Positions 1 through 64,000 of a stretch of 64,000 bases of DNA are shown here, piece by piece. Location: contig NZ_JACCDB010000001.1 in the NCBI RefSeq assembly GCF_013432195.1, forward strand, positions 62,001-126,000, given 5' to 3'. Source of the stretch: Tepidicella baoligensis (lineage in GTDB: Bacteria > Pseudomonadota > Gammaproteobacteria > Burkholderiales > Burkholderiaceae_C). The notes under the pieces were generated by a model that searched no databases, was not told the DNA's origin, and worked only from the letters and a program-made list of their open reading frames with translations. Made by a program: the position numbers and the translations under genes. Position 1 is the first letter of the stretch; every line of letters starts with the position of its first letter.

Positions 1-485
1 CCCGCTGCCAGCAGCGCTGCACCGTGCGACGGTGGCTGACCACACCGGCTACCGGTCTGGTGCTGCTACAGCTGGCCGAGACCTTGTGGCACATGACACC
101 CACCAGCGCCGACTTCACGCGGCGCGCAGCCCGGCAACGGCTGGCGCGCTGGCACCGCAAGCTGCACCGGCTGCTGACAGACCAATCCGGTGGCGCCATC
201 GACCTGGCGAGCCTGCATGAGGCCCGCTTGCTGGCCAAGCGATTGCGCTACGGCAGCGAAGCCCTGGCCAGCGCCATGGCACGCAAACACCAGCGTGAAA
301 CCGCGCGCTGGCTCGCCGAAGCCACCGAATGGCAAACCCGCATCGGGCAAGCCCGGGACGCCTGGCAAGCCGGGGCTTGCCTCGAGCAGGTCGGAGCCTC
401 GGAAAAACAGGTGTACTTCCTGCGGGGCATTGGAGCCTGCATGGACCGCCATGCCCAGGCCCTGGCGCGGCGCACCCCGTCCTAG
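1..485 (+). CDS. CHAD-domain protein, C-terminal part (cut by left edge)
   Basis: The reading frame is open from the left edge to a TAG stop at 483-485, so this is the 3' end of a larger gene. The visible part has the basic, histidine-rich helices of CHAD domains, with the typical run RLLAKRLRYGSEAL near the middle. CHAD domains bind polyphosphate-like polyanions and are often fused to CYTH triphosphatase domains; whether a CYTH part exists lies outside the window. The gene converges on the ABC permease gene ending at 501, with 15 nt between the two stops. I see no catalytic residues in this fragment, so its biochemical role stays open. Confidence 0.7.
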   Translation, partial: RCQQRCTVRRWLTTPATGLVLLQLAETLWHMTPTSADFTRRAARQRLARWHRKLHRLLTDQSGGAIDLASLHEARLLAKRLRYGSEALASAMARKHQRETARWLAEATEWQTRIGQARDAWQAGACLEQVGASEKQVYFLRGIGACMDRHAQALARRTPS

Positions 486-500
486 ACTGGATACGGCGGC

Positions 501-1352
501 TCAGCGCGTCAGCCAGCGCCGGGTCGTGTGGCTGGTGGCATCGACCAACGCCACCATCAGCAGCATGGCGGCCAGCACGGTGGCGGTTTTATCGATCTGG
601 AACAGCCCCATGTGGAAAGCCAACAGTTGACCCAGCCCTCCGGCGCCCACCACCCCGAGAATGGCGGCGGCGCGGATGTTGTTCTCCCAACGGTACAAGG
701 TGTAGCTCAGGAGTTGAGGCAAGACCTGGGGCAGTGTGGCATAGAGAAACACCCGCCCGTTGCCCACGCCCTGGATCCGCAGGGCGTCACCGGGGCCGGA
801 AGGGGCGTTCTCGATCGCTTCGGCAAAGAGCCGCCCCAGCACACCGGTGGTGTGCAAGGCCAGCGCCAGCGTACCGGCAAAAGGCCCCAGACCGGCTGAG
901 ATGAGCAGCAGGGCCGCCCACACCAGTTCGGGTATGGAGCGCAGCGCATTGAGCAGCCAGCGGGTGAGGCCCCGCGCCCAGGCGGCATCGCCCGCGTGCA
1001 GGCGGCTGCCCGGCAAGGCCAGCGCCAGCCCGCCGACGGCAGCGAGCACCGTGCCCAGCAAGGACATGGCCAGCGTTTCCCACGCGCCCACCGCCACTTT
1101 CTGCACGAAAGGCGCCGACAGATCGGGCGGGAAAAACTCGCCCACGAAACGGCCCATGCTGCGCAACGCATCCAGGGACAGGAATTCGGCCCACTGCAGG
1201 TCGAGTGACCAGAAACTGGCCACCACCAGCACCAGCACACCCAGGGTGAACCAGCAAGCCTTGCAACGCGCGTCCAACAGAGGCGGCGGCAGGCGGTAAG
1301 GTGGATTGGCGGCCTGGGGCCGGGTGGGTAGAGGATTCGGCGGCAGGGTCAT
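501..1352 (-). CDS. PhnE-type ABC permease, second copy (putative selenium importer)
   Basis: This 283-residue inner-membrane protein has about six hydrophobic segments and the binding-protein-dependent permease signature (the EAIENAP..GDALRIQG stretch and the ILGVVGAGGLGQLL loop) of PhnE/PtxC-type permeases. It should form half of the transmembrane channel. It is the last gene of a leftward operon: binding protein (start 3931), ATPase, permease 1, permease 2, with only 3 nt between the two permease genes. Many PhnE systems have one permease gene; two paralogues suggest a heterodimer. The family handles phosphonate, phosphite and related oxyanions. The neighbouring selD and SenB-type genes make a selenium oxyanion the more likely substrate here, which is inference from context. 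Confidence 0.82.
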   Translation of the reverse strand: MTLPPNPLPTRPQAANPPYRLPPPLLDARCKACWFTLGVLVLVVASFWSLDLQWAEFLSLDALRSMGRFVGEFFPPDLSAPFVQKVAVGAWETLAMSLLGTVLAAVGGLALALPGSRLHAGDAAWARGLTRWLLNALRSIPELVWAALLLISAGLGPFAGTLALALHTTGVLGRLFAEAIENAPSGPGDALRIQGVGNGRVFLYATLPQVLPQLLSYTLYRWENNIRAAAILGVVGAGGLGQLLAFHMGLFQIDKTATVLAAMLLMVALVDATSHTTRRWLTR

Positions 1353-1355
1353 GGT

Positions 1356-2207
1356 TCAGCTCAGGGCCTTTCTCAACCAACCACTCACCCGGTCGGCCAG
1401 TGCCACCAGCAGAATGAAGACGATCAGCAGGGTCGCCACCTCGCCGCCGTTGAACATTTTCATGGAATTGTCGAGTTGCTGGCCCAGCCCACCCGCGCCC
1501 ACAAACCCGAGCACCACCGATGAGCGGATGGCGCATTCCCAGCGGTAGACGGTGTAGCTGGTGAGTTCGGCGGCGTTGGTGGGCAACAGGCCATAGCAGA
1601 AAGCCTGCAGGCGGCCACTGCCATTGCGCAGCAGCGTTTCGGTGGCATGGGTTTCGCCGCTTTCCAAAATCTCGCCGTACACCTTGCCCAGCATGCCCCC
1701 GTAGGTGAGCGCGATGGCCAGCACACCGGCGGTGGGGCCCAGCCCCACCACGCGAACGAACACCAGCGCCCACACCAGCTCGGGGATGCTGCGCAGCACG
1801 ATCAGCAGCCAGCGCACCGCCTGCCGCAACCAGAATGGCCCACGCGCCATGCGGCCCGACAGGGCAGAAATGGACAGCACGCGGGTGTTGAGCAGGGTCA
1901 GCGGGATGGCCACCAACAACGCCAGGGTGACCCCGGCGGTGGCCATGGCCACGGTGCGCCAGGTTTCACGCACCACCATGGCCATGAATTCGGCGTCGTG
2001 GGCCAGCGGCCAGAAACTGCCGATGAAACGGGCCGTCACACGCAGGTTGTCGGGCTCCAGAAACACCCAGGGCCGGAATTCGGTGGCCACCAGCAACGGC
2101 CACATCAGCACGGCGGCAGCGCCCATCCAGAACAGCCGACCCAGCCACGCCGGATCCCGCGAGGGAGGTCGACGCAGGGCAGCAACGGAACGCGAGGACA
2201 GGCTCAT
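1356..2207 (-). CDS. PhnE-type ABC permease, first copy
   Basis: A 283-residue multi-spanning permease of the PhnE family, with the cytoplasmic loop EILESGETHATETLLRNG and the VLGFVGAGGLGQQL motif that contact the ATPase. I chose the ATG at 2207 because it makes an ATGA overlap with the stop of the upstream ATPase gene; two codons further upstream there is only a TTG. It is clearly paralogous to the next permease, sharing the LRSIPELVWA block and the glycine-rich loop, so the pair probably arose by duplication and builds one channel. Substrate as for the operon: oxyanion import, with selenium favoured by context. Confidence 0.82.
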   Translation of the reverse strand: MSLSSRSVAALRRPPSRDPAWLGRLFWMGAAAVLMWPLLVATEFRPWVFLEPDNLRVTARFIGSFWPLAHDAEFMAMVVRETWRTVAMATAGVTLALLVAIPLTLLNTRVLSISALSGRMARGPFWLRQAVRWLLIVLRSIPELVWALVFVRVVGLGPTAGVLAIALTYGGMLGKVYGEILESGETHATETLLRNGSGRLQAFCYGLLPTNAAELTSYTVYRWECAIRSSVVLGFVGAGGLGQQLDNSMKMFNGGEVATLLIVFILLVALADRVSGWLRKALS

Positions 2208-3034
2208 CGGCAATGCATGGTCACGGGGGCGGGCACCGTCGGTGCGGCCACAGGCGGGGGTACGTCGCCGCGCAGTTCGTGCTCGTACTGTTCGTACAGG
2301 CGTGCCAGACGCTCGCGCGTGACCTGCGACGACGGCAAGTCGAAAACCACGGCCCCTTCACGCATGCCGACGACGCGCGGAAAGTGGGCGAGCGCCATGT
2401 CCACCTGGTGCAACGTAGCCACCAGCGTGACCCCTCGGGTCCGGGCTTCATCGGTGAGGGTCTGCATCGCCTGGCGGGCACGGGCCGGATCCAGGGCCGA
2501 CAAGGGCTCATCCACGAGCCAGAAGCGGGCCGGTGCGAGCAGCGCCCGCGCCAACCCGACGCGCTGACGCTCGCCCCCCGACAACCGATCGACCCGTTCG
2601 AACAGCTTGTCGCCCAGGTCGAAACGGTCCAGGGCCTCGAATGCGGCCGGGATATCGCTCGGATAGAACAGCGAGCGGATGCTGGCCCACAGGCTCATCG
2701 CCGGCAGCCGCGCGGCGAGCACCGACGTCACCACCCGCTGGCGCGGCGGCAGCGGCGGCACCTGCGGGGCCAGGAACAAGGTACCGCGCAGGCGCTGCAG
2801 AGCGCGACGCGGCAGGCGCCAGGGTTCCTGCCCGTCCAGCCGAAAAAGCCCCTGCCGGGGCGGCAAGCCACAAGCCAGCACCTGCAGCAGGGTGGTCTTG
2901 CCGGCCCCGGAGGGGCCGATCACGGCCACCTGCTCGCCCGATGCCACCCGCAGACCAACCCGGCGCAAGGCCGGGGCGGTGCCCACGCGAGCGGCGGGGT
3001 GAACCGCCGTCAGGTCTTGCAGTTCGATGTTCAA
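2204..3034 (-). CDS. PhnC-type ABC transporter ATPase
   Basis: This 276-residue nucleotide-binding subunit has the Walker A motif GPSGAGKTT at residues 40-48, the ABC signature LSGGERQ at 151-157 and the Walker B stretch FWLVDEP at 171-177. It would drive import through the two PhnE-type permeases encoded just downstream. The start appears to be a TTG at 3034, since no ATG lies in frame nearby; an AAAGG about 9 nt upstream can serve as ribosome-binding site. It sits 18 nt after the binding-protein gene and overlaps the first permease gene by 4 nt. The fold and role are clear; the substrate is inferred from the neighbours. Confidence 0.88.
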   Translation of the reverse strand: MNIELQDLTAVHPAARVGTAPALRRVGLRVASGEQVAVIGPSGAGKTTLLQVLACGLPPRQGLFRLDGQEPWRLPRRALQRLRGTLFLAPQVPPLPPRQRVVTSVLAARLPAMSLWASIRSLFYPSDIPAAFEALDRFDLGDKLFERVDRLSGGERQRVGLARALLAPARFWLVDEPLSALDPARARQAMQTLTDEARTRGVTLVATLHQVDMALAHFPRVVGMREGAVVFDLPSSQVTRERLARLYEQYEHELRGDVPPPVAAPTVPAPVTMHCR

Positions 3035-3052
3035 ACGCGCAGACCTTTGGGA

Positions 3053-3931
3053 TCAGAGCAGACCAGCGCTGCGGGCAGCGGCTTCCAGCCCCTTGTAGTT
3101 TTCGGGCTGGGTCGGTACGTAGCGCGTGGCGCGGTTCAGGCGCAGGATTTCCGCATGCTCGGGGTTCGCCGGATCGAGCGCCAGCAGGGCATTGCGGATG
3201 CGTTGCTGCAGTTCGACCGGCATGTCGGCATGCACCGACCAGTTGTAATTGAAGAACGGGGGCGTGGTGTAGAACACATCGACTTCACGCGTGTCCACCT
3301 TGTTTTCCTGGACGAACTTGCGCCAGACCGTGATGTCGAGCGCGGCCGCATCGACCCGGCCGCTGACCACCGAGGCGATGGTGGCGTCGTGGGCGCCGCT
3401 GAAGGCCACGCGCCGGAAGTCGCGTTCGGGCTCGATACCGGCTTGCAACAGAAAGCTGCGCGGCATCAGATGGCCCGAGGTGCTGCTGGCCGAGCCGAAT
3501 GAGACCTGCTTACCCTTCAGGTCGGCCAGGGTCTTGATGCCCGAATCGGTCTTGGCAATGAACACCGACTGGAAACGCGTGTCCTCCTCGCGCTGCGCCA
3601 ACGGCACGATCTTGCCGCCCGAACGGCGATTGGCCTGCACATGGGTAAACCCCCCGAACCAGACGAGATCGACCCGCTTGTTGACCAGCGCCTCGACTGC
3701 GGCGGGGTAGTCGTTGACGGGGTTGAACTCCACCTTCATGCCGAGCTGGCGCTCCAGATACGAGGCCAGCGGCGTGAACTTGCGCACCTGCTCGGTGGCG
3801 GCCTCTTCAGGGATGGTGGTGACACGAAGAACGGTCTGCGCCTGCGCCCACCCGCTGACGCCCAGGGCCAGCGCCAGACCGGCCCCGATCAGGGTGCGGC
3901 GGCTTGCGGAATGCTTGATGAAAGAAAGCAT
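3053..3931 (-). CDS. PhnD-family periplasmic binding protein, putative selenium oxyanion receptor
   Basis: A 292-residue exported protein with an N-terminal signal sequence ending near GWAQA. The mature part follows the PhnD pattern: TTIPEEAATEQ, then PLASYLERQLGMKVEF, then DLVWFGGFTHVQA and LKGKQVSFGSASSTSGHLMPR. The ATG at 3931 is preceded by GGAG at a good distance; the frame stays open further upstream but that part does not look like protein. From memory, NCBI keeps a PhnD-like subfamily named as a putative selenate ABC transporter binding protein because it travels with selD and the SenB-type glycosyltransferase. This gene sits exactly in that setting, divergent from both. Phosphonate or phosphite binding remains the alternative. 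Confidence 0.8.
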   Translation of the reverse strand: MLSFIKHSASRRTLIGAGLALALGVSGWAQAQTVLRVTTIPEEAATEQVRKFTPLASYLERQLGMKVEFNPVNDYPAAVEALVNKRVDLVWFGGFTHVQANRRSGGKIVPLAQREEDTRFQSVFIAKTDSGIKTLADLKGKQVSFGSASSTSGHLMPRSFLLQAGIEPERDFRRVAFSGAHDATIASVVSGRVDAAALDITVWRKFVQENKVDTREVDVFYTTPPFFNYNWSVHADMPVELQQRIRNALLALDPANPEHAEILRLNRATRYVPTQPENYKGLEAAARSAGLL

Positions 3932-4197
3932 GAATACTCCGAAAAAGGAAACGGTGGAACTGATGAAGGGAATTCCGGGTGCGATTAAAACGCAAAACGC
4001 ATGGGCCCTGCGGCGACGGGGCAAGACTTGGCCCCTTGGCTTGGGGATCGCAGTACTTGACCTCGACCACATGCCCCACAAGGGCAGGCTCAATTCGGGG
4101 ACACTCAATTTGGGAACATCCATCACCTGCAGTGACCCCGCCAGCGCATCGGCATACGCGCGCAGCCACCGCAGGGTGGTCATCAGGTTCGGTCAGA
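3932..4197. promoter_or_regulatory. Divergent intergenic region between importer operon and senB-selD
   Basis: These 266 nt separate the starts of the leftward importer operon and the rightward senB-selD pair and must hold both promoters. The clearest structure is an imperfect tandem repeat: CTCAATTCGGGGACA at 4089-4103 is followed directly by CTCAATTTGGGAACA at 4104-4118 (13 of 15 positions equal). This could be a regulator's direct-repeat site. I find no convincing -35/-10 pair and no clear Pho-box array, which speaks mildly against ordinary phosphate control. Confidence 0.4.
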
Positions 4198-5232
4198 ATG
4201 TCCGTCATGGCTTTCCAAGCGCCCCCACCCTCCGTGTGCATCGTCACGCCAGCGTTGGCCGACGCGAACAACGGCAACTGGCAGACGGCACGCCGATGGG
4301 CGCGCATGCTCGGTTCAGTGTACCGGGTACGTCTGGTGCGTGAGTGGCCGGACAACGAGCGCTTGGCCTCGCAAGACGGCCTGATGCTGGCGTTGCACGC
4401 GCGGCGCTCGGCGGCATCGGTGGCGGCATGGGCGCAAAAGCACCCCGATCGACCGCTGGTGCTGACGCTCACCGGCACCGACCTGTACCGCGACATCGCG
4501 CACGACCCCCAGGCGCAGCACTCGCTGGCCGTGGCCGACCGCCTGGTCGTGCTGCAGGAAGCCGGGGCCGACCAGCTGCCGCCAGGGCTGCGCGACCGTT
4601 GCCGCGTGGTGTTCCAGTCCAGCACCACGCGCCAGGCGCTGCCCAAGACCTCCAGGCATCTGCGGGTGGTGGTGGTCGGCCACCTGCGTGAAGAAAAGTC
4701 GCCGCAAACGGTGTTCGACATCGCCCGCCGCCTGCGGCCGCAGGACGGCATCCGGATCGATCACCTGGGCCATGCCCTGGACCCCGCGCTGGGCGAGGAG
4801 GCCCAGGCCACGGCCCGGGCCTGCCCGCATTACCGCTGGCTCGGCGGTGTGCCCCATACCCAGGCGCGCGAGCGCATCCAGCGTGCCCATGTGCTGCTGC
4901 ACCCGAGCCGCATGGAAGGCGGGGCGCATGTGATCATGGAGGCCGTGACCAGCGGCACGGCCGTGCTGGCCTCGAACGTGCCGGGCAATGTGGGCATGCT
5001 GGGGTGCGATTACGCCGGCTTTTTCCCCTGGGGCGACGTGACCGCGGCCTGCACCCTGCTGCGCCAGTGCCGCGACAGCCTCGGCGAGCACATCCCCCCA
5101 CAGCCATCCCTGCTGCGCCATTTGCTTGCACAATGTCGTTCGAGAGCGCCCCTGTTTGCCCCTGCGGCAGAAGCCCGGGCCCTGCAGTCCGTGCTGGCTG
5201 AAGCCCTGTGTTGGAAACCCGTGGCGGTGTGA
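4198..5232 (+). CDS. senB: SenB-type selenosugar synthase (GT-B glycosyltransferase)
   Basis: About 344 residues. The N-terminus carries VCIVTPALADANNGNWQTA followed by RRWARML, the hallmark of the glycosyltransferase subfamily that co-occurs with selD (TIGR04348, as I recall). The C-terminal half has the GT4-type donor-site pattern LLHPSRMEGGAHVIMEAV and a later VPGNVGMLG. SenB couples selenophosphate with a UDP-sugar to make a selenosugar, the first dedicated step to selenoneine. The next gene is selD, which supplies selenophosphate, 43 nt downstream on the same strand. Two ATGs (4198 and 4207) are possible; neither has a strong ribosome-binding site. No senA (EgtB-like selenoneine synthase) is in the window, so the final product is not settled here. 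Confidence 0.78.
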   Translation: MSVMAFQAPPPSVCIVTPALADANNGNWQTARRWARMLGSVYRVRLVREWPDNERLASQDGLMLALHARRSAASVAAWAQKHPDRPLVLTLTGTDLYRDIAHDPQAQHSLAVADRLVVLQEAGADQLPPGLRDRCRVVFQSSTTRQALPKTSRHLRVVVVGHLREEKSPQTVFDIARRLRPQDGIRIDHLGHALDPALGEEAQATARACPHYRWLGGVPHTQARERIQRAHVLLHPSRMEGGAHVIMEAVTSGTAVLASNVPGNVGMLGCDYAGFFPWGDVTAACTLLRQCRDSLGEHIPPQPSLLRHLLAQCRSRAPLFAPAAEARALQSVLAEALCWKPVAV

Positions 5233-5275
5233 AATTCACTGCCCTCTTGAACGCACCTGTGAACGCCCCAAAACC

Positions 5276-6352
5276 ATGAATGCACCCACTTCCGCTGCCC
5301 AGGTCGCCGCGCCCCGCCTGACCAGCCTGTCCCACGGGGGCGGCTGTGGCTGCAAGATCGCCCCGGGTGTGCTGAGCGAAATCCTCAAGGGCACATCCGC
5401 GATGCCCATTCCGCCCCAGTTGCTGGTGGGCATCGAGACGGCGGATGACGCCGCCGTCTACCAGCTCAACGACGAGCAGGCGCTGATCGCGACGACCGAC
5501 TTTTTCATGCCCATCGTGGATGACCCCTTCGATTTCGGCCGCATCGCCGCCACCAACGCCATTAGCGACGTCTACGCCATGGGGGGCACGCCGATCATGG
5601 CGCTGGCGCTGGTGGGCATGCCGGTGAGCGTGCTGCCGGTCGAAACCATCCGCCAGATTCTGGAAGGCGGCCAGGCCATCTGCCGCGAGGCGGGCATCCC
5701 GATCGCGGGCGGCCACACCATCGACTCGGTGGAGCCCATCTACGGGCTGGTGGCCCTTGGGCTGGTGCACCCCAAGCGGGTCAAGCGCAATGCCGACGCC
5801 CGCGTGGGCGATCGCCTGGTGCTGGGCAAGCCGCTGGGGGTGGGGGTGCTGTCGGCCGCGCTCAAAAAAGACGCGCTGAGCCCCGAGGGCTACACGCAAA
5901 TGATCGCCCACACCACGAAACTCAACACCCCGGGCCCGGAACTGGCTGCGCTGGACGGTGTGCATGCCCTGACCGATGTGACCGGCTTTGGCCTGGCGGG
6001 CCATGCGCTGGAAATGGCGCGTGGGGCCAACGCCTGCATCCAGCTCGAGATGGACCGCATCCCCCTGATCGATGGGGTGCGCGAGCTGGCCAGCCGTGGC
6101 ATGGTAACGGGAGCCTCGGGTCGCAATTGGGCGGCCTATGGCCACGAAGCGGGCTTGGGACATGGCCGGGATGCCATCGATCAGGCGCTGCTGACCGACC
6201 CGCAGACCAGCGGCGGCTTGCTCGTGGCCTGTGCCCCCGAGGCGGTGGATGCGGTGCTGGCGGTGTTCCAACGACACGGCTTTGCAGCAGCGGCCGAGAT
6301 CGGAGAAATCACAGCGGCCAGCGCCGACGGCCGCCGTCTCCTGGTTCGCTGA
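5276..6352 (+). CDS. selD: Selenide, water dikinase (selenophosphate synthetase)
   Basis: A 358-residue SelD that makes selenophosphate, AMP and phosphate from selenide and ATP. The catalytic loop SHGGGCGCKIAP at residues 19-30 places Cys24 and Lys27 at the positions of Escherichia coli Cys17 and Lys20; the protein uses cysteine, not selenocysteine. The AIR-synthase-like fold is visible in DDAAVYQLNDEQALIATTDFF, in the ATNAISDVYAMGG block and in LTDPQTSGGLL. It lies directly downstream of the SenB-type gene and is called senC in described selenoneine clusters. Selenophosphate can also feed selenocysteine or selenouridine synthesis; no selA, selB or mnmH is seen here. Confidence 0.93.
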   Translation: MNAPTSAAQVAAPRLTSLSHGGGCGCKIAPGVLSEILKGTSAMPIPPQLLVGIETADDAAVYQLNDEQALIATTDFFMPIVDDPFDFGRIAATNAISDVYAMGGTPIMALALVGMPVSVLPVETIRQILEGGQAICREAGIPIAGGHTIDSVEPIYGLVALGLVHPKRVKRNADARVGDRLVLGKPLGVGVLSAALKKDALSPEGYTQMIAHTTKLNTPGPELAALDGVHALTDVTGFGLAGHALEMARGANACIQLEMDRIPLIDGVRELASRGMVTGASGRNWAAYGHEAGLGHGRDAIDQALLTDPQTSGGLLVACAPEAVDAVLAVFQRHGFAAAAEIGEITAASADGRRLLVR

Positions 6353-6362
6353 GTCACACTCG

Positions 6363-7064
6363 CTAGAAACGCCCGGTGAAGCGGTAGCGCGACGCCGGGT
6401 GCCACATCGACGCGAAAGACGCCACCTGGCCCCTGGAATGCGTCTGGCGGTGCAGCACCAGACAGGGGTGTTCCGGGTTCATGCCGAGCAACTCGGCCAT
6501 CTCCCGCGCCGGAATGCAGGCCTCGATCTCGAAGCTCACCCCTTGCAGCGGCGCCACCCGCATCAGATAAGCGTTGGGCGTTTGGGTGGCAAAGTCCTGC
6601 GCCAGGTAGTCGGGCGCCACCTCGGGATTGACGTAGCGGTCTTCCACCTGGATGGGCTGCCCGTTTTCGAAGTGGACCACCACGGAATGGAACAGCGGCG
6701 CACCCGGCGACAGGCCGAACCGGCGTGCCAGGGCATGGTTCGCCCGAACCCGCTCCAGCCGGTGCAATTCGCTGCGGTGTCGGTGCCCGCGTGCGGCGAT
6801 CTCGTCGGCGATGTTGCGGATCTCCACCAGCGTGGACTGGTACTTCTGCTGCGCCACGTACGTCCCTGAGCCCTGCACCCGCTCGACGATCTGCTCGTCG
6901 CTGAGCTCACGGATGGCCCGGTTCACCGTCATGCGCGAGACACCGAAGGCCCGCGCCAGCGCTTCCTCGCCCGGAATGGCGTCGCCCTCCTTCCAGACAC
7001 CGGCGTGGATCTGCGCCAGCACGTGCTCCTTGATCTGCTGATAGGCCGGTATCGAAGCGGACAT
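6363..7064 (-). CDS. hutC: HutC, GntR-family repressor of histidine utilisation
   Basis: A 233-residue regulator of the GntR/HutC subfamily. Residues 1-75 form the winged helix-turn-helix (EEALARAFGVSRMTVNRAIRELSDEQIVERVQGSGTYV, broken here by the usual turn). The rest is a UTRA-type effector domain (PLFHSVVVHFENG, QVEDRYVNPEVAPDY, and PCLVLHRQTHS near the end). HutC normally represses hut genes and is released by urocanate. It is transcribed away from the hut genes and shares a 126-nt control region with the first of them, where a perfect palindrome overlaps the promoter. The gene ends 10 nt from the convergent selD stop. Confidence 0.92.
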   Translation of the reverse strand: MSASIPAYQQIKEHVLAQIHAGVWKEGDAIPGEEALARAFGVSRMTVNRAIRELSDEQIVERVQGSGTYVAQQKYQSTLVEIRNIADEIAARGHRHRSELHRLERVRANHALARRFGLSPGAPLFHSVVVHFENGQPIQVEDRYVNPEVAPDYLAQDFATQTPNAYLMRVAPLQGVSFEIEACIPAREMAELLGMNPEHPCLVLHRQTHSRGQVASFASMWHPASRYRFTGRF

Positions 7065-7102
7065 ATACGGGTTTTCACGGAGGGTTTCGACGCTTCATTG
7101 TA

Positions 7103-7141
7103 TTGACGTCCAGAAAAGATCCGCTCGATAATGTATATACA
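7103..7141 (+). promoter_or_regulatory. hut promoter with HutC-like operator
   Basis: A sigma-70 type promoter is readable on the plus strand: TTGACG at 7103-7108, an 18-nt spacer and GATAAT at 7127-7132. The perfect palindrome TGTATATACA at 7132-7141 begins at the last base of the -10 box and covers the likely transcription start, an ideal place for a repressor. A related half-site, TTGTATAGAT, lies at 7164-7173. The TGTATATACA form fits GntR/HutC-type operators. The first gene starts at 7191 after a strong GAGGAGA ribosome-binding site. Confidence 0.65.
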
Positions 7142-7190
7142 ATTTTTCAATATTCAATTTGATTTGTATAGATTTTCGAGGAGACCACTC

Positions 7191-8540
7191 ATGAAAGACC
7201 AGTCCCCGGAATCGACACCCGTGCGCGGTAGCCGTGCCCTGGACCTCATCAAGCTCCTGCTGTTCAGCGGTGTGGGTGTATTTCTGTTCTTCGCCCAGAT
7301 CGAACTCGGCGGACGCAGCACCATTCCAGTGGACCATATCAGCAGCTACATCGTGCGTGAACAGCGCCTGTTGGCGGTGGTGTTCATCATGGCGCTCATG
7401 GTGTGGGGTGCGGTGCGACCCCTGCAGGATGGCTCCTGGCGGCGCAGCTCCGGTGCTTTGCTGTTCACCACCATCAAATGGGCGGGGCTGGCACTGGCCG
7501 TAGTGCACCTCGCCGACTTGACGCCGGACTGGGCCAACCAGCACGACATGCTGCCCTTCCTGTTCGAGCGGCTGGCCTTGTCGGTGGGCGTGCTGATTCC
7601 CATCGGTGCGCTGGCGCTGACGTTCTTGCTCGGCTTCGGTCTGCTGGAAATCATCGGTGTACTGTTGCAGCGCGTGATGCGCCCGCTGTTCCGCACGCCG
7701 GGGTATTCGGCCCTGGATGCGGTCGCCTCGTTCGTGGGCAGCTACTCCGTGGGCCTGTTGGTCACGAGCAAGATGTACGCGCAGGGCCGCTATTCGGTGC
7801 GAGACGCCGCGGTCATCGCCACCGGTTTCTCTACCGTCTCGGCCACCTTCATGGTCGTGGTGGCGCGCACCCTGGGCCTGATGGAGTACTGGACGTTCTA
7901 TTTCTGGGCCACGCTGCTGGTCACCTTCGCAGTCACCTCCATCACGGCCTACCTGCCCCCGATTTCGCGCCTGCCTCATCAGGATGTAGCCCCCGAAATC
8001 GCCAGCGAACGCAACCGCCTCAGTCGCGCGCTGGACGCTGGCATCGCCCGATACACCCACCGCGAACCGCTGCACCGCATGCTGTGGAGCAACCTGCTCG
8101 ACGGGCTGCGCATGTCGGCCACCGTGGTGGCCAGCATTCTGGCGGTGGGTTTTGCCGGCCTGTGCCTCGCCAAGTTCACACCCGTGTTCGAATGGATCGG
8201 TTTGCTGCTCAAGCCAGCCCTGATGCTGGCCGACGTGATGCTGGGCACCACCGGGGCGAGCGCCGCCAGCGGCGCCTTTGCCTCCGGTCTGGCCGAGATG
8301 TTCCTGCCCGCCATCCTGCTGAAAGAAGCCGAGTTCGCGGTGCGCGCCTTGGCCGCCATCGTGTCGGTGAGCATGGTGCTGTTCCTGTCGGGCTGCATCC
8401 CCTGCATCCTGGCGACCGGTATTCCGCTGCGCGTGTCCCACCTGTTGATCGTCTGGCTGTTGCGCACGGTGCTGAGCATCGTGCTGGGAGCGGCCGTCAT
8501 TGCAGTGGGTCTGTCCATCGGCTGGCTGCCCACGGCCTGA
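7191..8540 (+). CDS. YjiH-family (Gate domain) membrane protein, candidate histidine or urocanate transporter
   Basis: A 449-residue integral membrane protein with about ten hydrophobic segments. It belongs to the YjiH/nucleoside-recognition (Gate) family, recognisable from the motifs [19 protein letters not shown] and [20 protein letters not shown] and the repeat [22 protein letters not shown] in the second half. The ATG at 7191 has a GAGGAGA site 7 nt upstream. It is the first gene after the hut promoter and sits 34 nt before hutU, where other bacteria carry a histidine or urocanate permease. Uptake of a pathway substrate is therefore the most natural role, but the family's biochemistry is poorly established, so this is inference from context. 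Confidence 0.75.
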
Positions 8541-8574
8541 GAGTCTTTCTCCCCTCTTCCTACCAGGAGTCCCC

Positions 8575-10275
8575 ATGAATACCGGAACCGATCCCCGTAC
8601 CGATCCATCCCGCGTGATCCGCGCCCCGCGCGGCACCACACTGCATTGCAAGAACTGGCTGACCGAAGCCGCCTACCGGATGATCCAAAACAACCTGGAC
8701 CCCGAGGTCGCCGAGAACCCGCAATCCCTGGTGGTGTACGGCGGGATCGGCCGCGCGGCACGCGACTGGGCTTGCTTCGACCAGATCCTGGCCACGCTGA
8801 AGGAGCTCAACGACGACGAGTCGCTGCTGATCCAGTCGGGCAAGCCGGTGGGGGTGTTCAAGACCCACCCCAACGCCCCGCGCGTGCTGCTGGCGAACTC
8901 CAACCTGGTGCCCAAGTGGGCCACCTGGGAGCACTTCAACGAACTCGACCGCAAAGGCCTGTTCATGTATGGCCAGATGACCGCCGGCAGCTGGATCTAC
9001 ATCGGCAGCCAGGGCATTGTGCAGGGCACCTTCGAAACCTTCATGGAAGCCGGCCGCCAGCATTACGGGGGCGACCTGTCGGGCAAGTGGGTCCTGACTG
9101 CCGGTCTGGGTGGCATGGGTGGCGCGCAGCCTCTGGCCGCCACACTGGCCGGCGCCTGTTCGCTCAACATCGAGTGCCAGCAGAGCAGGATCGATTTCCG
9201 TCTGCGCACGCGCTACGTGGATCAGCAGGCGCGCGACATCGACCATGCCTTGGAGCTCATCAAAAAACACACCACACAGAAAGAGGCGGTGTCGATCGCG
9301 TTGCTGGGCAACGCGGCCGAGATATTGCCGGAACTGGTCAGGCGTGCCCGGGCCGGCGGCATGCGCCCGGACATCGTCACCGACCAGACCTCTGCCCACG
9401 ACCTCATCCATGGCTACCTGCCGGCCGGCTGGACGGTGGCGCAATGGAAGGCGGCGCAGCAAGACCCGTCGCAGCACGCTGCCCTGAAGGAGGCTGCCGC
9501 CAAGAGTTGCGCCGTGCACGTGCAAGCCATGCTCGATTTCCACGCCATGGGCGTGCCCACCGTGGACTACGGCAACAACATCCGCCAGGTGGCGTTCGAC
9601 CAGGGGGTCAAGAACGCCTTCGACTTCCCCGGCTTCGTGCCGGCCTACATCCGCCCGCTGTTCTGCGAAGGCAAGGGGCCGTTCCGTTGGGTCGCCCTTT
9701 CTGGCGATCCGCAAGACATCTACAAGACCGACGCCAAGATCAAGGAACTCTTCCCCGACAACCACCACACCCACCGCTGGCTGGACATGGCGCGCGAGCG
9801 CATAGCCTTCCAAGGCCTGCCCGCGCGCATCTGCTGGCTGGGCCTGGGCGAGCGCCATGTCGCCGGCCTGGCCTTCAACGAGATGGTGCGCAAAGGCGAG
9901 CTCAAGGCGCCCATCGTGATCGGCCGCGACCACCTCGACACCGGCTCGGTGGCCAGCCCCAACCGCGAAACCGAAGGCATGCGCGACGGCACCGACGCCG
10001 TCAGCGACTGGCCACTGCTCAACGCCCTGCTCAACACCGCCAGCGGCGCCACCTGGGTCAGCCTGCACCATGGCGGTGGTGTGGGCATGGGCTACTCCCA
10101 GCATGCAGGCATGGTCATCGTGGCCGACGGCACCGACGCCGCCGCCGAGCGCCTGGCGCGGGTGCTGGTCAACGACTGCGGATCGGGCGTGATGCGCCAC
10201 GCGGATGCAGGCTATGAGCTCGCGATCGAAACCGCGAAGAAACAGGGCTTGCACTTGCCGATGTTGCGTGCATGA
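8575..10275 (+). CDS. hutU: Urocanate hydratase
   Basis: A 566-residue cytoplasmic enzyme that converts urocanate to imidazolone propionate using tightly bound NAD+. Length and sequence match the family throughout: [30 protein letters not shown] at the start, the dinucleotide-binding region [18 protein letters not shown], the block [12 protein letters not shown], the motif [19 protein letters not shown], and [21 protein letters not shown] near the end. The ATG at 8575 follows AGGAG. Its stop overlaps the hutH start by 4 nt, indicating translational coupling. It catalyses step two of histidine breakdown in this cluster. Confidence 0.96.
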
Positions 10276-11825
10276 TGACCAACATGACGACACCCTTGCT
10301 GCTCCAGCCCGGCCAGATGACCCTGACCGACCTGCGCACCGTCTGGCTCGGCCCGGTGCATGCCACCCTGCCTGCCCAGGCTGGTGAGACCATGGCAGAG
10401 TCCAGCGCCGCCATTGAGGCCATCGTGGATCGAGGCAATGCGGCCTACGGCATCAACACCGGCTTTGGCAAACTGGCCAAGACGCGCATCCCGGACGAGC
10501 AACTGGAAGCCCTGCAACGCAACCTCATCCTCTCGCACTCGGTGGGGGTCGGCGAGCCCATGCGCGCGGCCACGGTGCGCCTGGTCATGGTCATGAAAGC
10601 CGCCAGCCTGGCGCGCGGCTATTCGGGCGTGCGCCCGGTGGTGGTGGACACGCTGCTCGCCGTGCTCAATGCCGGCATCGTGCCGCGCATTCCGGTCAAA
10701 GGTTCGGTGGGTGCTTCGGGCGACCTGGCGCCCCTGTCGCACATGACGTTGGCGCTCATGGGTGAAGGCGAAGCCTGGTATCAGGGCCAATGGCAACCGG
10801 CGGCCGAAGCCCTGCGCCGCGCGGGAATCGAGCCGCTGACGCTGGCGGCCAAGGAAGGGCTGGCGCTCATCAACGGCACCCAGGTATCGACCGCGCTGGC
10901 CCTACACGGCCTGTTCATGGCCGAACGCCTGCTGGAAGCCGGCACCGTCATCGGGGCCCTGTGCGTCGATGCCGCCAAGGGCAGCGATGCACCTTTCGAC
11001 CCGCGCATCCACGCCGTGCGGGGCCAACCAGGCCAGATCGCCCAAGCAGCCGTGACTCGAGCCCTGCTGCAGGGCAGCCAGATCCGCCTATCCCACCTGG
11101 ACAACGACGAGCGCGTACAGGACCCCTACAGCCTGCGCTGCCAACCCCAGGTCATGGGTGCCTGCCGCGACCTCATTGTCCAGGCCGCACGCACACTGCT
11201 GATCGAGGCCAACGCCGTGACCGACAACCCGCTGGTGTTCACCGACACCGGTGACGTGCTCTCGGGCGGCAACTTCCACGCCGAGCCCGTGGCGTTTGCA
11301 GCCGACACGCTGGCCCTGGCCATCAGCGAAATCGGCGCGATTTCGGAGCGGCGCATCGCGCTGTTGATCGACAGCACGCTCTCGGGCCTGCCGCCCTTCC
11401 TGGTGGACAACCCGGGGCTGAACAGCGGCTTCATGATCGCCCACGTCACCGCCGCCGCGTTGGCCTCGGAAAACAAGTCCCACGCCCACCCGGCGAGTGT
11501 GGACAGCCTGCCCACCAGCGCCAACCAGGAGGACCACGTGAGCATGGCAACCTACGCCGGTCGCCGCCTGGCCGAGATGGCCGACAACACCGCCACCATC
11601 CTGGGCATCGAGTGGCTGGCTGCGGCGCAAGGGGTGGACTTCCACCGCCCTCTGCAGACTTCGCCTCGCCTGCAAAAGGCCCAAGCCACCTTGCGTGCGC
11701 AAGTGCCGTTTTACGAACGCGACCGCCTCTTCGCTCCCGACATCGAAGCCGCCAAGGCCCTGGTACTGGCCGGGCAGGCCGCGCACGGCAATGCCGATGT
11801 GCTGAGTACGCTGTGGACGGGCTGA
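10272..11825 (+). CDS. hutH: Histidine ammonia-lyase
   Basis: A 517-residue enzyme that deaminates L-histidine to trans-urocanate. The self-cyclising Ala148-Ser149-Gly150 that forms the MIO electrophile is present in the stretch [16 protein letters not shown]. Other family marks are [11 protein letters not shown] at 59-69 and the later [14 protein letters not shown]. The gene starts with tandem ATGs at 10272 and 10275; the first gives the ATGA overlap with hutU. hutI follows after 2 nt. It catalyses the first and committed step, so its expression under HutC control sets entry into the pathway. Confidence 0.97.
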
Positions 11826-11827
11826 GC

Positions 11828-13042
11828 ATGCACCAGAAACCGATCCGGCGGCTGTGGCGTCAAGCCCGACTGGCCACCCTCACCGGCACCGATTGGGGCC
11901 TGCTGGAACACGGCGCATTGCTCACCGAGGACGAGCGCATCGCCTGGGTAGGCCCCGTGGCCGATCTCCCGTCGGATCTGAGCGTGGACGAAGAACACGA
12001 TCTGGGCGGCGGCCTGCTCACGCCCGGCCTGGTCGATTGCCACACCCACCTGGTGTATGGCGGGCGCCGGGCCGACGAGGCCGAGCTGCGCCTGAATGGC
12101 GTCAGTTACGAGCAGATCGCCCGGGCGGGCGGTGGCATCCGCTCCACGGTGGCGGCCACCCGCGCGGCCAGTGAGGAGGAATTGCTGGCACAGGCCGTGC
12201 GCCGTACGCAGGTGCTCAGACAGCAGGGCGTGACCACGCTGGAGGTGAAATCCGGGTATGGGCTGTCGCTGGAGGCCGAGGCGCGCTGCCTGCGCGTGGC
12301 GCGGCGCCTGGGGAACGAAACGGGCCTGTCGGTGCGCACCACCTTTCTGGGGGCGCATGCCCTGCCTCCCGAATTCGAGGGCCGGCCGGACGACTACATC
12401 GATGCCGTGTGCACCTGGCTGCCCACCCTGCACGCCCAGGGACTGGTGGACGCGGTCGACGCCTTCTGCGAGACCATCGGCTTCACCCCCGCACAAACCC
12501 GCCAGGTGTTTGAAGCGGCACGGTCCTTGGGGCTGCCGGTCAAACTCCATGCGGAGCAGTTGTCAGACCAGGGCGGCGCGGCGCTCGCCGCCTCCTTCGG
12601 CGCGCTCTCGTGCGACCACCTGGAGCACCTGAGCCCGGAAGGCATTGCCGCCATGAAAGCCGCCGGCACCGTGGCGGTGCTGTTGCCCGGGGCGTTTTAC
12701 ATGCTGCGCGAAACGAAGTTGCCCCCGGTGGCCGCGCTGCGCGAGGCCGGCGTGCCCATGGCTGTGTCCACCGACCACAACCCCGGCACCTCACCCGCGT
12801 TGTCGCTGCCGCTCATGGCCCACATGGCCTGCAGCTTCTTCCGCCTCACCCCACTGGAAGCCGTGCGCGGCATCACGGTGCATGCCGCGCGCGCACTGGG
12901 TTTGCACGACCGGGGCACCCTCGCCCCCGGCCAGCGCGCCGACCTCGCCCTGTGGGACCTGGAACACCCCAACGAACTCACCTACTGGTTTGGTCACACA
13001 CCCTGCCGCTGCGTGGTGGTGGGTGGCGAGGAATGCTCATGA
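11828..13042 (+). CDS. hutI: Imidazolonepropionase
   Basis: A 404-residue metal-dependent amidohydrolase that opens the imidazolone ring to give N-formimidoyl-L-glutamate. The metal ligands expected for the fold are visible: [15 protein letters not shown] near residue 70, the KLHAEQLSD block in the middle, CDHLEHLS, and [11 protein letters not shown] took the ATG at 11828, 2 nt after the hutH stop; the frame is open further upstream but overlaps hutH. The 3' end overlaps hutG by 4 nt. Codon use and GC content match the neighbours. Confidence 0.95.
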
Positions 13043-13974
13043 GCGGCACCCCCTTCATCTGGCAAGGCCGCATCGACCCCGAGGAAACCGGCCCCTCCAC
13101 CCGCTGGCACCAACAAATCCGCCCCTGGACGCCCTCCTCTCAAGGCGGGGTCGCCCTGATGGGCTTCGCTTCGGACGAAGGCGTCAGCCGCAACGGTGGC
13201 CGCCCAGGCGCCGCCGAAGGGCCCTCTGCGTTGCGCGCCGCTCTGGCCAACCTGCCGGTGATCGATGAGCCCACCCTGTGGGATGCGGGCGACGTGCGCT
13301 GTGACCACCACGACCTCGAAGCCGCCCAGTCGGCGTTGGCCGAACGGGTGGCCGACGCCTTGGCCCGGCACAGCTTGCCTTTGGTGCTCGGCGGCGGGCA
13401 TGAAGTGGCCTGGGGCACCTTCCAGGGCATCGCCCGCGCCCGGCCCTCGAGCGAACGACTGTTGATCGTCAACTTCGACGCCCATTTCGACCTGCGCCAA
13501 GCCACTCAAGGCAATTCAGGCACGCCGTTTCGCCAGATTGCCGAGGCCTGCCAAGCCAACGGGCGGTCGTTCGACTACCACGTGCTCGGCATCAGCCCCT
13601 ACGGCAACACCCAGGCCCTGTTCGACCGGGCCCACGCCCTGGGCGTGCGCTACGCGCTGGACGAATCCCTGCAGACCGAATCGGGCGTGGCCGCCGCGCG
13701 CGCCAAGCTGGAACGGGACTTGGCCGCCTGTGACGCGGTGTACCTCACGGTGTGCCTGGACGTGTTGCCCGGTGGCCAGGCCCCCGGCGTCAGCGCGCCA
13801 TCGTCGCTCGGTGTGCCTTTGGCTACGGTACAGGCGCTGATCGACACGGTGCTGGACAGCCGCAAGGTGGTCGCCGCCGACATCGCCGAACTCAACCCAA
13901 CTCTGGACCGCGACGGCCTCACCGCCCGGGTGGGCGCTCGGCTGGCCGCTCGTATCGCCCGCTCTGCGTCCTGA
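13039..13974 (+). CDS. hutG: Formimidoylglutamase (arginase family)
   Basis: A 311-residue ureohydrolase that splits N-formimidoyl-L-glutamate into glutamate and formamide. Manganese-site motifs of the arginase fold are present: GGGHEVAWG, then NFDAHFDLR, then [16 protein letters not shown]. It is therefore the arginase-type HutG and not the formylglutamate deformylase that bears the same name in pseudomonads, so the pathway runs in four steps without hutF. I prefer the ATG at 13039, which overlaps the hutI stop as ATGA; another in-frame ATG lies at 13033. It is the last gene of the hut operon. Confidence 0.93.
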
Positions 13975-14084
13975 CGAACGCATGCCACACCCGGGTTGGC
14001 GCCGAAATTAGCCCCGCTCGGTAGAATCAAGGGCTTTCCACTTCTCCACAGCCCCTGGATTTACACCAGTCACGCTGACCCATC

Positions 14085-15434
14085 ATGAGCAAAAAAGTCT
14101 TCATCAAAACCTTCGGCTGCCAGATGAACGAGTACGACTCGGACAAGATGGCCGACGTGCTGGGCGCCGCCCAGGGCTACGAACCCACCCAGAATGTGGA
14201 GGAAGCCGACCTGATCCTGTTCAATACCTGCTCGGTGCGCGAAAAGGCCCAGGAAAAGGTGTTCAGCGACCTGGGCCGCGTCAAGCACTTGAAGAAGAAA
14301 GGCGTGCTCATCGGCGTGGGCGGCTGCGTGGCCAGCCAGGAAGGCGAGGAGATCATCAAGCGCGCGCCCTTCGTGGACGTGGTGTTCGGGCCGCAAACCC
14401 TGCACCGCCTGCCGCAACTGCTGGAAGAGCGCGAGCGCCAGGCCCGCCCGCAGGTGGACATCCGCTTCCCCGAAATCGAGAAGTTCGACCACCTGCCCCC
14501 CGCCAAGGTGGAGGGGGCGAGTGCCTTCGTGTCCATCATGGAAGGCTGCAGCAAATACTGCAGCTACTGCGTGGTGCCCTACACCCGTGGCGAGGAATTC
14601 AGCCGCCCGTTCGAGGACGTGCTGGTGGAAGTGGCCGGTCTGGCCGACCAGGGGGTGAAGGAAGTCACGCTGCTGGGCCAGAACGTGAACGCCTACCGTG
14701 GGACGATGGGCGACAGCGGCGAGATCGCCGACTTCGCGCTGCTGCTGGAATACGTGGCCGAAATCCCCGGCATCGAGCGCATCCGTTACACCACCAGCCA
14801 CCCCAACGAATTCACGCCCCGGCTCATCGAGGCCTACGCCAAAATCCCGAAGCTGGTGAGCCACCTGCACCTGCCGGTGCAGCATGGCAGCGACAAGATC
14901 CTCATGGCCATGAAGCGCGGCTACACCGCGATGGAATACAAGAGCACGATCCGCAAGCTGCGCGCGATCCGGCCCGACCTGTCCCTGAGCAGCGACTTCA
15001 TCGTCGGCTTCCCCGGCGAAACCGAGGAAGACTTCCAGAAGATGATGAAGCTCATCACCGACGTGGGCTACGACACGTCCTTCAGCTTCATCTTCAGCCC
15101 GCGCCCCGGCACCCCGGCCGCCAACCTGCCCGACGACACCCCGCACGAGGTGAAGCTGCAACGCTTGCAACACCTGCAGGCCACCATCGAGGAAAACGTG
15201 CAGCGCATCAGCGCCAGCCGGGTCGGCACCGTGCAGCGCATCCTGGTGACTGGGCCTTCCAAAAAGAACCCGCAGGAACTCATGGGCCGCACCGAATGCA
15301 ACCGCATCGTCAACTTCGATGCGGGCCCCAACGCCAGCCGTCTGATCGGCCAGATGCTGGACGTGCGCATCACCCAGGCCTTGCCGCACTCGCTGCGCGG
15401 TGAAGTGGTGATCGCGCAAACCGCCCTGGCCTGA
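14085..15434 (+). CDS. miaB: tRNA-2-methylthio-N6-dimethylallyladenosine synthase
   Basis: A 449-residue radical-SAM methylthiotransferase acting on i6A37 of tRNAs that read UNN codons. The N-terminal UPF0004 domain supplies Cys12, Cys49 and Cys81 for the auxiliary 4Fe-4S cluster ([34 protein letters not shown]). The radical-SAM cluster cysteines are Cys155, Cys159 and Cys162 in [22 protein letters not shown] domain closes the protein. The ATG at 14085 agrees with the family start. It stands alone, after a 110-nt gap from hutG, and converges on the kinase gene that ends at 15451. Confidence 0.96.
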
Positions 15435-15450
15435 ACCCCACGGCGGCAAT

Positions 15451-16452
15451 TCAGCGCCTGCGCCGGGGAATGCGCACCGTCACCACGTGCTCGCGTTCGG
15501 TGGTGTGGCGCTTGAGTTGCGCCTCGGCGTCGAAATGCAGTTCCAGCCGCTCGCGGATGTTGCCCAGCGCCATGTGGTTGCCCCCGGCCACCGCACCCAG
15601 CGGCTGGGGGGGTAGGTCGTTGCGCACAAAGATCAGCAAACGATCGTCCTCGGCGTAGATTTCGAGCGTCACGTCCGCGCCGCCGGGTGCGGGCTCCACC
15701 CCATAGCGCACCGCATTCTCCAGCAAAGGTTGCAGCAGCAGCGGCGGCACCAGCGCGTCTTGCGGGGCGTTGTGGGTCAGCCAGTGCATGCGCAGCCGAT
15801 CCCCCAGACGAACGCGCTCGATGTCCACATAGGCCTTGGCGAGTTGCAGTTCTTGCGCCAATGGCACCAGCACCCGCGCATCGGAGAGCAGCGCGCGGTA
15901 CAAGTCCGCCAGATCCTGCAACACCGCCTCGGCTTGGCGCGGCTGGGTGCGCAACAGTGCCATGGCGCTGTTGAGGCTGTTGAACAGAAAATGGGGCCGG
16001 ATGCGCGCCTGCAGCGCCGTGACGCGGGCCTCGGCCAGCGCGGGCGACAAGCGGTGGTGGCGCCAATTGAAGTAGAACAACACCGCCCCTGCCACCAGCG
16101 CCGCCACGGTGGCGCTGTGCCAGGCCGTGACCGGCAGCGCCAGACTCAAGCCCCACGTCACAGCGGTGTGCCAGCCCACGGCCGACAGGGCGGCCACGGC
16201 CATGACGGCCGCGCACCCCCTGGCGTACGATGTCTGCGCCAGCCAGGGTTGCCACCAATACAACAGCAACACGGCCGTGAGCAGGACGGGCTCGTAGAGC
16301 AGGGCTTGCTCGACATAGCCGCTCCACCAAGTGTCCCAACCCGGCTCCCGCACCCACCACACCACCAGGCGCAGGCCCTCGGCCAGCACCAGCGCCCGCA
16401 GCAACACCCCCAGGTTGCGAAAATCGGGCAAGGCGGCTTGGGGCGTCTTCAT
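15451..16452 (-). CDS. LytS/AlgZ-type sensor histidine kinase
   Basis: A 333-residue membrane kinase. Several hydrophobic segments fill residues 15-130 and include an apparently short sensor part. They are followed by the His_kinase domain with the phospho-acceptor in ARIRPHFLFNSLN (His154) and an ATP-binding end with LLQPLLENAVRYG and GNHMALGNIRERL. This type pairs with LytTR-domain regulators. The natural partner in this window is the AlgR-like regulator at 30457-31221, about 14 kb away and on the same strand, instead of next door as is common. The gene is divergent from xthA with only 18 nt between starts. Confidence 0.85.
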   Translation of the reverse strand: MKTPQAALPDFRNLGVLLRALVLAEGLRLVVWWVREPGWDTWWSGYVEQALLYEPVLLTAVLLLYWWQPWLAQTSYARGCAAVMAVAALSAVGWHTAVTWGLSLALPVTAWHSATVAALVAGAVLFYFNWRHHRLSPALAEARVTALQARIRPHFLFNSLNSAMALLRTQPRQAEAVLQDLADLYRALLSDARVLVPLAQELQLAKAYVDIERVRLGDRLRMHWLTHNAPQDALVPPLLLQPLLENAVRYGVEPAPGGADVTLEIYAEDDRLLIFVRNDLPPQPLGAVAGGNHMALGNIRERLELHFDAEAQLKRHTTEREHVVTVRIPRRRR

Positions 16453-16470
16453 ATCGCTTACATTGTGCGC

Positions 16471-17259
16471 ATGAAACTGGCCACTTGGAACATCAATTCA
16501 TTGAGCGTGCGCCTGCCCCAGGTGCTGGACTGGCTGGCCAAACAGGCCCAAACCGCACCGGTGGACGTGCTGGCCCTGCAGGAAATCAAGCTCAGCGACG
16601 ACAAATTCCCCGCCCAGGCCTTCGAGGAAGCCGGCTACCACGCCGCCTGGTTCGGACAGAAAACCTACAACGGCGTGGCCCTGGTTTCCCGCACCCCGCC
16701 GTTTGACGTGGTGCGCAACATCCCCGGCTTCCCCGATGAGCAGGCCCGCGTGATCGCCGCCACCTACGGCGCAGGCGATGACGCGGTGCGCGTGATCGGC
16801 GCCTACTTTCCCAACGGGCAGGCCCCAGGCTCCGACAAGTTCGCGTACAAGATGCGCTGGCTGCAAGCCCTGCGCGAGTGGTTGGCCAGCGAATTGGGCC
16901 AGCATCCCCGGCTGGCGCTCATGGGCGACTTCAACATCACCTTCGACGACGCCGACGTCTGGGACCCCGAAGGGCTGCGGGAGACCATCCACTGCACCAA
17001 CGAAGAACGCGCCCACTTGCAGGCGCTCATCGCACTGGGTCTGCACGACGCCCACCGCCTGTTCCCGCACCCGCCGAAAACCTTCAGTTGGTGGGACTAC
17101 CGCATGCTGGGCTTCCAGAAGAACCGCGGAATGCGCATCGACCACATCCTCGTGACCGACGCGCTCAAGGCCCGAGCGACCGGTTGCGAAGTGGATCGCG
17201 CACCGCGCAAGAATCCGCAACCGAGCGATCACGCCCCGGTGGTGCTCACACTGGCGTGA
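16471..17259 (+). CDS. xthA: Exodeoxyribonuclease III / AP endonuclease
   Basis: A 262-residue enzyme of the exonuclease-endonuclease-phosphatase fold that cuts at abasic sites and removes 3' blocking groups. Catalytic motifs are all present: MKLATWNINSL at the start, LALQEIKLSD (metal-binding Glu), GAYFPNGQ, the MGDFNI block, and the closing RIDHILVTD with PSDHAPVV (catalytic His). I chose the ATG at 16471 because the fold begins there; the longer open frame upstream overlaps the divergent kinase gene. It converges on ntrC with 9 nt between stops. Confidence 0.94.
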   Translation: MKLATWNINSLSVRLPQVLDWLAKQAQTAPVDVLALQEIKLSDDKFPAQAFEEAGYHAAWFGQKTYNGVALVSRTPPFDVVRNIPGFPDEQARVIAATYGAGDDAVRVIGAYFPNGQAPGSDKFAYKMRWLQALREWLASELGQHPRLALMGDFNITFDDADVWDPEGLRETIHCTNEERAHLQALIALGLHDAHRLFPHPPKTFSWWDYRMLGFQKNRGMRIDHILVTDALKARATGCEVDRAPRKNPQPSDHAPVVLTLA

Positions 17260-17268
17260 GGCTGCCCC

Positions 17269-18774
17269 TCATTCGAGGTTCAACTCCTGGATCTTGCGGG
17301 TGATGGTGTTGCGGCCGATGCCGAGCTTTTGCGCCGCCTCGATGCGGCGCCCCCGGGTGCAGGCCAATGCGGTCTGGATCAGGCTGGTCTCGAAACGGCG
17401 CGTGAGCAGGTCCCAGACATCGGGGCGCCCCTCGCTCAGCAAGGCCAGGGCTTCGGCCCGCAAGCCCTGCTCCCACCCTGGCGCCGCCCCCTGTACCGGT
17501 GCGACGACGGGTTGGGCCACGGACAGGGGGGGCGACGGCGCTTCGGTCGCGGCCGGCACCGGCATGTCCGGCCCCGCCTGGGCGGACGCCACCACGCTGG
17601 CATCGGGCCCGGAAGCCCCGAGCAGCTCCGGCGGCAGATCCTTGACCTCGATCGACTGGGCAGGCGCCATCACCGTGAGCCAGTGACAGATGTTTTCGAG
17701 CTGGCGCACATTGCCCGGAAAATCGAAGGCACACATCACCTTGAGCGCTGCATCCGAAATCCGTTTGGGCTCCACACCAAGCTGCTTGGCGCTCTGTTGC
17801 AAGAAGAAACGCGTAAGCAAGGGCACATCCTCGCGGCGCTCGCGCAGCGCCGGCAGGCGCAGGCGAATCACATTGAGCCGGTGGAACAGGTCTTCGCGGA
17901 ACGCCCCTTCCTTGACCCGCTGCTCCAGGTTCTGGTGGGTGGCCGCGATCACCCGCACATGGGCCTTGACCGCGCTGTGGCCACCGACGCGGTAGAAGTG
18001 CCCGTCGCTGAGCACACGCAGCAGGCGCGTCTGCAGGTCGAACGGCATGTCGCCGATCTCGTCCAGGAACAGGGTGCCGCCTTCGGCCTGCTCGAAACGC
18101 CCACGCCGCATGGTCTGGGCCCCTGTGAAGGCGCCACGCTCGTGCCCGAACAGCTCGCTTTCCAACAGGTCCTTCGGGATCGCCGCGGTGTTGATGGCGA
18201 CGAACGGCCCTTTGGCCCGGGGCGAATGCTTGTGCAGCGCGCGGGCCACCAGTTCCTTGCCGGAGCCCGACTCACCGGTGATGAGCACCGTCACATTGCT
18301 CTGGCTCAAACGGCCGATGGCGCGAAACACGTCCTGCATGGCCGGGGCCTGCCCCAGCATTTCGGGGACCGCGCTCAGACGCTCCTCCTCGACCTCCTCG
18401 CGCTGGCTCTCTTCCACCGCCCGGCGGATGAGCTCCACGGCCTTGGGCAGATCGAACGGCTTGGGCAGGTACTCGAACGCGCCGCCCTGAAACGCCGACA
18501 CCGCGCTGTCCAGGTCGGAGAACGCCGTCATGATGATCACCGGCAAGCCCGGCATCTGCTGCTTGACCTTGTCCAGCAAATCCAGGCCGGAACCACCGGG
18601 CATGCGGATGTCGCTCACCAAAACCTGCGGGCCTTCGTCGGTCGCATCGGCCAGCGCGTCCAGCACTTCGCGGGGGTGGGTGAAGCTGCGGGTCGGCAAA
18701 CTCTCGCGCTGCAGGGCCTTTTCCAGGACGAACCGGATGGATTGGTCATCGTCCACGATCCAGATGGGTTTCAT
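17269..18774 (-). CDS. ntrC: Nitrogen regulation response regulator NtrC
   Basis: A 501-residue enhancer-binding protein. The receiver domain (1-120) has the phospho-acceptor Asp55 in VLVSDIRMPGGSG. The central AAA+ domain carries GESGSGKE (Walker A) and ESELFGHERGAFTGA, whose GAFTGA loop contacts sigma-54, then GGTLFLDEIGDM (Walker B). A proline- and alanine-rich linker leads to a Fis-type helix-turn-helix at the C-terminus (RIEAAQKLGIGRNTITRKIQ). It lies 46 nt downstream of ntrB. Two NtrC-like sites and a sigma-54 promoter before glnA in the same block fit its role. Confidence 0.95.
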   Translation of the reverse strand: MKPIWIVDDDQSIRFVLEKALQRESLPTRSFTHPREVLDALADATDEGPQVLVSDIRMPGGSGLDLLDKVKQQMPGLPVIIMTAFSDLDSAVSAFQGGAFEYLPKPFDLPKAVELIRRAVEESQREEVEEERLSAVPEMLGQAPAMQDVFRAIGRLSQSNVTVLITGESGSGKELVARALHKHSPRAKGPFVAINTAAIPKDLLESELFGHERGAFTGAQTMRRGRFEQAEGGTLFLDEIGDMPFDLQTRLLRVLSDGHFYRVGGHSAVKAHVRVIAATHQNLEQRVKEGAFREDLFHRLNVIRLRLPALRERREDVPLLTRFFLQQSAKQLGVEPKRISDAALKVMCAFDFPGNVRQLENICHWLTVMAPAQSIEVKDLPPELLGASGPDASVVASAQAGPDMPVPAATEAPSPPLSVAQPVVAPVQGAAPGWEQGLRAEALALLSEGRPDVWDLLTRRFETSLIQTALACTRGRRIEAAQKLGIGRNTITRKIQELNLE

Positions 18775-18820
18775 GCGAGCGTGTCCTCTTTCGTTTTCTG
18801 CCCCCCACCAGCTGCCCCGG

Positions 18821-19915
18821 TCACGGCAGGGGAATCAACAGTTTGAAGTCCGTACGGCCCGGCTCACTGTCGCATTCGATCAAGCCATGGTGCTGCTGGA
18901 CAAACGTCTGCGCCAGCGTCAGCCCCAGGCCGGAGCCGCCATCGCGCCCCGACACCAGCGGGTAGAAGATGCGGTCCTTGATCTCTTCGGGCACGCCGGG
19001 CCCGTTGTCGATCACATGCAATTCCAGTGCCAGCCGGTAGCGCTGCCGGCCGAACGTGACCTGGCGCAGCACGCGGGTGCGAAAAACGATCTCGGCATCG
19101 CCGGCGGCGATGCGCTCCTCGAGCGCCTGCGCCGCGTTGTGGGCGATGTTGAGCACGGCCTGGATGAGCTGCTCGCGATCGCCCCGGAACTCGGGGATGG
19201 AGGTGTCGTAGTCCCGCACCACCTTCAGCCCCCGGGGAAACTCTGCCAGGATGAGTGAGCGTACCCGCTCACAGACCTCGTGGATGTTCACGTCGCCGAC
19301 CACCTGGGCGCGTCGGTGCGGTGCCAGCAAGCGGTCCACCAACGACTGCAGGCGGTCCGCCTCGTGAATGATCACCTGCGCGAACTCGACCAGCTCGCGC
19401 GAGTCGAGTTCCATCTGCAGCAACTGGGCCGCGCCCCGAATGCCGCCGAGCGGGTTCTTGATCTCGTGGGCCAGGTTGCGGATCAGTTCCTTGTTGGCCT
19501 GGGCCTGGTCGATCAGCCGCTCCTCGCGCTCCTGGCGGGTCTGCTGCTCCAGCGGCAGCATCTCGACCACCACCTCGCCGTGGACATCGCTCTTGGCCAG
19601 CACCACGTGCACGGGCAGCGGCTCGTTGTTGAGCCGCTTGAGGAAGGCGTCGTAGCGGATCACCGCGTACTCGTTGCCGCGCGAACCCTGTAACGCGTTC
19701 TGCAGCAACTCCGGCATGGTGAACCAGTCGGTCAGGGGCACGCCCAGCAGACTGCGCCGAGACAGACCGATCGCGTCTTCCAGGGCGTTGTTGGCAAACA
19801 GGAGGTGGCCGTCAGCGTCCACCACCGACACCAGCGTGGCCAGCATGTCCAGGGCTTGGAAGCGATTCGTGTCCGTCGCGACGGGTTGGCGACCCATGGG
19901 CTGCCCTTGCCTCAT
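18821..19915 (-). CDS. ntrB: Nitrogen regulation sensor kinase NtrB
   Basis: A 364-residue cytoplasmic histidine kinase without membrane segments. A PAS domain occupies about residues 18-120. The H-box NLAHEIKNPLGGIRG follows, with His150 as phospho-acceptor. The ATP-binding domain has NIAHNAAQAL (N-box), DNGPGVPEE (G1) and GGSGLGLTLAQ (G2). NtrB phosphorylates NtrC under nitrogen limitation and is switched to phosphatase by PII. Its ATG overlaps the stop of the small upstream gene by 4 nt, so the three genes are cotranscribed. Confidence 0.95.
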   Translation of the reverse strand: MRQGQPMGRQPVATDTNRFQALDMLATLVSVVDADGHLLFANNALEDAIGLSRRSLLGVPLTDWFTMPELLQNALQGSRGNEYAVIRYDAFLKRLNNEPLPVHVVLAKSDVHGEVVVEMLPLEQQTRQEREERLIDQAQANKELIRNLAHEIKNPLGGIRGAAQLLQMELDSRELVEFAQVIIHEADRLQSLVDRLLAPHRRAQVVGDVNIHEVCERVRSLILAEFPRGLKVVRDYDTSIPEFRGDREQLIQAVLNIAHNAAQALEERIAAGDAEIVFRTRVLRQVTFGRQRYRLALELHVIDNGPGVPEEIKDRIFYPLVSGRDGGSGLGLTLAQTFVQQHHGLIECDSEPGRTDFKLLIPLP

Positions 19916-20466
19916 CGCGGCGTCACCGGCAAGCGCTCGAGTTCTCGCTCGATGGCGATCACGTCTGCCTGCGCGCGCTCCAGTCGGCGTTTGAGTTCTT
20001 CAGATCGCTCTCGGTAGCGCCGCTCATCCCCCTGTTCACTTGGCAGGCGTTCCGGCTGACCTTGGTTGTACTCGGTCTGGAGTTGCGCCAGCCGCTCCTG
20101 CGCCCGGCGCCATTCGGTTTCGAGGATGAAACGCGCATCCCGGTCACGCGCCTGCTGCTCGGTGCGGCTCACACGTTCGCTGCCGTCGCGTGCACCCGTG
20201 GGTGCAGTGCTGCGCGCAGCCGGGGTGGCGCCGGGCGATGATGCCGCCGACGACGCGCCGAGCGGTGCTCGCCCGCTTTCCACGATGGTGAGATTGCCCC
20301 CTTCCAGCACCCGGCAACCGCGCGCTTCGGGCTGGGGGCCGGGGTTGTTGGTGTATTCGTTGCCACAACGCCAGATCTGGCCCTGGGCAACGGCAGACAT
20401 GGACACAACGCCGAGCGCCAGCAGCGTCCATACCGGAGCGAGCGAGGAATACGGGAGCAAACGCAT
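19912..20466 (-). CDS. Small exported protein of unknown function between glnA and ntrB
   Basis: A 184-residue protein with an N-terminal signal sequence (hydrophobic residues about 7-24, cleavage near VAQG). A short domain with two cysteines follows (QIWRCGNEYTNNPGP and RGCRVLEGG), similar to small DUF4124-like periplasmic domains. After a Ser/Ala-rich linker comes a charged coiled coil (about residues 100-180, many Arg, Glu and Gln). The ATG at 20466 has AAGGAAG 7 nt upstream. It overlaps ntrB by 4 nt, so it is the first gene of the ntrBC operon. I do not recognise a function; a link to nitrogen control rests on position only. Confidence 0.7.
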   Translation of the reverse strand: MRLLPYSSLAPVWTLLALGVVSMSAVAQGQIWRCGNEYTNNPGPQPEARGCRVLEGGNLTIVESGRAPLGASSAASSPGATPAARSTAPTGARDGSERVSRTEQQARDRDARFILETEWRRAQERLAQLQTEYNQGQPERLPSEQGDERRYRERSEELKRRLERAQADVIAIERELERLPVTPR

Positions 20467-20571
20467 CACTTCCTTGGTGCAAGAGTGGCCGAACACCGAT
20501 CGAGGCTTCCCAGTATCGCTGAAAAATACCCGTCACACCCACCGCTGCGAAGCCCAGCGGCACGCCCACGG

Positions 20572-20597
20572 AAAAGGGACGGGGTCGCCCCCGTCCC
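20572..20597 (-). terminator. Intrinsic terminator of glnA
   Basis: On the minus strand, 24 nt after the glnA stop, a 9-bp GC stem (GGGACGGGG and CCCCGTCCC) closes a 4-nt loop and is followed by TTTTC. This is a classical rho-independent terminator. It separates the glnA transcript from the downstream ntrBC operon. Confidence 0.85.
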
Positions 20598-20620
20598 TGG
20601 CCGCCCGTTTCGGGTATCGA

Positions 20621-22036
20621 TCAGAGGCTGTAGTACATGTCGAACTCGGTCGGCGTGACCTCGATGCGGGCACGGGTCACCTCCTGCATCTTCAGGTCGA
20701 TGTAGGCGTCGAGCATGGAGTCGGTGAACACACCGCCCTTGGTGAGGAAGGCGCGGTCCTGGTCCAGATAATCCAGCGCCTGGTCGAGGCTGTGGCACAC
20801 GGTCGGCACCAGCTTGTCCTCTTCCGGCGGCAGGTGGTACAGATCTTTGGTGGCGGCTTCGCCCGGATGGATCTTGTTTTCCACGCCGTCCAGGCCGGCC
20901 ATGAGCAGCGCGGCAAAGCACAGGTAGGGGTTGGCCATGGGATCGGGGAAGCGGGCCTCGACACGGCGACCCTTGGGGTTGGCCACATAGGGAATGCGAA
21001 TGGACGCGGAACGGTTCTTGGCCGAATAAGCCAGCTTCACCGGGGCTTCAAAGTGCGGCACCAGGCGCTTGTAGCTGTTGGTGGCCGGGTTGGTGATGGC
21101 GTTCAAGGCACGGGCGTGCTTGATGATGCCGCCGATGTAGTACAGCGCGAAATCGCTCAGGCCGGCGTAGCCGTCGCCGGCGAACAGGTTCTTGCCGTCT
21201 TTCCAGACGGACTGATGCACGTGCATGCCGGAACCGTTGTCGCCGTGGTAAGGCTTGGGCATGAAAGTGGCCGTCTTGCCATAGCTGTTGGCCACGTTCC
21301 AGATCACGTATTTGAGGGTTTGCGTCCAGTCGGCACGCTCCACCAGCGTGCTGAACTTGGTGCCGATCTCGCACTGCCCGGCACCGGCCACCTCGTGGTG
21401 GAACACCTCGACCGGGATGCCCAGGGATTCGAGGATCAACACCATCTCGGCGCGCATGTCGTGGGTGCTGTCCACCGGCGGCACAGGGAAATAGCCGCCC
21501 TTGGTGCGCGGACGGTGGCCGCGGTTGCCGTTGTCGAACTTGGTGCCGGAATTCCACGGGGCCTCGTATTCCTCGATTTCGTAGAAACCACGACCGGGCT
21601 CGGTGCTCCAGCGCACGCCGTCGAACAGGAAGAACTCGGGTTCGGGGCCGAAGTAGGCGGTATCGCCCAGGCCGGAGGCCTTCAGGTAGGCTTCAGCACG
21701 CTTGGCGATCGAACGGGGGTCGCGGTCGTAGGCCTTGCCGTCGCTCGGCTCCACCACGTCGCACTGGATGAAGATCGTGGTTTCCTCGAAGAACGGGTCG
21801 ATGTTGGCCGTCGCCGGATCGGGCATGAGCAACATGTCCGATGCCTCGATGCCTTTCCAGCCGGCCACCGAAGAACCGTCGAAGGCGTGACCGGAGGTGA
21901 ACTTGTCCTCGCCAAAAGCGGAAATCGGCACGGTTACGTGCTGTTCCTTGCCACGGGTATCGGTGAAACGGAAATCGACGAACTTGACGTCGTTCTCTTT
22001 CACCATGCTCATCACGTCGGCGACGGTTTTGGCCAT
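20621..22036 (-). CDS. glnA: Glutamine synthetase, type I
   Basis: A 471-residue GlnA that makes glutamine from glutamate, ammonia and ATP as a dodecamer. Family marks include [18 protein letters not shown], the active-site stretch [50 protein letters not shown] and RSASIRIP. The adenylylation site Tyr400 is present in DLYHLPPEE, so activity can be tuned by GlnE. The ATG at 22036 has AGGAGA upstream. Control by nitrogen is written in the DNA upstream: a sigma-54 promoter and two NtrC-like sites. Confidence 0.97.
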
Positions 22037-22082
22037 CTGCAATCTCCTGTTTCGGGGGTAAAAAATGGAACGGACTCTGAGT

Positions 22083-22098
22083 AGCAGCAACCGTGCCA
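22083..22098 (-). promoter_or_regulatory. Sigma-54 promoter of glnA
   Basis: Read on the minus strand this is TGGCACGGTTGCTGCT, with GG and GC exactly 10 nt apart as needed for the -24/-12 elements and one mismatch to the TGGCACG-N4-TTGC consensus. The predicted transcription start is near 22073, about 37 nt before the glnA ATG. It fits the NtrC-like sites placed upstream. Confidence 0.8.
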
Positions 22099-22138
22099 GC
22101 CTGCCGCCCCACAGCGGACATGCCGCCATGCGCAAGCA

Positions 22139-22176
22139 TGCCCCAACATGGGGCATATTTGCACATTATCGGTGCA
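22139..22176 (-). promoter_or_regulatory. Two NtrC-like enhancer sites upstream of glnA
   Basis: Two 17-bp dyads match the NtrC consensus TGCACC-N5-GGTGCA. The distal one, 22160-22176, reads TGCACATTATCGGTGCA on the plus strand (one mismatch). The proximal one, 22139-22155, reads TGCCCCAACATGGGGCA (one mismatch per half). Their centres are 21 bp apart, two helical turns, so two NtrC dimers could bind the same face. They lie about 75 and 95 bp before the predicted glnA start. Confidence 0.75.
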
Positions 22177-22193
22177 AATTGGCGATAGGCGGG

Positions 22194-23024
22194 TCATCGC
22201 ACCAATTCAGGGCCCAAAGAGGCGCCACAGGCACGCAAACCGTCGAGCAGGGCCGCAAAGGCCGGACGGGTCTGGGCATCATCGCCCTTGACGCCCAGCT
22301 CGATGTGGCGACCGTATTCGGGATGGTCCACGCTCGGCAGGCTGAAGACCTTGACGCCGGGATGCGCCGCCTCGATCTGCTCCATCAGCGGGGTGAGCGC
22401 GGCTTCCATGGCACCGAAGACGATCACCGAGCGTTCACGCCAGTCCACGCGACGGAAATCCTGGGCGTGAAAGGTCTCCAGCACCCATTCGATCATGGGC
22501 CAGGCCATGACCGGAAAGCCGGGCACGAAATGCACGGTACCGCCACCTGGGCCGTCGCAGGAGAAGCCCGGAATTTTGTTGTAGGGATTGGGAATGATGC
22601 GGGCGCCGACCGGGAACACCCCCATGTTGAGGCGATGCACGTTGTCGGGGCGGTTGGGGTCGTAGGGTTGCCCCTGCTCCCGGGCCATGTCGCGCATACG
22701 CTCTTCGATCAAGGCCCGGGCCTGCTGGTGCAGCGCCAACTCCACGCCGAGCGCCGCTGCTGCACACTGGCGGGTATGGTCGTCGGGCGTAGCCCCGATG
22801 CCGCCACAGGAAAAGACGGTATCGCCACTCGCGAAGGCGTCGCGCAGGGCGGCTGTGATGGCGGCTCGGTCGTCGCCCAGGTAGCGGGCCCAGGCGAGCG
22901 AAAGCCCGCGCGCCGTGAGCAATTCGATGACCTTGGGCATATGCTTGTCCTGGCGTTTGCCGGACAAAATTTCATCGCCGATGATGATCAGGCCGAAACG
23001 GGGTATGGGAGCAGCAGAGGTCAT
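22194..23024 (-). CDS. MoCF/CinA N-terminal domain protein (molybdopterin-binding fold)
   Basis: A 276-residue protein with a MoCF_biosynth domain in its first 170 residues: FGLIIIGDEILSGKRQDKH, TVFSCGGIGATPDDHT and VHRLNMGVFPVGARIIPNPYNKIPGF. This is the N-terminal domain of competence/damage-inducible protein CinA; the C-terminal CinA amidohydrolase domain is missing and the remaining 100 residues are unrelated. Stand-alone versions are common in Burkholderiales and may act in nucleotide-derivative turnover, but their substrate is not settled. It overlaps the upstream membrane-protein gene by 4 nt. Its downstream end borders the NtrC-like sites of glnA. Confidence 0.82.
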   Translation of the reverse strand: MTSAAPIPRFGLIIIGDEILSGKRQDKHMPKVIELLTARGLSLAWARYLGDDRAAITAALRDAFASGDTVFSCGGIGATPDDHTRQCAAAALGVELALHQQARALIEERMRDMAREQGQPYDPNRPDNVHRLNMGVFPVGARIIPNPYNKIPGFSCDGPGGGTVHFVPGFPVMAWPMIEWVLETFHAQDFRRVDWRERSVIVFGAMEAALTPLMEQIEAAHPGVKVFSLPSVDHPEYGRHIELGVKGDDAQTRPAFAALLDGLRACGASLGPELVR

Positions 23025-23908
23025 GAGATGTCGCGGGCAGTCACGTCGATCACTTCACCGGAGGAAGACGCCAGGGGCGGGGGTGGGGCAGCAGGCATCG
23101 CTTCTACCCGATCGCGGTCGCGGCGCAAAGCCTCCAGCGCCGCCAGCAGGTAATGGGTGAACCACAGCGACGCAAAGGCAAAAACCAGCGCGTAAATCCA
23201 CACCGCCAGCGGCACCAACAACGGCGCCAGGGCGATGAACACCGCCCCGGAAGCCCAGAGCAGGCTGGGCGCAGCCCCGAGGTAGCCACACAACACGCCC
23301 ATGGCGAGCAACGTCCAGCGATGGCGCGCCAGCAGTTCACGCCGTTCCGCTGCGCTCGCATGTTCGGCCAGAGCGTCGAAGGCAAACACCCGGTAGGTGA
23401 GCCAGCCCCAGATCAGCGGCGGCAGGATGAGGATGAGCGGCGGTATCCACCAAAATGGCAGCGACACCAGCAAGGCGAGCAGCGCCAGCAGGGTGGACCA
23501 GAGGGACCAGCCCACACTGCCCAGAAAACTGCCCCCGCGCAGGCGCTCCAGCGCGGGAAAGCGGCGCTGGGCCACCAGATCCACCATGGTCGGCGTCATC
23601 AGCAGGGCCACCAGCAAGAGCGCCAGCACCACGATGACCGGCGTGACCAGCACGAGCACGAACAACGGCGCCAGAAATGGCTTGACGTCGGCCACACCGA
23701 AGGTGGCCAGCCCTTGCATGACGACCGTCAACGGCTCCCACCCATCCAACCAGCGGAGCACGGCTCCCACGGCGGCATCCCAAAACAGGTAGCCCAGGGC
23801 GAACGAGGCCGCCACCATGAGCACCAGCGGCAAAACCGAGAGTGCCACGACCCGAGGGTGGAAACAATAGGCCACCGCACGCCAGAGAGCATCGACCAAC
23901 CATCGCAT
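23021..23908 (-). CDS. EI24/CysZ-like integral membrane protein
   Basis: A 295-residue membrane protein with five to six hydrophobic segments and the pattern of the EI24 (CysZ-like) family: MRWLVDALWRAVAYCFHPRV at the start, the PLVVLV-rich segments, and PLIWGWLTYRVFAFDALAEHAS. I took the ATG at 23908; the open frame continues upstream but overlaps the divergent hydrolase gene and loses protein character. CysZ imports sulfate in some bacteria, but this branch is of unknown function. The 48-nt divergent region to the hydrolase gene must contain its promoter. Confidence 0.72.
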   Translation of the reverse strand: MRWLVDALWRAVAYCFHPRVVALSVLPLVLMVAASFALGYLFWDAAVGAVLRWLDGWEPLTVVMQGLATFGVADVKPFLAPLFVLVLVTPVIVVLALLLVALLMTPTMVDLVAQRRFPALERLRGGSFLGSVGWSLWSTLLALLALLVSLPFWWIPPLILILPPLIWGWLTYRVFAFDALAEHASAAERRELLARHRWTLLAMGVLCGYLGAAPSLLWASGAVFIALAPLLVPLAVWIYALVFAFASLWFTHYLLAALEALRRDRDRVEAMPAAPPPPLASSSGEVIDVTARDIS

Positions 23909-23956
23909 GACACGAAGGATACAGGCTCCGGGCGATGGAGGACGTAACATCGCGAC

Positions 23957-24757
23957 ATGCACACCACGCCAGCCAGTACCTTCGTCCGGGTCGACGGCAT
24001 GGCCCTGGAGGTCTTGCATCTGCCGGGCAGCCGTCCAGAACGGGCCCCTCTGGTGTTTCTGCATGAGGGACTGGGCTCGGTCTCCCTGTGGGGCCAACGC
24101 GGCCGTTACTGGCCGGCCGAGCTCTGTGCAGCCACCGGTCGCGCGGGTTGGGTTTATTCGCGGCGCGGCTATGGCCGCTCGGACCCGATCCCCGATGTGC
24201 GCGGCACCGGGCGCCACCGGCCCGACTACATGCACCGCGAGGCCGAAAACACCCTGCCCGCCCTGCTGCGAGCCCTCGGCGTGCAGGCCCCCGTGCTGAT
24301 CGGCCATTCCGACGGGGCCACCATCGCGCTGCTGCATGCCGCGCGCCACCCGGTGACGGCCTGCGTGGCCATGGCGCCGCATGTGTTTGTGGAGCCGGTA
24401 TCGATCCAATCGATCGAAGGCGCCCGTGAAGCCTATCTGCATGGCTCGCTGCGCGAGCGGCTGGCGCGCCACCACAGCGATGTGGACAACGCGTTCTGGC
24501 AATGGAACGATGTCTGGCTGTCGCCTCCCTTCCGGGACTTTGACATCCGCCGCGAATGCGCCACGATCACCGCGCCACTGCTGCTCGTGCAGGGCTTGCA
24601 GGACGAATACGGCACACTGGCGCAGCTCGACGCGATCGAGGCCGCCGTGCCCCACGCCCAGCGCCTGACCCTGCCCGACTGCGGTCACAGCCCGCACCGC
24701 GACCAGCCGACCGCCCTGACCGAGGCGCTGACCGCGTTCCTCAGCCCTTGGCCATGA
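23957..24757 (+). CDS. Alpha/beta-fold hydrolase
   Basis: A 266-residue protein with the alpha/beta-hydrolase pattern: LVFLHEGLGS supplies the oxyanion-hole region, the nucleophile elbow is GHSDG (Ser118), the acid probably lies in the LLVQGLQDEYG strand, and the catalytic His in CGHSPHRDQP near residue 244. No signal peptide, so cytoplasmic. Substrate unknown; the HEGLGS motif is common in small ester or lactone hydrolases. Its 3' end overlaps the convergent rsuA-type gene by 17 nt. Confidence 0.82.
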   Translation: MHTTPASTFVRVDGMALEVLHLPGSRPERAPLVFLHEGLGSVSLWGQRGRYWPAELCAATGRAGWVYSRRGYGRSDPIPDVRGTGRHRPDYMHREAENTLPALLRALGVQAPVLIGHSDGATIALLHAARHPVTACVAMAPHVFVEPVSIQSIEGAREAYLHGSLRERLARHHSDVDNAFWQWNDVWLSPPFRDFDIRRECATITAPLLLVQGLQDEYGTLAQLDAIEAAVPHAQRLTLPDCGHSPHRDQPTALTEALTAFLSPWP

Positions 24758-25472
24758 GCGCATCGACCTGCGCCGGGCTGAGCCAGCGCCACTGACCGGG
24801 CAGCAGGTCCGGCGGCAGCACGATGTCGCCGATGCGGCTGCGGTGCAGCGCTTCGACCCGGTTGCCAACGGCTGCCACCATGCGCTTGACCTGATGGTAT
24901 TTGCCCTGCGTCAGGGTCAGGCGCAGCATGTGCCCATCCACCACCTCGCAGGCCTGCGCCCGCACCGGACGGGGATCGTCGTCCAGCACCACGCCCGCCA
25001 GCAGCCGCTCGACCTGCTGCGCAGCCACCGGGTGCTTGCATGTGACCTCATAGACTTTGGGCACATGGTGTTTGGGCGAGGACAGGCGGTGGATGAAGCG
25101 GCCGTCGTCGGACAGCAGCAACAGGCCGGTGGTGTCCTGATCCAGGCGGCCGACCGCCTGCACCCCACTGGCCGCCCCCCCCGGCCGCTGGCGCAACGGC
25201 AGCGGCAGCAGGGTGTACACGCTGGGCCAGGCGCTGGGCTTGTGGGAACACTCGAAACCTGCTGGCTTGTGCAGCATCAAATAGGCCAGTCGCTGATAGA
25301 CCCAACGCTGTCCCTGCACATGAAACACCAACCCTTCGGGCTCGAACGACGCCAGCGGGTCGAGGCAGACCTCGGCAGCCTCCCCCACGCCCACCCATCC
25401 TTGCTGCACCAGGCCGTGGCAGACCCGTCGCGTCCCGAAGCCCTGGGTGAACAAGATGTCCTGCAATTCCAT
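24741..25472 (-). CDS. rsuA: RsuA-type 16S rRNA pseudouridine synthase
   Basis: A 243-residue protein with a short S4-like N-terminus (MELQDILFTQGFGTRR) and the RsuA/RluB catalytic domain: LMLHKPAGFECSH, the catalytic aspartate in VGRLDQDTTGLLLLSDDG, then HVPKVYEVT and the closing LTLTQGKYHQVKRMVAAVGN. RsuA modifies U516 of 16S rRNA. The ATG at 25472 gives the family-like start. The exact target cannot be told from sequence alone; other members act on 23S rRNA. Confidence 0.87.
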   Translation of the reverse strand: MELQDILFTQGFGTRRVCHGLVQQGWVGVGEAAEVCLDPLASFEPEGLVFHVQGQRWVYQRLAYLMLHKPAGFECSHKPSAWPSVYTLLPLPLRQRPGGAASGVQAVGRLDQDTTGLLLLSDDGRFIHRLSSPKHHVPKVYEVTCKHPVAAQQVERLLAGVVLDDDPRPVRAQACEVVDGHMLRLTLTQGKYHQVKRMVAAVGNRVEALHRSRIGDIVLPPDLLPGQWRWLSPAQVDALMAKG

Positions 25473-25585
25473 GCCTGCAAGCATAACGGCTGGCGTGCGA
25501 CGGCGTCGTGCCTGCGCCACACCGATCGGCGACAATCAAAGGTTGCGCATGAACATCCGTGCGCGAAGCGTCTGCGACGGACATC

Positions 25586-26167
25586 ATGCTCGAACGGTTG
25601 AAGAAACTCTTGCCCACCAAGGACAGCCTGCACAACAACCGCTGGCTGCGTTGGCTCGGCCCCTGGCTGAACCACCCCCGTCTGTGGCACATGAGTCGCA
25701 AGGGCATCGCCATGGGGCTGGCGCTGGGGGTGTTCTTCGGCCTGCTGATTCCGGTGGCGCAGATCCCGTTTTCCGCCACTATGGCGGTGATCCTGCGCGC
25801 CAACCTGCCGGTGGCGGTGGCCAGCACGCTGGTAACCAACCCGGTGACGTTCGGCCCCGTTTACTACGGGGCCTACAAGCTCGGCAAATTCGTGCTCCTC
25901 GAGGAAGAGCCCACCGAGGACGAGATCGAGCGCATCATCGAGAAGAAAGCACGAGACAAGCAAATCGCCGGCGAATTCAGCATGGTGGACCGCATCCAGT
26001 ACGCCTGGCACCAGCTGGGGAAAGTGGGCAAGCCGCTCATCGTGGGCCTGGCCATCGTGGCCTCCGTAGCCGGCCTGATGGCGTATTTCCTCGTCCACGG
26101 CCTGTGGATGTTGCGGGTACGCTGGGCCCGGCGACGGCGGCTGGAAAAGATGCGCAACCCCCGCTGA
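25586..26167 (+). CDS. DUF2062 membrane protein
   Basis: A 193-residue protein of the DUF2062 family with the typical segment GIAMGLALGVFFGLLIPVAQ, the NLPVAVASTLVTNPVTFGPVYYGAYKLG hairpin and a third hydrophobic segment near residue 150. A basic cytoplasmic tail closes it. I chose the ATG at 25586; an in-frame GTG at 25559 would add nine residues of poor quality. The function of this family is unknown. It converges on hemY, 12 nt away. Confidence 0.8.
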   Translation: MLERLKKLLPTKDSLHNNRWLRWLGPWLNHPRLWHMSRKGIAMGLALGVFFGLLIPVAQIPFSATMAVILRANLPVAVASTLVTNPVTFGPVYYGAYKLGKFVLLEEEPTEDEIERIIEKKARDKQIAGEFSMVDRIQYAWHQLGKVGKPLIVGLAIVASVAGLMAYFLVHGLWMLRVRWARRRRLEKMRNPR

Positions 26168-26179
26168 GGCAGCCGCCGA

Positions 26180-27481
26180 TCAGCTCAGCGCGGCGCGCTT
26201 CCAGGCCTCTCGTGCGGCCTCTTCGTCGCCACGCTGTTCGGCGAGTTGGGCCAATGAGCACCAGGTGCGACGCAGCAATTCCGGGTCCTGCAGCCCGTGG
26301 CTGGCCATGGTGAGCAATTGGCTTGCCTTGCCCCAGAGCTGACGCTGCATGAAGGCCTGACCCGCCAGGTATTGCAGCCCTGCATCGGCAGGCCGCGCCT
26401 GCTGCGCCGCCTCGATCTCCGACACCCAATGCGCCCCCAGCCGGGGCAGATAAGCCTCCAGCAAGAGCAGGCAGGCCTGGCGCTGACGATCGGAAAGCGT
26501 GGCGTACCCCCTCCAGACCGTTTCCAAGGCTTCGGCGCAGTGTGACCACCCCTCTGGGCTGGCCGGGTGCTCCGCGTCTGGCTCGGTGGCGCAAGGCGGG
26601 GACAAGGGCTCGAGCTGCTGCCAGCGTTGCGAAAACTGCAAGGCCAGGGCAGGGTCGCGGCGTTCGTGCGGTTCAAGCGCCTGCCAGACCTGGAGCAACT
26701 GGGCCAGGTCATGGGCTTGTCGGAAGCTGTCGTTGAGCAAGCCCTTGAGCAGGCTGGCGGCCACGGCCGGGGAAAATGCCTTGTGTTTGGTGAGCAGGCG
26801 CACCATGTCCAATGCCACGGGGGTATCGCGCTCGAGCTGGGCCAGTTTCAGGCGCAGGCGCACCGCCTGGATACGCCGGGCCGCCCCCTGGGGCAACAAC
26901 CGGAGCCAGTCTCGGGCGGCGGTGGCGTCTCGGCCTTTCAAAGCCCAGGCGGCGGCGCGCAAGATGGCCCCTTCTCGGGCAGTGCTGGCATCGGCATCGG
27001 TGATGCGGACCAGCGCCTCCATGGCCTGGTCGCGCCGTTCGGCGTTGCCCAGCGCCTGTGCGCTTTCCGCCTCCAACAAAAGCGCCAGCACCTGCCACTG
27101 GGACCGGCGTGCCATGCCGCCGTCGGCCGGCAAGCCTTCGAGCACCTGCAGCGCATGACGCGCTGCAGCCTGGGCCCTCACGAAACGCCCGGCCAACTGG
27201 TAGGTGACCGCATCCAGCAGCGAGACATAGACGGCGCGCTCCAGCTGGTGGGCCCGCCAGCGGTGCGCCTGCTGTGGCAGGCCACGCAGCAGCGACAGGC
27301 CACGCAAGGTGAGGTGCAGCAGCACGAACCCAGCCACGAGGGTGAACAGCACCAGGTTGAGCGACATGTCGAGCCGCCACGGATGCCAGAACACCGTGAC
27401 GGTGGCGGTGTTGTCTCCTACCAGCAGCGCCAGGGCCACCGCCAAGGCCGCCAGAAACAGGAACCAGAAAACGGCTCTCAT
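26180..27481 (-). CDS. hemY: HemY-like membrane TPR protein
   Basis: A 433-residue inner-membrane protein: two hydrophobic segments at 3-20 and 40-60 with the motif GDNTATVTVFWHPWRLDMSLNL between them, then a cytoplasmic helical-repeat (TPR) region. It corresponds to the proteobacterial HemY of the hemCDXY operon, which is not the protoporphyrinogen oxidase named HemY in Gram-positives. It is thought to scaffold or tune late heme steps; a clear enzymatic role is not shown. It is the last gene of the operon, 18 nt after hemX. Confidence 0.85.
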   Translation of the reverse strand: MRAVFWFLFLAALAVALALLVGDNTATVTVFWHPWRLDMSLNLVLFTLVAGFVLLHLTLRGLSLLRGLPQQAHRWRAHQLERAVYVSLLDAVTYQLAGRFVRAQAAARHALQVLEGLPADGGMARRSQWQVLALLLEAESAQALGNAERRDQAMEALVRITDADASTAREGAILRAAAWALKGRDATAARDWLRLLPQGAARRIQAVRLRLKLAQLERDTPVALDMVRLLTKHKAFSPAVAASLLKGLLNDSFRQAHDLAQLLQVWQALEPHERRDPALALQFSQRWQQLEPLSPPCATEPDAEHPASPEGWSHCAEALETVWRGYATLSDRQRQACLLLLEAYLPRLGAHWVSEIEAAQQARPADAGLQYLAGQAFMQRQLWGKASQLLTMASHGLQDPELLRRTWCSLAQLAEQRGDEEAAREAWKRAALS

Positions 27482-27499
27482 GAATGAACCCTCCTGCCG

Positions 27500-28678
27500 T
27501 CAGCGGCCACTCGCGGCCACGGCCAGAGCGCTCAAGGTTTCGTCGGGCCGGGGCAGGGTGTCTTGCTGCATGTCCACCTCCAGCTGGGCCAGCATCTGCA
27601 AAGCCAACCGGGTGGAAACCGCCTGGTCGTCGAAATAGCGCTGCACCAGGGCATGGGCTTTCTGAATGTCGGCTCGCGCCGTGTCGAACTGGCGCCCCAA
27701 CAAACCGAGCCGGGCATTCAACAGGATGAGCTTGAGGTTCTCGCGCAAGAAAAAGGACTGCTCGGGAGCCAGCAGCGCGGCTTCCGGCTGATCGATGCGG
27801 CTGACGCGCACCAGATCGGCGCTGCTGGCACGAACGTGCGCCCACCAGCGGGCCATGGCCTGGCTGCGCCAGGCGTTGAAGCGGGCCCATCCCCGCGTCA
27901 GTGCGTTTTCACCCTCCTCCGGGAGGGGGGCTTCCTGTTGCACATCCGCTGCATCCGAGGTCGCCTCTGGCGGCGTGGACACGCCCCCCCTGTCCGCGAC
28001 CGCCAGGGGGGCATTGCGCAAGGGCCAGTCGTCTATTTGGCGCAGCAGTTCATCGATACGGGTGACCAGCGCCGGCACGTCGACCAGTTCCGCCGCCCGC
28101 AGCCTTTCGATGTCGCGGGCAATCGCACGCTGCACTGGATTCAGACGGGGCTGGGCAGCGCGTTCGATGCGCTGCTCGGCCCCCTGCAGGGCAGAGATCA
28201 GCGGCTGGGCGCTGCCCGTCAACTGGCTTTGCTGCACAGCCAGACGAACCGCAGCCTCCAGATCCTGGACCAGACTGTCGTCACGCGAACGCGACACCGA
28301 CAGCATGAGTTCTTCCAGCTGGCTGCGCTGCAGGGACACCTCTGACAAGCGCAGCTCTGCCACCCCCAATCGGGCAGCCAGTTCCTTGGCCTGTGCCTCG
28401 GCCTGTTGGGCCAGGGTCCGGGCGGCGGCGGCCTCGGCCATCGTATCGGCGCTGCGGCGAGCCAGGGTTTCCTGAGTCTGGCTCAGGCGTTGCGTCAGGG
28501 TCACGGTCCACGCCAGCGTGGCAGCGGCGAGCGCCAGCGCCAGCCAGGCTATCCATACCGACCACCCCCCCCTTTTTTGGGAAGTCTGCCCCGCCGCGGC
28601 AGGCGACAGCGCACCAGGGGCGGCCTGAGCAGGTGCCGAGGAGGAAACGGTGACGGGATCTTTTTCCGGTTCGGACAT
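27500..28678 (-). CDS. hemX: HemX-like membrane protein
   Basis: A 392-residue protein: a short cytoplasmic N-terminus, one membrane anchor (about residues 40-62, VWIAWLALALAAATLAW), then a long periplasmic coiled coil rich in Ala, Gln and Glu (70-150) and a globular end containing SFFLRENLKLILLNARLGLLGRQ. This is the HemX of proteobacterial hem operons, often annotated as uroporphyrinogen methyltransferase although no methyltransferase domain is present. It starts 2 nt after the hemD stop. A structural or regulatory part in heme synthesis is likely. Confidence 0.85.
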   Translation of the reverse strand: MSEPEKDPVTVSSSAPAQAAPGALSPAAAGQTSQKRGGWSVWIAWLALALAAATLAWTVTLTQRLSQTQETLARRSADTMAEAAAARTLAQQAEAQAKELAARLGVAELRLSEVSLQRSQLEELMLSVSRSRDDSLVQDLEAAVRLAVQQSQLTGSAQPLISALQGAEQRIERAAQPRLNPVQRAIARDIERLRAAELVDVPALVTRIDELLRQIDDWPLRNAPLAVADRGGVSTPPEATSDAADVQQEAPLPEEGENALTRGWARFNAWRSQAMARWWAHVRASSADLVRVSRIDQPEAALLAPEQSFFLRENLKLILLNARLGLLGRQFDTARADIQKAHALVQRYFDDQAVSTRLALQMLAQLEVDMQQDTLPRPDETLSALAVAASGR

Positions 28679-28680
28679 GA

Positions 28681-29436
28681 TCAACAATGGGTTTTCAAGG
28701 CCTGCACCACATCGTCGAGGGCTGGCCGTGTGGTGATTATTTCGCCAAATCCCATGCGCTGGGCTGTCATCTGGATGCGCGGGTGCGTCACGAGCGCCCG
28801 CGCACGGCTCCAGGACTGCCCAGGACACAGGTCTGCCAGATGCTGGAGTCCTTCGCGACTGCTGAACAGCCAAATGGCGTCGCCCCCGGCCCATGCGGCC
28901 ACCCGCTCGCGCATGGCCGCGTCCCACACCGGTGGCAAGCGGCGGTAGGCGATACATTCGACCACGCTCCCCCCGGCGGCACGGCACTGTAGCTCGAGCC
29001 AGTCACGGCCGGTGTGACCCTGGGCAGACTGACCACGCACGATGAGCAAGCGGTGTCCTGGATGCACCTGCCGCCCGACGAGCTGCCACAGGGCTTCGGA
29101 ATCGAACTGCTCGGCCGAGGCCGCGGGTTGATCGATACGCTCCTGCGGCACGCCCGCAGCCAGCAGGGCCTGCGCCGTGCCAGGGCCTGGCGCCCAGCAG
29201 CGCGGCTGGGCCTGGCTCAGCGCGGGCGTGATGAAGCGGCGCACGGCTTGCGCACTGACAAACATCCACGCATGGAAATCGGGAGCCCTGGCTTGGAGAC
29301 GACGCAGGGCATCGGCATCGGCAGGCGGGGCTATGTCGATCAGAGGCAGGACCTGAGCAGCCCAACCGGCCGCACGCAGCGCCTCGACCCACTGGGCCGC
29401 CTCTCGCTCGGGTCGGGTGACGAGGACGGTGGTCAT
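28681..29436 (-). CDS. hemD: Uroporphyrinogen-III synthase
   Basis: A 251-residue cytoplasmic enzyme that inverts ring D and closes hydroxymethylbilane to uroporphyrinogen III. The family is poorly conserved, but the bilobed pattern is visible: [21 protein letters not shown] at the start, [45 protein letters not shown] and [14 protein letters not shown] near the end. Its ATG overlaps hemC by 4 nt, so the two products are made together, which suits a very unstable intermediate. Confidence 0.9.
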
Positions 29437-30401
29437 GCGGCGCTGCGGCCCCCTGGCGCACCCGCTCGTCGCAAAGCCTGCGCCACCTCCACCCCCAGGG
29501 CATCGGCATCCTCCCGGGAAACAATCCGTGCCTGCCCGCTGCTGCGCAGCAGCGGGCCTTGTCCCTCGGGGTCGCCCCAGGCTGCGTCCAGCCTGAGGAC
29601 GCCCTCGCGTGCGTCCGGGGGCTGTACCCAGGTCGAAAATGCCGCCAGCGGCATGGAACAACTGCCGCCCATGGTGCGCGAGACCGCCCGTTCGGCCGTC
29701 ACCGCCCACCAGGTGGCCCGATCCGCCAAGGGGGCCAAGGCCTGCACCACCTCCGCACGGTGATGGCGCACCTCGATGCCCAGCGCGCCCTGCCCGGCGG
29801 CAGGCAACATCTCGGCAGGCGAGAAAATTTTGCGGATGCGTGCCTCCAGCTTCAGGCGCTTGAGCCCGGCGGCAGCGAGCACAATGGCATGGTATTGCCC
29901 CTCGTCGAGCTTGCGCAGCCGGGTGTCCAGGTTGCCCCGCAGGGGTTCGATGCGCACGTCGTGCCGTCCGATGCGCTGCAGCGCTTCACGCAGCAGAACC
30001 ACCCGGCGCAGGCTGGAGGTGCCCACCACGGCCCCAGGCGGCAGATCGGGCAGATCGGCGCAATGGGGGGAGACCCAAGCGTCACGCGGGTCCTCCCGCT
30101 GCATCACACAAGCCAGCATGAAGCCAGGGGGCAGCTCCATCGGCACATCCTTGAGGGAGTGCACCGCCAGATCGGCGCGGCCCTGTTCCAGCGCCACTTC
30201 GAGCTCTTTGACGAACAAGCCCTTGCCGCCGACCTTGCTCAGCGCGCGGTCCAGGATCTGGTCGCCCTGGGTGGTCATGCCCAACAATTGCACCGTGTGG
30301 CCACGGGCCTGCAGCAGCGCCTGGACGTGCTCGGCCTGCCAGAGGGCCAGACGGCTTTCGCGGGTGGCAATGGTGAGGTTCAACGCGGGAGAGTCAGACA
30401 T
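29433..30401 (-). CDS. hemC: Porphobilinogen deaminase (hydroxymethylbilane synthase)
   Basis: A 322-residue enzyme that links four porphobilinogens. Family motifs: [16 protein letters not shown], then [23 protein letters not shown] (with a break), [15 protein letters not shown], and [12 protein letters not shown]. Cys248 in [11 protein letters not shown] is the anchor of the dipyrromethane cofactor. ATGs at 30401 and 30407 are both possible. It heads the operon hemC-hemD-hemX-hemY and lies 55 nt downstream of the AlgR-like regulator on the same strand, an arrangement widespread in beta- and gammaproteobacteria. Confidence 0.96.
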
Positions 30402-30456
30402 GCCCATATCCAGTGACGCCGGCTCCACCAGCGCCCGACCAACAAAACTGTCGATG

Positions 30457-31221
30457 CTAGCACGTGCCCTCAGCCAAAGCCTCCCGTACCGCCGGCAATT
30501 GGCGGCGCGAGACGGCCAGCACTTCATCCACTCCGTCCAGCCTGAGCCACCAGCCATCCGAGCCTTCGGTCCGCTCACGCCCTTTTTCGAGCCCGCGCAC
30601 GCGGTGCCTGGCCACGAGCGCGTTGCGGTGAATGCGCAGCCAGCGCTGCGGATGCGCCTGCTCCAGTTCATGCAGGGAGCCGTCATAGATGTAGGCGCGC
30701 TGGCCAGTGCGCACCGTCACGTACTTCAGCTCGGCCTTGCAATAGACCACATCCTCCAGCGACACGCGCTGCGTTCGCCCCCGATCGTGGATGAGCAGAC
30801 AAGCGGCTGCCGCGGTTTCCTGCTGAACCACGGACGAAGCGGGCGGTCGCCGCCGGAACACCTTGTCTAGGGCCTGCTGCAGGCGCTCTTGGCGCACCGG
30901 CTTGGTGAGGTAGTCCACGGCCTCCACGTCGAAGGCCTCCAGGGCATGCTCGGCGTGCGCCGTCACAAACACCACGGCGGGGGCGGCGGGCCGCTCACGC
31001 AGCAGCCGGGCAAAGGCCAACCCATCGACACCCGGCATGTGGATGTCCAGCAGCAGCACATCCCAATCGGCGTGCTGGAGCCGCTCCATGGCTTGCACAG
31101 CATCTGCGGCCTCGCCGATGTCGGGCGCCCCCCCATCGGGCCAGGTGCATTCGCCCAGCAGAGCGCGCAGGCGGGCCCGGGCCAAGGGCTCGTCATCCAC
31201 CAGCAAAATCCGCATGCGCAT
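30457..31221 (-). CDS. AlgR-like LytTR response regulator
   Basis: A 254-residue regulator. The receiver domain starts [15 protein letters not shown] and has the phospho-acceptor Asp59 in [12 protein letters not shown] and the conserved Lys in DYLTKPVR. From about residue 140 a LytTR DNA-binding domain follows ([30 protein letters not shown]). The start at 31221 has GGGGAAGG about 6 nt upstream. In relatives the gene usually sits beside a LytS/AlgZ-type kinase; here the only such kinase in the window is at 15451-16452. It is divergent from argH and upstream of hemC. Confidence 0.9.
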
Positions 31222-31308
31222 CGCCAGCCTTCCCCGAAAGTGGGCAACGTAAAATGGGCGTCCCCGACATTCTTCCAAATTTTCGCGCCGCTGTCGCGCC
31301 CCTGCCTC

Positions 31309-32760
31309 ATGTCTGCCAACCAACTCGACACCAAATCCCAGGCCTGGTCCGCGCTGTTCTCGGAGCCCATGAGCGAGTTGGTGAAACGCTACACCGCCAG
31401 CGTGTTCTTCGACCAGCGCCTGTGGCAGGCCGACATCGCAGGCAGCTTGGCGCACGCCGAGATGCTGGCCGCGCAAGGCATCATCGGCGCCGACGACCTG
31501 AGCGCCATCCAGAAGGGCATGGCCCAGATCACCCAGGAGATCGAATCCGGTGCGTTCGAGTGGAAGCTCGACCTGGAGGACGTGCACCTGAACATCGAGG
31601 CGCGGCTGACGCAACTCGTGGGCGACGCGGGCAAGCGGCTGCACACCGGGCGCAGCCGCAACGACCAGGTGGCCACCGACGTGCGCCTGTGGCTGCGCGG
31701 CGAGATCGACCTGATCAGCGGCCTGCTGAACGACCTGCAGAAAGCCTTGGTGGAGGTGGCGGCCCGCCACGTGGACGTGATTCTGCCCGGCTTCACCCAC
31801 CTCCAGGTGGCCCAGCCGGTGAGCTTCGGCCACCACCTGTTGGCCTACGTGGAAATGTTCGCCCGCGACGCCGAGCGCTTCGCCGACGTGCGCCGCCGCA
31901 CCAACCGCCTGCCTCTGGGCAGTGCCGCGCTGGCCGGCACCACCTACCCGCTGGACCGCGCCCGCGTGGCCCGCACGCTCGGCATGGTCAACGAAGCCGG
32001 CGAACCGCAACTGTGCCAGAACAGCCTGGACGCGGTGAGCGACCGCGACTTCGCCATCGAGTTCACCGCCGCCGCCAGCCTGTGCATGGTGCACATCAGC
32101 CGCCTGAGCGAAGAGCTCATCATCTGGATGAGCCAGAACTTCGGCTTCATCCGCATCGCGGACCGCTTCACCACCGGCAGCTCCATCATGCCGCAAAAAA
32201 AGAACCCCGACGTGCCCGAACTGGCGCGTGGCAAGACCGGCCGCGTGGTGGGCCACCTGATGGGCCTGATCACCTTGATGAAAGGCCAGCCCCTGGCCTA
32301 CAACAAGGACAACCAGGAAGACAAGGAACCGCTGTTCGACACGGTGGACACGCTGAAGGACACGCTGCGCATCTTCACCGAGATGATCGGTGGCCAGATC
32401 AACCCCGCCACCGGCGAGAAGGAAGGCGGCATCACCGTGAACCGCGAGGCGATGGAGCAGGCCGCCCTGAAAGGCTACGCCACCGCCACCGACCTGGCCG
32501 ACTACCTGGTGAAGAAGGGCGTGCCCTTCCGCGACGCGCACGAAACAGTCGCTCATGCGGTGAAAGCGGCCACCAGCCACGCCTGCGACCTGTCGGAGCT
32601 GCCGCTGGCCGTGCTGCAGGGCTTTCACCCGCTGATCGACAAGGATGTGTACGAAGCCTTGAGCTTGCGGGGCTCACTGAACGCCCGTCGCACGCTGGGC
32701 GGCACCGCCCCGGCACAGGTGCTGGCGCAGATCGAACGCCATCGGGTTCGGCTGGGTTGA
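31309..32760 (+). CDS. argH: Argininosuccinate lyase
   Basis: A 483-residue enzyme of the fumarase/aspartase superfamily that splits argininosuccinate into arginine and fumarate. Signature motifs are present: [31 protein letters not shown], the SDRDFAIEF block and [21 protein letters not shown] (broken by the usual turn), which includes the catalytic serine loop. Start at 31309, the only ATG that fits the family length. It is divergent from the AlgR-like gene, an arrangement seen in other proteobacteria. Confidence 0.96.
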
Positions 32761-32766
32761 ACGCCC

Positions 32767-32782
32767 GGCAGCCCAGGCTGCC
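32767..32782. terminator. Possible hairpin between convergent argH and diguanylate cyclase genes
   Basis: Only 27 nt separate the two convergent stops, and they contain a GGCAGCC/GGCTGCC dyad that can fold as a 6-bp stem with a 4-nt loop. There is no T-tract on either strand, so this is at best a weak or factor-assisted terminator. Confidence 0.3.
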
Positions 32783-32787
32783 CAAGC

Positions 32788-34143
32788 TCAACCTGCGGGC
32801 CGCGTGTCCTCGAACGACGGAACGGACTGATCAGCATAGACCACGCGATTGCGCCCGGTGTGCTTGGCCTGGTACAGGGCCGCATCGGCCCTCGCCAGCA
32901 GACCCGGCAAATTCACTTCCATGCCATCGAAATTGGCCACACCGAAACTGGCGGTGAACCTCAGGCGCTGCCCTCCCACCTTCAACTCGATCGCTTCGAC
33001 CGCCACGCGCATGCGCTCGGCGACCCGCATGGCCTCTTCCCCCTCGATACCGGGCAGCAACACCGCGAATTCCTCACCCCCGAGGCGGCCCACCATGTCC
33101 ACTTCTCGCACATCGCTGAGCAACACCTGGGCAAAACTGACCAGCACCGCATCGCCTACCGCGTGTCCATAGGTGTCGTTGATGCGTTTGAAGCGGTCCA
33201 GGTCCACCATCACCACCGACAGCGGTTGCCGGTAGCGCAAAGCGCGCTGAATTTCCAGTTCCGCCCGCTCGGTGAACGCACGCCGGCTCGCCACCCCGGT
33301 GAGGGTGTCGATGCGGGCGGCCTGCTCGGCCGCCTCTTTCTGCAGCCGCAACTCACGGGTCGCCGCGGCCACCTGCTGTCGCAGGTCGTCCTGCGTCATG
33401 GCGATGCGCGACGCCATGGCATTGATACCTCGCGCCAGGCCGTCCAGCGGCCCGGAGGTGAGCACGTCGGCGCGGGCATGCAACTGCCCCAAACCGATCT
33501 GCTCGACCACTTTGGACACACCGGCCATGGGCCGGGTGACGCTGGAGGCGATGACCGTGGACATCACCGCCGCCAGCCCCAGCGCCACCACCGTCACCAG
33601 CACGGCCCACACCAGCAAGTCACGGCGCTGTGCCCGCAGCTTCTTCAGATCGAAAACCACCACGACCTGTCCTGCCAAACCCTGGGGGGCGAGATCGAGC
33701 CGAAATTCCGGTGTCTGAGCAAACAAATCGTCCACCTCGATGGACGAATAGCGCACCGGGACCGCCACCACCAACACCTTCCCGAAGAGAACGGATACCT
33801 CTGGACTCAGCGGGGGCAACAGCGCCGGCAGCTCCCCGGCCACGATCTGGTAGCGTCCATCGGCCGGAATGACCGCCACCCCCAGCAGTTCGGGATCGGA
33901 GGCCATCAACCCATCCACCTGACGCTGCAAACCCTGCCGATCCCCAGCGAACAGCCCAAATTCGGCCGCGCCCGCCACCTGCAAAGCCGTGGCCCGCACC
34001 CGGTCGGCCAAGGCGGCGGTGAGGTCACGCTCCTGCCGATCCATGAACACCCACAGCAGCGAGAGAGTGACCAGAACCGCCGGCAGGGCGGCTGCCAGCC
34101 ACAGCCGAACCCGGATCCCCATGGCCTGTTGCAGCCGTCTCAT
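32788..34143 (-). CDS. Membrane-bound diguanylate cyclase (HAMP-GGDEF)
   Basis: A 451-residue signalling protein. A first membrane segment (about 12-33), a periplasmic sensor part (35-175), a second segment (177-200) and a HAMP linker lead to a GGDEF domain. The active site is GGEEF at 355-359, intact, and the product-inhibition site RxxD is present as REVD at 346-349, so it should make cyclic di-GMP and be self-limited. It overlaps the binding-protein gene by 4 nt and is the last gene of a TonB receptor-binding protein-cyclase operon, which suggests that the bound ligand controls the cyclase. Confidence 0.92.
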   Translation of the reverse strand: MRRLQQAMGIRVRLWLAAALPAVLVTLSLLWVFMDRQERDLTAALADRVRATALQVAGAAEFGLFAGDRQGLQRQVDGLMASDPELLGVAVIPADGRYQIVAGELPALLPPLSPEVSVLFGKVLVVAVPVRYSSIEVDDLFAQTPEFRLDLAPQGLAGQVVVVFDLKKLRAQRRDLLVWAVLVTVVALGLAAVMSTVIASSVTRPMAGVSKVVEQIGLGQLHARADVLTSGPLDGLARGINAMASRIAMTQDDLRQQVAAATRELRLQKEAAEQAARIDTLTGVASRRAFTERAELEIQRALRYRQPLSVVMVDLDRFKRINDTYGHAVGDAVLVSFAQVLLSDVREVDMVGRLGGEEFAVLLPGIEGEEAMRVAERMRVAVEAIELKVGGQRLRFTASFGVANFDGMEVNLPGLLARADAALYQAKHTGRNRVVYADQSVPSFEDTRPAG

Positions 34144-35093
34144 CGGAACTCTCCTGCCAGCATCCGTTGTAGCGCCTCGGGATTGGGCACATCCAACCCC
34201 AGAGACCTGGCCACCTGTTCGTTCACCGCCACGGTGCCGCTGGCGGCGTACATGGGAGCGGGAAGCGCTCCTGCCAGCCACAAGGTCCGGCTCGCCGCCA
34301 CCACCTGCCGCGCCACCACCTGCGGTGTGGTGAACAAGCTCAGCGTGGCACCAGCGCGGACATGGGATTCGGCATAGCTGACCACGGGAATGCGCTGTCG
34401 GTAGGTAGCGATCAGGATATTTTGCAGCGTGGCGGCGTTGTAAATCGACGGCTCGGGCAAGGCCAGCAGCACGTCCGAATCCGCCAGCAAGTTGCGCAAC
34501 AGTGGGAACAGGTTGGGGGTATCTTCCTGCACGCGCGACTTGACCAGCACCAGCTGACGATCACTGGCCGCGCGGTCGAGAGCCGGCTCCAGCGCTGCAG
34601 TGGCAGGTCCGAACAGGACACCGACCCGGCGCCGGCGCGGCATGACCTGCTGGATCAGGGACAGATAGCGTTCGGGGGGTTGATCGAGCCACACCCCGGA
34701 GGAACCCGCTGGCAAGGAACGGGCCAACAACACATAGGCAGCCTCGGGCAACAGGGCCGCGAGCACGGGCGCCGTCCATGCACCGGGCTGCCTCTGCACC
34801 TGGGCTGCCAGTTCGGCCAGTGGACGCACGCCCAGGGTAAGGTGTAACCGTGCCTCGCCGGGCAGTGCCGGCAAGGGTGGCACGGGCTGCACTTCCAGTT
34901 GCACCTGCGCACCCCAGAGGTTTCTCAGGTGACCGATGACCTCGCCCTGGGCGCCACCCGTATCGGACACCCAAACCTGAACACGGCCTGCCTGGCCCGC
35001 CAGCCCTGCCGGAACACCCAGCACAGCCGCACCGGCCAGCGGCCAGGCCCAAAACTGACGCCGGTTGAGCGGGGTCGGGTCAGAACTCCACAT
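34140..35093 (-). CDS. ABC-type periplasmic binding protein without cognate transporter
   Basis: A 317-residue exported protein. The twin-arginine-like N-terminus LNRRQFWAWPLAGAAVLGVPAG suggests export. The rest resembles the TrpX-like ABC substrate-binding family (PF04392 type): RVGVLFGPATAALEPAL in the hinge, a LLADSDVLLALPEPSIYN block and IPVVSYAESHVRAGATLSLF. No permease or ATPase is near; instead it lies between a TonB receptor gene (14-nt overlap) and a membrane diguanylate cyclase gene (4-nt overlap). The likely role is to hand or report a ligand to the cyclase's periplasmic domain. Ligand unknown. Confidence 0.75.
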   Translation of the reverse strand: MWSSDPTPLNRRQFWAWPLAGAAVLGVPAGLAGQAGRVQVWVSDTGGAQGEVIGHLRNLWGAQVQLEVQPVPPLPALPGEARLHLTLGVRPLAELAAQVQRQPGAWTAPVLAALLPEAAYVLLARSLPAGSSGVWLDQPPERYLSLIQQVMPRRRRVGVLFGPATAALEPALDRAASDRQLVLVKSRVQEDTPNLFPLLRNLLADSDVLLALPEPSIYNAATLQNILIATYRQRIPVVSYAESHVRAGATLSLFTTPQVVARQVVAASRTLWLAGALPAPMYAASGTVAVNEQVARSLGLDVPNPEALQRMLAGEFR

Positions 35094-37059
35094 GCAGGGA
35101 AGCGAATGCCCGACGAGGAAAGACCACAGGCCGGGAAAGGGTGAATTCCTGGCGAGACCCGTTCAGCGAATGCACCGTGAACGCCAGTTCCGCGCGGGTG
35201 TCTCCCCACCGGAACGGGCGCGCCAGCCGCAGGTCCACCCGGCGATCCTTGGGCAAACCGCTCGTCACCGCCCGCCAGGCCATGGGCCCCCGGGCATAGA
35301 CCCACAGGGCCAGGGACCAGTCGTCGGGCAGTTCCTGCATCCATCCCAAGGTGGAAAACCGACGTGGGGGGATGCTCCGGTCCGCATTGGCGGGGCTGGC
35401 CCACCGAAACCGGTTGAGGTTGTGGTTCCACAGGAACTGGGTGCCCGCGTGGGGTTGCCAGCGCAGCTGGTATTCCAGGCCCTGGGTCCGAAAACCGTCG
35501 GTGTTCACGTAATCCCGCCCCAGCCCCCCGGTGAACATGGTCCTGATCTCGCGATCAAAACGCTCATCGTACAAGCGGGCGTCCACGGTCAGACCGTCTC
35601 CGGGGAAGCGTCCGTAATAGCTGATTTCGCGGCTGACCAGACGCTCGGGCTGCACCTGCCCACTCGAGAACAGGGTGCGGGTGATGAAAGTCCCATTCGG
35701 AAAGAAGTAGCGCACATCGGCAAACTGCTCGAACAGGGTCGGAGCCCGCTGCGCGGTGGATACCCCGAAGCGGATCGTGTGCCCCGGCAGCAGATGGTGA
35801 TTCACCATCAGCCGCGGCGAGACATAACCACCCGTGCCCCCATTCTCGCCGGCAAACAGCCCCGCATTCAATACCCAGTCGTCGGCGATGGACCACTCGA
35901 CGTTGCCGAACAAACGGGCATCCCACTGACGGATGCGGCCGTCGCGAAAGAACAGGGGGCGGGAAACGGCGCTGTCCTCTTTCAGCCCCACACCCCAGAC
36001 CCAACGCAGGCTTTCACTGGCACGGAATTGATGCTGGAACTCCGCATGCAGCCGGCGCTCCCGGTTGCCGAAGTCGATGACCACTCCCTGCAAACCCGGG
36101 AACTGGTAGATGAAGTCATCCTCCGCCTGTTCCTCGGTCCAGCTGAGCGTGCCCTGGAACGACTCGTCCACCGACGCTTGATAGGTCCAGCGCGCCTGCC
36201 AGTAGGCGCTGCGCCAGCGAACGTCACGCTCTGGGTTGTCGAAATGGCCGGACGCGGTGCTCGGGACCCCCTCGCCGGCCCGGTTGTCCGCATAACCGGC
36301 CGACAGCACGAGTTCGGACCGGGCATCGAGACGGATGTCGCCGCGCCATTGCAGCGTCACCAGCCGGGCATCGTCGTTGACGAAACGGTAGCCGTTGTCG
36401 CGCCGCTGCGCCACCGACAGACGGTGACTGGCATCCGCGTCTCCCCAGCCGTAGCGTGCATAGGCATCGCGGATGCCCCCCTCCCCCACCGCCAGGGCAA
36501 CGGTGCTGCCAATGGTGTCCTGCGGGTGCCGGGTGATGACGTTGATCACACCGAACAGGGCATTCGCACCGTAGGCAGCCGAGTTCGAACCCCGCAGCAC
36601 CTCAAGCCGCTCGACGTCCTCCAGGGAGATCATGTACAGCCCCCTGATGGTTCCGCCCAGGTAAGTCGAGGAGTAGACCGAGCGGCCATCGACGAGGACG
36701 AGGTTGCGTACCCCCAGCTCATCGACCGGCGCGTGATAGGCCGCCACCGGATTGGCCCCGTTGTAGCCCGACACCAGGTAGCCCGGGACCAGCCGCATCA
36801 GTTCGGCCAGGGTACGTGCACCGGACTGGCGAATGAGATCGCGGTCGATCACGGTGACCGCCCCGGGTGTGTCCTGCAGCGGCTGCGCGAGGCGGCTCAC
36901 GGTCAGGACCATCGGCACGTCGCCGAAGAAATCGTCCTCGGTCGGCAGACCCGGCGAGGCCTGCGCCCAACCTGCCGCCAACAGAAAACCCCACGAGAGA
37001 AGCCCGAAGGCTCTACAGCGCGGGGTTGTCCAGCAAGGCAAGGCACGCATGGGTGCCAT
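35080..37059 (-). CDS. TonB-dependent outer-membrane receptor
   Basis: A 659-residue receptor with a signal peptide ending near GWAQA, a plug domain (about 45-170: DTPGAVTVIDRDLIRQSGARTLAELMR and VLRGSNSAAYGANALFGVINVIT, each broken by turns) and a 22-strand-type barrel closing with SLHVEF, whose terminal Phe is needed for outer-membrane assembly. It is related to the vitamin B12/siderophore class; the ligand cannot be read. ATGs at 37059 and 37050 are both possible. It heads the three-gene operon with a binding protein and a diguanylate cyclase. I see no Fur box or cobalamin riboswitch in the 44 nt upstream. Confidence 0.9.
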   Translation of the reverse strand: MAPMRALPCWTTPRCRAFGLLSWGFLLAAGWAQASPGLPTEDDFFGDVPMVLTVSRLAQPLQDTPGAVTVIDRDLIRQSGARTLAELMRLVPGYLVSGYNGANPVAAYHAPVDELGVRNLVLVDGRSVYSSTYLGGTIRGLYMISLEDVERLEVLRGSNSAAYGANALFGVINVITRHPQDTIGSTVALAVGEGGIRDAYARYGWGDADASHRLSVAQRRDNGYRFVNDDARLVTLQWRGDIRLDARSELVLSAGYADNRAGEGVPSTASGHFDNPERDVRWRSAYWQARWTYQASVDESFQGTLSWTEEQAEDDFIYQFPGLQGVVIDFGNRERRLHAEFQHQFRASESLRWVWGVGLKEDSAVSRPLFFRDGRIRQWDARLFGNVEWSIADDWVLNAGLFAGENGGTGGYVSPRLMVNHHLLPGHTIRFGVSTAQRAPTLFEQFADVRYFFPNGTFITRTLFSSGQVQPERLVSREISYYGRFPGDGLTVDARLYDERFDREIRTMFTGGLGRDYVNTDGFRTQGLEYQLRWQPHAGTQFLWNHNLNRFRWASPANADRSIPPRRFSTLGWMQELPDDWSLALWVYARGPMAWRAVTSGLPKDRRVDLRLARPFRWGDTRAELAFTVHSLNGSRQEFTLSRPVVFPRRAFASLHVEF

Positions 37060-37103
37060 GGTATCAGGGGGTTGTCAGCCTGACCTGTATCTGTGGCGGG
37101 GTT

Positions 37104-37769
37104 TCAACGGAAACGGGGCTGGGGCCGGGTGGCCAGCTCGCCCTGCACAGTCGCCAGGTAGTTCGCCATCTGGCGCAGTTCCTGCAGTGAATACTGGGCG
37201 ACGATACCACCCATGATCGGGTTGCTGCGGCCGATGATGGGGTTGCCCTGAACCTGGTAGGACTTCAGTGCCACGTAAAGATAATCGGCGTACTGGCCGC
37301 CGATCTTGGGGTAGCTGGGATCGATGGGGCTGCTGAAGTTGGCGCCGTGGCAGGAGGCACATGCGCCCCGCTCCAGCAAGGCGGCGACGACGGCGTTGGG
37401 CGCACGGGGGGTTTCCGGTGCCTTCACGTCACCGTTGTGGGCGGCATAGAAAGCCGACAGGTCGGCGATGTCCTGCTCGCTGAGCGAGCCGGCGATGCCA
37501 CGCATGGTGGGGTGCTTGCGGTCGCCGCGCTGGTAGGCCACCAGCGATGCGGCAATGTACTGCGCCGTCTGCCCGGAAATCTTGGGCACCTTGTGGATTT
37601 CAGGGAAGCTGTTTTGGTAACCCGGAATGCCGTGGCAGCCGATGCACATGGCGGCCTTGGCTTCGCCAGCCTTCACGTCACCCGCCACCTGTGCCTGGGC
37701 AGCAAAAGACACGGCAACGGTCGCGCTTGCGACAACGGTTTTCAACAAGGTAAACAACGGTTTGTTCAT
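37104..37769 (-). CDS. Diheme cytochrome c4-type protein
   Basis: A 221-residue periplasmic electron carrier with signal peptide (cleavage after AAQAQ) and two heme-attachment motifs, CIGCH at 42-46 and CASCH at 137-141. Axial methionine candidates are Met89 (HPTMRGIAG) and the Met in NPIMGGIV. The two halves are homologous, as in cytochrome c4, which passes electrons to terminal oxidases. I took the ATG at 37769; the frame upstream is open but lacks a signal-peptide pattern. It diverges from moxR and ends 44 nt before the TonB receptor gene on the same strand. Confidence 0.9.
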   Translation of the reverse strand: MNKPLFTLLKTVVASATVAVSFAAQAQVAGDVKAGEAKAAMCIGCHGIPGYQNSFPEIHKVPKISGQTAQYIAASLVAYQRGDRKHPTMRGIAGSLSEQDIADLSAFYAAHNGDVKAPETPRAPNAVVAALLERGACASCHGANFSSPIDPSYPKIGGQYADYLYVALKSYQVQGNPIIGRSNPIMGGIVAQYSLQELRQMANYLATVQGELATRPQPRFR

Positions 37770-37794
37770 TTTGCAAGCACAATCAGAAGGACGT

Positions 37795-37822
37795 TTGACA
37801 AAAATCAACGCGCGATTATATA
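37795..37822 (+). promoter_or_regulatory. Sigma-70 promoter for moxR
   Basis: TTGACA at 37795-37800 is a perfect -35 box. After a 16-nt spacer follows TATATA at 37817-37822. The predicted start lies about 70 nt before the moxR ATG at 37901. It is the cleanest vegetative promoter in the window and lies in the region divergent to the cytochrome gene. Confidence 0.7.
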
Positions 37823-37900
37823 GACTCGCTCCACCTGCCAACCCCTTGAAAACCCTTGGCCGTATCCTGCGGGACAGCGGCCCAGTCCCCGCAAAGACCC

Positions 37901-38743
37901 ATGAAATTCACCGGATCCTCCAACTACGTCGCCACCCAGGACCTGATGCTCGCCGTCAATGCGGCCATCCAGCTCAAGCGCCCCCTGCTCGTCAAGGGCG
38001 AACCCGGCACCGGCAAGACCATGCTCGCCGAGGAAGTGGCCCAGGCGCTCGGCATGCCGCTGCTGCAGTGGCACATCAAGTCCACCACCAAGGCGCAGCA
38101 GGGCCTGTACGAGTACGACGCGGTCAGCCGGCTGCGCGACAGCCAGCTCGGCGACGACCGGGTCAAGGACATCCAGAACTACATCGTCAAGGGCGTGCTG
38201 TGGCAGGCCTTCACGGCCGAGCAGCCCGTGGCCCTGCTGATCGACGAGATCGACAAGGCCGACATCGAATTCCCCAACGATCTGCTGCGCGAGCTCGACC
38301 GCATGGAGTTCTACTGCTACGAGACCCGGGAACTCATCCGGGCCAAACACCGGCCGCTGGTGTTCATCACGTCGAACAACGAAAAAGAACTGCCCGACGC
38401 CTTCCTGCGCCGCTGCTTTTTCCACTACATCAAGTTCCCCGACGCCACGACCATGAAGCAGATCGTGGACGTGCATTACCCCGGGCTGAAAGACGAGCTC
38501 CTGACGGCAGCGATGAAAACCTTCTTCGACATCCGCAACCTGCCGGGCCTGAAGAAAAAACCCTCCACCAGCGAGTTGCTGGACTGGCTCAAGCTGCTGA
38601 TGGCCGAGGACATTCCGCTGGAGGCGCTGCAGAGCCAGGACAACAAGGTGAGCGTGCCCCCCTTGGTGGGGGCGCTGCTGAAGAACGAGCAGGACATCAC
38701 GCTGTTCGAGAAGCTGGTGTTCATGAACCAGCGCAACCGATGA
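37901..38743 (+). CDS. MoxR-family AAA+ ATPase
   Basis: A 280-residue AAA+ ATPase: Walker A GEPGTGKT at 33-40, Walker B ALLIDEIDKADIEF, sensor-1 VFITSNNEKELPDAFLRR with the arginine finger. MoxR ATPases act as chaperones that insert metals or assemble complexes and normally work with a VWA-domain protein encoded next door. Here the VWA gene starts at 39708, with a vapBC module in between. ATG at 37901. The downstream 203 nt before vapB hold a short unexplained open frame. Confidence 0.88.
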   Translation: MKFTGSSNYVATQDLMLAVNAAIQLKRPLLVKGEPGTGKTMLAEEVAQALGMPLLQWHIKSTTKAQQGLYEYDAVSRLRDSQLGDDRVKDIQNYIVKGVLWQAFTAEQPVALLIDEIDKADIEFPNDLLRELDRMEFYCYETRELIRAKHRPLVFITSNNEKELPDAFLRRCFFHYIKFPDATTMKQIVDVHYPGLKDELLTAAMKTFFDIRNLPGLKKKPSTSELLDWLKLLMAEDIPLEALQSQDNKVSVPPLVGALLKNEQDITLFEKLVFMNQRNR

Positions 38744-38747
38744 GCGG

Positions 38748-38957
38748 GTGTTGGCACGAAGCGTCTTGCAGGCCATTGCCGCCGATGGCGAGCTGTGCAA
38801 GCCGCTCAGCGGCAAATGGCCAGAAGCGAAGGCGCTACTGCTGTACCTGTTGAGGCAGCGAGGATTTGAGTGGAAACAAGGACAGTCCTGGCGCCAGCAA
38901 ACGTACAATGTGTATATACATCACGGATACACAAAGGGGATCCTATATGGCCACTGA
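38748..38957 (+). other. Short open frame between moxR and vapB, possible gene remnant
   Basis: A 69-codon frame with a TTG start opens 4 nt after the moxR stop and runs past the vapB start. The first 50 residues look protein-like (AIAADGELCKPLSGKWPEAK, then ALLLYLLRQRGFEWKQGQSW), while the end is formed by the vapBC control region and is not. I do not recognise the family. No ribosome-binding site is evident. It may be the leftover of a gene cut when vapBC entered. Confidence 0.25.
38904..38920 (+). promoter_or_regulatory. vapBC operator/promoter region
   Basis: A -10-like TACAAT at 38904-38909 is followed by the perfect palindrome TGTATATACA at 38911-38920. It lies 26 nt upstream of the vapB ATG. 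VapB-type antitoxins usually bind such palindromes to repress their own operon. The same ten bases occur at the hut promoter (7132-7141). Confidence 0.5.
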
Positions 38958-39273
38958 ATTCTCCTCCAAGAACCCTTCGGTACGGCGCCAGGAAACATCG
39001 GTTTTCCAATCCGGCAACAGTCAGGCGGTTCGCATACCCAAAGAGTTCCAGCTAAACACCAAGCGGGTCGAGATTTTTCGCGAGGGCCGCTCCATCGTCC
39101 TGCGCCCCAAACCCATGACTGCCGCCGAAGCCCTAGACGACCTACCCGTACTGACCGAGGCCGAAGCCGCGGCTCTGGACAGAGCCATGGAACAATTGGA
39201 TGACCTGCCGCCGTTGGACGAACCTGTCTGGGGAGCCACCGAGAAGGCAAGCAAGAAAACCCGCCGCGCATGA
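38947..39273 (+). CDS. vapB: VapB-type antitoxin (AbrB/SpoVT domain)
   Basis: A 108-residue antitoxin. Residues 15-60 form the swapped-hairpin AbrB domain (VFQSGNSQAVRIPKEFQL and VEIFREGRSIVLRPK), which binds the operator. The acidic C-terminal half (LDDLPVLTEAEAAALDRAME) should wrap the toxin. The ATG at 38947 has AAAGGGGA upstream. It overlaps vapC by 4 nt. Base composition is a little lower in GC than the flanking moxR and VWA genes, in line with later arrival. Confidence 0.88.
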   Translation: MATEFSSKNPSVRRQETSVFQSGNSQAVRIPKEFQLNTKRVEIFREGRSIVLRPKPMTAAEALDDLPVLTEAEAAALDRAMEQLDDLPPLDEPVWGATEKASKKTRRA

Positions 39274-39674
39274 AGCTGAAGTACCTGCTGGATTCCGACG
39301 TGTTCTCATTGATGGTCAAGGGCCGAGACCCGTCCATTCAGGAGCGGCTGACCCGGCTGAAAGCAGGTGAGGCGGTGCTGTCGGTCATCACCTCCGGGGA
39401 ATTTCATTACGGCGTGATGCACGCACCCATCTCAGCCCTGCGGGACCAGCGGGCCAAGCGGCTGATGGTTTTCTTTGGCGTGCTGCCGCTCGACCAGGAT
39501 GCTGCGATCGCCTATGGACGCATCCGCGCCGACCTGCGCACCCTTGGTACACCTATTGGCCCAAACGACCTGTGGCAGGCAGCGCTGGCCCAAGCCAAAG
39601 GCCTGACGCTGGTCACACGAAACGGACGGGAGTTTTCGCGGGTGCAGGGGTTGAAAGTGGAAGGCTGGGATTGA
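39270..39674 (+). CDS. vapC: VapC-type PIN-domain toxin
   Basis: A 134-residue PIN-domain ribonuclease. The acidic active-site residues are in place: Asp8 in LLDSDVF, Glu44 in TSGEFHYG, Asp100 in IGPNDLWQAALA, and Asn118 in TRNGREF. VapC toxins cut initiator tRNA, other tRNAs or rRNA and are neutralised by VapB. It overlaps vapB by 4 nt, which couples their synthesis. The pair appears intact and therefore probably active. Confidence 0.9.
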   Translation: MKLKYLLDSDVFSLMVKGRDPSIQERLTRLKAGEAVLSVITSGEFHYGVMHAPISALRDQRAKRLMVFFGVLPLDQDAAIAYGRIRADLRTLGTPIGPNDLWQAALAQAKGLTLVTRNGREFSRVQGLKVEGWD

Positions 39675-39707
39675 CATGCGCTACACCAGAAGAAGAGGGA
39701 CCCCCCC

Positions 39708-40895
39708 ATGCTGATCGATTTCTTCTACACCCTGCGCGCCGCCAAGCTGCCGGTCTCGGTCAAGGAATACCTGACGCTGCTGGAATGCCTGCAGCAGGAC
39801 GTGGTGGGCCCGCGCAACCCGGACGCCTGCACGCTCGACGACTTCTACTACCTGGCCCGCACCGCGCTGGTGAAGGACGAGAAGCACTTCGACAAGTTCG
39901 ACCGCGCCTTCGCGGCCTACTTCAAGGGCGTGGAGATGCTGACCGACTTCACGAAGGACATCCCCGCCGACTGGCTGCGCAAGGAGATCGAACGGCTGCT
40001 CAGTGACCAGCAAAAGGCCAACGCGCCCAAGATGGACTGGGACGAGCTGATGGAGACGCTGAAGAAACGCCTGGAAGAGCAGAAGGAACGGCACGAAGGC
40101 GGATCGAAGTGGATCGGCACCGGCGGCACCAGCCCCTTCGGCCACGGCGGCCACAATCCGCAGGGCATCCGCATCGGTGGCAAGGGCGGCGGCAAGAGTG
40201 CCGTGAAGGTATGGGAACAACGCGCCTACCGCGACTACGACGACACGCAGGAACTGGGCACGCGCAACATCAAGATGGCGCTGCGCCGCCTGCGCAAATT
40301 CGCCCGCGAGGGCAACGAACTGGAGCTGGACCTGCCCGACACCATCCGCGCCACGGCCGCCAATGCCGGCTGGCTCGACATCAAGATGGTGCCGGAGCGA
40401 CACAACAACGTCAAAGTGCTGCTGCTGATGGACGTGGGCGGTACGATGGACGAACACATCCAGCGGGTGGAGGAACTCTTCAGCGCCGCCAAAAATGAAT
40501 TCAAACACCTGGAGTTCTACTATTTCCACAACTGCGTGTACGACTACGTGTGGAAGAACAACCGCCGCCGCTATGCCGAAAAGTTCGAGACATGGGACGT
40601 GATCCGCAAGTACAACAAGGATTACAAGCTCATCTTCGTGGGCGATGCGACCATGAGCCCCTACGAAATCCTGCAGCCCGGCGGCAGTGTCGAATACAAC
40701 AACGAAGAGGCCGGCGCCGAATGGCTGCAACGCCTCACGCATGCCTTTCCGCGCTTCGCCTGGATCAATCCCGAACCACAGGGCATGTGGCAGTACCGCC
40801 AGAGCATCGCCATCATCCAGCAACTCATGGGCCAGCGCATGTACCCGCTCACGCTCAAGGGGCTGGAGGAGGCCATGCGGGCACTGTCGAAGTGA
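39708..40895 (+). CDS. VWA-domain (CoxE-like) protein, partner of MoxR
   Basis: A 395-residue cytoplasmic protein with a C-terminal von Willebrand A domain. The metal-ion-dependent adhesion site is MDVGGTMDEH at 241-250, where DxGGT replaces the usual DxSxS, a form known in CoxE-like proteins. A Gly-rich stretch at 136-162 (GTGGTSPFGHGGHNPQG) links the helical N-terminal region to the domain. Such proteins work with MoxR ATPases in metal insertion or complex assembly. Start at 39708 with a GAAGAAGAGGGA site upstream. It overlaps tamA by 4 nt. Confidence 0.87.
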   Translation: MLIDFFYTLRAAKLPVSVKEYLTLLECLQQDVVGPRNPDACTLDDFYYLARTALVKDEKHFDKFDRAFAAYFKGVEMLTDFTKDIPADWLRKEIERLLSDQQKANAPKMDWDELMETLKKRLEEQKERHEGGSKWIGTGGTSPFGHGGHNPQGIRIGGKGGGKSAVKVWEQRAYRDYDDTQELGTRNIKMALRRLRKFAREGNELELDLPDTIRATAANAGWLDIKMVPERHNNVKVLLLMDVGGTMDEHIQRVEELFSAAKNEFKHLEFYYFHNCVYDYVWKNNRRRYAEKFETWDVIRKYNKDYKLIFVGDATMSPYEILQPGGSVEYNNEEAGAEWLQRLTHAFPRFAWINPEPQGMWQYRQSIAIIQQLMGQRMYPLTLKGLEEAMRALSK

Positions 40896-42715
40896 ACGAA
40901 CCGCACAGGCCGCACCCTTGGCGTCTGGGCCTTTGGTGGGTCCTGTGCTGGTGGGCTTGGTGGATCCCCGCCCACTGGGTCCAGGCACAGGAAGCGCCTG
41001 CTTCATTCGAGGTCACGATCGACGCCCCTGAGCCGCTCGACGCTTTTGTGGCCCGGCATGCCGAGTTGCAGCGCTTCAAGAGCCTGCCTGACCTGAGCCG
41101 GGCCGAACTCGAACGGCTGGTGGCGCAGGCGCCACAGAACCTGCGCGACCTGTTGGCCACCCAGGGCTATTTCTCCCCTACGGTGGAGGTGCGGCTGACT
41201 GGCCTGGACCGGTCTGTCCCCCAGGTGCACATCCGCATCGAACCCGGCCCACTCACACGCGTGGCGCTGGTCCAGATCACGCTGGAAGGCGACGCCAAAG
41301 ACCAACCGGAGGCCGCCGCACAGCGCGAGCGGCTGATAGGCGAATGGTTGCTCCCGGTGGGCCAGGCGTTCAGCCAGTCGGCCTGGAGCAATGCCAAATC
41401 GCGTGCGCTGCGCACCCTGACCGAAGTGCGTTATCCACGCGCCCAACTGGTCAACAGCCTGGCCGACATCGTCCCCGAGGCCAACGAAGCCAACCTGTAT
41501 CTGGTGCTGGACTCGGGCCCAGCCCATTTCTTTGGCGACGTGACCGTGGAAGGCGCCGAGCGCTACGACGCAGAAATGGCCCGCCGGCTGGTGCGACTGG
41601 CGGGCGTGCGCCCAGGAGAACCCTACGACGAAGCCCTGCTCCAGGCCGCCCAACAGCGGCTCACGGAAAGCGGCTACTATCCGTCGGCTTTTGTGCTCCT
41701 GGCCCCGGACGGAGAACCGGCGCAGAACACCGTGGTGGCCCGGGTGCGGGAAGCGCCGCTGCAGAAGGTGGTGATCGGGGTCGGCGCCAGCACCGACGGT
41801 GGCGCGCGCTTCACCCTCGAACACACCCACCACCGCCTGCCCGGCCTGGGCTGGCGCGCCCTGTCCCGATTCCAGGCCGAGCGCGACACCTCCACCCTCG
41901 GCCTGGATCTGAGCACCCCCGTAGACGACAAAGGTTGGCGCTGGCTGACCGCTGGCGAGTGGAAGCGGCAGGAAGATGATGGGGACCGCGTGACGCGGAG
42001 CCAGCAGTACCGGGTCGGGCAGGGGCAGGACGGCACAGTGCTGGATCGCAGCTACTACTTGCAATTCGACCGCTCTCGCATCCGGGAACAGGGCATGACC
42101 ATGCCGGCTGCCACGTCGGTGAGTGCCAACTATGCGTGGACGCGGCGGGCCTTTGACGACCTCACCGCCCCCCAGCGCGGTTACGGTCTGGCCGTGGAGC
42201 TGGGCGTCGGCGTGACGCTGAGACAGGACCGCAAGCCTTACCTCCGCAGCCGGGTGCGCTGGCTCGGATACTGGCCGGTCGAGGCGGCCGGCGAGCGCGC
42301 GAGCCGGCTCGCCCTGAGGCTGGAGGGCGGGGCGATCTGGGCCCAGCAGGATGCTCCCGTGCCGGTCACGCAACGGTTTCTGGCCGGCGGCGACCAGAGT
42401 GTGCGCGGCTATGCCCAGCGCGAAATCGGCGTGCCCCTGCCAACCGGTGGCGTGGAAGCCGGCAAGCTGCTGACGGTCGCCAGCCTGGAGTGGCAGCGCC
42501 CCCTGTGGCGTGACGGCCAGAAAACCCCCTGGGAGAGCGTGGTCTTCCTGGATGCCGGCGCGGTGTCCGACCGCAGGGCCGACCTCAAGCCCAAGGTGGG
42601 CGTGGGAGCCGGGGTACGGTACAACAGCCCCGTCGGCCCCCTGCAGGCCGACCTGGCCTATGGCGTGGACAGCAAGCGCCTGCGGTTGCACCTGAACGTG
42701 GGGTTCACCTTCTGA
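40892..42715 (+). CDS. tamA: TamA, outer-membrane Omp85 translocation subunit
   Basis: A 607-residue Omp85 protein. The start is most likely the GTG at 40892, which overlaps the VWA gene stop as GTGA and gives a good signal peptide (LGLWWVLCWWAWWIPAHWVQAQ, split at its turn). POTRA domains occupy about 50-290 (LLATQGYFSPTVEVRLTG; LTESGYYPSAFVL), and a 16-strand barrel follows with the lid motif GGDQSVRGYAQREIG and a terminal NVGFTF. TamA works with TamB, encoded 2 nt downstream, in moving lipids or autotransporters to the outer membrane. Confidence 0.92.
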   Translation: MNEPHRPHPWRLGLWWVLCWWAWWIPAHWVQAQEAPASFEVTIDAPEPLDAFVARHAELQRFKSLPDLSRAELERLVAQAPQNLRDLLATQGYFSPTVEVRLTGLDRSVPQVHIRIEPGPLTRVALVQITLEGDAKDQPEAAAQRERLIGEWLLPVGQAFSQSAWSNAKSRALRTLTEVRYPRAQLVNSLADIVPEANEANLYLVLDSGPAHFFGDVTVEGAERYDAEMARRLVRLAGVRPGEPYDEALLQAAQQRLTESGYYPSAFVLLAPDGEPAQNTVVARVREAPLQKVVIGVGASTDGGARFTLEHTHHRLPGLGWRALSRFQAERDTSTLGLDLSTPVDDKGWRWLTAGEWKRQEDDGDRVTRSQQYRVGQGQDGTVLDRSYYLQFDRSRIREQGMTMPAATSVSANYAWTRRAFDDLTAPQRGYGLAVELGVGVTLRQDRKPYLRSRVRWLGYWPVEAAGERASRLALRLEGGAIWAQQDAPVPVTQRFLAGGDQSVRGYAQREIGVPLPTGGVEAGKLLTVASLEWQRPLWRDGQKTPWESVVFLDAGAVSDRRADLKPKVGVGAGVRYNSPVGPLQADLAYGVDSKRLRLHLNVGFTF

Positions 42716-42717
42716 CC

Positions 42718-45700
42718 ATGAAACGCCGAACGCCTCCCCCGGATCCGGAAACGGTACCGCCTCCACAAGCACGCCGCGGGCCCGCATGGGCCTGCCGTCT
42801 CGCTCGCTGGTCCGCCGGACTGGTGGGCAGTCTGCTCTGGATCCTGGGCCTGGGTTTTGCCCTGCTCGCAGCGGGCCTGCTCGCCTTCGTCCTGTGGGCC
42901 AGCACCCCCGTGGCCCTCCCACAAACCTTGAAGTGGGCACAAGAATGGCTCACCGACGCCGACAGCGGCATCTCTCCCCTGACTTTCCACGACGCCCGGG
43001 GCAGCCTGACCCACGGCGGACGCATCGAACGGCTGCAATGGCAACAAGACGGCCTGACCGTCGAGATCGACTCCCTGGCTTTCGCCTGGGAACCCAGCCT
43101 GTGGCTGGGCATGCTGCTGGAGCGCAAGCTGGCCACCGGGCCATGGGTTGCCCGGCGCATCCATGTGCGGGACGAACGCCCGGCCCAGCCGCCGGACGAC
43201 TCGCCGCAGCCACCCGAACGGCTGACCCTGCCCTGGTTCCGCACGGTTTCCCTGCCGGTGCAGGTGGACGCACTGGCCTATGCAGGCCCTACCACGCTGG
43301 AGAGCGGCCGCCTGGTCGCCCACTACCGCTACGACACGGACAACGCCGCCCCAAGCCACCGGGTGCAGGTGGATGAACTGGCCTGGGCAGACGGGCGATA
43401 CCTCATCGAGGCAAGCCTGCTCGCCGTGCAGCCGCTGACGCTGCAAGTCGATCTCGAAGCCACCATCGACACCCCGGGGGCAGCCGACGTGCCTAGCCAG
43501 ACCCTGGCCGTGCGCGCTGCGATCCATGGGCACCTGGGCGGCGAGGACGCTTTGCTTCAAGCCGAGGCCGATGTGCGGCCCGCTTCCGCTACCCGCGGCA
43601 AGGACTGGAACCCGGTACTGCGCCTACAGGCCCGCCTCCGCCCCTGGGCCGACATGCCGCTGGATCACGCCGATCTTCACCTGCAGGACATCAACATCGC
43701 CCAGTTCTGGCCCCAAGGGCCGTCCACCCGCCTCGACGGCGACTGGCATGCCGCCCACCTCGAACCAGCCGCTTCCGGCGCCTGGCGCTGGCGGCTGCAG
43801 GGCCGGCTGCACAACCGTTCGGCCCGTCCCTGGAACGAGGGCGGCCTGCCGCTGGACCACCTCGAAACCGACCTGGAACTCCAGCCCGACCGCGGCCAGG
43901 TGCACGCCCTGCGCTGGGCACTGGGCGCGAGCCGCCTCGAAGGCCAGGGCCAGGCTCGCTGGCGCCCGGCAAGCAGCGGCCAGCCCTGGACCGAACGACT
44001 CAGCGAAGCGCAAGGCCGAATCGCCATCCAAGGGCTGGACCCCCAAGCCCTGTGGTCCACCTTGCCCTCCGCGCGGATCCACGCACAAGCCCTGGCCCAT
44101 CATGCCAGCGGCAGCACCCGCTGGTCCCTGAATCTCACCCCTCAACCGGGCACCCAAGCCCACGCCGCCCCCTTGCCCACCGTGCAGGCAGCAGGGGTCT
44201 GGTCAGGCCAGAGGGTTCAGATCGACCACCTTCTGGCGCGCTGGCTAGACAGCCGTTTGCAGGCCCGCGCCACCATTCTTCTGGGGCCCAGCCTGTCTGC
44301 CCAGGGCCAGGGCCAATGGGAAGCACCCGGCATGGAACTCCAGGGGTCTGGGGCCTGGCCCTGGGCGGGGCAACCGCTCCAAGCCCATATCGATGTGAGC
44401 GACGCCCAGCGTTTTCAGCAGTGGAGCCAACGAGCCGTACAGGCCCTGGACGCATGGATTGCGACATGGCAACTCACTGCCCGGACCGAGGAACTGTGGC
44501 AAAGCCGGTGGCAGGGCCAGGCTCGACTCGATCTGAGCGCCACCGGAGCGGCCGACCACAGCCCCTGGCCCGCTCAATGGCGCCTGCTCGCGAACGTGCC
44601 GCGCCTGACCGTGGAGGGAACGTCGGGCAACGGGACCGGCATACCGAGCGTGGCGCTGAATCAGACCCGATTCGACCTCGAAGGCCAAGCCCAACGCTGG
44701 ACCGCCACCCTGGAGGGTTCTGCCACCCTGGGTTTACCGCCTGAGGCCTGGACGCTGAAGACCTCCATGCGCCTGTCGGGCGAGGGGCTCACCGGGCCCA
44801 GTCATCGACTGCGCTGGGAAAGCGCGAGCCTGGAAACCTGGCGCCAAGGAGCACCACTGGGCGCGCGACTGACTTTGGCGCAGCCCTTGGACATCAACGT
44901 GACGGCCGATGGTCATGTGATGGCTGCCACAGGGGCTTTGAGCCTGCTCCCCCTGATGGCCCCAACGAGCCGACCCACTCTGCCCATGGCCGAGCAGCCA
45001 GCGCGTATCGAGTGGAGCCGCCTGCAATGGGCACGAGGCCGCATCGAAACCCAGGGACGCGCCGGCCCGATGGCTCTGAGTTGGGTCGATGCCTGGCTGT
45101 CCGATGCCACCCACTCCGAAGGCCCCCTGGCATCGGCCGGCTTCACGGGCGAGCTGTTCTTCGAAGGCGACTGGGACCTTTCCCTGCCGCTGACGGCCGC
45201 CACCCTGGAGCCTGCCCGTGCCCAGGTGCGGTGGCGGCACATCGGCGGCGATCTGACCTATCTCTCCGGCAGCGGAGCAGACATCCAGCGCACACCCGTG
45301 GGCATGGAATCGCTGCAGGCCGACGCCAGCCTGCAAGGCAGCGACCTGCTGGTGCAAGCCCAGTTGCAGACACGCCGTTTCGGACGTGTGCATGGCCAGC
45401 TCACCACCCGGCTGGCACCTCCTGCACCCTCGGGTGAGGGTTGGGGCTGGCCGGAGGATGCGCCGGTGCAAGGGCAGCTCCAGGCCCGTCTGACCCAGCT
45501 GGCCCCGTTCTCCGCCTTTGCACCACCGGGCTGGCGCATCGAGGGCGAAGGACAGGTCGACGCCCGTATCCTGGGTACCCGTGCCCAGCCGGACTGGCAG
45601 GGCCAGATCGAACTGCGGCAGCTGGCCGTGCGCTCGGTACTGGACGGCATCGAGTTCAGCGACGGCCAGTTGCTGGCTCGCCTGAACGGCGAGCAGATGA

Positions 45701-46800
45701 CCATCGAGCGGCTGCAGCTGCGCGGGGCCGACGGCACGGACGGGGGACTGCTCACCGGCGAGGGACGTGCTTCCTGGAAACGCACCCTGGACGGCACGCC
45801 GCGCCCCGAGATGACCTTGTCTCTGCAGGCGCAACGTCTGCGTCTGCTGGCCCGAGCAGATCGTCGTCTCACCCTGTCCGGCCGTATCGACAGCCGGCTC
45901 GCCGACGGACTGCTCGACCTCACGGGCCGGCTCGACGTGGATCAGGCCCTATTCCTGCTGCCCGATGAAACCACACCGAGCCTGGGAAGTGACGTCGTGA
46001 TTCGGGGCAACACGATCCCGGTTCCTCTGAGTGCCCGTTTGCCATTTCAGCTGCGCCTGCGCAGCGAAGTGTACCTGGGGGACCGCTTTGAGGTGCGGGG
46101 CCTGGGCCTGCAAACCGCGCTCCAAGGCCGCCTGCTCGTCGAAGCTCGCCCCGGTCAACTCACGCCCATCCTGACCGGAGAGGTGCGTGCGGTGCGTGGC
46201 AACTACCGGGCCTATGGGCAACGCCTGCAAATCGAGCAAGGACTGATCCGTTTCAACGGCCCCTACGACAACCCGAGCCTCGACATCCTCGCCCTGCGCC
46301 CACACCCGACCCAGAAGGTGGGCGTGGAGATCAGTGGAACGGCACAATCGCCCCGCGTACGGCTGTACGCCGACCCGGACCTGCCCGACAACGAAAAACT
46401 CGCCTGGCTGGTGCTCGGACGCCCGGCCAGCGGCGCGGGCGCCGAAGCCGCATTGCTCCAGCAGGCGGCCCTGGCCCTGCTCAGCGGGGGCAACAACGAC
46501 GGCCCTCTGGCGAAGCGCTTCGGCCTCGACGACCTGAGCTTCCAGGGCGAATCCGTCAACCCCGATGGGACCACCACGGCCGCGGCCCTGACGCTGGGCA
46601 AACGGCTGAGCGAACAACTCTACGTGAGCTACTCACGCAGCGTGGTCGGTGCCATCGGCACGGTGGCCGTGTTCCTCGACCTTTCTCGCTACCTGACCCT
46701 GCGCGCACAAGCGGGAGACGACAACGCGATCGACCTCATCTTCACCCACACCTTCGACGGCCGGGGTGCGCCACGTACAATCCCAGGCGCCTCCCCGTAG
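42718..46800 (+). CDS. tamB: TamB, translocation and assembly module subunit
   Basis: A 1360-residue, mostly beta protein with one N-terminal membrane segment (about 36-60: LLWILGLGFALLAAGLL) that anchors it in the inner membrane. The long middle part should form the hydrophobic periplasmic groove, and the C-terminal DUF490 domain shows VRAVRGNYRAYGQRLQIEQG and RFGLDDLSFQGE. It pairs with TamA. The TAG stop at 46798-46800 lies inside the following tRNA gene, so the last codons overlap the tRNA acceptor stem by ten bases. Length and end look natural for the family. Confidence 0.93.
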   Translation: MKRRTPPPDPETVPPPQARRGPAWACRLARWSAGLVGSLLWILGLGFALLAAGLLAFVLWASTPVALPQTLKWAQEWLTDADSGISPLTFHDARGSLTHGGRIERLQWQQDGLTVEIDSLAFAWEPSLWLGMLLERKLATGPWVARRIHVRDERPAQPPDDSPQPPERLTLPWFRTVSLPVQVDALAYAGPTTLESGRLVAHYRYDTDNAAPSHRVQVDELAWADGRYLIEASLLAVQPLTLQVDLEATIDTPGAADVPSQTLAVRAAIHGHLGGEDALLQAEADVRPASATRGKDWNPVLRLQARLRPWADMPLDHADLHLQDINIAQFWPQGPSTRLDGDWHAAHLEPAASGAWRWRLQGRLHNRSARPWNEGGLPLDHLETDLELQPDRGQVHALRWALGASRLEGQGQARWRPASSGQPWTERLSEAQGRIAIQGLDPQALWSTLPSARIHAQALAHHASGSTRWSLNLTPQPGTQAHAAPLPTVQAAGVWSGQRVQIDHLLARWLDSRLQARATILLGPSLSAQGQGQWEAPGMELQGSGAWPWAGQPLQAHIDVSDAQRFQQWSQRAVQALDAWIATWQLTARTEELWQSRWQGQARLDLSATGAADHSPWPAQWRLLANVPRLTVEGTSGNGTGIPSVALNQTRFDLEGQAQRWTATLEGSATLGLPPEAWTLKTSMRLSGEGLTGPSHRLRWESASLETWRQGAPLGARLTLAQPLDINVTADGHVMAATGALSLLPLMAPTSRPTLPMAEQPARIEWSRLQWARGRIETQGRAGPMALSWVDAWLSDATHSEGPLASAGFTGELFFEGDWDLSLPLTAATLEPARAQVRWRHIGGDLTYLSGSGADIQRTPVGMESLQADASLQGSDLLVQAQLQTRRFGRVHGQLTTRLAPPAPSGEGWGWPEDAPVQGQLQARLTQLAPFSAFAPPGWRIEGEGQVDARILGTRAQPDWQGQIELRQLAVRSVLDGIEFSDGQLLARLNGEQMTIERLQLRGADGTDGGLLTGEGRASWKRTLDGTPRPEMTLSLQAQRLRLLARADRRLTLSGRIDSRLADGLLDLTGRLDVDQALFLLPDETTPSLGSDVVIRGNTIPVPLSARLPFQLRLRSEVYLGDRFEVRGLGLQTALQGRLLVEARPGQLTPILTGEVRAVRGNYRAYGQRLQIEQGLIRFNGPYDNPSLDILALRPHPTQKVGVEISGTAQSPRVRLYADPDLPDNEKLAWLVLGRPASGAGAEAALLQQAALALLSGGNNDGPLAKRFGLDDLSFQGESVNPDGTTTAAALTLGKRLSEQLYVSYSRSVVGAIGTVAVFLDLSRYLTLRAQAGDDNAIDLIFTHTFDGRGAPRTIPGASP

Positions 46801-46865
46801 TTCAATGGATAGAACGGCCGCCTCCTAAGCGGCAAATACAGGTTCGATTCCTGTCGGGGGGACCA
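46791..46865 (+). tRNA. tRNA-Arg (anticodon CCT)
   Basis: A complete cloverleaf: acceptor CTCCCCG (46791-46797) pairs with CGGGGGG (46855-46861) with one T-G wobble. The D stem is GTTC/GAAC, the anticodon stem GCCGC/GCGGC with loop CTCCTAA (anticodon CCT at 46824-46826), and the T stem ACAGG/CCTGT with loop TTCGATT. Discriminator A and an encoded CCA end at 46865. It reads AGG codons, which are rare in this GC-rich DNA. The 5' end overlaps tamB by ten bases, and trkH starts 9 nt behind it. Confidence 0.95.
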
Positions 46866-46873
46866 CACGTGAC

Positions 46874-48202
46874 ATGGGCAAACTCCTCCATCCCACCCGA
46901 ACCGTGGCGCTGGCCTTTTTGCTGGCGATCCTGGCGGGCACCGCTTTGCTGTCGCTGCCTGCTGCCAGCACCCAGCCCGCCCATGCACCGCTGCTGACCG
47001 CTTTTTTCACCGCCGTCTCGGCCGTGTGTGTCACGGGTCTGGTCGTGGTGGACACAGGCACCTACTGGTCCTTCTTTGGCCAGTTCGTCATCATGCTCCT
47101 GTTTCAGGTAGGCGGTTTCGGCATGATGACCGCGGCCACCCTCCTGGGGCTGATGGTCAACCGTTCGCTGCGGCTACGCACGCGACTGATCACCCAGGTC
47201 GAGACCCATTCGGTGGGGCTGGGCGATGTGTACGGCATCGCCAAGGTGGTGTTCATCGTCACCCTGGTCGCCGAACTCGTGCTCGCTGCCGTGCTCACGC
47301 TGCGATTCGCCTCGGGACACGGCATGCCCTGGACGGACGCACTCTGGCATGGCATCTTCCATTCGGTGTCGGCGTTCAACAACGCTGGCTTTGCCCTGAA
47401 CGAGGACAACCTGATGGGCTACGCCGGGGACGTCTGGATTCTCGGGCCGATCGCGGTCGCGATCGTGGTCGGCGGCATCGGCTTTCCGGTCCTGCACGAC
47501 ATCCGTTCCCGGCTGCGAGATCCCCATCACTGGTCCCTGCACACCAAACTGACCCTGGTGGGCACGGGGGTTTTGCTGGCAGGCGGTGCGCTGACCCTGC
47601 TCTTCTTCGAATGGTCCAATCCGGGCACGCTCGGCCCGATGAGCGTCCCAGACAAGCTGCTTTCTGCCGTTTTTGCTTCCGTGTCCGCACGCACGGCAGG
47701 GTTCAATTCGATCGACATCGGGGCGCTGCACCACGAGAGCTGGGCGGTGCACTACTTCCTGATGTTCATCGGCGGCGGCAGTGCCGGCACGGCAGGCGGC
47801 GTCAAGGTCGGCACCTTCCTGATCCTGGCCATGCTGGTTTACGCCGAAATTCGAGGACGCAACGACAGCGAGGCGTTCTGGCGCCGAATATCCGACTCCG
47901 CGCAGCGCCAGGCGATCACCGTGCTTTTTTTAGGCAGCAGCATGGTGGTGCTCGGCACGCTGGTGATTCTGCGCAGCACCGACCTGCCCACCGACCAGGT
48001 CATCTTCGAAGTCATTTCCGCCTTCGGCACCGTCGGCCTGTCCACCGGGATCACCGCTGAGCTACCGCCTTCAGGTCAGCTCATGCTGACCCTGCTGATG
48101 TACGTCGGCCGTGTCGGAACCATCACCCTGGCCGCCTCATTGGCCATGGGACACAGCCGGGCAGCCTACCGCTACCCAGAGGAGCGTCCAATTGTTGGGT
48201 AA
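46874..48202 (+). CDS. trkH: Trk/Ktr-type potassium uptake membrane subunit
   Basis: A 442-residue membrane protein with the four M1-P-M2 repeats of the TrkH/KtrB family. The four selectivity-filter loops are visible: SAVCVTGLVV, SAFNNAGFAL, SARTAGFNSID and SAFGTVGLSTG. It is short like KtrB, without the two extra N-terminal helices of TrkH. The ATG at 46874 has no free ribosome-binding site: the only purine-rich stretch, GGGGGGA at 46856-46862, belongs to the tRNA acceptor stem. It overlaps the gene for its NAD-binding gating subunit by 11 nt. Confidence 0.92.
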   Translation: MGKLLHPTRTVALAFLLAILAGTALLSLPAASTQPAHAPLLTAFFTAVSAVCVTGLVVVDTGTYWSFFGQFVIMLLFQVGGFGMMTAATLLGLMVNRSLRLRTRLITQVETHSVGLGDVYGIAKVVFIVTLVAELVLAAVLTLRFASGHGMPWTDALWHGIFHSVSAFNNAGFALNEDNLMGYAGDVWILGPIAVAIVVGGIGFPVLHDIRSRLRDPHHWSLHTKLTLVGTGVLLAGGALTLLFFEWSNPGTLGPMSVPDKLLSAVFASVSARTAGFNSIDIGALHHESWAVHYFLMFIGGGSAGTAGGVKVGTFLILAMLVYAEIRGRNDSEAFWRRISDSAQRQAITVLFLGSSMVVLGTLVILRSTDLPTDQVIFEVISAFGTVGLSTGITAELPPSGQLMLTLLMYVGRVGTITLAASLAMGHSRAAYRYPEERPIVG

Positions 48203-48890
48203 ATTGTTCACCGAGCAGTACGCCTTCAGCCAAAGCGACAGCGTGGTCGTCATCGGTCTGGGGCGATTCGGCGGGGCCGTCGCCCATTCCCTGATACAGC
48301 TGGGGCACGACGTGATGGGCATCGACCGAGAAGCCGATCCGGTCCAAAGCTGGGCCGACCGTCTGACCCACGCGGTACAGGCCGATGCCGCCAACGTTCA
48401 GGTGCTGCGACAACTGGGCGTCGCCGATTTCGCTCACGCCATCGTGGGCATCGGGACCGATCTCTCGAGCAGCCTGATGACGGTGATGGCGCTGTCCGAA
48501 CTCGGCATCCAAGACATCTGGGTCAAGGCGACGACACCGGAGCACGGAAAGATTGCCGAGCGCATCGGTGCGCACCATGTGGTTTACCCCGAAGCGGACA
48601 TGGGTGAGCGCGTGGCCCACCTGATCACCGGCCGGATGATGGATTACATCGAATTCGATGACGGTTTCGCCATCGCAAAAATCCGCGCCCCCCTGCCCAC
48701 CCTGAACAAGTCGCTGGCACAAAGCCTGGTCCGCGAGCGCTTCGGCGTCACCGTCGTGGGCGTCAAAAGGGCACACGAGGACTTCCAGCATGCCAAGCCC
48801 GACACCCTGATCCTGCCGGGCGACCTGCTGATCGTCTCCGGGCCGACCAAGAAGGTCGAAAAGTTTGCGGCCCACTCGGCCGAGAAATGA
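48192..48890 (+). CDS. trkA: TrkA/KtrA-type gating subunit (RCK domain)
   Basis: A 232-residue peripheral protein with one RCK unit: a Rossmann NAD/ATP-binding domain (SVVVIGLGRFGGAVAHSL; later DAANVQVLRQLGV) and a C-terminal TrkA_C domain (VTVVGVKRAHEDF; LILPGDLLIVSGP). The single unit resembles KtrA more than the double TrkA of Escherichia coli. The start is best placed at the TTG at 48192, preceded by GAGGAG; the open frame continues upstream inside trkH with no better start. It regulates the channel subunit with which its gene overlaps. Confidence 0.9.
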   Translation: MLGKLFTEQYAFSQSDSVVVIGLGRFGGAVAHSLIQLGHDVMGIDREADPVQSWADRLTHAVQADAANVQVLRQLGVADFAHAIVGIGTDLSSSLMTVMALSELGIQDIWVKATTPEHGKIAERIGAHHVVYPEADMGERVAHLITGRMMDYIEFDDGFAIAKIRAPLPTLNKSLAQSLVRERFGVTVVGVKRAHEDFQHAKPDTLILPGDLLIVSGPTKKVEKFAAHSAEK

Positions 48891-48893
48891 GCC

Positions 48894-50540
48894 TCAGACC
48901 GCCTCGCTGCGCAAGGTGCGGCTGAGCAGGATCACCGGAATCAGCCCCACCAGCACCAGGGTGAGCGCCGGCAAGGCCGCCTCGCCCAGGCGCTCGTCGC
49001 GAGCGAGCTGGTAGGTGACCACGGCCAGGGTGTCGCTGTTGAAGGGGCGCAGCACCAGGGTGGCGGGCAGCTCCTTCATCACGTCCACGAACACCAACAA
49101 GGCAGCGGCCATGGTGGAGCGGCGCAGCAGCGGCCAGTGCACGCGCGTCATCAGGCCGAGGCCGGTCGTGCCCAGCATGCGGGCCGAATCGTCGAAGCTG
49201 GTCGGAATGCGCGCATAGCCGCTTTGCACCGACTGCAGCGCCACCGCCGTGAACCGCACCAGATACGCCCAGACGATGCCCAGCGCGGTGGCCGTGATCC
49301 AGTATGCCGCGCTGCTCTGCGGTGCCACCGACTGCACCCAGCCCACCGGCAGCAACAGGCCCACCACAATCACCGCGCCAGGCACGGCATAGCCCAGGCC
49401 CACGACGCGGTTTACCACGCTGGTCAGCCAGCTCGGCTGCCGGCGCTGCGCGAAGGCCAGCCCGAGCGCGGCCAGCGTCGCGAGGGCGGCGGCCAGGGCG
49501 GCCAGCCACAGGCTGTTGCGGGACCACTGCAAGAAGGAGCGCCAGGGCAGTTCCTCCCAGCCGCCGATCAGCGGGCGCAGCATGAACAGCACCGGCAGCA
49601 CGAAGCCGAACAGCACCGGCAGGCCACAGACGGCCCAGATACCCCAGCGCGCGACGCCCTGCAGGCGCACCGGCTGCGCCTCGGCACTGTTCGCCCGCCC
49701 ACCCCGCGTCGAGGCGAAACGCATGCGCCGCTGCGCGCGGTGTTCCAGCCACAGCAGCAGCGCCACGGTGAGCAGCAGCAGGGTAGCCAACTGGGCTGCG
49801 GCCAGACGGTTGTCCATCACCAGCCAGGCCTTGTAGATGCCGGCGGTGAAGGTCTGGATACCGAAATAACTGGCCACACCGAAATCGGCCAGCGTCTCCA
49901 TGAGCGCGAGCGCCACCCCCGCAGCCACGGCCGGGCGCGCCAGCGGCAGGGCCACCTCGCGGATGCGGCGCAGCAGCGGCGCACCCAGCAGACGTGCCGC
50001 CTCCATGAGTTGGGTGGCGCGCTCGCTCAGCGCGGTGCGGGCCAGCAGATAGACGTAAGGGTAGAGGGTGAAGGTGAACACCCACACCGCTCCCCAGGTG
50101 TTGCGGATTTCGGGAAAAACGCGACCGCGCAGCCCGAACGTGTCCCGGATGAACACCTGCAACGGGCCGGAAAACTGCAGGAAATCGGTGTAGGCATAGG
50201 CCACCACGTAGGCCGGCATGGCCAGCGGCAGCAGCAGCGCCCATTCGAACACGCGTCGCCCGGGAAAATCGAACAGCGTCACCGCGCATGCGGTGGCCAT
50301 CCCCACCACGGCCACGGCCGCCGCCACGGCCACACACAGCAACAGACTGGTGCGGACGTACTCGGGCAGCACCGTCTCGGCCATCTGGCGCAGCACGTCC
50401 AGGGCCTCGGCGTCGAACTGCAGCCAGGACACGGCCAGCGCCAGCACCGGCAAGGCGAGCAAACCGGCAAACACCAGCATGGCCAACTGGCCCAGCCAGG
50501 CGACGGAACGAGACCACACGCGGGAGGGAATTTGATTCAT
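48894..50540 (-). CDS. fbpB: Fe(III) ABC transporter permease (FbpB type, fused)
   Basis: A 548-residue inner-membrane permease with about twelve membrane segments. Two homologous halves each carry the binding-protein-dependent transport loop (first half EAARLLGAPLLRRIREVALP; second half DSARMLGTTGLGLMTRVHWP), as in FbpB/SfuB ferric iron permeases. I chose the ATG at 50540; an alternative lies at 50564. The divergent gene encodes the matching ATPase, and a Fur-like box lies between them. No periplasmic FbpA is in the window. The gene converges on trkA, 3 nt away. Confidence 0.88.
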   Translation of the reverse strand: MNQIPSRVWSRSVAWLGQLAMLVFAGLLALPVLALAVSWLQFDAEALDVLRQMAETVLPEYVRTSLLLCVAVAAAVAVVGMATACAVTLFDFPGRRVFEWALLLPLAMPAYVVAYAYTDFLQFSGPLQVFIRDTFGLRGRVFPEIRNTWGAVWVFTFTLYPYVYLLARTALSERATQLMEAARLLGAPLLRRIREVALPLARPAVAAGVALALMETLADFGVASYFGIQTFTAGIYKAWLVMDNRLAAAQLATLLLLTVALLLWLEHRAQRRMRFASTRGGRANSAEAQPVRLQGVARWGIWAVCGLPVLFGFVLPVLFMLRPLIGGWEELPWRSFLQWSRNSLWLAALAAALATLAALGLAFAQRRQPSWLTSVVNRVVGLGYAVPGAVIVVGLLLPVGWVQSVAPQSSAAYWITATALGIVWAYLVRFTAVALQSVQSGYARIPTSFDDSARMLGTTGLGLMTRVHWPLLRRSTMAAALLVFVDVMKELPATLVLRPFNSDTLAVVTYQLARDERLGEAALPALTLVLVGLIPVILLSRTLRSEAV

Positions 50541-50549
50541 GTCAACGTG

Positions 50550-50568
50550 AATGAGAATGGTCATTATC
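50550..50568. promoter_or_regulatory. Fur-like box between fbpB and fbpC
   Basis: AATGAGAATGGTCATTATC matches 13 of 19 positions of the Fur consensus GATAATGATAATCATTATC, including a perfect right arm TCATTATC. It lies in the 32-nt gap between the divergent permease and ATPase genes, so one Fur dimer could block both promoters when iron is plentiful. Confidence 0.65.
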
Positions 50569-50572
50569 TACA

Positions 50573-51691
50573 ATGCGGAACATGTTCCTGACCGTCTCCC
50601 ATTTGTCCGTCCATTATCCGGGCGCCACCCAACCCGCCGTCCGGGACGTGTCGCTGGGCCTCAACGCGGGCGACATCGGGGTGTTGATCGGGCCCTCGGG
50701 CTGCGGCAAGACGACCCTGTTGCGGGCCGTGGCCGGTCTGGAAAAAACCAGTGCCGGCAGCATCACCCTGGGTGGCGACGTGGTCAGTCAGCCGGGCCGT
50801 CACGTGCCCGCCGAGGAGCGGCGCATCGGCATGGTGTTCCAGGACTACGCCCTCTTCCCCCACCTGAACGTGGAGCAGAACGTGGCTTTCGGCATCCGCC
50901 AGCTGGGTGCGGCGGCCCGTCGCGACCGGGTGCGGGAGGTGCTGGCCCTGGTCGGGCTGGACGGCATGCAGGCGCGCTTCCCGCACGAATTGTCAGGGGG
51001 GCAACAGCAACGTGTGGCACTGGCCCGCGCGCTGGCCCCAAGCCCGCGTCTGCTGCTGCTGGACGAGCCGTTTTCCAACCTGGACGTGGACCTGCGCGAG
51101 CGCCTGGCCCACGAAATCCGCGGCATCCTCAAGGCGGCGGGGGCCACCGCGCTGTTCGTCACGCACGACCAGTTGGAGGCCTTTGCCATCGGCGACGTGA
51201 TCGGCGTCATGCACCAAGGGACTTTGCACCAGTGGGAAGATGCCTATGCGCTCTACCACCGCCCGGCCACCCGCTTCGTGGCGGAATTCATCGGCCACGG
51301 GGTGTTCACACCGGCGCAGATCTCGATGAACGGGTCCGAAGTGGTGGTGCAAACGCCCTTGGGTCCGCTGCAGGACGTGGAAGAGTGCCCACTGCCCAGT
51401 GCCTACGAGGCCGGCCTGTGCGACGTGCTGCTGCGGGCCGATGACATCGTGCACGACGACGACTCCCCGGTGAAAGCGTGCATTGTGCGCAAGGCCTTCC
51501 GTGGTTCGGAATTCCTCTACACCCTGCGTTTGGCCAGCGGCGAGACCGTCATGGTCCACGTGCCCTCGCATCACAACCACGACATCGGCGAGTGGATCGG
51601 GATTCGCGCCGCCGTGGACCATGTGGTGACCTTCGAGCGCGGATCGGGCGCCAGCGCACCACCGGCACCGGGCATACGCGTCGGCCACTGA
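50573..51691 (+). CDS. fbpC: Fe(III) ABC transporter ATPase (FbpC type)
   Basis: A 372-residue ATPase with Walker A GPSGCGKTT at 40-48, Q-loop VFQDYALFPH, signature LSGGQQQ at 139-145 and Walker B LLLLDEP at 159-165. A C-terminal TOBE-type domain (about 280-355) is typical for the iron/spermidine class (LLRADDIVHDDDSPVKACIV). Two starts, 50573 and 50582, are possible; both sit right behind the Fur-like box. The partner permease is divergent. It would energise ferric iron uptake with a binding protein encoded elsewhere. Confidence 0.87.
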   Translation: MRNMFLTVSHLSVHYPGATQPAVRDVSLGLNAGDIGVLIGPSGCGKTTLLRAVAGLEKTSAGSITLGGDVVSQPGRHVPAEERRIGMVFQDYALFPHLNVEQNVAFGIRQLGAAARRDRVREVLALVGLDGMQARFPHELSGGQQQRVALARALAPSPRLLLLDEPFSNLDVDLRERLAHEIRGILKAAGATALFVTHDQLEAFAIGDVIGVMHQGTLHQWEDAYALYHRPATRFVAEFIGHGVFTPAQISMNGSEVVVQTPLGPLQDVEECPLPSAYEAGLCDVLLRADDIVHDDDSPVKACIVRKAFRGSEFLYTLRLASGETVMVHVPSHHNHDIGEWIGIRAAVDHVVTFERGSGASAPPAPGIRVGH

Positions 51692-51819
51692 AACCCAGCG
51701 GATGCGCTGTGCGCGCATGGCATCGAGCCGCGCGCGGCACCACGCCCAGGCCAGCGCGGCTACACTGGCAACTACCCTGTGTATGCAGGGCGTTTTCCTG
51801 ACCCGCCCGAAAGACGACC

Positions 51820-54120
51820 ATGACTCCCGCCGAACAAGCCCTGCGCGACGCCGCCTGCGAATACCACCGCGCTCCCCATCGCGGCAAGATCGCCGTCCAG
51901 CCCACCAAGCCACTGTCCAATCAACGTGATCTGAGCCTGGCCTATTCGCCGGGCGTGGCCTATCCCTGCCTGGAAATCCAGGCCGACCCCACCAAGGCGG
52001 CCGAATACACCAGCCGCGGCAACCTGGTCGGCGTGATCACCAACGGCACCGCCGTGCTGGGCCTGGGCGACATCGGTCCGCTGGCGGGCAAGCCGGTGAT
52101 GGAAGGCAAAGGCTGCCTGTTCAAGAAGTTCGCCGGCATCGACGTGTTCGACATCGAACTGGCAGAGCGCGACCCGGACAAGCTGGTGGACATCATCGCG
52201 GCGCTGGAGCCCACCCTGGGCGGCATCAACCTGGAAGACATCAAGGCGCCCGAGTGTTTCTACATCGAGCGCAAGCTGCGCGAACGCATGAACATTCCCG
52301 TGTTCCATGACGACCAGCACGGCACCGCCATCATCTCCAGCGCCGCGCTGCTCAATGGCCTGGAGCTGGTGGGCAAGGACATCGGCCAAGTGAAAGTAGC
52401 CGTTTCGGGTGCCGGTGCCGCCGCCATCGCCTGCCTGGACGTGATGGTGGGCCTGGGCGTGAACCCGGCCCACATTCTGGTGTGTGACTCCAAGGGCGTG
52501 ATCCACAGCGATCGCGAAGACGCCCGGGCCGGCAAACTGGACGATTCCAAACAGCGCTACTGCCAGACCACGAGTGCGCGCACGCTGGCCGACGCGGTCA
52601 ACGGGGCCGACGTGTTCCTGGGCTGCTCCGCCCCCGGCGTGTTGACGGTGGACATGGTCAAGACGATGGCCGAGCGGCCCATCATCCTGGCGCTGGCCAA
52701 TCCGGAACCCGAAATCCGCCCCGAACTCGCCAAGGCCGCACGGCCTGACTGCATCATCGCCACCGGGCGCTCGGACTACCCGAACCAGGTCAACAACGTC
52801 CTGTGCTTCCCTTACATCTTCCGCGGCGCGCTGGACTGCGGTGCCACCAAGATCACCGAAGAAATGAAGCTGGCCTGCGTGCGCCAGATCGCCGAACTGG
52901 CCAAGGCCGACATCAGCGAGGAGGTGGCCAGCGCCTACATGGGGCAGGAGCTCACCTTCGGCCCGGACTACATCATCCCGAAACCGTTCGACTCGCGCCT
53001 GATCCTCAAGATCGCCCCCGCCGTGGCTCAGGCGGCGGCCGACTCCGGCGTGGCCACCCGGCCGATCGCCGACATGGAAGCGTACAAGGAGACGCTCGGG
53101 CGCTTCGTCTACCAGACCGGCATCCTGATGCGGCCGATCTTCAACCTGGCCAAGGCCGTACCGGATACGAAAAAACGCGTAGCCTATGCGGACGGGGAAG
53201 ACGAACGCGCCCTGCGCGCGGCCCAATTGGCCATCGACGATCACCTGGCCGTGCCCATCCTGATCGGCCGCCCGGCGGTGATCGCTGCGCGCATCGAAAA
53301 GGCCGGGCTGCGCATGCGGCTGGGTGTGGACGTGGAAAACGTCAACCCCGAAGACGATCCGCGTTTCCGCCAGTACTGGGAGCACTATCACCAGCTCATG
53401 AAACGCCAAGGCGCCACGCCCGAGGTGGCCAAGGCCGCCGTGCGGCGCTCCAACACCATCATCGGTTCGCTGATGGTGAGCCTGGGCGATGCGGACGCGC
53501 TCATTTGCGGCCTCGTGGGCACCTATACCACACACCTGGAGCGCATCGACAGCATCCTGGGCAAAAAACCCGGCGTGGGCAACTACGCGGCGGTCAACGC
53601 GCTCATGACGCCGCAGGGCCCTCTGTTCGTGGCCGACACCTATGTGAACGAGGACCCGAGCGCCGAGCAACTCGCCGAAATCGCCTGGATGGCCGCTCAG
53701 GAGGTGCAGCGCTTCGGCATCCCGCCCAAGGTGGCGTTCCTGTCGCACAGCAGCTTCGGCTCGTCGAAACGCGCGCCGGCGCGCAAGATGCGCGAGGCGC
53801 GCGATCTGTTCGTGGCCCGGCACCCCGAGATCGAATGCGATGGCGAGCTGCACGGCGACGCCGCGCTGCAGCCCGAGATCCGCGAACGCTACCTGGCGGA
53901 CAGCACCCTGCGCGGCGCGGCCAACCTGCTGATCTGCCCCAACCTGGACGCGGCCAACATCCTCTACAACGTGCTCAAGACGACGACCAGCGGCGGCGTG
54001 ACCGTCGGCCCCATGCTGATGGGCGTCAACGGCACGGCCTACATCCTGACCCCGGCGGCCACGGTGCGGCGCGTGCTCAACATGACGGCACTGGCCGCCG
54101 CCTGCCATGTCAGCGCCTGA
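51820..54120 (+). CDS. maeB: NADP-dependent malic enzyme with PTA-like domain (MaeB type)
   Basis: A 766-residue enzyme converting malate to pyruvate and CO2 with NADP+. Residues 1-430 form the malic enzyme part ([41 protein letters not shown], then the cofactor fold [14 protein letters not shown]). From about 440 a phosphotransacetylase-like domain follows ([37 protein letters not shown]), which lacks transacetylase activity in MaeB and regulates the enzyme. The 3' end overlaps the convergent LysR gene by 11 nt. It likely supplies NADPH and pyruvate during growth on organic acids or amino acids. Confidence 0.95.
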
Positions 54121-55030
54121 CGCGCTCGGCAAACAGCCTGACCACCAGTTGGCGAAACCACTGGTGGCCGGGGTCGTTTTCAAACCGGTGGCTCCAGTGG
54201 AGTGACACCGTGAAGGTGCTGCGTTCGAACTGTGGGTCGAACAGCGCGCACCCCCATTCCGCAGCAAAACCTTGGGCGATGTTGCGCGGCATCACCGCAC
54301 ACAGGTCGGTGGAACGCACGATGGAGGGCAGCACCATGAAATGCTGGGTGGTCAGGCGCAGTCGCTCTTCCAGCCCCTCATGCTGCAGGATGCGCAAGGT
54401 ATCGGCATGGCTGCGAATGGCGACAAACTCCATGCGCCGCAACCACTTGATGACGGCCGAGCGCTGCCGGCACGCTTGCAGCGCCTCGCGCATGGGGTGC
54501 TCGCGCCGCATCAATACGATGTAGCGGTCGTCCAGCAGCTCCTGACTGCGGGTGGACTTGACCCGTGGCAGGAAGCCGAAGGCAAAGTCGATGGTGCCCC
54601 GGTCCAGCCAGGCGGCGATGTCGTCGTGCGGCACCGGTTGCGTGGCCAGGCGCACATGCGGGGCCTCGGCGACCAGCGCCTTCATCAGTTCCGGCAAAAA
54701 GCGCCCCTCGCCGATGTCGCTCATGTGCAGCCGGAACAGCCGGCGCGAGGTCTGCGGCTGAAAGCCCGACGATGCCTCCAGGGCGTCGTCGATGGTCTGC
54801 AGCGCCTGCTGCACCGACTCGGCCAGGGCATGGGCGCGGGGCGTGGGCTCCACGCCCCCTGCAGCACGCATGAACAACGGGTCTTTCAGCAGCAGGCGCA
54901 AGCGGGTCAACGCCTGGCTGGCAGCGGGCTGCGTCATGCCCAGGCGCTCCGCTGCCCGGCTCACGTTGCCTGCCCGGTAGACCTCGTTGAAGAGGCGCAG
55001 CAGGTTGAGGTCGATGTTCTTGGTATGCAT
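54110..55030 (-). CDS. LysR-type regulator divergent from the indolepyruvate oxidoreductase genes
   Basis: A 306-residue LysR regulator: helix-turn-helix at residues 5-64 (LNLLRLFNEVYRAGNVSRAA; GMTQPAASQALTRLR) and a two-lobed effector domain (about 95-300: RRLFRLHMSDIGEGRFLPEL; IDFAFGFLPRV). The ATG at 55030 gives the typical short N-terminus. It is divergent from the oxidoreductase operon, with 87 nt between starts, and by the usual LysR logic controls it. The inducer is unknown; an aromatic acid would fit the neighbours. Confidence 0.88.
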   Translation of the reverse strand: MHTKNIDLNLLRLFNEVYRAGNVSRAAERLGMTQPAASQALTRLRLLLKDPLFMRAAGGVEPTPRAHALAESVQQALQTIDDALEASSGFQPQTSRRLFRLHMSDIGEGRFLPELMKALVAEAPHVRLATQPVPHDDIAAWLDRGTIDFAFGFLPRVKSTRSQELLDDRYIVLMRREHPMREALQACRQRSAVIKWLRRMEFVAIRSHADTLRILQHEGLEERLRLTTQHFMVLPSIVRSTDLCAVMPRNIAQGFAAEWGCALFDPQFERSTFTVSLHWSHRFENDPGHQWFRQLVVRLFAERVRR

Positions 55031-55117
55031 ATAGCTTATAAGGCTTATCACACTCATTTTATTGATCAATGGTCGATCGGAACGGATACTGCAGGAAATA
55101 CCGCTGGAGACAGACCG
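55031..55117. promoter_or_regulatory. Divergent control region, LysR gene and oxidoreductase operon
   Basis: This 87-nt AT-rich gap holds the palindromes CTTATAAG (55036-55043) and ATTGATCAAT (55061-55070) and the direct repeat GCTTAT. The T-N11-A spacing of LysR boxes can be met here, so these are candidate binding sites. A GGAGA ribosome-binding site for the downstream TTG start lies at its right end. Confidence 0.5.
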
Positions 55118-57277
55118 TTGGAAGTTTCATTCGCGCAGGAAATAGAGTCCCTGCGGCTCGGTGACGGGCACACATTTCACGGTGAGGGCATCCTCGCCAT
55201 CACCAAGGGCCTGCTGCAATCGGGCGTGGCCTATGTGGGCGGTTATCAGGGTGCCCCGGTTTCGCACCTGCTGGACGTGATGGTCCAGGCCAAACCCTAC
55301 ATGGACGAATTGGGCGTGCATGTGGAGGCCTGCTCCAACGAGGCTTCGGCCGCCGCCATGTTGGGTGCCTCCATCCACTATCCCTTGCGGGGTGCCGTCA
55401 CCTGGAAGTCAATCGTGGGCACCAACGTGGCGGCCGACGCGCTGTCCAACCTCTCCTCGCCAGGTGTGAAGGGAGGCGTCCTGATCATCGTGGGGGAAGA
55501 CTACGGCGAAGGCGCCAGCGTGATCCAGGAGCGCACCCATGCGTTCGCGCTGAAATCCAGCATGTGCCTGCTCGATCCGCGGCCCGAGCTGGGCCAGATG
55601 GTCAACATGGTGGAGCACGGTTTCCGGCTGTCGGAAGCCTCGAACATGCCCGTGATCATGGAGTTGCGCATCCGGGCCTGCCATGTACGGGGCAGCTTCG
55701 AGGCCAAGGACAACCGGGCGCCGCCGATCTCCAAGCGGGCGCTGATGGAAGAACCCGCCGCCTTCGACTATGCCCGGCTGGCACACCCCCCCGTGACCTT
55801 CAGCCACGAAAAGCTCAAGACCGCCGAACGGCTGCCGGCGGCGCGACGCTACATCCAGGAACACCGGCTCAACGAGCTGATGGACGGGGATTACGCCCAC
55901 GTCGGCATCATCGTCCAGGGCGGGCTCTACAACACCCTGATCCGTACATTGCAACAGTTCGATCTGGCCGATGCCTTCGGCCAGAGCCGGATTCCGCTAC
56001 TGGTGCTCAACGTGACCTATCCGCTGGTGCCGCAGGAGCTGCAGACGTTCTGCGCGGGCAAGGAGGCGGTGCTCATGCTGGAGGAGGGCCAGCCCGAGTA
56101 CATCGAGCAGGAGCTGGCCACCCTGCTGCGCCGGGCCGACATCCAGACCCCGCTGCACGGCAAGGACATGCTTCCGAGTGCCGGCGAGTACACGGCCGAG
56201 GTCATGGCCCATGGTCTGGCCCAGTTTGTTCAACGGTATCTGCCCGATCAGGCCGCCGCCCTGGAGGCAGCAACGGCTTGGCTGCAAGGCAATGCCCAGC
56301 GCCGTGCCGAGGTGGCTGCGCAGCGCACCGCCCCCTTGCCTGCCCGCCCACCAGGCATGTGCATCGGCTGTCCCGAACGGCCGGTCTTTGCAGCACTCAA
56401 GCTCGCGCAGCAGGACGTGGGGCCCGTGCACATCGCGGCCGACATCGGCTGCCATGCGCTGGGCACGTTCGAGCCGTTTTCCTTTGGCCATTCCATCCTC
56501 GGCTACGGCATGAGCCTCGCCAGCCGGGCGGGCGTCTCGCCGATGATGCAGCGGCGCGTGCTGTCCATCATGGGCGACGGTGGTTTCTGGCACAACGGGC
56601 TGCTCACGGGCGTGCAATCCGCCCTGTTCAACGGCGACGACGCGGTGCTGCTGATTTTCAAGAACGGTTACACATCGGCCACCGGCACGCAGGACATCAT
56701 CTCCACACCCGACGATGCGGCCAAGAACGGGGCTGCCGACAAGCGCCAGAGCCTGGTCCACACCAACCAGACCATCGAAAACACCCTGAAAGGCCTGGGC
56801 GTGCAATGGCTGCGCACCGTCCACACCTACGAGGTGAGCAAGGTGCGCGACACCCTCCACGAGGCCTTCACCACCGACTTCAACGGGCTGAAGGTGATCG
56901 TGGCGGAGGGCGAATGCCAGCTGGAGCGGCAACGCCGCATCAAGCCCTGGCTGGCCAGCCTGCTCAAGAAAGGCGAGCGCGTGGTCAGGGTGAAGTACGG
57001 CGTGGACGAGGATGTGTGCAACGGCGATCACGCCTGCATACGGCTGTCGGGCTGCCCCACGTTGACGCTCAAGGACAACCCCGACCCGCTGAAGGTGGAC
57101 CCGGTGGCCACGGTGATCGACGGGTGTGTGGGTTGTGGCCTGTGCGGCGAAAACGCCCATGCGGCCACGCTGTGCCCCTCGTTCTATCGTGCCGAGGTGG
57201 TGCAGAACCCGCGCTGGCACGAACGCCTGATGAACCGGTGGCGCGGCCTGTGGCTGCGCTGGATGCAACCCGCTTGA
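55118..57277 (+). CDS. iorA: Indolepyruvate:ferredoxin oxidoreductase, alpha subunit (thiamine-PP and FeS)
   Basis: A 719-residue IorA-type subunit that decarboxylates aryl-pyruvates to aryl-acetyl-CoA with ferredoxin as electron acceptor. The N-terminal part binds at the subunit interface (GEGILAITKGLLQSGVAYVG). The motif MCIGCPERP at about 414-422 and the thiamine-PP site IMGDGGFWHNG are present. A C-terminal ferredoxin-like region (about 634-690) has cysteines in VCNGDHACIRLSGCPTL and CVGCGLCGENAHAATLC. The start is a TTG at 55118 behind GGAGA; the frame stays open far upstream but there it overlaps the LysR gene. The beta-type gene follows after 12 nt. Confidence 0.9.
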   Translation: MEVSFAQEIESLRLGDGHTFHGEGILAITKGLLQSGVAYVGGYQGAPVSHLLDVMVQAKPYMDELGVHVEACSNEASAAAMLGASIHYPLRGAVTWKSIVGTNVAADALSNLSSPGVKGGVLIIVGEDYGEGASVIQERTHAFALKSSMCLLDPRPELGQMVNMVEHGFRLSEASNMPVIMELRIRACHVRGSFEAKDNRAPPISKRALMEEPAAFDYARLAHPPVTFSHEKLKTAERLPAARRYIQEHRLNELMDGDYAHVGIIVQGGLYNTLIRTLQQFDLADAFGQSRIPLLVLNVTYPLVPQELQTFCAGKEAVLMLEEGQPEYIEQELATLLRRADIQTPLHGKDMLPSAGEYTAEVMAHGLAQFVQRYLPDQAAALEAATAWLQGNAQRRAEVAAQRTAPLPARPPGMCIGCPERPVFAALKLAQQDVGPVHIAADIGCHALGTFEPFSFGHSILGYGMSLASRAGVSPMMQRRVLSIMGDGGFWHNGLLTGVQSALFNGDDAVLLIFKNGYTSATGTQDIISTPDDAAKNGAADKRQSLVHTNQTIENTLKGLGVQWLRTVHTYEVSKVRDTLHEAFTTDFNGLKVIVAEGECQLERQRRIKPWLASLLKKGERVVRVKYGVDEDVCNGDHACIRLSGCPTLTLKDNPDPLKVDPVATVIDGCVGCGLCGENAHAATLCPSFYRAEVVQNPRWHERLMNRWRGLWLRWMQPA

Positions 57278-57289
57278 GACCCCGTTTCC

Positions 57290-58927
57290 GTGAACGCCCC
57301 ATCCTCCCCTCCCGCTCCGAAAGACCGCCCGGTCTCCCTGCTGCTGTGCGCCCTGGGCGGCGAAGGCGGCGGTGTGCTGACCGACTGGCTCGTCGACACC
57401 GCTCGCCAAGCCGGCTATGCAGCCCAGGCCACCTCCGTCCCCGGCGTGGCCCAGCGCACCGGCGCTACCACCTACTACGTCGAGGTCTACCCCGTGCCGC
57501 TGGCGGATTGTGGAGGGCGCAGGCCTGTATTCGGCCTCAACCCGCTGCCCGGCCGGCTGGATGCGCTGGTCTCCTCGGAACTGCTGGAAACCGGGCGCCA
57601 GATCGCCAACGGCATGGTCTCGCGCGACCACACCCTGCTCATCAGCTCATCGGCCCGGACTTACACCACCGCCGAAAAAATGGTCATGGGCGACGGGCGC
57701 GCAGCCGACGCCGATCTGCTCGCCCTGGTTCGGCAACACAGCCGCGCACACCATGTGGTGGACATGGCTCGCATGACGCGACAAGCCGGCACTGTGGTGA
57801 GCGCGGTGATGCTGGGATGCATCGCTGCCAGCGGACTGTTGCCCATGAGCCGGCGCGACTACGAGTCGGTGATCGGCGCCTCGGGCTCAAGCGCTCAGGC
57901 CAGCCTGCGCGGTTTTGCCATGGCCTATGAAACCATCGAGCGGCAACGCCAACAGGCGCAGTACGTGGAGACGGTGTGGCGCCCGCCAGCCCAGGACTCT
58001 CCCCAACCCGATCGCCTAGGGACCTTGCCTGCGCAAGCTCAGGGCCTGCCAGCGGCCGCCATGGACATGGTCCGGCTGGGTCATGAACGGCTGGTCGAGT
58101 ACCAGGACGCCACCTATGCGGCGCAGTACCTGCAACGCCTGCAACGCCTGCACGCCGCCGAGCGGCAAGCTGATCCTTCGGGCGAACACCAGGGCGCCAT
58201 CGTCAAGGAAATGGCCCGCTGGCTGGCGCTGTGGATGGCGTTCGACGATGTGGTCCGGGTCGCCGACCTCAAGAGCCGCCGCAGCCGCATGGCCCGTGTC
58301 CAGCAGGAAGTGAAGGCAGATGCAGCCGATGTGCTGAAGGTGTACGACCATTTCAAACCGGGAATACCCGAGCTGGCCGGTCTGCTGCCCCAAGGACTGG
58401 CCGCACGCCTGATCGCGTGGGACCAGCGTCGCGTCCAGCGGGACCTCAAGCCCTGGGCCATGCCGCTGAAAATCGCGACCCACAGCGTCAGTGGGTTCCT
58501 GGCCTTGCGCTTCATGGCGTCGCTGAAGCGGTTGCGGCGCCGGGGTAGCCGTTTTGCGCTGGAGCAGTCCCTGATCGAGCGCTGGTTGGCCTGTGTAGAA
58601 GCATGTACCCGGGAACACTGGGCTTTAGGATACGAGGTCGCCCTGTGCGGTCAATTGATCAAGGGCTATGGCAGCACCAACGAGCGGGGCAAGGACAACC
58701 TGCTGCACATCATCGACCATCTGGCATCGCCTTCAGAGACGCCCGCGTCCAGCGCCACCGAACGAGCCAAAGCCGTGCGGGCTGCCAGACTCGCCGCCCT
58801 CACCGACGAGGCCGGCAAAGCCCTGGACCAGGTATTGGTGGGGCATGGTGCCCCTGCCCGTCCCCTCAAGGCACAGCCCATCCACTGGGTAAAGCGCCCC
58901 CAGCGCACGACTCACCAGCCCGGCTGA
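57290..58927 (+). CDS. iorB: Indolepyruvate oxidoreductase, beta-family subunit with C-terminal extension
   Basis: A 545-residue protein beginning with a GTG. Residues 15-215 match the IorB/gamma-type pyruvate oxidoreductase domain (LLLCALGGEGGGVLTDWLVD; TSVPGVAQRTGATTYYVE). The remaining 330 residues form a helical domain (DUF6537-like) fused in many proteobacterial versions, about twice the size of archaeal IorB. It pairs with the alpha subunit encoded 12 nt upstream. A Bug-type binding-protein gene follows after 28 nt and may be part of the same operon. Confidence 0.87.
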   Translation: MNAPSSPPAPKDRPVSLLLCALGGEGGGVLTDWLVDTARQAGYAAQATSVPGVAQRTGATTYYVEVYPVPLADCGGRRPVFGLNPLPGRLDALVSSELLETGRQIANGMVSRDHTLLISSSARTYTTAEKMVMGDGRAADADLLALVRQHSRAHHVVDMARMTRQAGTVVSAVMLGCIAASGLLPMSRRDYESVIGASGSSAQASLRGFAMAYETIERQRQQAQYVETVWRPPAQDSPQPDRLGTLPAQAQGLPAAAMDMVRLGHERLVEYQDATYAAQYLQRLQRLHAAERQADPSGEHQGAIVKEMARWLALWMAFDDVVRVADLKSRRSRMARVQQEVKADAADVLKVYDHFKPGIPELAGLLPQGLAARLIAWDQRRVQRDLKPWAMPLKIATHSVSGFLALRFMASLKRLRRRGSRFALEQSLIERWLACVEACTREHWALGYEVALCGQLIKGYGSTNERGKDNLLHIIDHLASPSETPASSATERAKAVRAARLAALTDEAGKALDQVLVGHGAPARPLKAQPIHWVKRPQRTTHQPG

Positions 58928-58955
58928 TTTTTTCCCACACAACAAGGAGACCACC

Positions 58956-59945
58956 ATGACCACTTCCCGATACCTGCGCCGCACCCTGCTGATGCTGGGC
59001 ATATCCACCGCCATCACGCTGGGCGCGCTGGGCAGCGCCGCCGCCCAGGCCTGGCCCACCAAACCCGTCCGGATCGTGGTTGGGTTCCCGCCAGGCGGGG
59101 TGGCCGACCAGATCGCCCGACTGGTGGCCACCCCACTGGCCGAAGCCATCGGGCAGCCCGTGCTGGTCGAAAACCGGCCAGGTGCCAACGGCAACATCGC
59201 GGGCGATGCGGTCGCCAAATCGCCTGCCGACGGCTACACCCTGCTGATGGCCTCGGGTGGCATGGTGTCGGTCAACCCCCACATTTACAGCCGAATGTCG
59301 TTCGACCCCGTCAAGGACCTCGTGCCCGTGGCCTCGGCCGCGCGCGTGCTGGTGTACCTGATGGCCCGTCCGACGCTGGAAGTCTCTTCGGCACAGGAGC
59401 TGATCGCCATGATGAAGGCTCAACCAGGCAAGCTCTCCTACGGTTCGGCCGGTAACGGCAGTTCGCCTCACATCGCCGGCGAGATGTTCAAAAGCCAGGC
59501 CGGCGTGTTCGCGGTGCACGTGCCGTATCGTGGTGCTGCCCCCGCCCTCAACGACCTCATGGGTGGCCAGATCGACTTCTACTTCGATCCCGGCATCGGC
59601 CTGCAACACGCGCGCGCCGGCCGCACCAAGCTGCTGGCCGTGGGCAGCCTGAAGCGTTCGCCGCTGTTTCCCGACGTGCCCACCCTCGATGAACTGGGTC
59701 TGCGAGGGTTCGATGCCGATACCATTTTCGGCTTCTATGCACCCGCGGGCACCCCGACCGGCGTGATCACCCGGCTCAACCGCGAAATCAACCAGATCCT
59801 GAACACCGCCCCTGTACGCGAGCGCATCACCACTCTGGGCGGTGAAGCCCTGCCGCTGAGCCCTGCCGAGTTCGGGCAGCGTGGCGCTCAGGACTCCGAG
59901 CGTTTTGGCGCCATCATCCGGGAACGCAACATCCGCGCCGACTGA
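58956..59945 (+). CDS. Bug-family (TctC-type) periplasmic binding protein
   Basis: A 329-residue exported receptor: signal peptide with cleavage near AAAQA, then the Bug hallmark WPTKPVRIVVGFPPGGVADQ (split at its turn), RPGANGNIAGDAVAKSPADG, SYGSAGNGSSPHIAGEMFK and VPYRGAAPALNDLMGGQIDF. Such receptors are abundant in Burkholderiales and bind carboxylates, nicotinate or aromatic acids. No TctA/TctB genes are nearby. The ATG at 58956 has AAGGAGA upstream. Standing behind the indolepyruvate oxidoreductase genes, it may bring in an aryl acid; the ligand is not proven. Confidence 0.88.
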   Translation: MTTSRYLRRTLLMLGISTAITLGALGSAAAQAWPTKPVRIVVGFPPGGVADQIARLVATPLAEAIGQPVLVENRPGANGNIAGDAVAKSPADGYTLLMASGGMVSVNPHIYSRMSFDPVKDLVPVASAARVLVYLMARPTLEVSSAQELIAMMKAQPGKLSYGSAGNGSSPHIAGEMFKSQAGVFAVHVPYRGAAPALNDLMGGQIDFYFDPGIGLQHARAGRTKLLAVGSLKRSPLFPDVPTLDELGLRGFDADTIFGFYAPAGTPTGVITRLNREINQILNTAPVRERITTLGGEALPLSPAEFGQRGAQDSERFGAIIRERNIRAD

Positions 59946-59971
59946 TCGCCTCCCCGCTCAGGCATCAGCCC

Positions 59972-60009
59972 CCCAGGCCGGGCTCCGCTGTTGCGGAGCC
60001 CGGCCTGGG
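59972..60009 (+). terminator. Intrinsic terminator after the Bug gene
   Basis: A 17-bp perfect GC stem (59972-59988 with 59993-60009) closes the 4-nt loop TGTT and is followed by a short T-run (GTTTGAGGGTTT). It ends the oxidoreductase-Bug operon 26 nt after the last stop codon. The same dyad works in the other direction, although no gene enters from the right. Confidence 0.8.
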
Positions 60010-60059
60010 CGTTTGAGGGTTTCCCCTGTGCGCTTTCTGGGCCAGAAGAAATCATAATC

Positions 60060-60256
60060 TGTATACAAACTTGTGCACGAAAAATCTCCCTGACAATCGA
60101 TAAGGGTTAACCATGAGCTTCAACACCTCAAAACCCAGTAGCAAGCCAGCAGATTTTTCATACACACTTGTAGTGCATGGATGCACCAGCCCCGTACTCA
60201 ACCCCTCGAGCCTGAGGCTCCCACAAATGCAGTGTTTCCATGACATTTTGTATACA
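60060..60256. promoter_or_regulatory. Leader region with paired TGTATACA palindromes before the ABC importer
   Basis: The 413 nt between the Bug gene and the ABC importer hold no clear gene. Two perfect palindromes TGTATACA stand out at 60060-60067 and 60249-60256, 189 bp apart, each in an AT-rich setting. This core fits GntR-family operators. Two sites so far apart could support looping by a repressor encoded elsewhere. A 55-codon open frame lies between them. Confidence 0.5.
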
Positions 60257-60280
60257 CCTCTGTGCTCAGAAAAGAGGTAA
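60113..60280 (+). CDS. Possible 55-residue small protein or leader peptide
   Basis: An ATG at 60113, behind AAGGG, opens a 55-codon frame ending with TAA at 60280, 78 nt before the binding-protein gene. The product is Ser/Pro-rich with no hydrophobic segment and two cysteines near the end. It contains the second palindrome. It has no recognisable family, and its codon use does not clearly favour coding. A chance frame is the simplest view. Confidence 0.2.
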   Translation: MSFNTSKPSSKPADFSYTLVVHGCTSPVLNPSSLRLPQMQCFHDILYTPLCSEKR

Positions 60281-60358
60281 GAGCTGGCACCGATCTTGCT
60301 GGACGGATTGGAGCCCATCCTGACCTTACCGTTACCTTTTGCCGTTCCTAGAAACCTC

Positions 60359-61390
60359 ATGAACAAGCGCCATTTCCTGCAAGCCACCGCCGCTCTGGCG
60401 GTTGCCGTCACCTTGGGTTCGGTTCATGCCCAGACACCGATCCGCTTCCAGCTCGACTGGCGCTTCGAAGGCCCAGCCGCGCTGTTCCTGCACCCTGCCG
60501 CCAAGGGTTATTTCCGTGATGTAGGCCTGAACGTGACCATTGACTCTGGCAATGGCTCCAGTGGCACCGTGACGCGCGTGGCCTCGGGCACCTACGACAT
60601 GGGTCTTGCAGACCTGGCCGCTCTCATGGAATTCCACGCCAACAACCCGGACGCCCCGAACAAGCCGGTGGCCGTGATGATGGTCTACAACAACACCCCC
60701 GCGGCGGTACTGGCCCTCAAGAAGAGCGGCATCAGGACGCCCGCCGACCTCAATGGCAAGAGGCTCGGCGCCCCGGTCTTCGACGCTGGCCGCAAGGCCT
60801 TTCCCATCTTCGAGAAGGCCAACAACGTCAGCGGCGTGACCTGGACCTCCATGGACCCGCCGCTGCGTGAAACCATGCTGGTCCGTGGGGACATCGACGC
60901 CATCACGGGTTTTTCTTTCACCTCGCTGCTGAACCTGGAAGCCCGTGGCGTCAAACCCGAAGACGTGGTCATCATGCCCTTCGCGGATCATGGCGTGAAG
61001 CTGTATGGAAATGCGATCATCGCCTCGCCCAAGCTGATTCAGGAGAATCCGGCCGCGATCACCGCCTTCCTGAAGGCGTTTGTCAAGGGTGCCCAGGAAG
61101 TCATGGCCAATCCGGCGATGGGCATCGAATCGGTGAAAGCCCGCGACGGCATCATCAACGTGGCCCTGGAAACCCGCCGCCTGCAACTGGCGATCGACTC
61201 GGTGATCGCCAGCCCCGATGCGCGCCGAGAAGGCTTCGGCCAGATCAACCCGGGACGCCTGAGCCTGATGGCCAGCCAGGTGTCAGACGCCTTTGGCACC
61301 CGCACCCGTGTGAACCCGGCCACCGTCTGGAATGGCTCGATGCTGCCTCCCGCCGCCGAACTGGACATCCTGCCGCCGGCCAGGCGCTGA
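60359..61390 (+). CDS. NMT1/THI5-like ABC importer binding protein
   Basis: A 343-residue exported receptor: signal peptide cleaved after SVHAQ, then the SsuA/TauA/NMT1 pattern IRFQLDWRFEGPAALFLHPAAKGYFRD (split at the turn), VASGTYDMGLADLAALMEF and LKKSGIRTPADLNGKRLG. This class binds sulfonates, nitrate, pyrimidines or phthalate-like acids; the ligand cannot be read. An ATPase gene and a permease gene follow. Between it and the ATPase gene is a terminator-like hairpin, which would make more binding protein than membrane components. Confidence 0.85.
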   Translation: MNKRHFLQATAALAVAVTLGSVHAQTPIRFQLDWRFEGPAALFLHPAAKGYFRDVGLNVTIDSGNGSSGTVTRVASGTYDMGLADLAALMEFHANNPDAPNKPVAVMMVYNNTPAAVLALKKSGIRTPADLNGKRLGAPVFDAGRKAFPIFEKANNVSGVTWTSMDPPLRETMLVRGDIDAITGFSFTSLLNLEARGVKPEDVVIMPFADHGVKLYGNAIIASPKLIQENPAAITAFLKAFVKGAQEVMANPAMGIESVKARDGIINVALETRRLQLAIDSVIASPDARREGFGQINPGRLSLMASQVSDAFGTRTRVNPATVWNGSMLPPAAELDILPPARR

Positions 61391-61411
61391 CGCTCACCAG
61401 ACCGACAATAC

Positions 61412-61444
61412 GGGCCAGCCTCCGCAGGGTGGCTGGCCCTTTTT
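61412..61444 (+). terminator. Hairpin between binding-protein and ATPase genes (attenuating terminator)
   Basis: GGGCCAGCC (61412-61420) pairs with GGCTGGCCC (61431-61439) around a 10-nt loop and is followed by TTTTT. This has the shape of an intrinsic terminator placed inside an operon. It would give partial read-through and so a surplus of binding protein, as known from other ABC importer operons. Confidence 0.75.
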
Positions 61445-61456
61445 GCAGGAGCACGC

Positions 61457-62299
61457 ATGAACGACACGGTCAACACCGCCTCCACCTCACAGCCCTTCGT
61501 GGATTTCGACCAGGTCTGGCTGGCTTACAACGAGGACCTGCTGGCCCAGAACATTTTTGCGGTGGAGGACATCAACCTCAAGGTGAACAAAGGGGAGTTC
61601 ATTGCCATCGTGGGGCCTTCGGGCTGCGGCAAATCCACCTTCATGAAACTTGCGACGGGCCTGAAAATGCCCAGCAAGGGCCAGATCACCATCGACGGCC
61701 AACCGGTGACCGGGCCGCTGAAGATTTCCGGCATGGCCTTCCAGGCGCCGTCGCTGCTGCCGTGGCGCACCACACTGGACAACGTGTTGCTGCCGCTGGA
61801 GATCGTGGAGCCCTACCGCAGCCAGTTCAAGGACCGCCGCAAGGAGTTCGAGGAGCGTGCCAGCAAGCTGCTGACCAGCGTGGGGCTGGGCGGCATGGAA
61901 AAGAAGTTTCCCTGGGAGCTTTCAGGCGGCATGCAGCAACGCGCCAGCATCTGCCGGGCGCTGATCCATGAGCCCAAAATGCTGCTGCTCGACGAACCCT
62001 TCGGTGCGCTGGACGCCTTCACCCGTGAAGAGCTGTGGTGCACCCTGCGCGACCTGTGGGAGGCACAACGCTTCAACGTGATCCTGGTCACACACGACCT
62101 GCGCGAGAGCGTGTTCCTGGCCGACACGGTGTACTGCATGAGCAAGAGCCCGGGCCGGTTCGTGGTGCGCCGCGAAATCCCCATTCCCCGCACCCGCGAC
62201 CTCGAAGTGACCTACACCCGCGAGTTCACCGACATCGTGCACGAGCTGCGCGGCCACATCGGCGCCATGCGCAAGGCTGGCGCAGCCATGCACCAGTGA
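61457..62299 (+). CDS. SsuB/TauB-type ABC importer ATPase
   Basis: A 280-residue ATPase with Walker A GPSGCGKST at 53-61, Q-loop MAFQAPSLLPWR typical of the SsuB/TauB/NrtD class, signature ELSGGMQQRASICRAL and Walker B MLLLDEPFGALD. D-loop and H-loop (VTHDLRESVFLAD) follow. The N-terminus has about 12 extra residues. Start at 61457 with AGGAG upstream. The permease gene begins 11 nt downstream. Confidence 0.9.
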   Translation: MNDTVNTASTSQPFVDFDQVWLAYNEDLLAQNIFAVEDINLKVNKGEFIAIVGPSGCGKSTFMKLATGLKMPSKGQITIDGQPVTGPLKISGMAFQAPSLLPWRTTLDNVLLPLEIVEPYRSQFKDRRKEFEERASKLLTSVGLGGMEKKFPWELSGGMQQRASICRALIHEPKMLLLDEPFGALDAFTREELWCTLRDLWEAQRFNVILVTHDLRESVFLADTVYCMSKSPGRFVVRREIPIPRTRDLEVTYTREFTDIVHELRGHIGAMRKAGAAMHQ

Positions 62300-62310
62300 A
62301 GGGGCCTGGC

Positions 62311-63078
62311 ATGAAAAGAAAACACATCGAACGCTGGTCTCCGCTGATCCTCCTGCTGGCCATCATCGTGGTCTGGGAGGCCATCACCCAAGGGTTTGGC
62401 GTTTCGGAATTCATCTTCCCCAGCCCCTCCCGGATCTGGGAACAGACGCTGGAACACAAGACCACGATCCTCGGCCATGCCTGGCGCACCTACTGGGTGA
62501 CCATGGCGGGCTTCGGCATTGCCATCGTGGTGGGGGTGCTGCTGGGCTTCCTGATCGGTTCCTCGCGCCTGGCCTACGCCGCCATCTACCCGCTCATGAC
62601 GGCCTTCAACGCGCTGCCCAAGGCGGCCTTCGTGCCCATTCTGGTGGTGTGGTTCGGCATCGGCATCGGGCCCGCCATCCTCACGGCGTTCCTGATCAGC
62701 TTCTTCCCCATCATGGTGAACATCGCCACCGGGCTGGCCACGCTGGAGCCCGAGCTGGAAGACGTGCTGCGTGTGCTCGGCGCCAAGCGCTGGGACGTGC
62801 TGACCAAGGTTGGCCTGCCGCGCTCGCTGCCCTATTTCTTCGGTTCGCTCAAGGTGGCCATCACGCTGGCGTTCGTGGGCACCACGGTGTCGGAAATGAC
62901 GGCGTCCAACGAAGGCATCGGCTATCTGCTCATCTCCGCCGGTAGCTCCATGCAGATGGGCCTGGCCTTCAGCGGCCTGCTGGTGGTGGGCATCATGGCC
63001 ATGGTCATGTACGAACTGTTCAGCTGGATCGAGAAACACACCACCGGCTGGGCGCACCGCGGCAGCCAGGCGGCGTGA
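62311..63078 (+). CDS. SsuC/TauC-type ABC importer permease
   Basis: A 255-residue permease with six membrane segments: the first at about 10-27 and the EAA loop LEDVLRVLGAKRWDVLTKVGLP near residue 150 (split at its turn). The FPSPSRIWEQT segment after the first helix is typical for SsuC/TauC/NrtB. It is the last gene of the importer operon. A ribosome-binding site AAGGGG lies 6 nt upstream. 201 nt without a recognisable gene separate it from the last, partial gene. Confidence 0.9.
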   Translation: MKRKHIERWSPLILLLAIIVVWEAITQGFGVSEFIFPSPSRIWEQTLEHKTTILGHAWRTYWVTMAGFGIAIVVGVLLGFLIGSSRLAYAAIYPLMTAFNALPKAAFVPILVVWFGIGIGPAILTAFLISFFPIMVNIATGLATLEPELEDVLRVLGAKRWDVLTKVGLPRSLPYFFGSLKVAITLAFVGTTVSEMTASNEGIGYLLISAGSSMQMGLAFSGLLVVGIMAMVMYELFSWIEKHTTGWAHRGSQAA

Positions 63079-63279
63079 GCGAAGGCCAAGCCATCCCGCT
63101 GCGGCCGGTTTGTGGGTCGTCGCTCTGGGTAAAAACGCAAGGGCATCAGCTGGACGATACGCATCCTCCTACACTATCATCGCGCGGGCCGGTGGAGTTG
63201 CGGCCTGTTGCTCGCACATCGAGAGCGCTCGTTTTCCCTAGGATTCCCCCGTCAGCCACGTCCTTTGAAATTCACCGTC

Positions 63280-64000
63280 ATGAGGCCTTCCACCGAAAAA
63301 TCCCGTTTGAGCTGGGGCCTGGCCCGCAATTTGGTCGGCGTAGCGATCCTCCTGATCGTCGGACTGACGTGGTTTGGATATTCCATGTATCACGATGAAA
63401 GGGAGATGACGCTTCGGTCGTACGCCCACGACAACATGAAGTTGATCGCCATGATCGAGCATGCCAGACAATCCGGCCAAAAAGGGGCCGAAATCCAATA
63501 CGAAAGGTTCGAACAAATTTTGTCGCCCAGCGGCCTGGAATATTCCGAAGAATCGGGTCAAGGGGAACTCAAGCACTTTGGCATCCCCCTCAAGGACAAT
63601 TTCATCCTGGTCGACATGTTCACCGAAAGAACCGGTGCAGTCGCCACCGTTTTCGTTCTCGAAGGGGACGACTTTCGTCGCATCAGCACCAGCCTGAAAA
63701 CACAAGATGGATCGCGGGCTGTCGGGACATTGCTGGGCCAGCAACACCCTGCCCATGCACGGTTGATGCGAGCAGAGCCGTACACGGGCCGCGCCGTGCT
63801 GTTCGGCAAGGAGTACATGACCCGTTACGTCCCGATCAAAATCCAGGATCGAGTGCGAGCGGTATTGTTCATCGGGTATGACCTGAGTCAGGAACTTGCA
63901 TTTCTCGGCAAGCTGCTTCAAGTCAACAAGAGCGATACTCGCGCCGTCGGGATCTTGGACATTGGCACCGGGCCCCTGCAGGGTCGCTGGCGAGGGGTCG
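63280..64000 (+). CDS. Cache-domain membrane receptor, N-terminal part (cut by right edge)
   Basis: The ATG at 63280 opens a frame that runs through the right edge without a stop (240 residues visible). A first membrane segment (about 16-38, NLVGVAILLIVGLTWFGY) is followed by a periplasmic Cache_3-Cache_2 type domain: RTGAVATVFVLEGDDFRRIST, TQDGSRAVGTLLGQQHPAHA, YTGRAVLFGKEYMTRYVPI and RAVLFIGYDLSQE (long ones split by turns). This domain is most common in methyl-accepting chemotaxis proteins, but a kinase or cyclase end is possible. The DNA is lower in GC than its neighbours. Confidence 0.75.
   Translation, partial: MRPSTEKSRLSWGLARNLVGVAILLIVGLTWFGYSMYHDEREMTLRSYAHDNMKLIAMIEHARQSGQKGAEIQYERFEQILSPSGLEYSEESGQGELKHFGIPLKDNFILVDMFTERTGAVATVFVLEGDDFRRISTSLKTQDGSRAVGTLLGQQHPAHARLMRAEPYTGRAVLFGKEYMTRYVPIKIQDRVRAVLFIGYDLSQELAFLGKLLQVNKSDTRAVGILDIGTGPLQGRWRGV

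Follow-up and report, generated by a model that had tools for sequence, protein, structure and literature searches.

A PhnD1-type ABC importer facing senB-selD in Tepidicella baoligensis is a likely selenium oxyanion transporter

A four-gene ABC importer encoded opposite senB and selD in Tepidicella baoligensis is, in our assessment, likely to import an oxyanion of selenium, with selenite (HSeO3-/SeO3 2-) as the leading candidate. What was observed is gene content, family scores, synteny and co-occurrence, together with a PhnD1-like pocket; the substrate and the direction of use are probably those given here. Selenite is more likely to be the preferred oxyanion than selenate by analogy with PhnD1, in which a pocket well suited to an anion with three oxygens lies beneath a tyrosine cap. 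The imported oxyanion would presumably be reduced to selenide, and SelD would convert selenide to selenophosphate. Two users of this compound are visible in the genome: SenB, which would form a selenosugar with no SenA step to follow, and MnmH, which would introduce 2-selenouridine into tRNA.

Within the window—the whole 64,000-nucleotide stretch analysed—the importer genes (PhnD/C/E/E; 501-3931, minus strand) diverge from senB-selD (4198-6352, plus strand), a layout put forward in the initial annotation and confirmed by reading frames and family scores. Every gene of both operons is present with an open reading frame. The periplasmic receptor (3053-3931, minus strand) is of the TIGR04553/PhnD1 type, with 351.3 bits against a cut-off of 250. 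The ATPase (2204-3034, minus strand) falls below the TIGR02315 cut-off (188.8 versus 266.1 bits) and is therefore called PhnC-like only; it matches PF00005 (84.9 bits) and carries a GPSGAGKT Walker A motif and an LSGGE signature. Both permeases are PhnE-like: the second, PhnE2 (501-1352, minus strand), scores 262.2 bits with TIGR01097 (cut-off 216.7), and the first, PhnE1 (1356-2213, minus strand; ATG at 2207 as a possible alternative start), reaches 195.3 bits, below that cut-off, with 50.6 bits for PF00528. On the plus strand, SenB selenosugar synthase (4198 or 4207-5232) and SelD selenophosphate synthetase (5276-6352) score 431.2 bits with TIGR04348 (cut-off 300) and 547 bits with NF002098 (cut-off 299). 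Family scores were computed on longer open frames, which start at 4183 (receptor), 3979 (senB) and 5126 (selD) and thus differ from the likely starts of these three genes. Scans of the 266 bp between the operons (3932-4197) returned no sigma-70-like promoter and no Rfam match.

The SenB and SelD assignments of the initial annotation held up. SenB contains the motifs NNGNWQTARRW, EGGAHV and REEKS, its catalytic lysine being matched to K158 of Variovorax paradoxus by motif rather than by alignment, and the GGGCGCK motif of SelD is intact. The genome also encodes MnmH, the tRNA selenouridine enzyme (TIGR03167, 354.4 bits; G000:C43), so that both components of the selenouridine trait, MnmH and SelD, are present; SelA (TIGR00474), by which the selenocysteine trait was judged, has no match in the genome. 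Selenoneine, the context in which the locus had originally been placed, was rejected as a product in this organism: its genome has no match to the FGE-sulfatase domain (PF03781), and therefore no SenA, nor does SenA (NF041186) itself have a match there. Gene calls over the 19.5 kb surrounding the module include no EgtD-cluster gene. A senA relic between the receptor gene and senB was considered and discarded: although the best local match has the expected orientation, shuffled sequences score higher (293 of 1000). A search for a shared partner gene of SenB in genomes devoid of SenA found none. SenB without SenA points to the selenosugar being an end product or the precursor of another selenometabolite.

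Membership of the receptor in the putative selenate family, likewise anticipated by the initial annotation, was borne out by the family-model search (NCBIfam TIGR04553, ABC_peri_selen). By NCBIfam, the protein would already be named 'putative selenate'. Two annotated plasmid matches are split between the names selenate and phosphonate, the latter being what the initial annotation expected of a plain annotation. Phosphonate import is not favoured: the receptor scores 174.1 bits with the C-P lyase-linked PhnD model TIGR03431, under its cut-off of 261, and the C-P lyase component PhnJ is absent from the genome. Across the order, PhnJ is not associated with TIGR04553 receptors (5/56 genomes with versus 17/194 without the receptor).

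This order-wide survey covered 250 genomes, 56 with a TIGR04553 receptor over cut-off and 194 without, taking 10 kb as the neighbourhood. In 10 of the 56, spanning 6 families, selD or senB lay within that distance of the receptor gene, with gene calls in agreement (10/56), as opposed to none of 93 among the lower-scoring PhnD paralogues listed. The remaining 46 of the 56 receptors have neither gene within 10 kb (some contigs being short). Some loci, which also speak for the selenium reading, fit the emphasis of the initial annotation on a selenoneine module equipped with a dedicated importer: the importer stands together with egtD, senA, senB and selD at L110 and L090, and at L072 and L123 egtD and selD are accompanied by a gene resembling SenA/EgtB (379 and 359 bits; SenA cut-off 420). 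As an account of the whole module, however, this is very improbable given the missing FGE domain and SenA in the T. baoligensis genome, the pairing of importers with selD and mnmH elsewhere (L080, cyanobacteria) and a SenB score below cut-off in 26 of the order's 56 genomes with the importer.

Beyond the order, selD and/or mnmH were found near 9 of 80 phnD1 loci across phyla: the cyanobacterial loci L200, L226, L229, L235, L236, L238 and L239, the Moorena locus L262 with a divergent SelD fusion, and a locus in a Chloroflexota MAG (L255) with divergent selD. The other 71 have none of selD, senB and mnmH nearby, again with some short contigs. Relatives also adjoin selD and mnmH, so the connection is with selenium more broadly; the selenium link of the initial annotation extends outside the window but was drawn too narrowly. 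A receptor tree was built without outgroups from 69 receptors, picked so that every linked one was included. On it, proximity to selenium genes (19 rows) takes 11 changes, and selenium linkage is therefore not one inherited block.

At the level of whole genomes, cyanobacteria have mnmH in 111 of the 115 whose TIGR04553 receptor exceeds the cut-off versus 41 of 176 without one (Fisher 1.7e-39, uncorrected for phylogeny), so that 41 genomes have mnmH and no receptor. Among genomes behind phnD1 loci, mnmH was below cut-off in 7 of 50, including the Propionibacteriales MAG L248, whose locus lacks selD. In the order, SelD accompanies the receptor in 50 of 56 genomes versus 129 of 194 without it, with 6 of the 56 below cut-off; this signal is gone within families (50 observed, 49.5 expected) and was therefore not used as support. 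A weak signal persists within families for SenB (30 observed, 25.8 expected; p 0.022).

An AlphaFold2 model of the receptor (pLDDT 91.9) found its best PDB fold match in 7S6G (E 1.6e-36). Among relatives with solved structures, the PhnD1 receptors of Prochlorococcus and Synechococcus stand nearest to the window receptor. Unexpectedly, solved PhnD1 chains also pass the TIGR04553 cut-off (5LQ5, 302 bits; 7S6G, 337 bits). The predicted pocket comprises E43, Y75, F120, STS150-152, H181, D199, N228 and the cap Y229, of which Y75, S150-T151-S152, H181 and Y229 correspond to Tyr46, STS126-128, His158 and the capping Tyr206 of PhnD1. Its Asp13, Asn176 and Asp205 are replaced by E43, D199 and N228 in our receptor and 10 relatives. 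The pocket of L100, a TIGR04553 member at 280 bits, differs.

The pocket first shell (D/N/D) seen in PhnD1 structures with bound phosphite or phosphate recurs in 51 of 70 aligned rows, which would also fit a PhnD1-type phosphite/phosphate importer serving medium-affinity phosphate uptake, as proposed in picocyanobacteria, with incidental selenium neighbours. Published affinities agree with such a role, as PhnD1 proteins are listed with Kd values of 0.051-4.3 uM for phosphite and 7.4-182 uM for phosphate in the available text of PMC5700983 and PMC10284923. The initial annotation took tight phosphonate or phosphite binding, with none of selenium oxyanions, as evidence against a selenium receptor; tight phosphite binding is indeed seen in the family, the tightest value belonging to Prochlorococcus PhnD1, itself over the TIGR04553 cut-off. 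According to PMC10284923, enzymes for phosphite and phosphonate are missing from most picocyanobacteria, neither Synechococcus WH8102 nor MITS9220 grows on either source, and phnD1 is not induced under phosphorus starvation, all of which fits the selenium reading; its authors conclude that the system is a constitutive phosphate importer. Neither of the two PhnD1 papers has the string 'selen' in its main text. Speaking against selenium import, a receptor named 'phosphonate/selenate' in P. putida BIRD-1, possibly a TIGR04553 member, rises from 0.309 to 0.959 % in phosphate-deplete medium (PMC9426549). We nevertheless regard phosphite/phosphate import as unlikely, as it leaves unexplained both the linkage to selD, senB and mnmH (in the order, cyanobacteria and the Chloroflexota MAG) and the cyanobacterial mnmH association, and C-P lyase is not associated.

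Selenate rather than selenite could be the substrate, as the NCBIfam name suggests, and N228, in place of the PhnD1 acceptor aspartate in the window clade, could suit a fully ionised oxyanion. Sulfate, however, is far more abundant than selenate and would compete. The acceptor aspartate is retained by 14 of 19 selenium-linked receptors, and ratios of the Kd values quoted from the PhnD1 papers put four-oxygen phosphate ~6- to 3600-fold weaker than three-oxygen phosphite. In PhnD1, the tyrosine cap prefers an H to an OH as the fourth substituent, and the Synechococcus members did not bind two-oxygen hypophosphite. That fourth position would hold a lone pair in selenite and the fourth oxygen in selenate. 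Selenate as the substrate is accordingly an improbable alternative to selenite.

Extending the selenite reading, we propose at even chances that the conserved PhnDCE (PhnD1) of Prochlorococcus and Synechococcus is a selenite importer feeding tRNA selenouridine, that its phosphite affinity reflects selenite mimicry, and that the T. baoligensis transporter is a branch with a re-tuned pocket that also feeds a selenosugar without selenoneine. If true, prokaryotes would have their first known family of dedicated selenium importers. According to reviews from 2022 and 2026, no high-affinity prokaryotic selenium transport system has been identified (PMC9312934, PMC13188914), and a 2024 study states that a dedicated selenium transporter is not known from any organism (PMC11097638). 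The proposal, if correct, would also account for the retention of a 'phosphite' importer by marine picocyanobacteria, most of which do not use it for phosphorus; its presence has been called a paradox, phosphite being unusable for the majority of these cells. Selenium in the ocean would thereby be tied to tRNA modification. The receptor family already offers solved structures and purified proteins, and a direct test with selenite is feasible.

Compared with known systems, the module shares SenB and SelD (SenC) with the senABC cluster of Variovorax paradoxus, including EGGAHV as given in the available text of PMC10891094, but unlike that cluster its genome has no SenA. TIGR04553, in which the receptor scores as a member, is a hypothetical equivalog family with a putative substrate. 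PtxB, HtxB, E. coli PhnD, ArrX and AioX belong to the same fold family but lie further away, and PtxB of P. stutzeri carries Tyr at the PhnD1-type Phe90 position and Gln at the Asp205 site. With picocyanobacterial PhnD1 (PDB 5LQ5, 5LQ8, 7S6G), for which phosphite, phosphate and methylphosphonate have been published as ligands, the window clade differs by D13 to E, N176 to D and D205 to N (5LQ5 numbering), an Asp to Asn change that the available text of PMC10284923 also reports in some cyanobacteria, whereas the Tyr, Phe, STS, His and capping Tyr are common to PhnD1 and the window receptor.

Inspection of the module revealed four minus-strand genes, namely two PhnE-like permeases (window 501-1352 and 1356-2213), a PhnC-like ATPase (2204-3034; all three by family scan) and a periplasmic receptor (3053-3931), facing senB (4198 or 4207 to 5232; TIGR04348 431 bits, cut-off 300) and selD (5276-6352; NF002098 547 bits, cut-off 299) on the plus strand. 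These positions and family scores bear out the initial annotation of a PhnD/C/E/E importer divergent from senB-selD. Likewise, the proposed comparison of the receptor with both family models placed it in TIGR04553, the putative selenate receptor family of NCBIfam (351 bits, cut-off 250), and outside TIGR03431 PhnD (174 bits, cut-off 261). In the NCBIfam scan, one permease passed the PhnE cut-off, while the other and the ATPase fell below those of their own families. No Rfam match was returned for window 1-8000, nor a sigma-70-like site for 3900-4260. The genome encodes a second PF12974 receptor (142 bits; G000:C12:282502-283248, L002).

To map this linkage across the order, we surveyed 250 genomes, with TIGR04553, SenB and SelD over cut-off in 56, 70 and 179, respectively. 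Ten of the 56 TIGR04553 receptors, spread over six families, had selD or senB within 10 kb, as compared to none of 93 sub-cut-off PhnD paralogues among the matches listed (excluding one truncated family member, G104:C152); SelD linkage distances are lower bounds, since the listed SelD matches cover only part of the 179 genomes. Gene calls in flanks of ~8-10 kb gave the same 10/56. Neither selD nor senB appeared in the flanks of the remaining 46, some of which lie on short contigs. Among the linked loci—with egtD, selD and mnmH labelled by BLAST clustering and scanning of representatives—L110 unites importer, egtD, senA, senB and selD; in L072, a SenA/EgtB-like gene scoring 379 bits (against a SenA cut-off of 420) shares its strand with selD, importer and egtD, and senB faces them; in L123, importer and egtD are joined by a SenA/EgtB-like gene of 359 bits and by selD; and L080 has importer, selD and mnmH. 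Genomes with the receptor encoded SenB in 30/56 cases against 40/194 others, SelD in 50/56 against 129/194, and the C-P lyase PhnJ in 5/56 against 17/194. When labels were shuffled inside families, a weak SenB excess persisted (30 observed, 25.8 expected; p 0.022), whereas the SelD excess vanished (50 observed, 49.5 expected). One in-frame TGA occurred in SelD matches of, for example, G005, G046, G055, G090, G131, G144, G169, G181 and G233, as expected of selenocysteine-containing SelD. A 4.94-Mb Aeromonas caviae ‘plasmid’ record (NZ_AP026896.1, L267) is apparently a chromosome filed under the wrong label; it encodes a receptor of 61 % identity together with its PhnC/E/E set, and a search within 8 kb of that receptor gave no match to selD, senB or mnmH.

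With respect to selenium use, the identity of SenB in the presumed selenoneine module was upheld, but profile searches of the 2.87-Mb genome (100 % complete by completeness estimate) returned neither an FGE-sulfatase domain nor a SenA match; selenoneine is therefore not makeable by the known route. Given this, together with the presence of MnmH (354 bits) and absence of SelA, selenium seems to be used for tRNA selenouridine and for a selenosugar. Classifying the 70 SenB genomes by eye, we counted 57 with a strong SenA-model match (E <1e-90; SenA or EgtB), five with weaker matches (E ~1e-46 to 1e-49) that are probably OvoA-like, and eight, including this one, with E >1e-25 or none. In a same-family relative (L090), the importer comes first, then egtD and other genes, then senA (461 bits), senB and selD, and the window looks like this arrangement minus egtD and senA. 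A 36-codon stretch (window 4070-4177, minus) is similar to the N terminus of SenA and lies where, and on the strand on which, a senA remnant would be expected; shuffles scored equally high, so a remnant is not supported. Downstream of selD lie hutC and histidine-degradation (hut) genes (6363-13042). Selenoneine is a histidine derivative; however, no hutC-labelled gene occurred in nine other selenium-linked loci compared, so we regard this neighbour as a chance one, and in the absence of SenA the adjacency looks coincidental.

Elsewhere, a genome with SenB and no SenA-strength match encodes a methyltransferase (TehB match, 44 bits; L144:7901-8500) that directly precedes senB in the same orientation, ~10 bp away, and could methylate a selenosugar or selenite. 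In two genomes lacking SenA, senB precedes a SPOUT methyltransferase gene and an operon for an exporter of the HlyD/ABC/MacB type (L131:5016-8695, by Pfam scan; L143:568-5137, by clustering).

The best solved homologue of the window receptor, by sequence and by fold (AlphaFold2 model, pLDDT 91.9), was 7S6G, PhnD1 of Synechococcus MITS9220. Both 7S6G (337 bits) and 5LQ5, PhnD1 of Prochlorococcus MIT9301 (302 bits), exceed the TIGR04553 cut-off, and the ‘selenate’ family therefore has structurally solved members. Published measurements give a phosphite affinity of 0.051 µM (MST) or 0.12 (ITC) for Prochlorococcus PhnD1 (PMC5700983) and 0.67-4.3 µM for four Synechococcus PhnD1 proteins (PMC10284923), with phosphate and mostly also methylphosphonate bound more weakly, and report growth on phosphite for strains with a separate PtxABCD system (PMC5700983, PMC10284923). 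The string ‘selen’ is absent from the main texts of both papers.

Among the best 80 of at least 574 phnD1 loci, tblastn placed selD and/or mnmH within nine. L200, L229, L235, L236, L238 and L239 carry both genes; in L226, mnmH comes immediately after the phnD1 operon; Moorena bouillonii (L262) encodes a SelD fusion in divergent orientation to phnD1; and in a Chloroflexota MAG (L255), selD and the receptor gene diverge. An NCBIfam scan confirmed L226, L236, L255 and L262. Of the genomes behind the 80 loci, 50 were searched, and 43 had mnmH over cut-off. TIGR04553 passed its cut-off in 115/291 cyanobacterial genomes, with mnmH (E <1e-90) in 111 of these against 41/176 others, a comparison that ignores shared ancestry (mnmH totals 155 by search tally and 152 under this E limit). 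Three of the four exceptions retained a partial strong match, and G555 had none. Receptor and mnmH lay within 10 kb in 4/49 genomes carrying both on one contig. The L236 SelD fusion (5480-7696), the only one of the six two-gene loci scanned with TIGR04369 ‘fusion_not_SelD’, scored 862 bits yet adjoins mnmH and phnD1, making the ‘not SelD’ label look doubtful here.

In an alignment of 70 rows (69 family receptors plus PtxB), the first shell—I11, D13, Y46, F90, S126-T127-S128, H158, N176, D205, Y206 and W208 in 5LQ5 numbering—was identical in 51, including PhnD1 and 13 selenium-linked receptors. Ten relatives have the same three changes as the window receptor (D13->E, N176->D and D205->N); the L100 pocket deviates further. 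PMC5700983 and PMC10284923 describe hypophosphite as not bound by Synechococcus PhnD1 proteins, and the PhnD1 tyrosine cap as preferring H to OH or CH3 as the fourth substituent. In selenite, a lone pair takes that fourth position beside three oxygens. Because of this combination of geometry and chemistry, selenite would be the favoured substrate.

The receptor would bind the oxyanion in the periplasm, which the two permeases and the ATPase would carry inward; cellular reductants could then yield selenide, from which SelD would form selenophosphate for consumption by SenB and MnmH. The NCBIfam name already implies a possible selenium link for this family, and PMC9426549 and PMC13077682 contain the phrase ‘selenate ABC transporter’; our searches of open-licence literature found no experimental test of the link. 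New, as far as these searches show, are the inclusion of PhnD1 in the family, the cyanobacterial mnmH/selD linkage, the shared pocket and the prediction of selenite.
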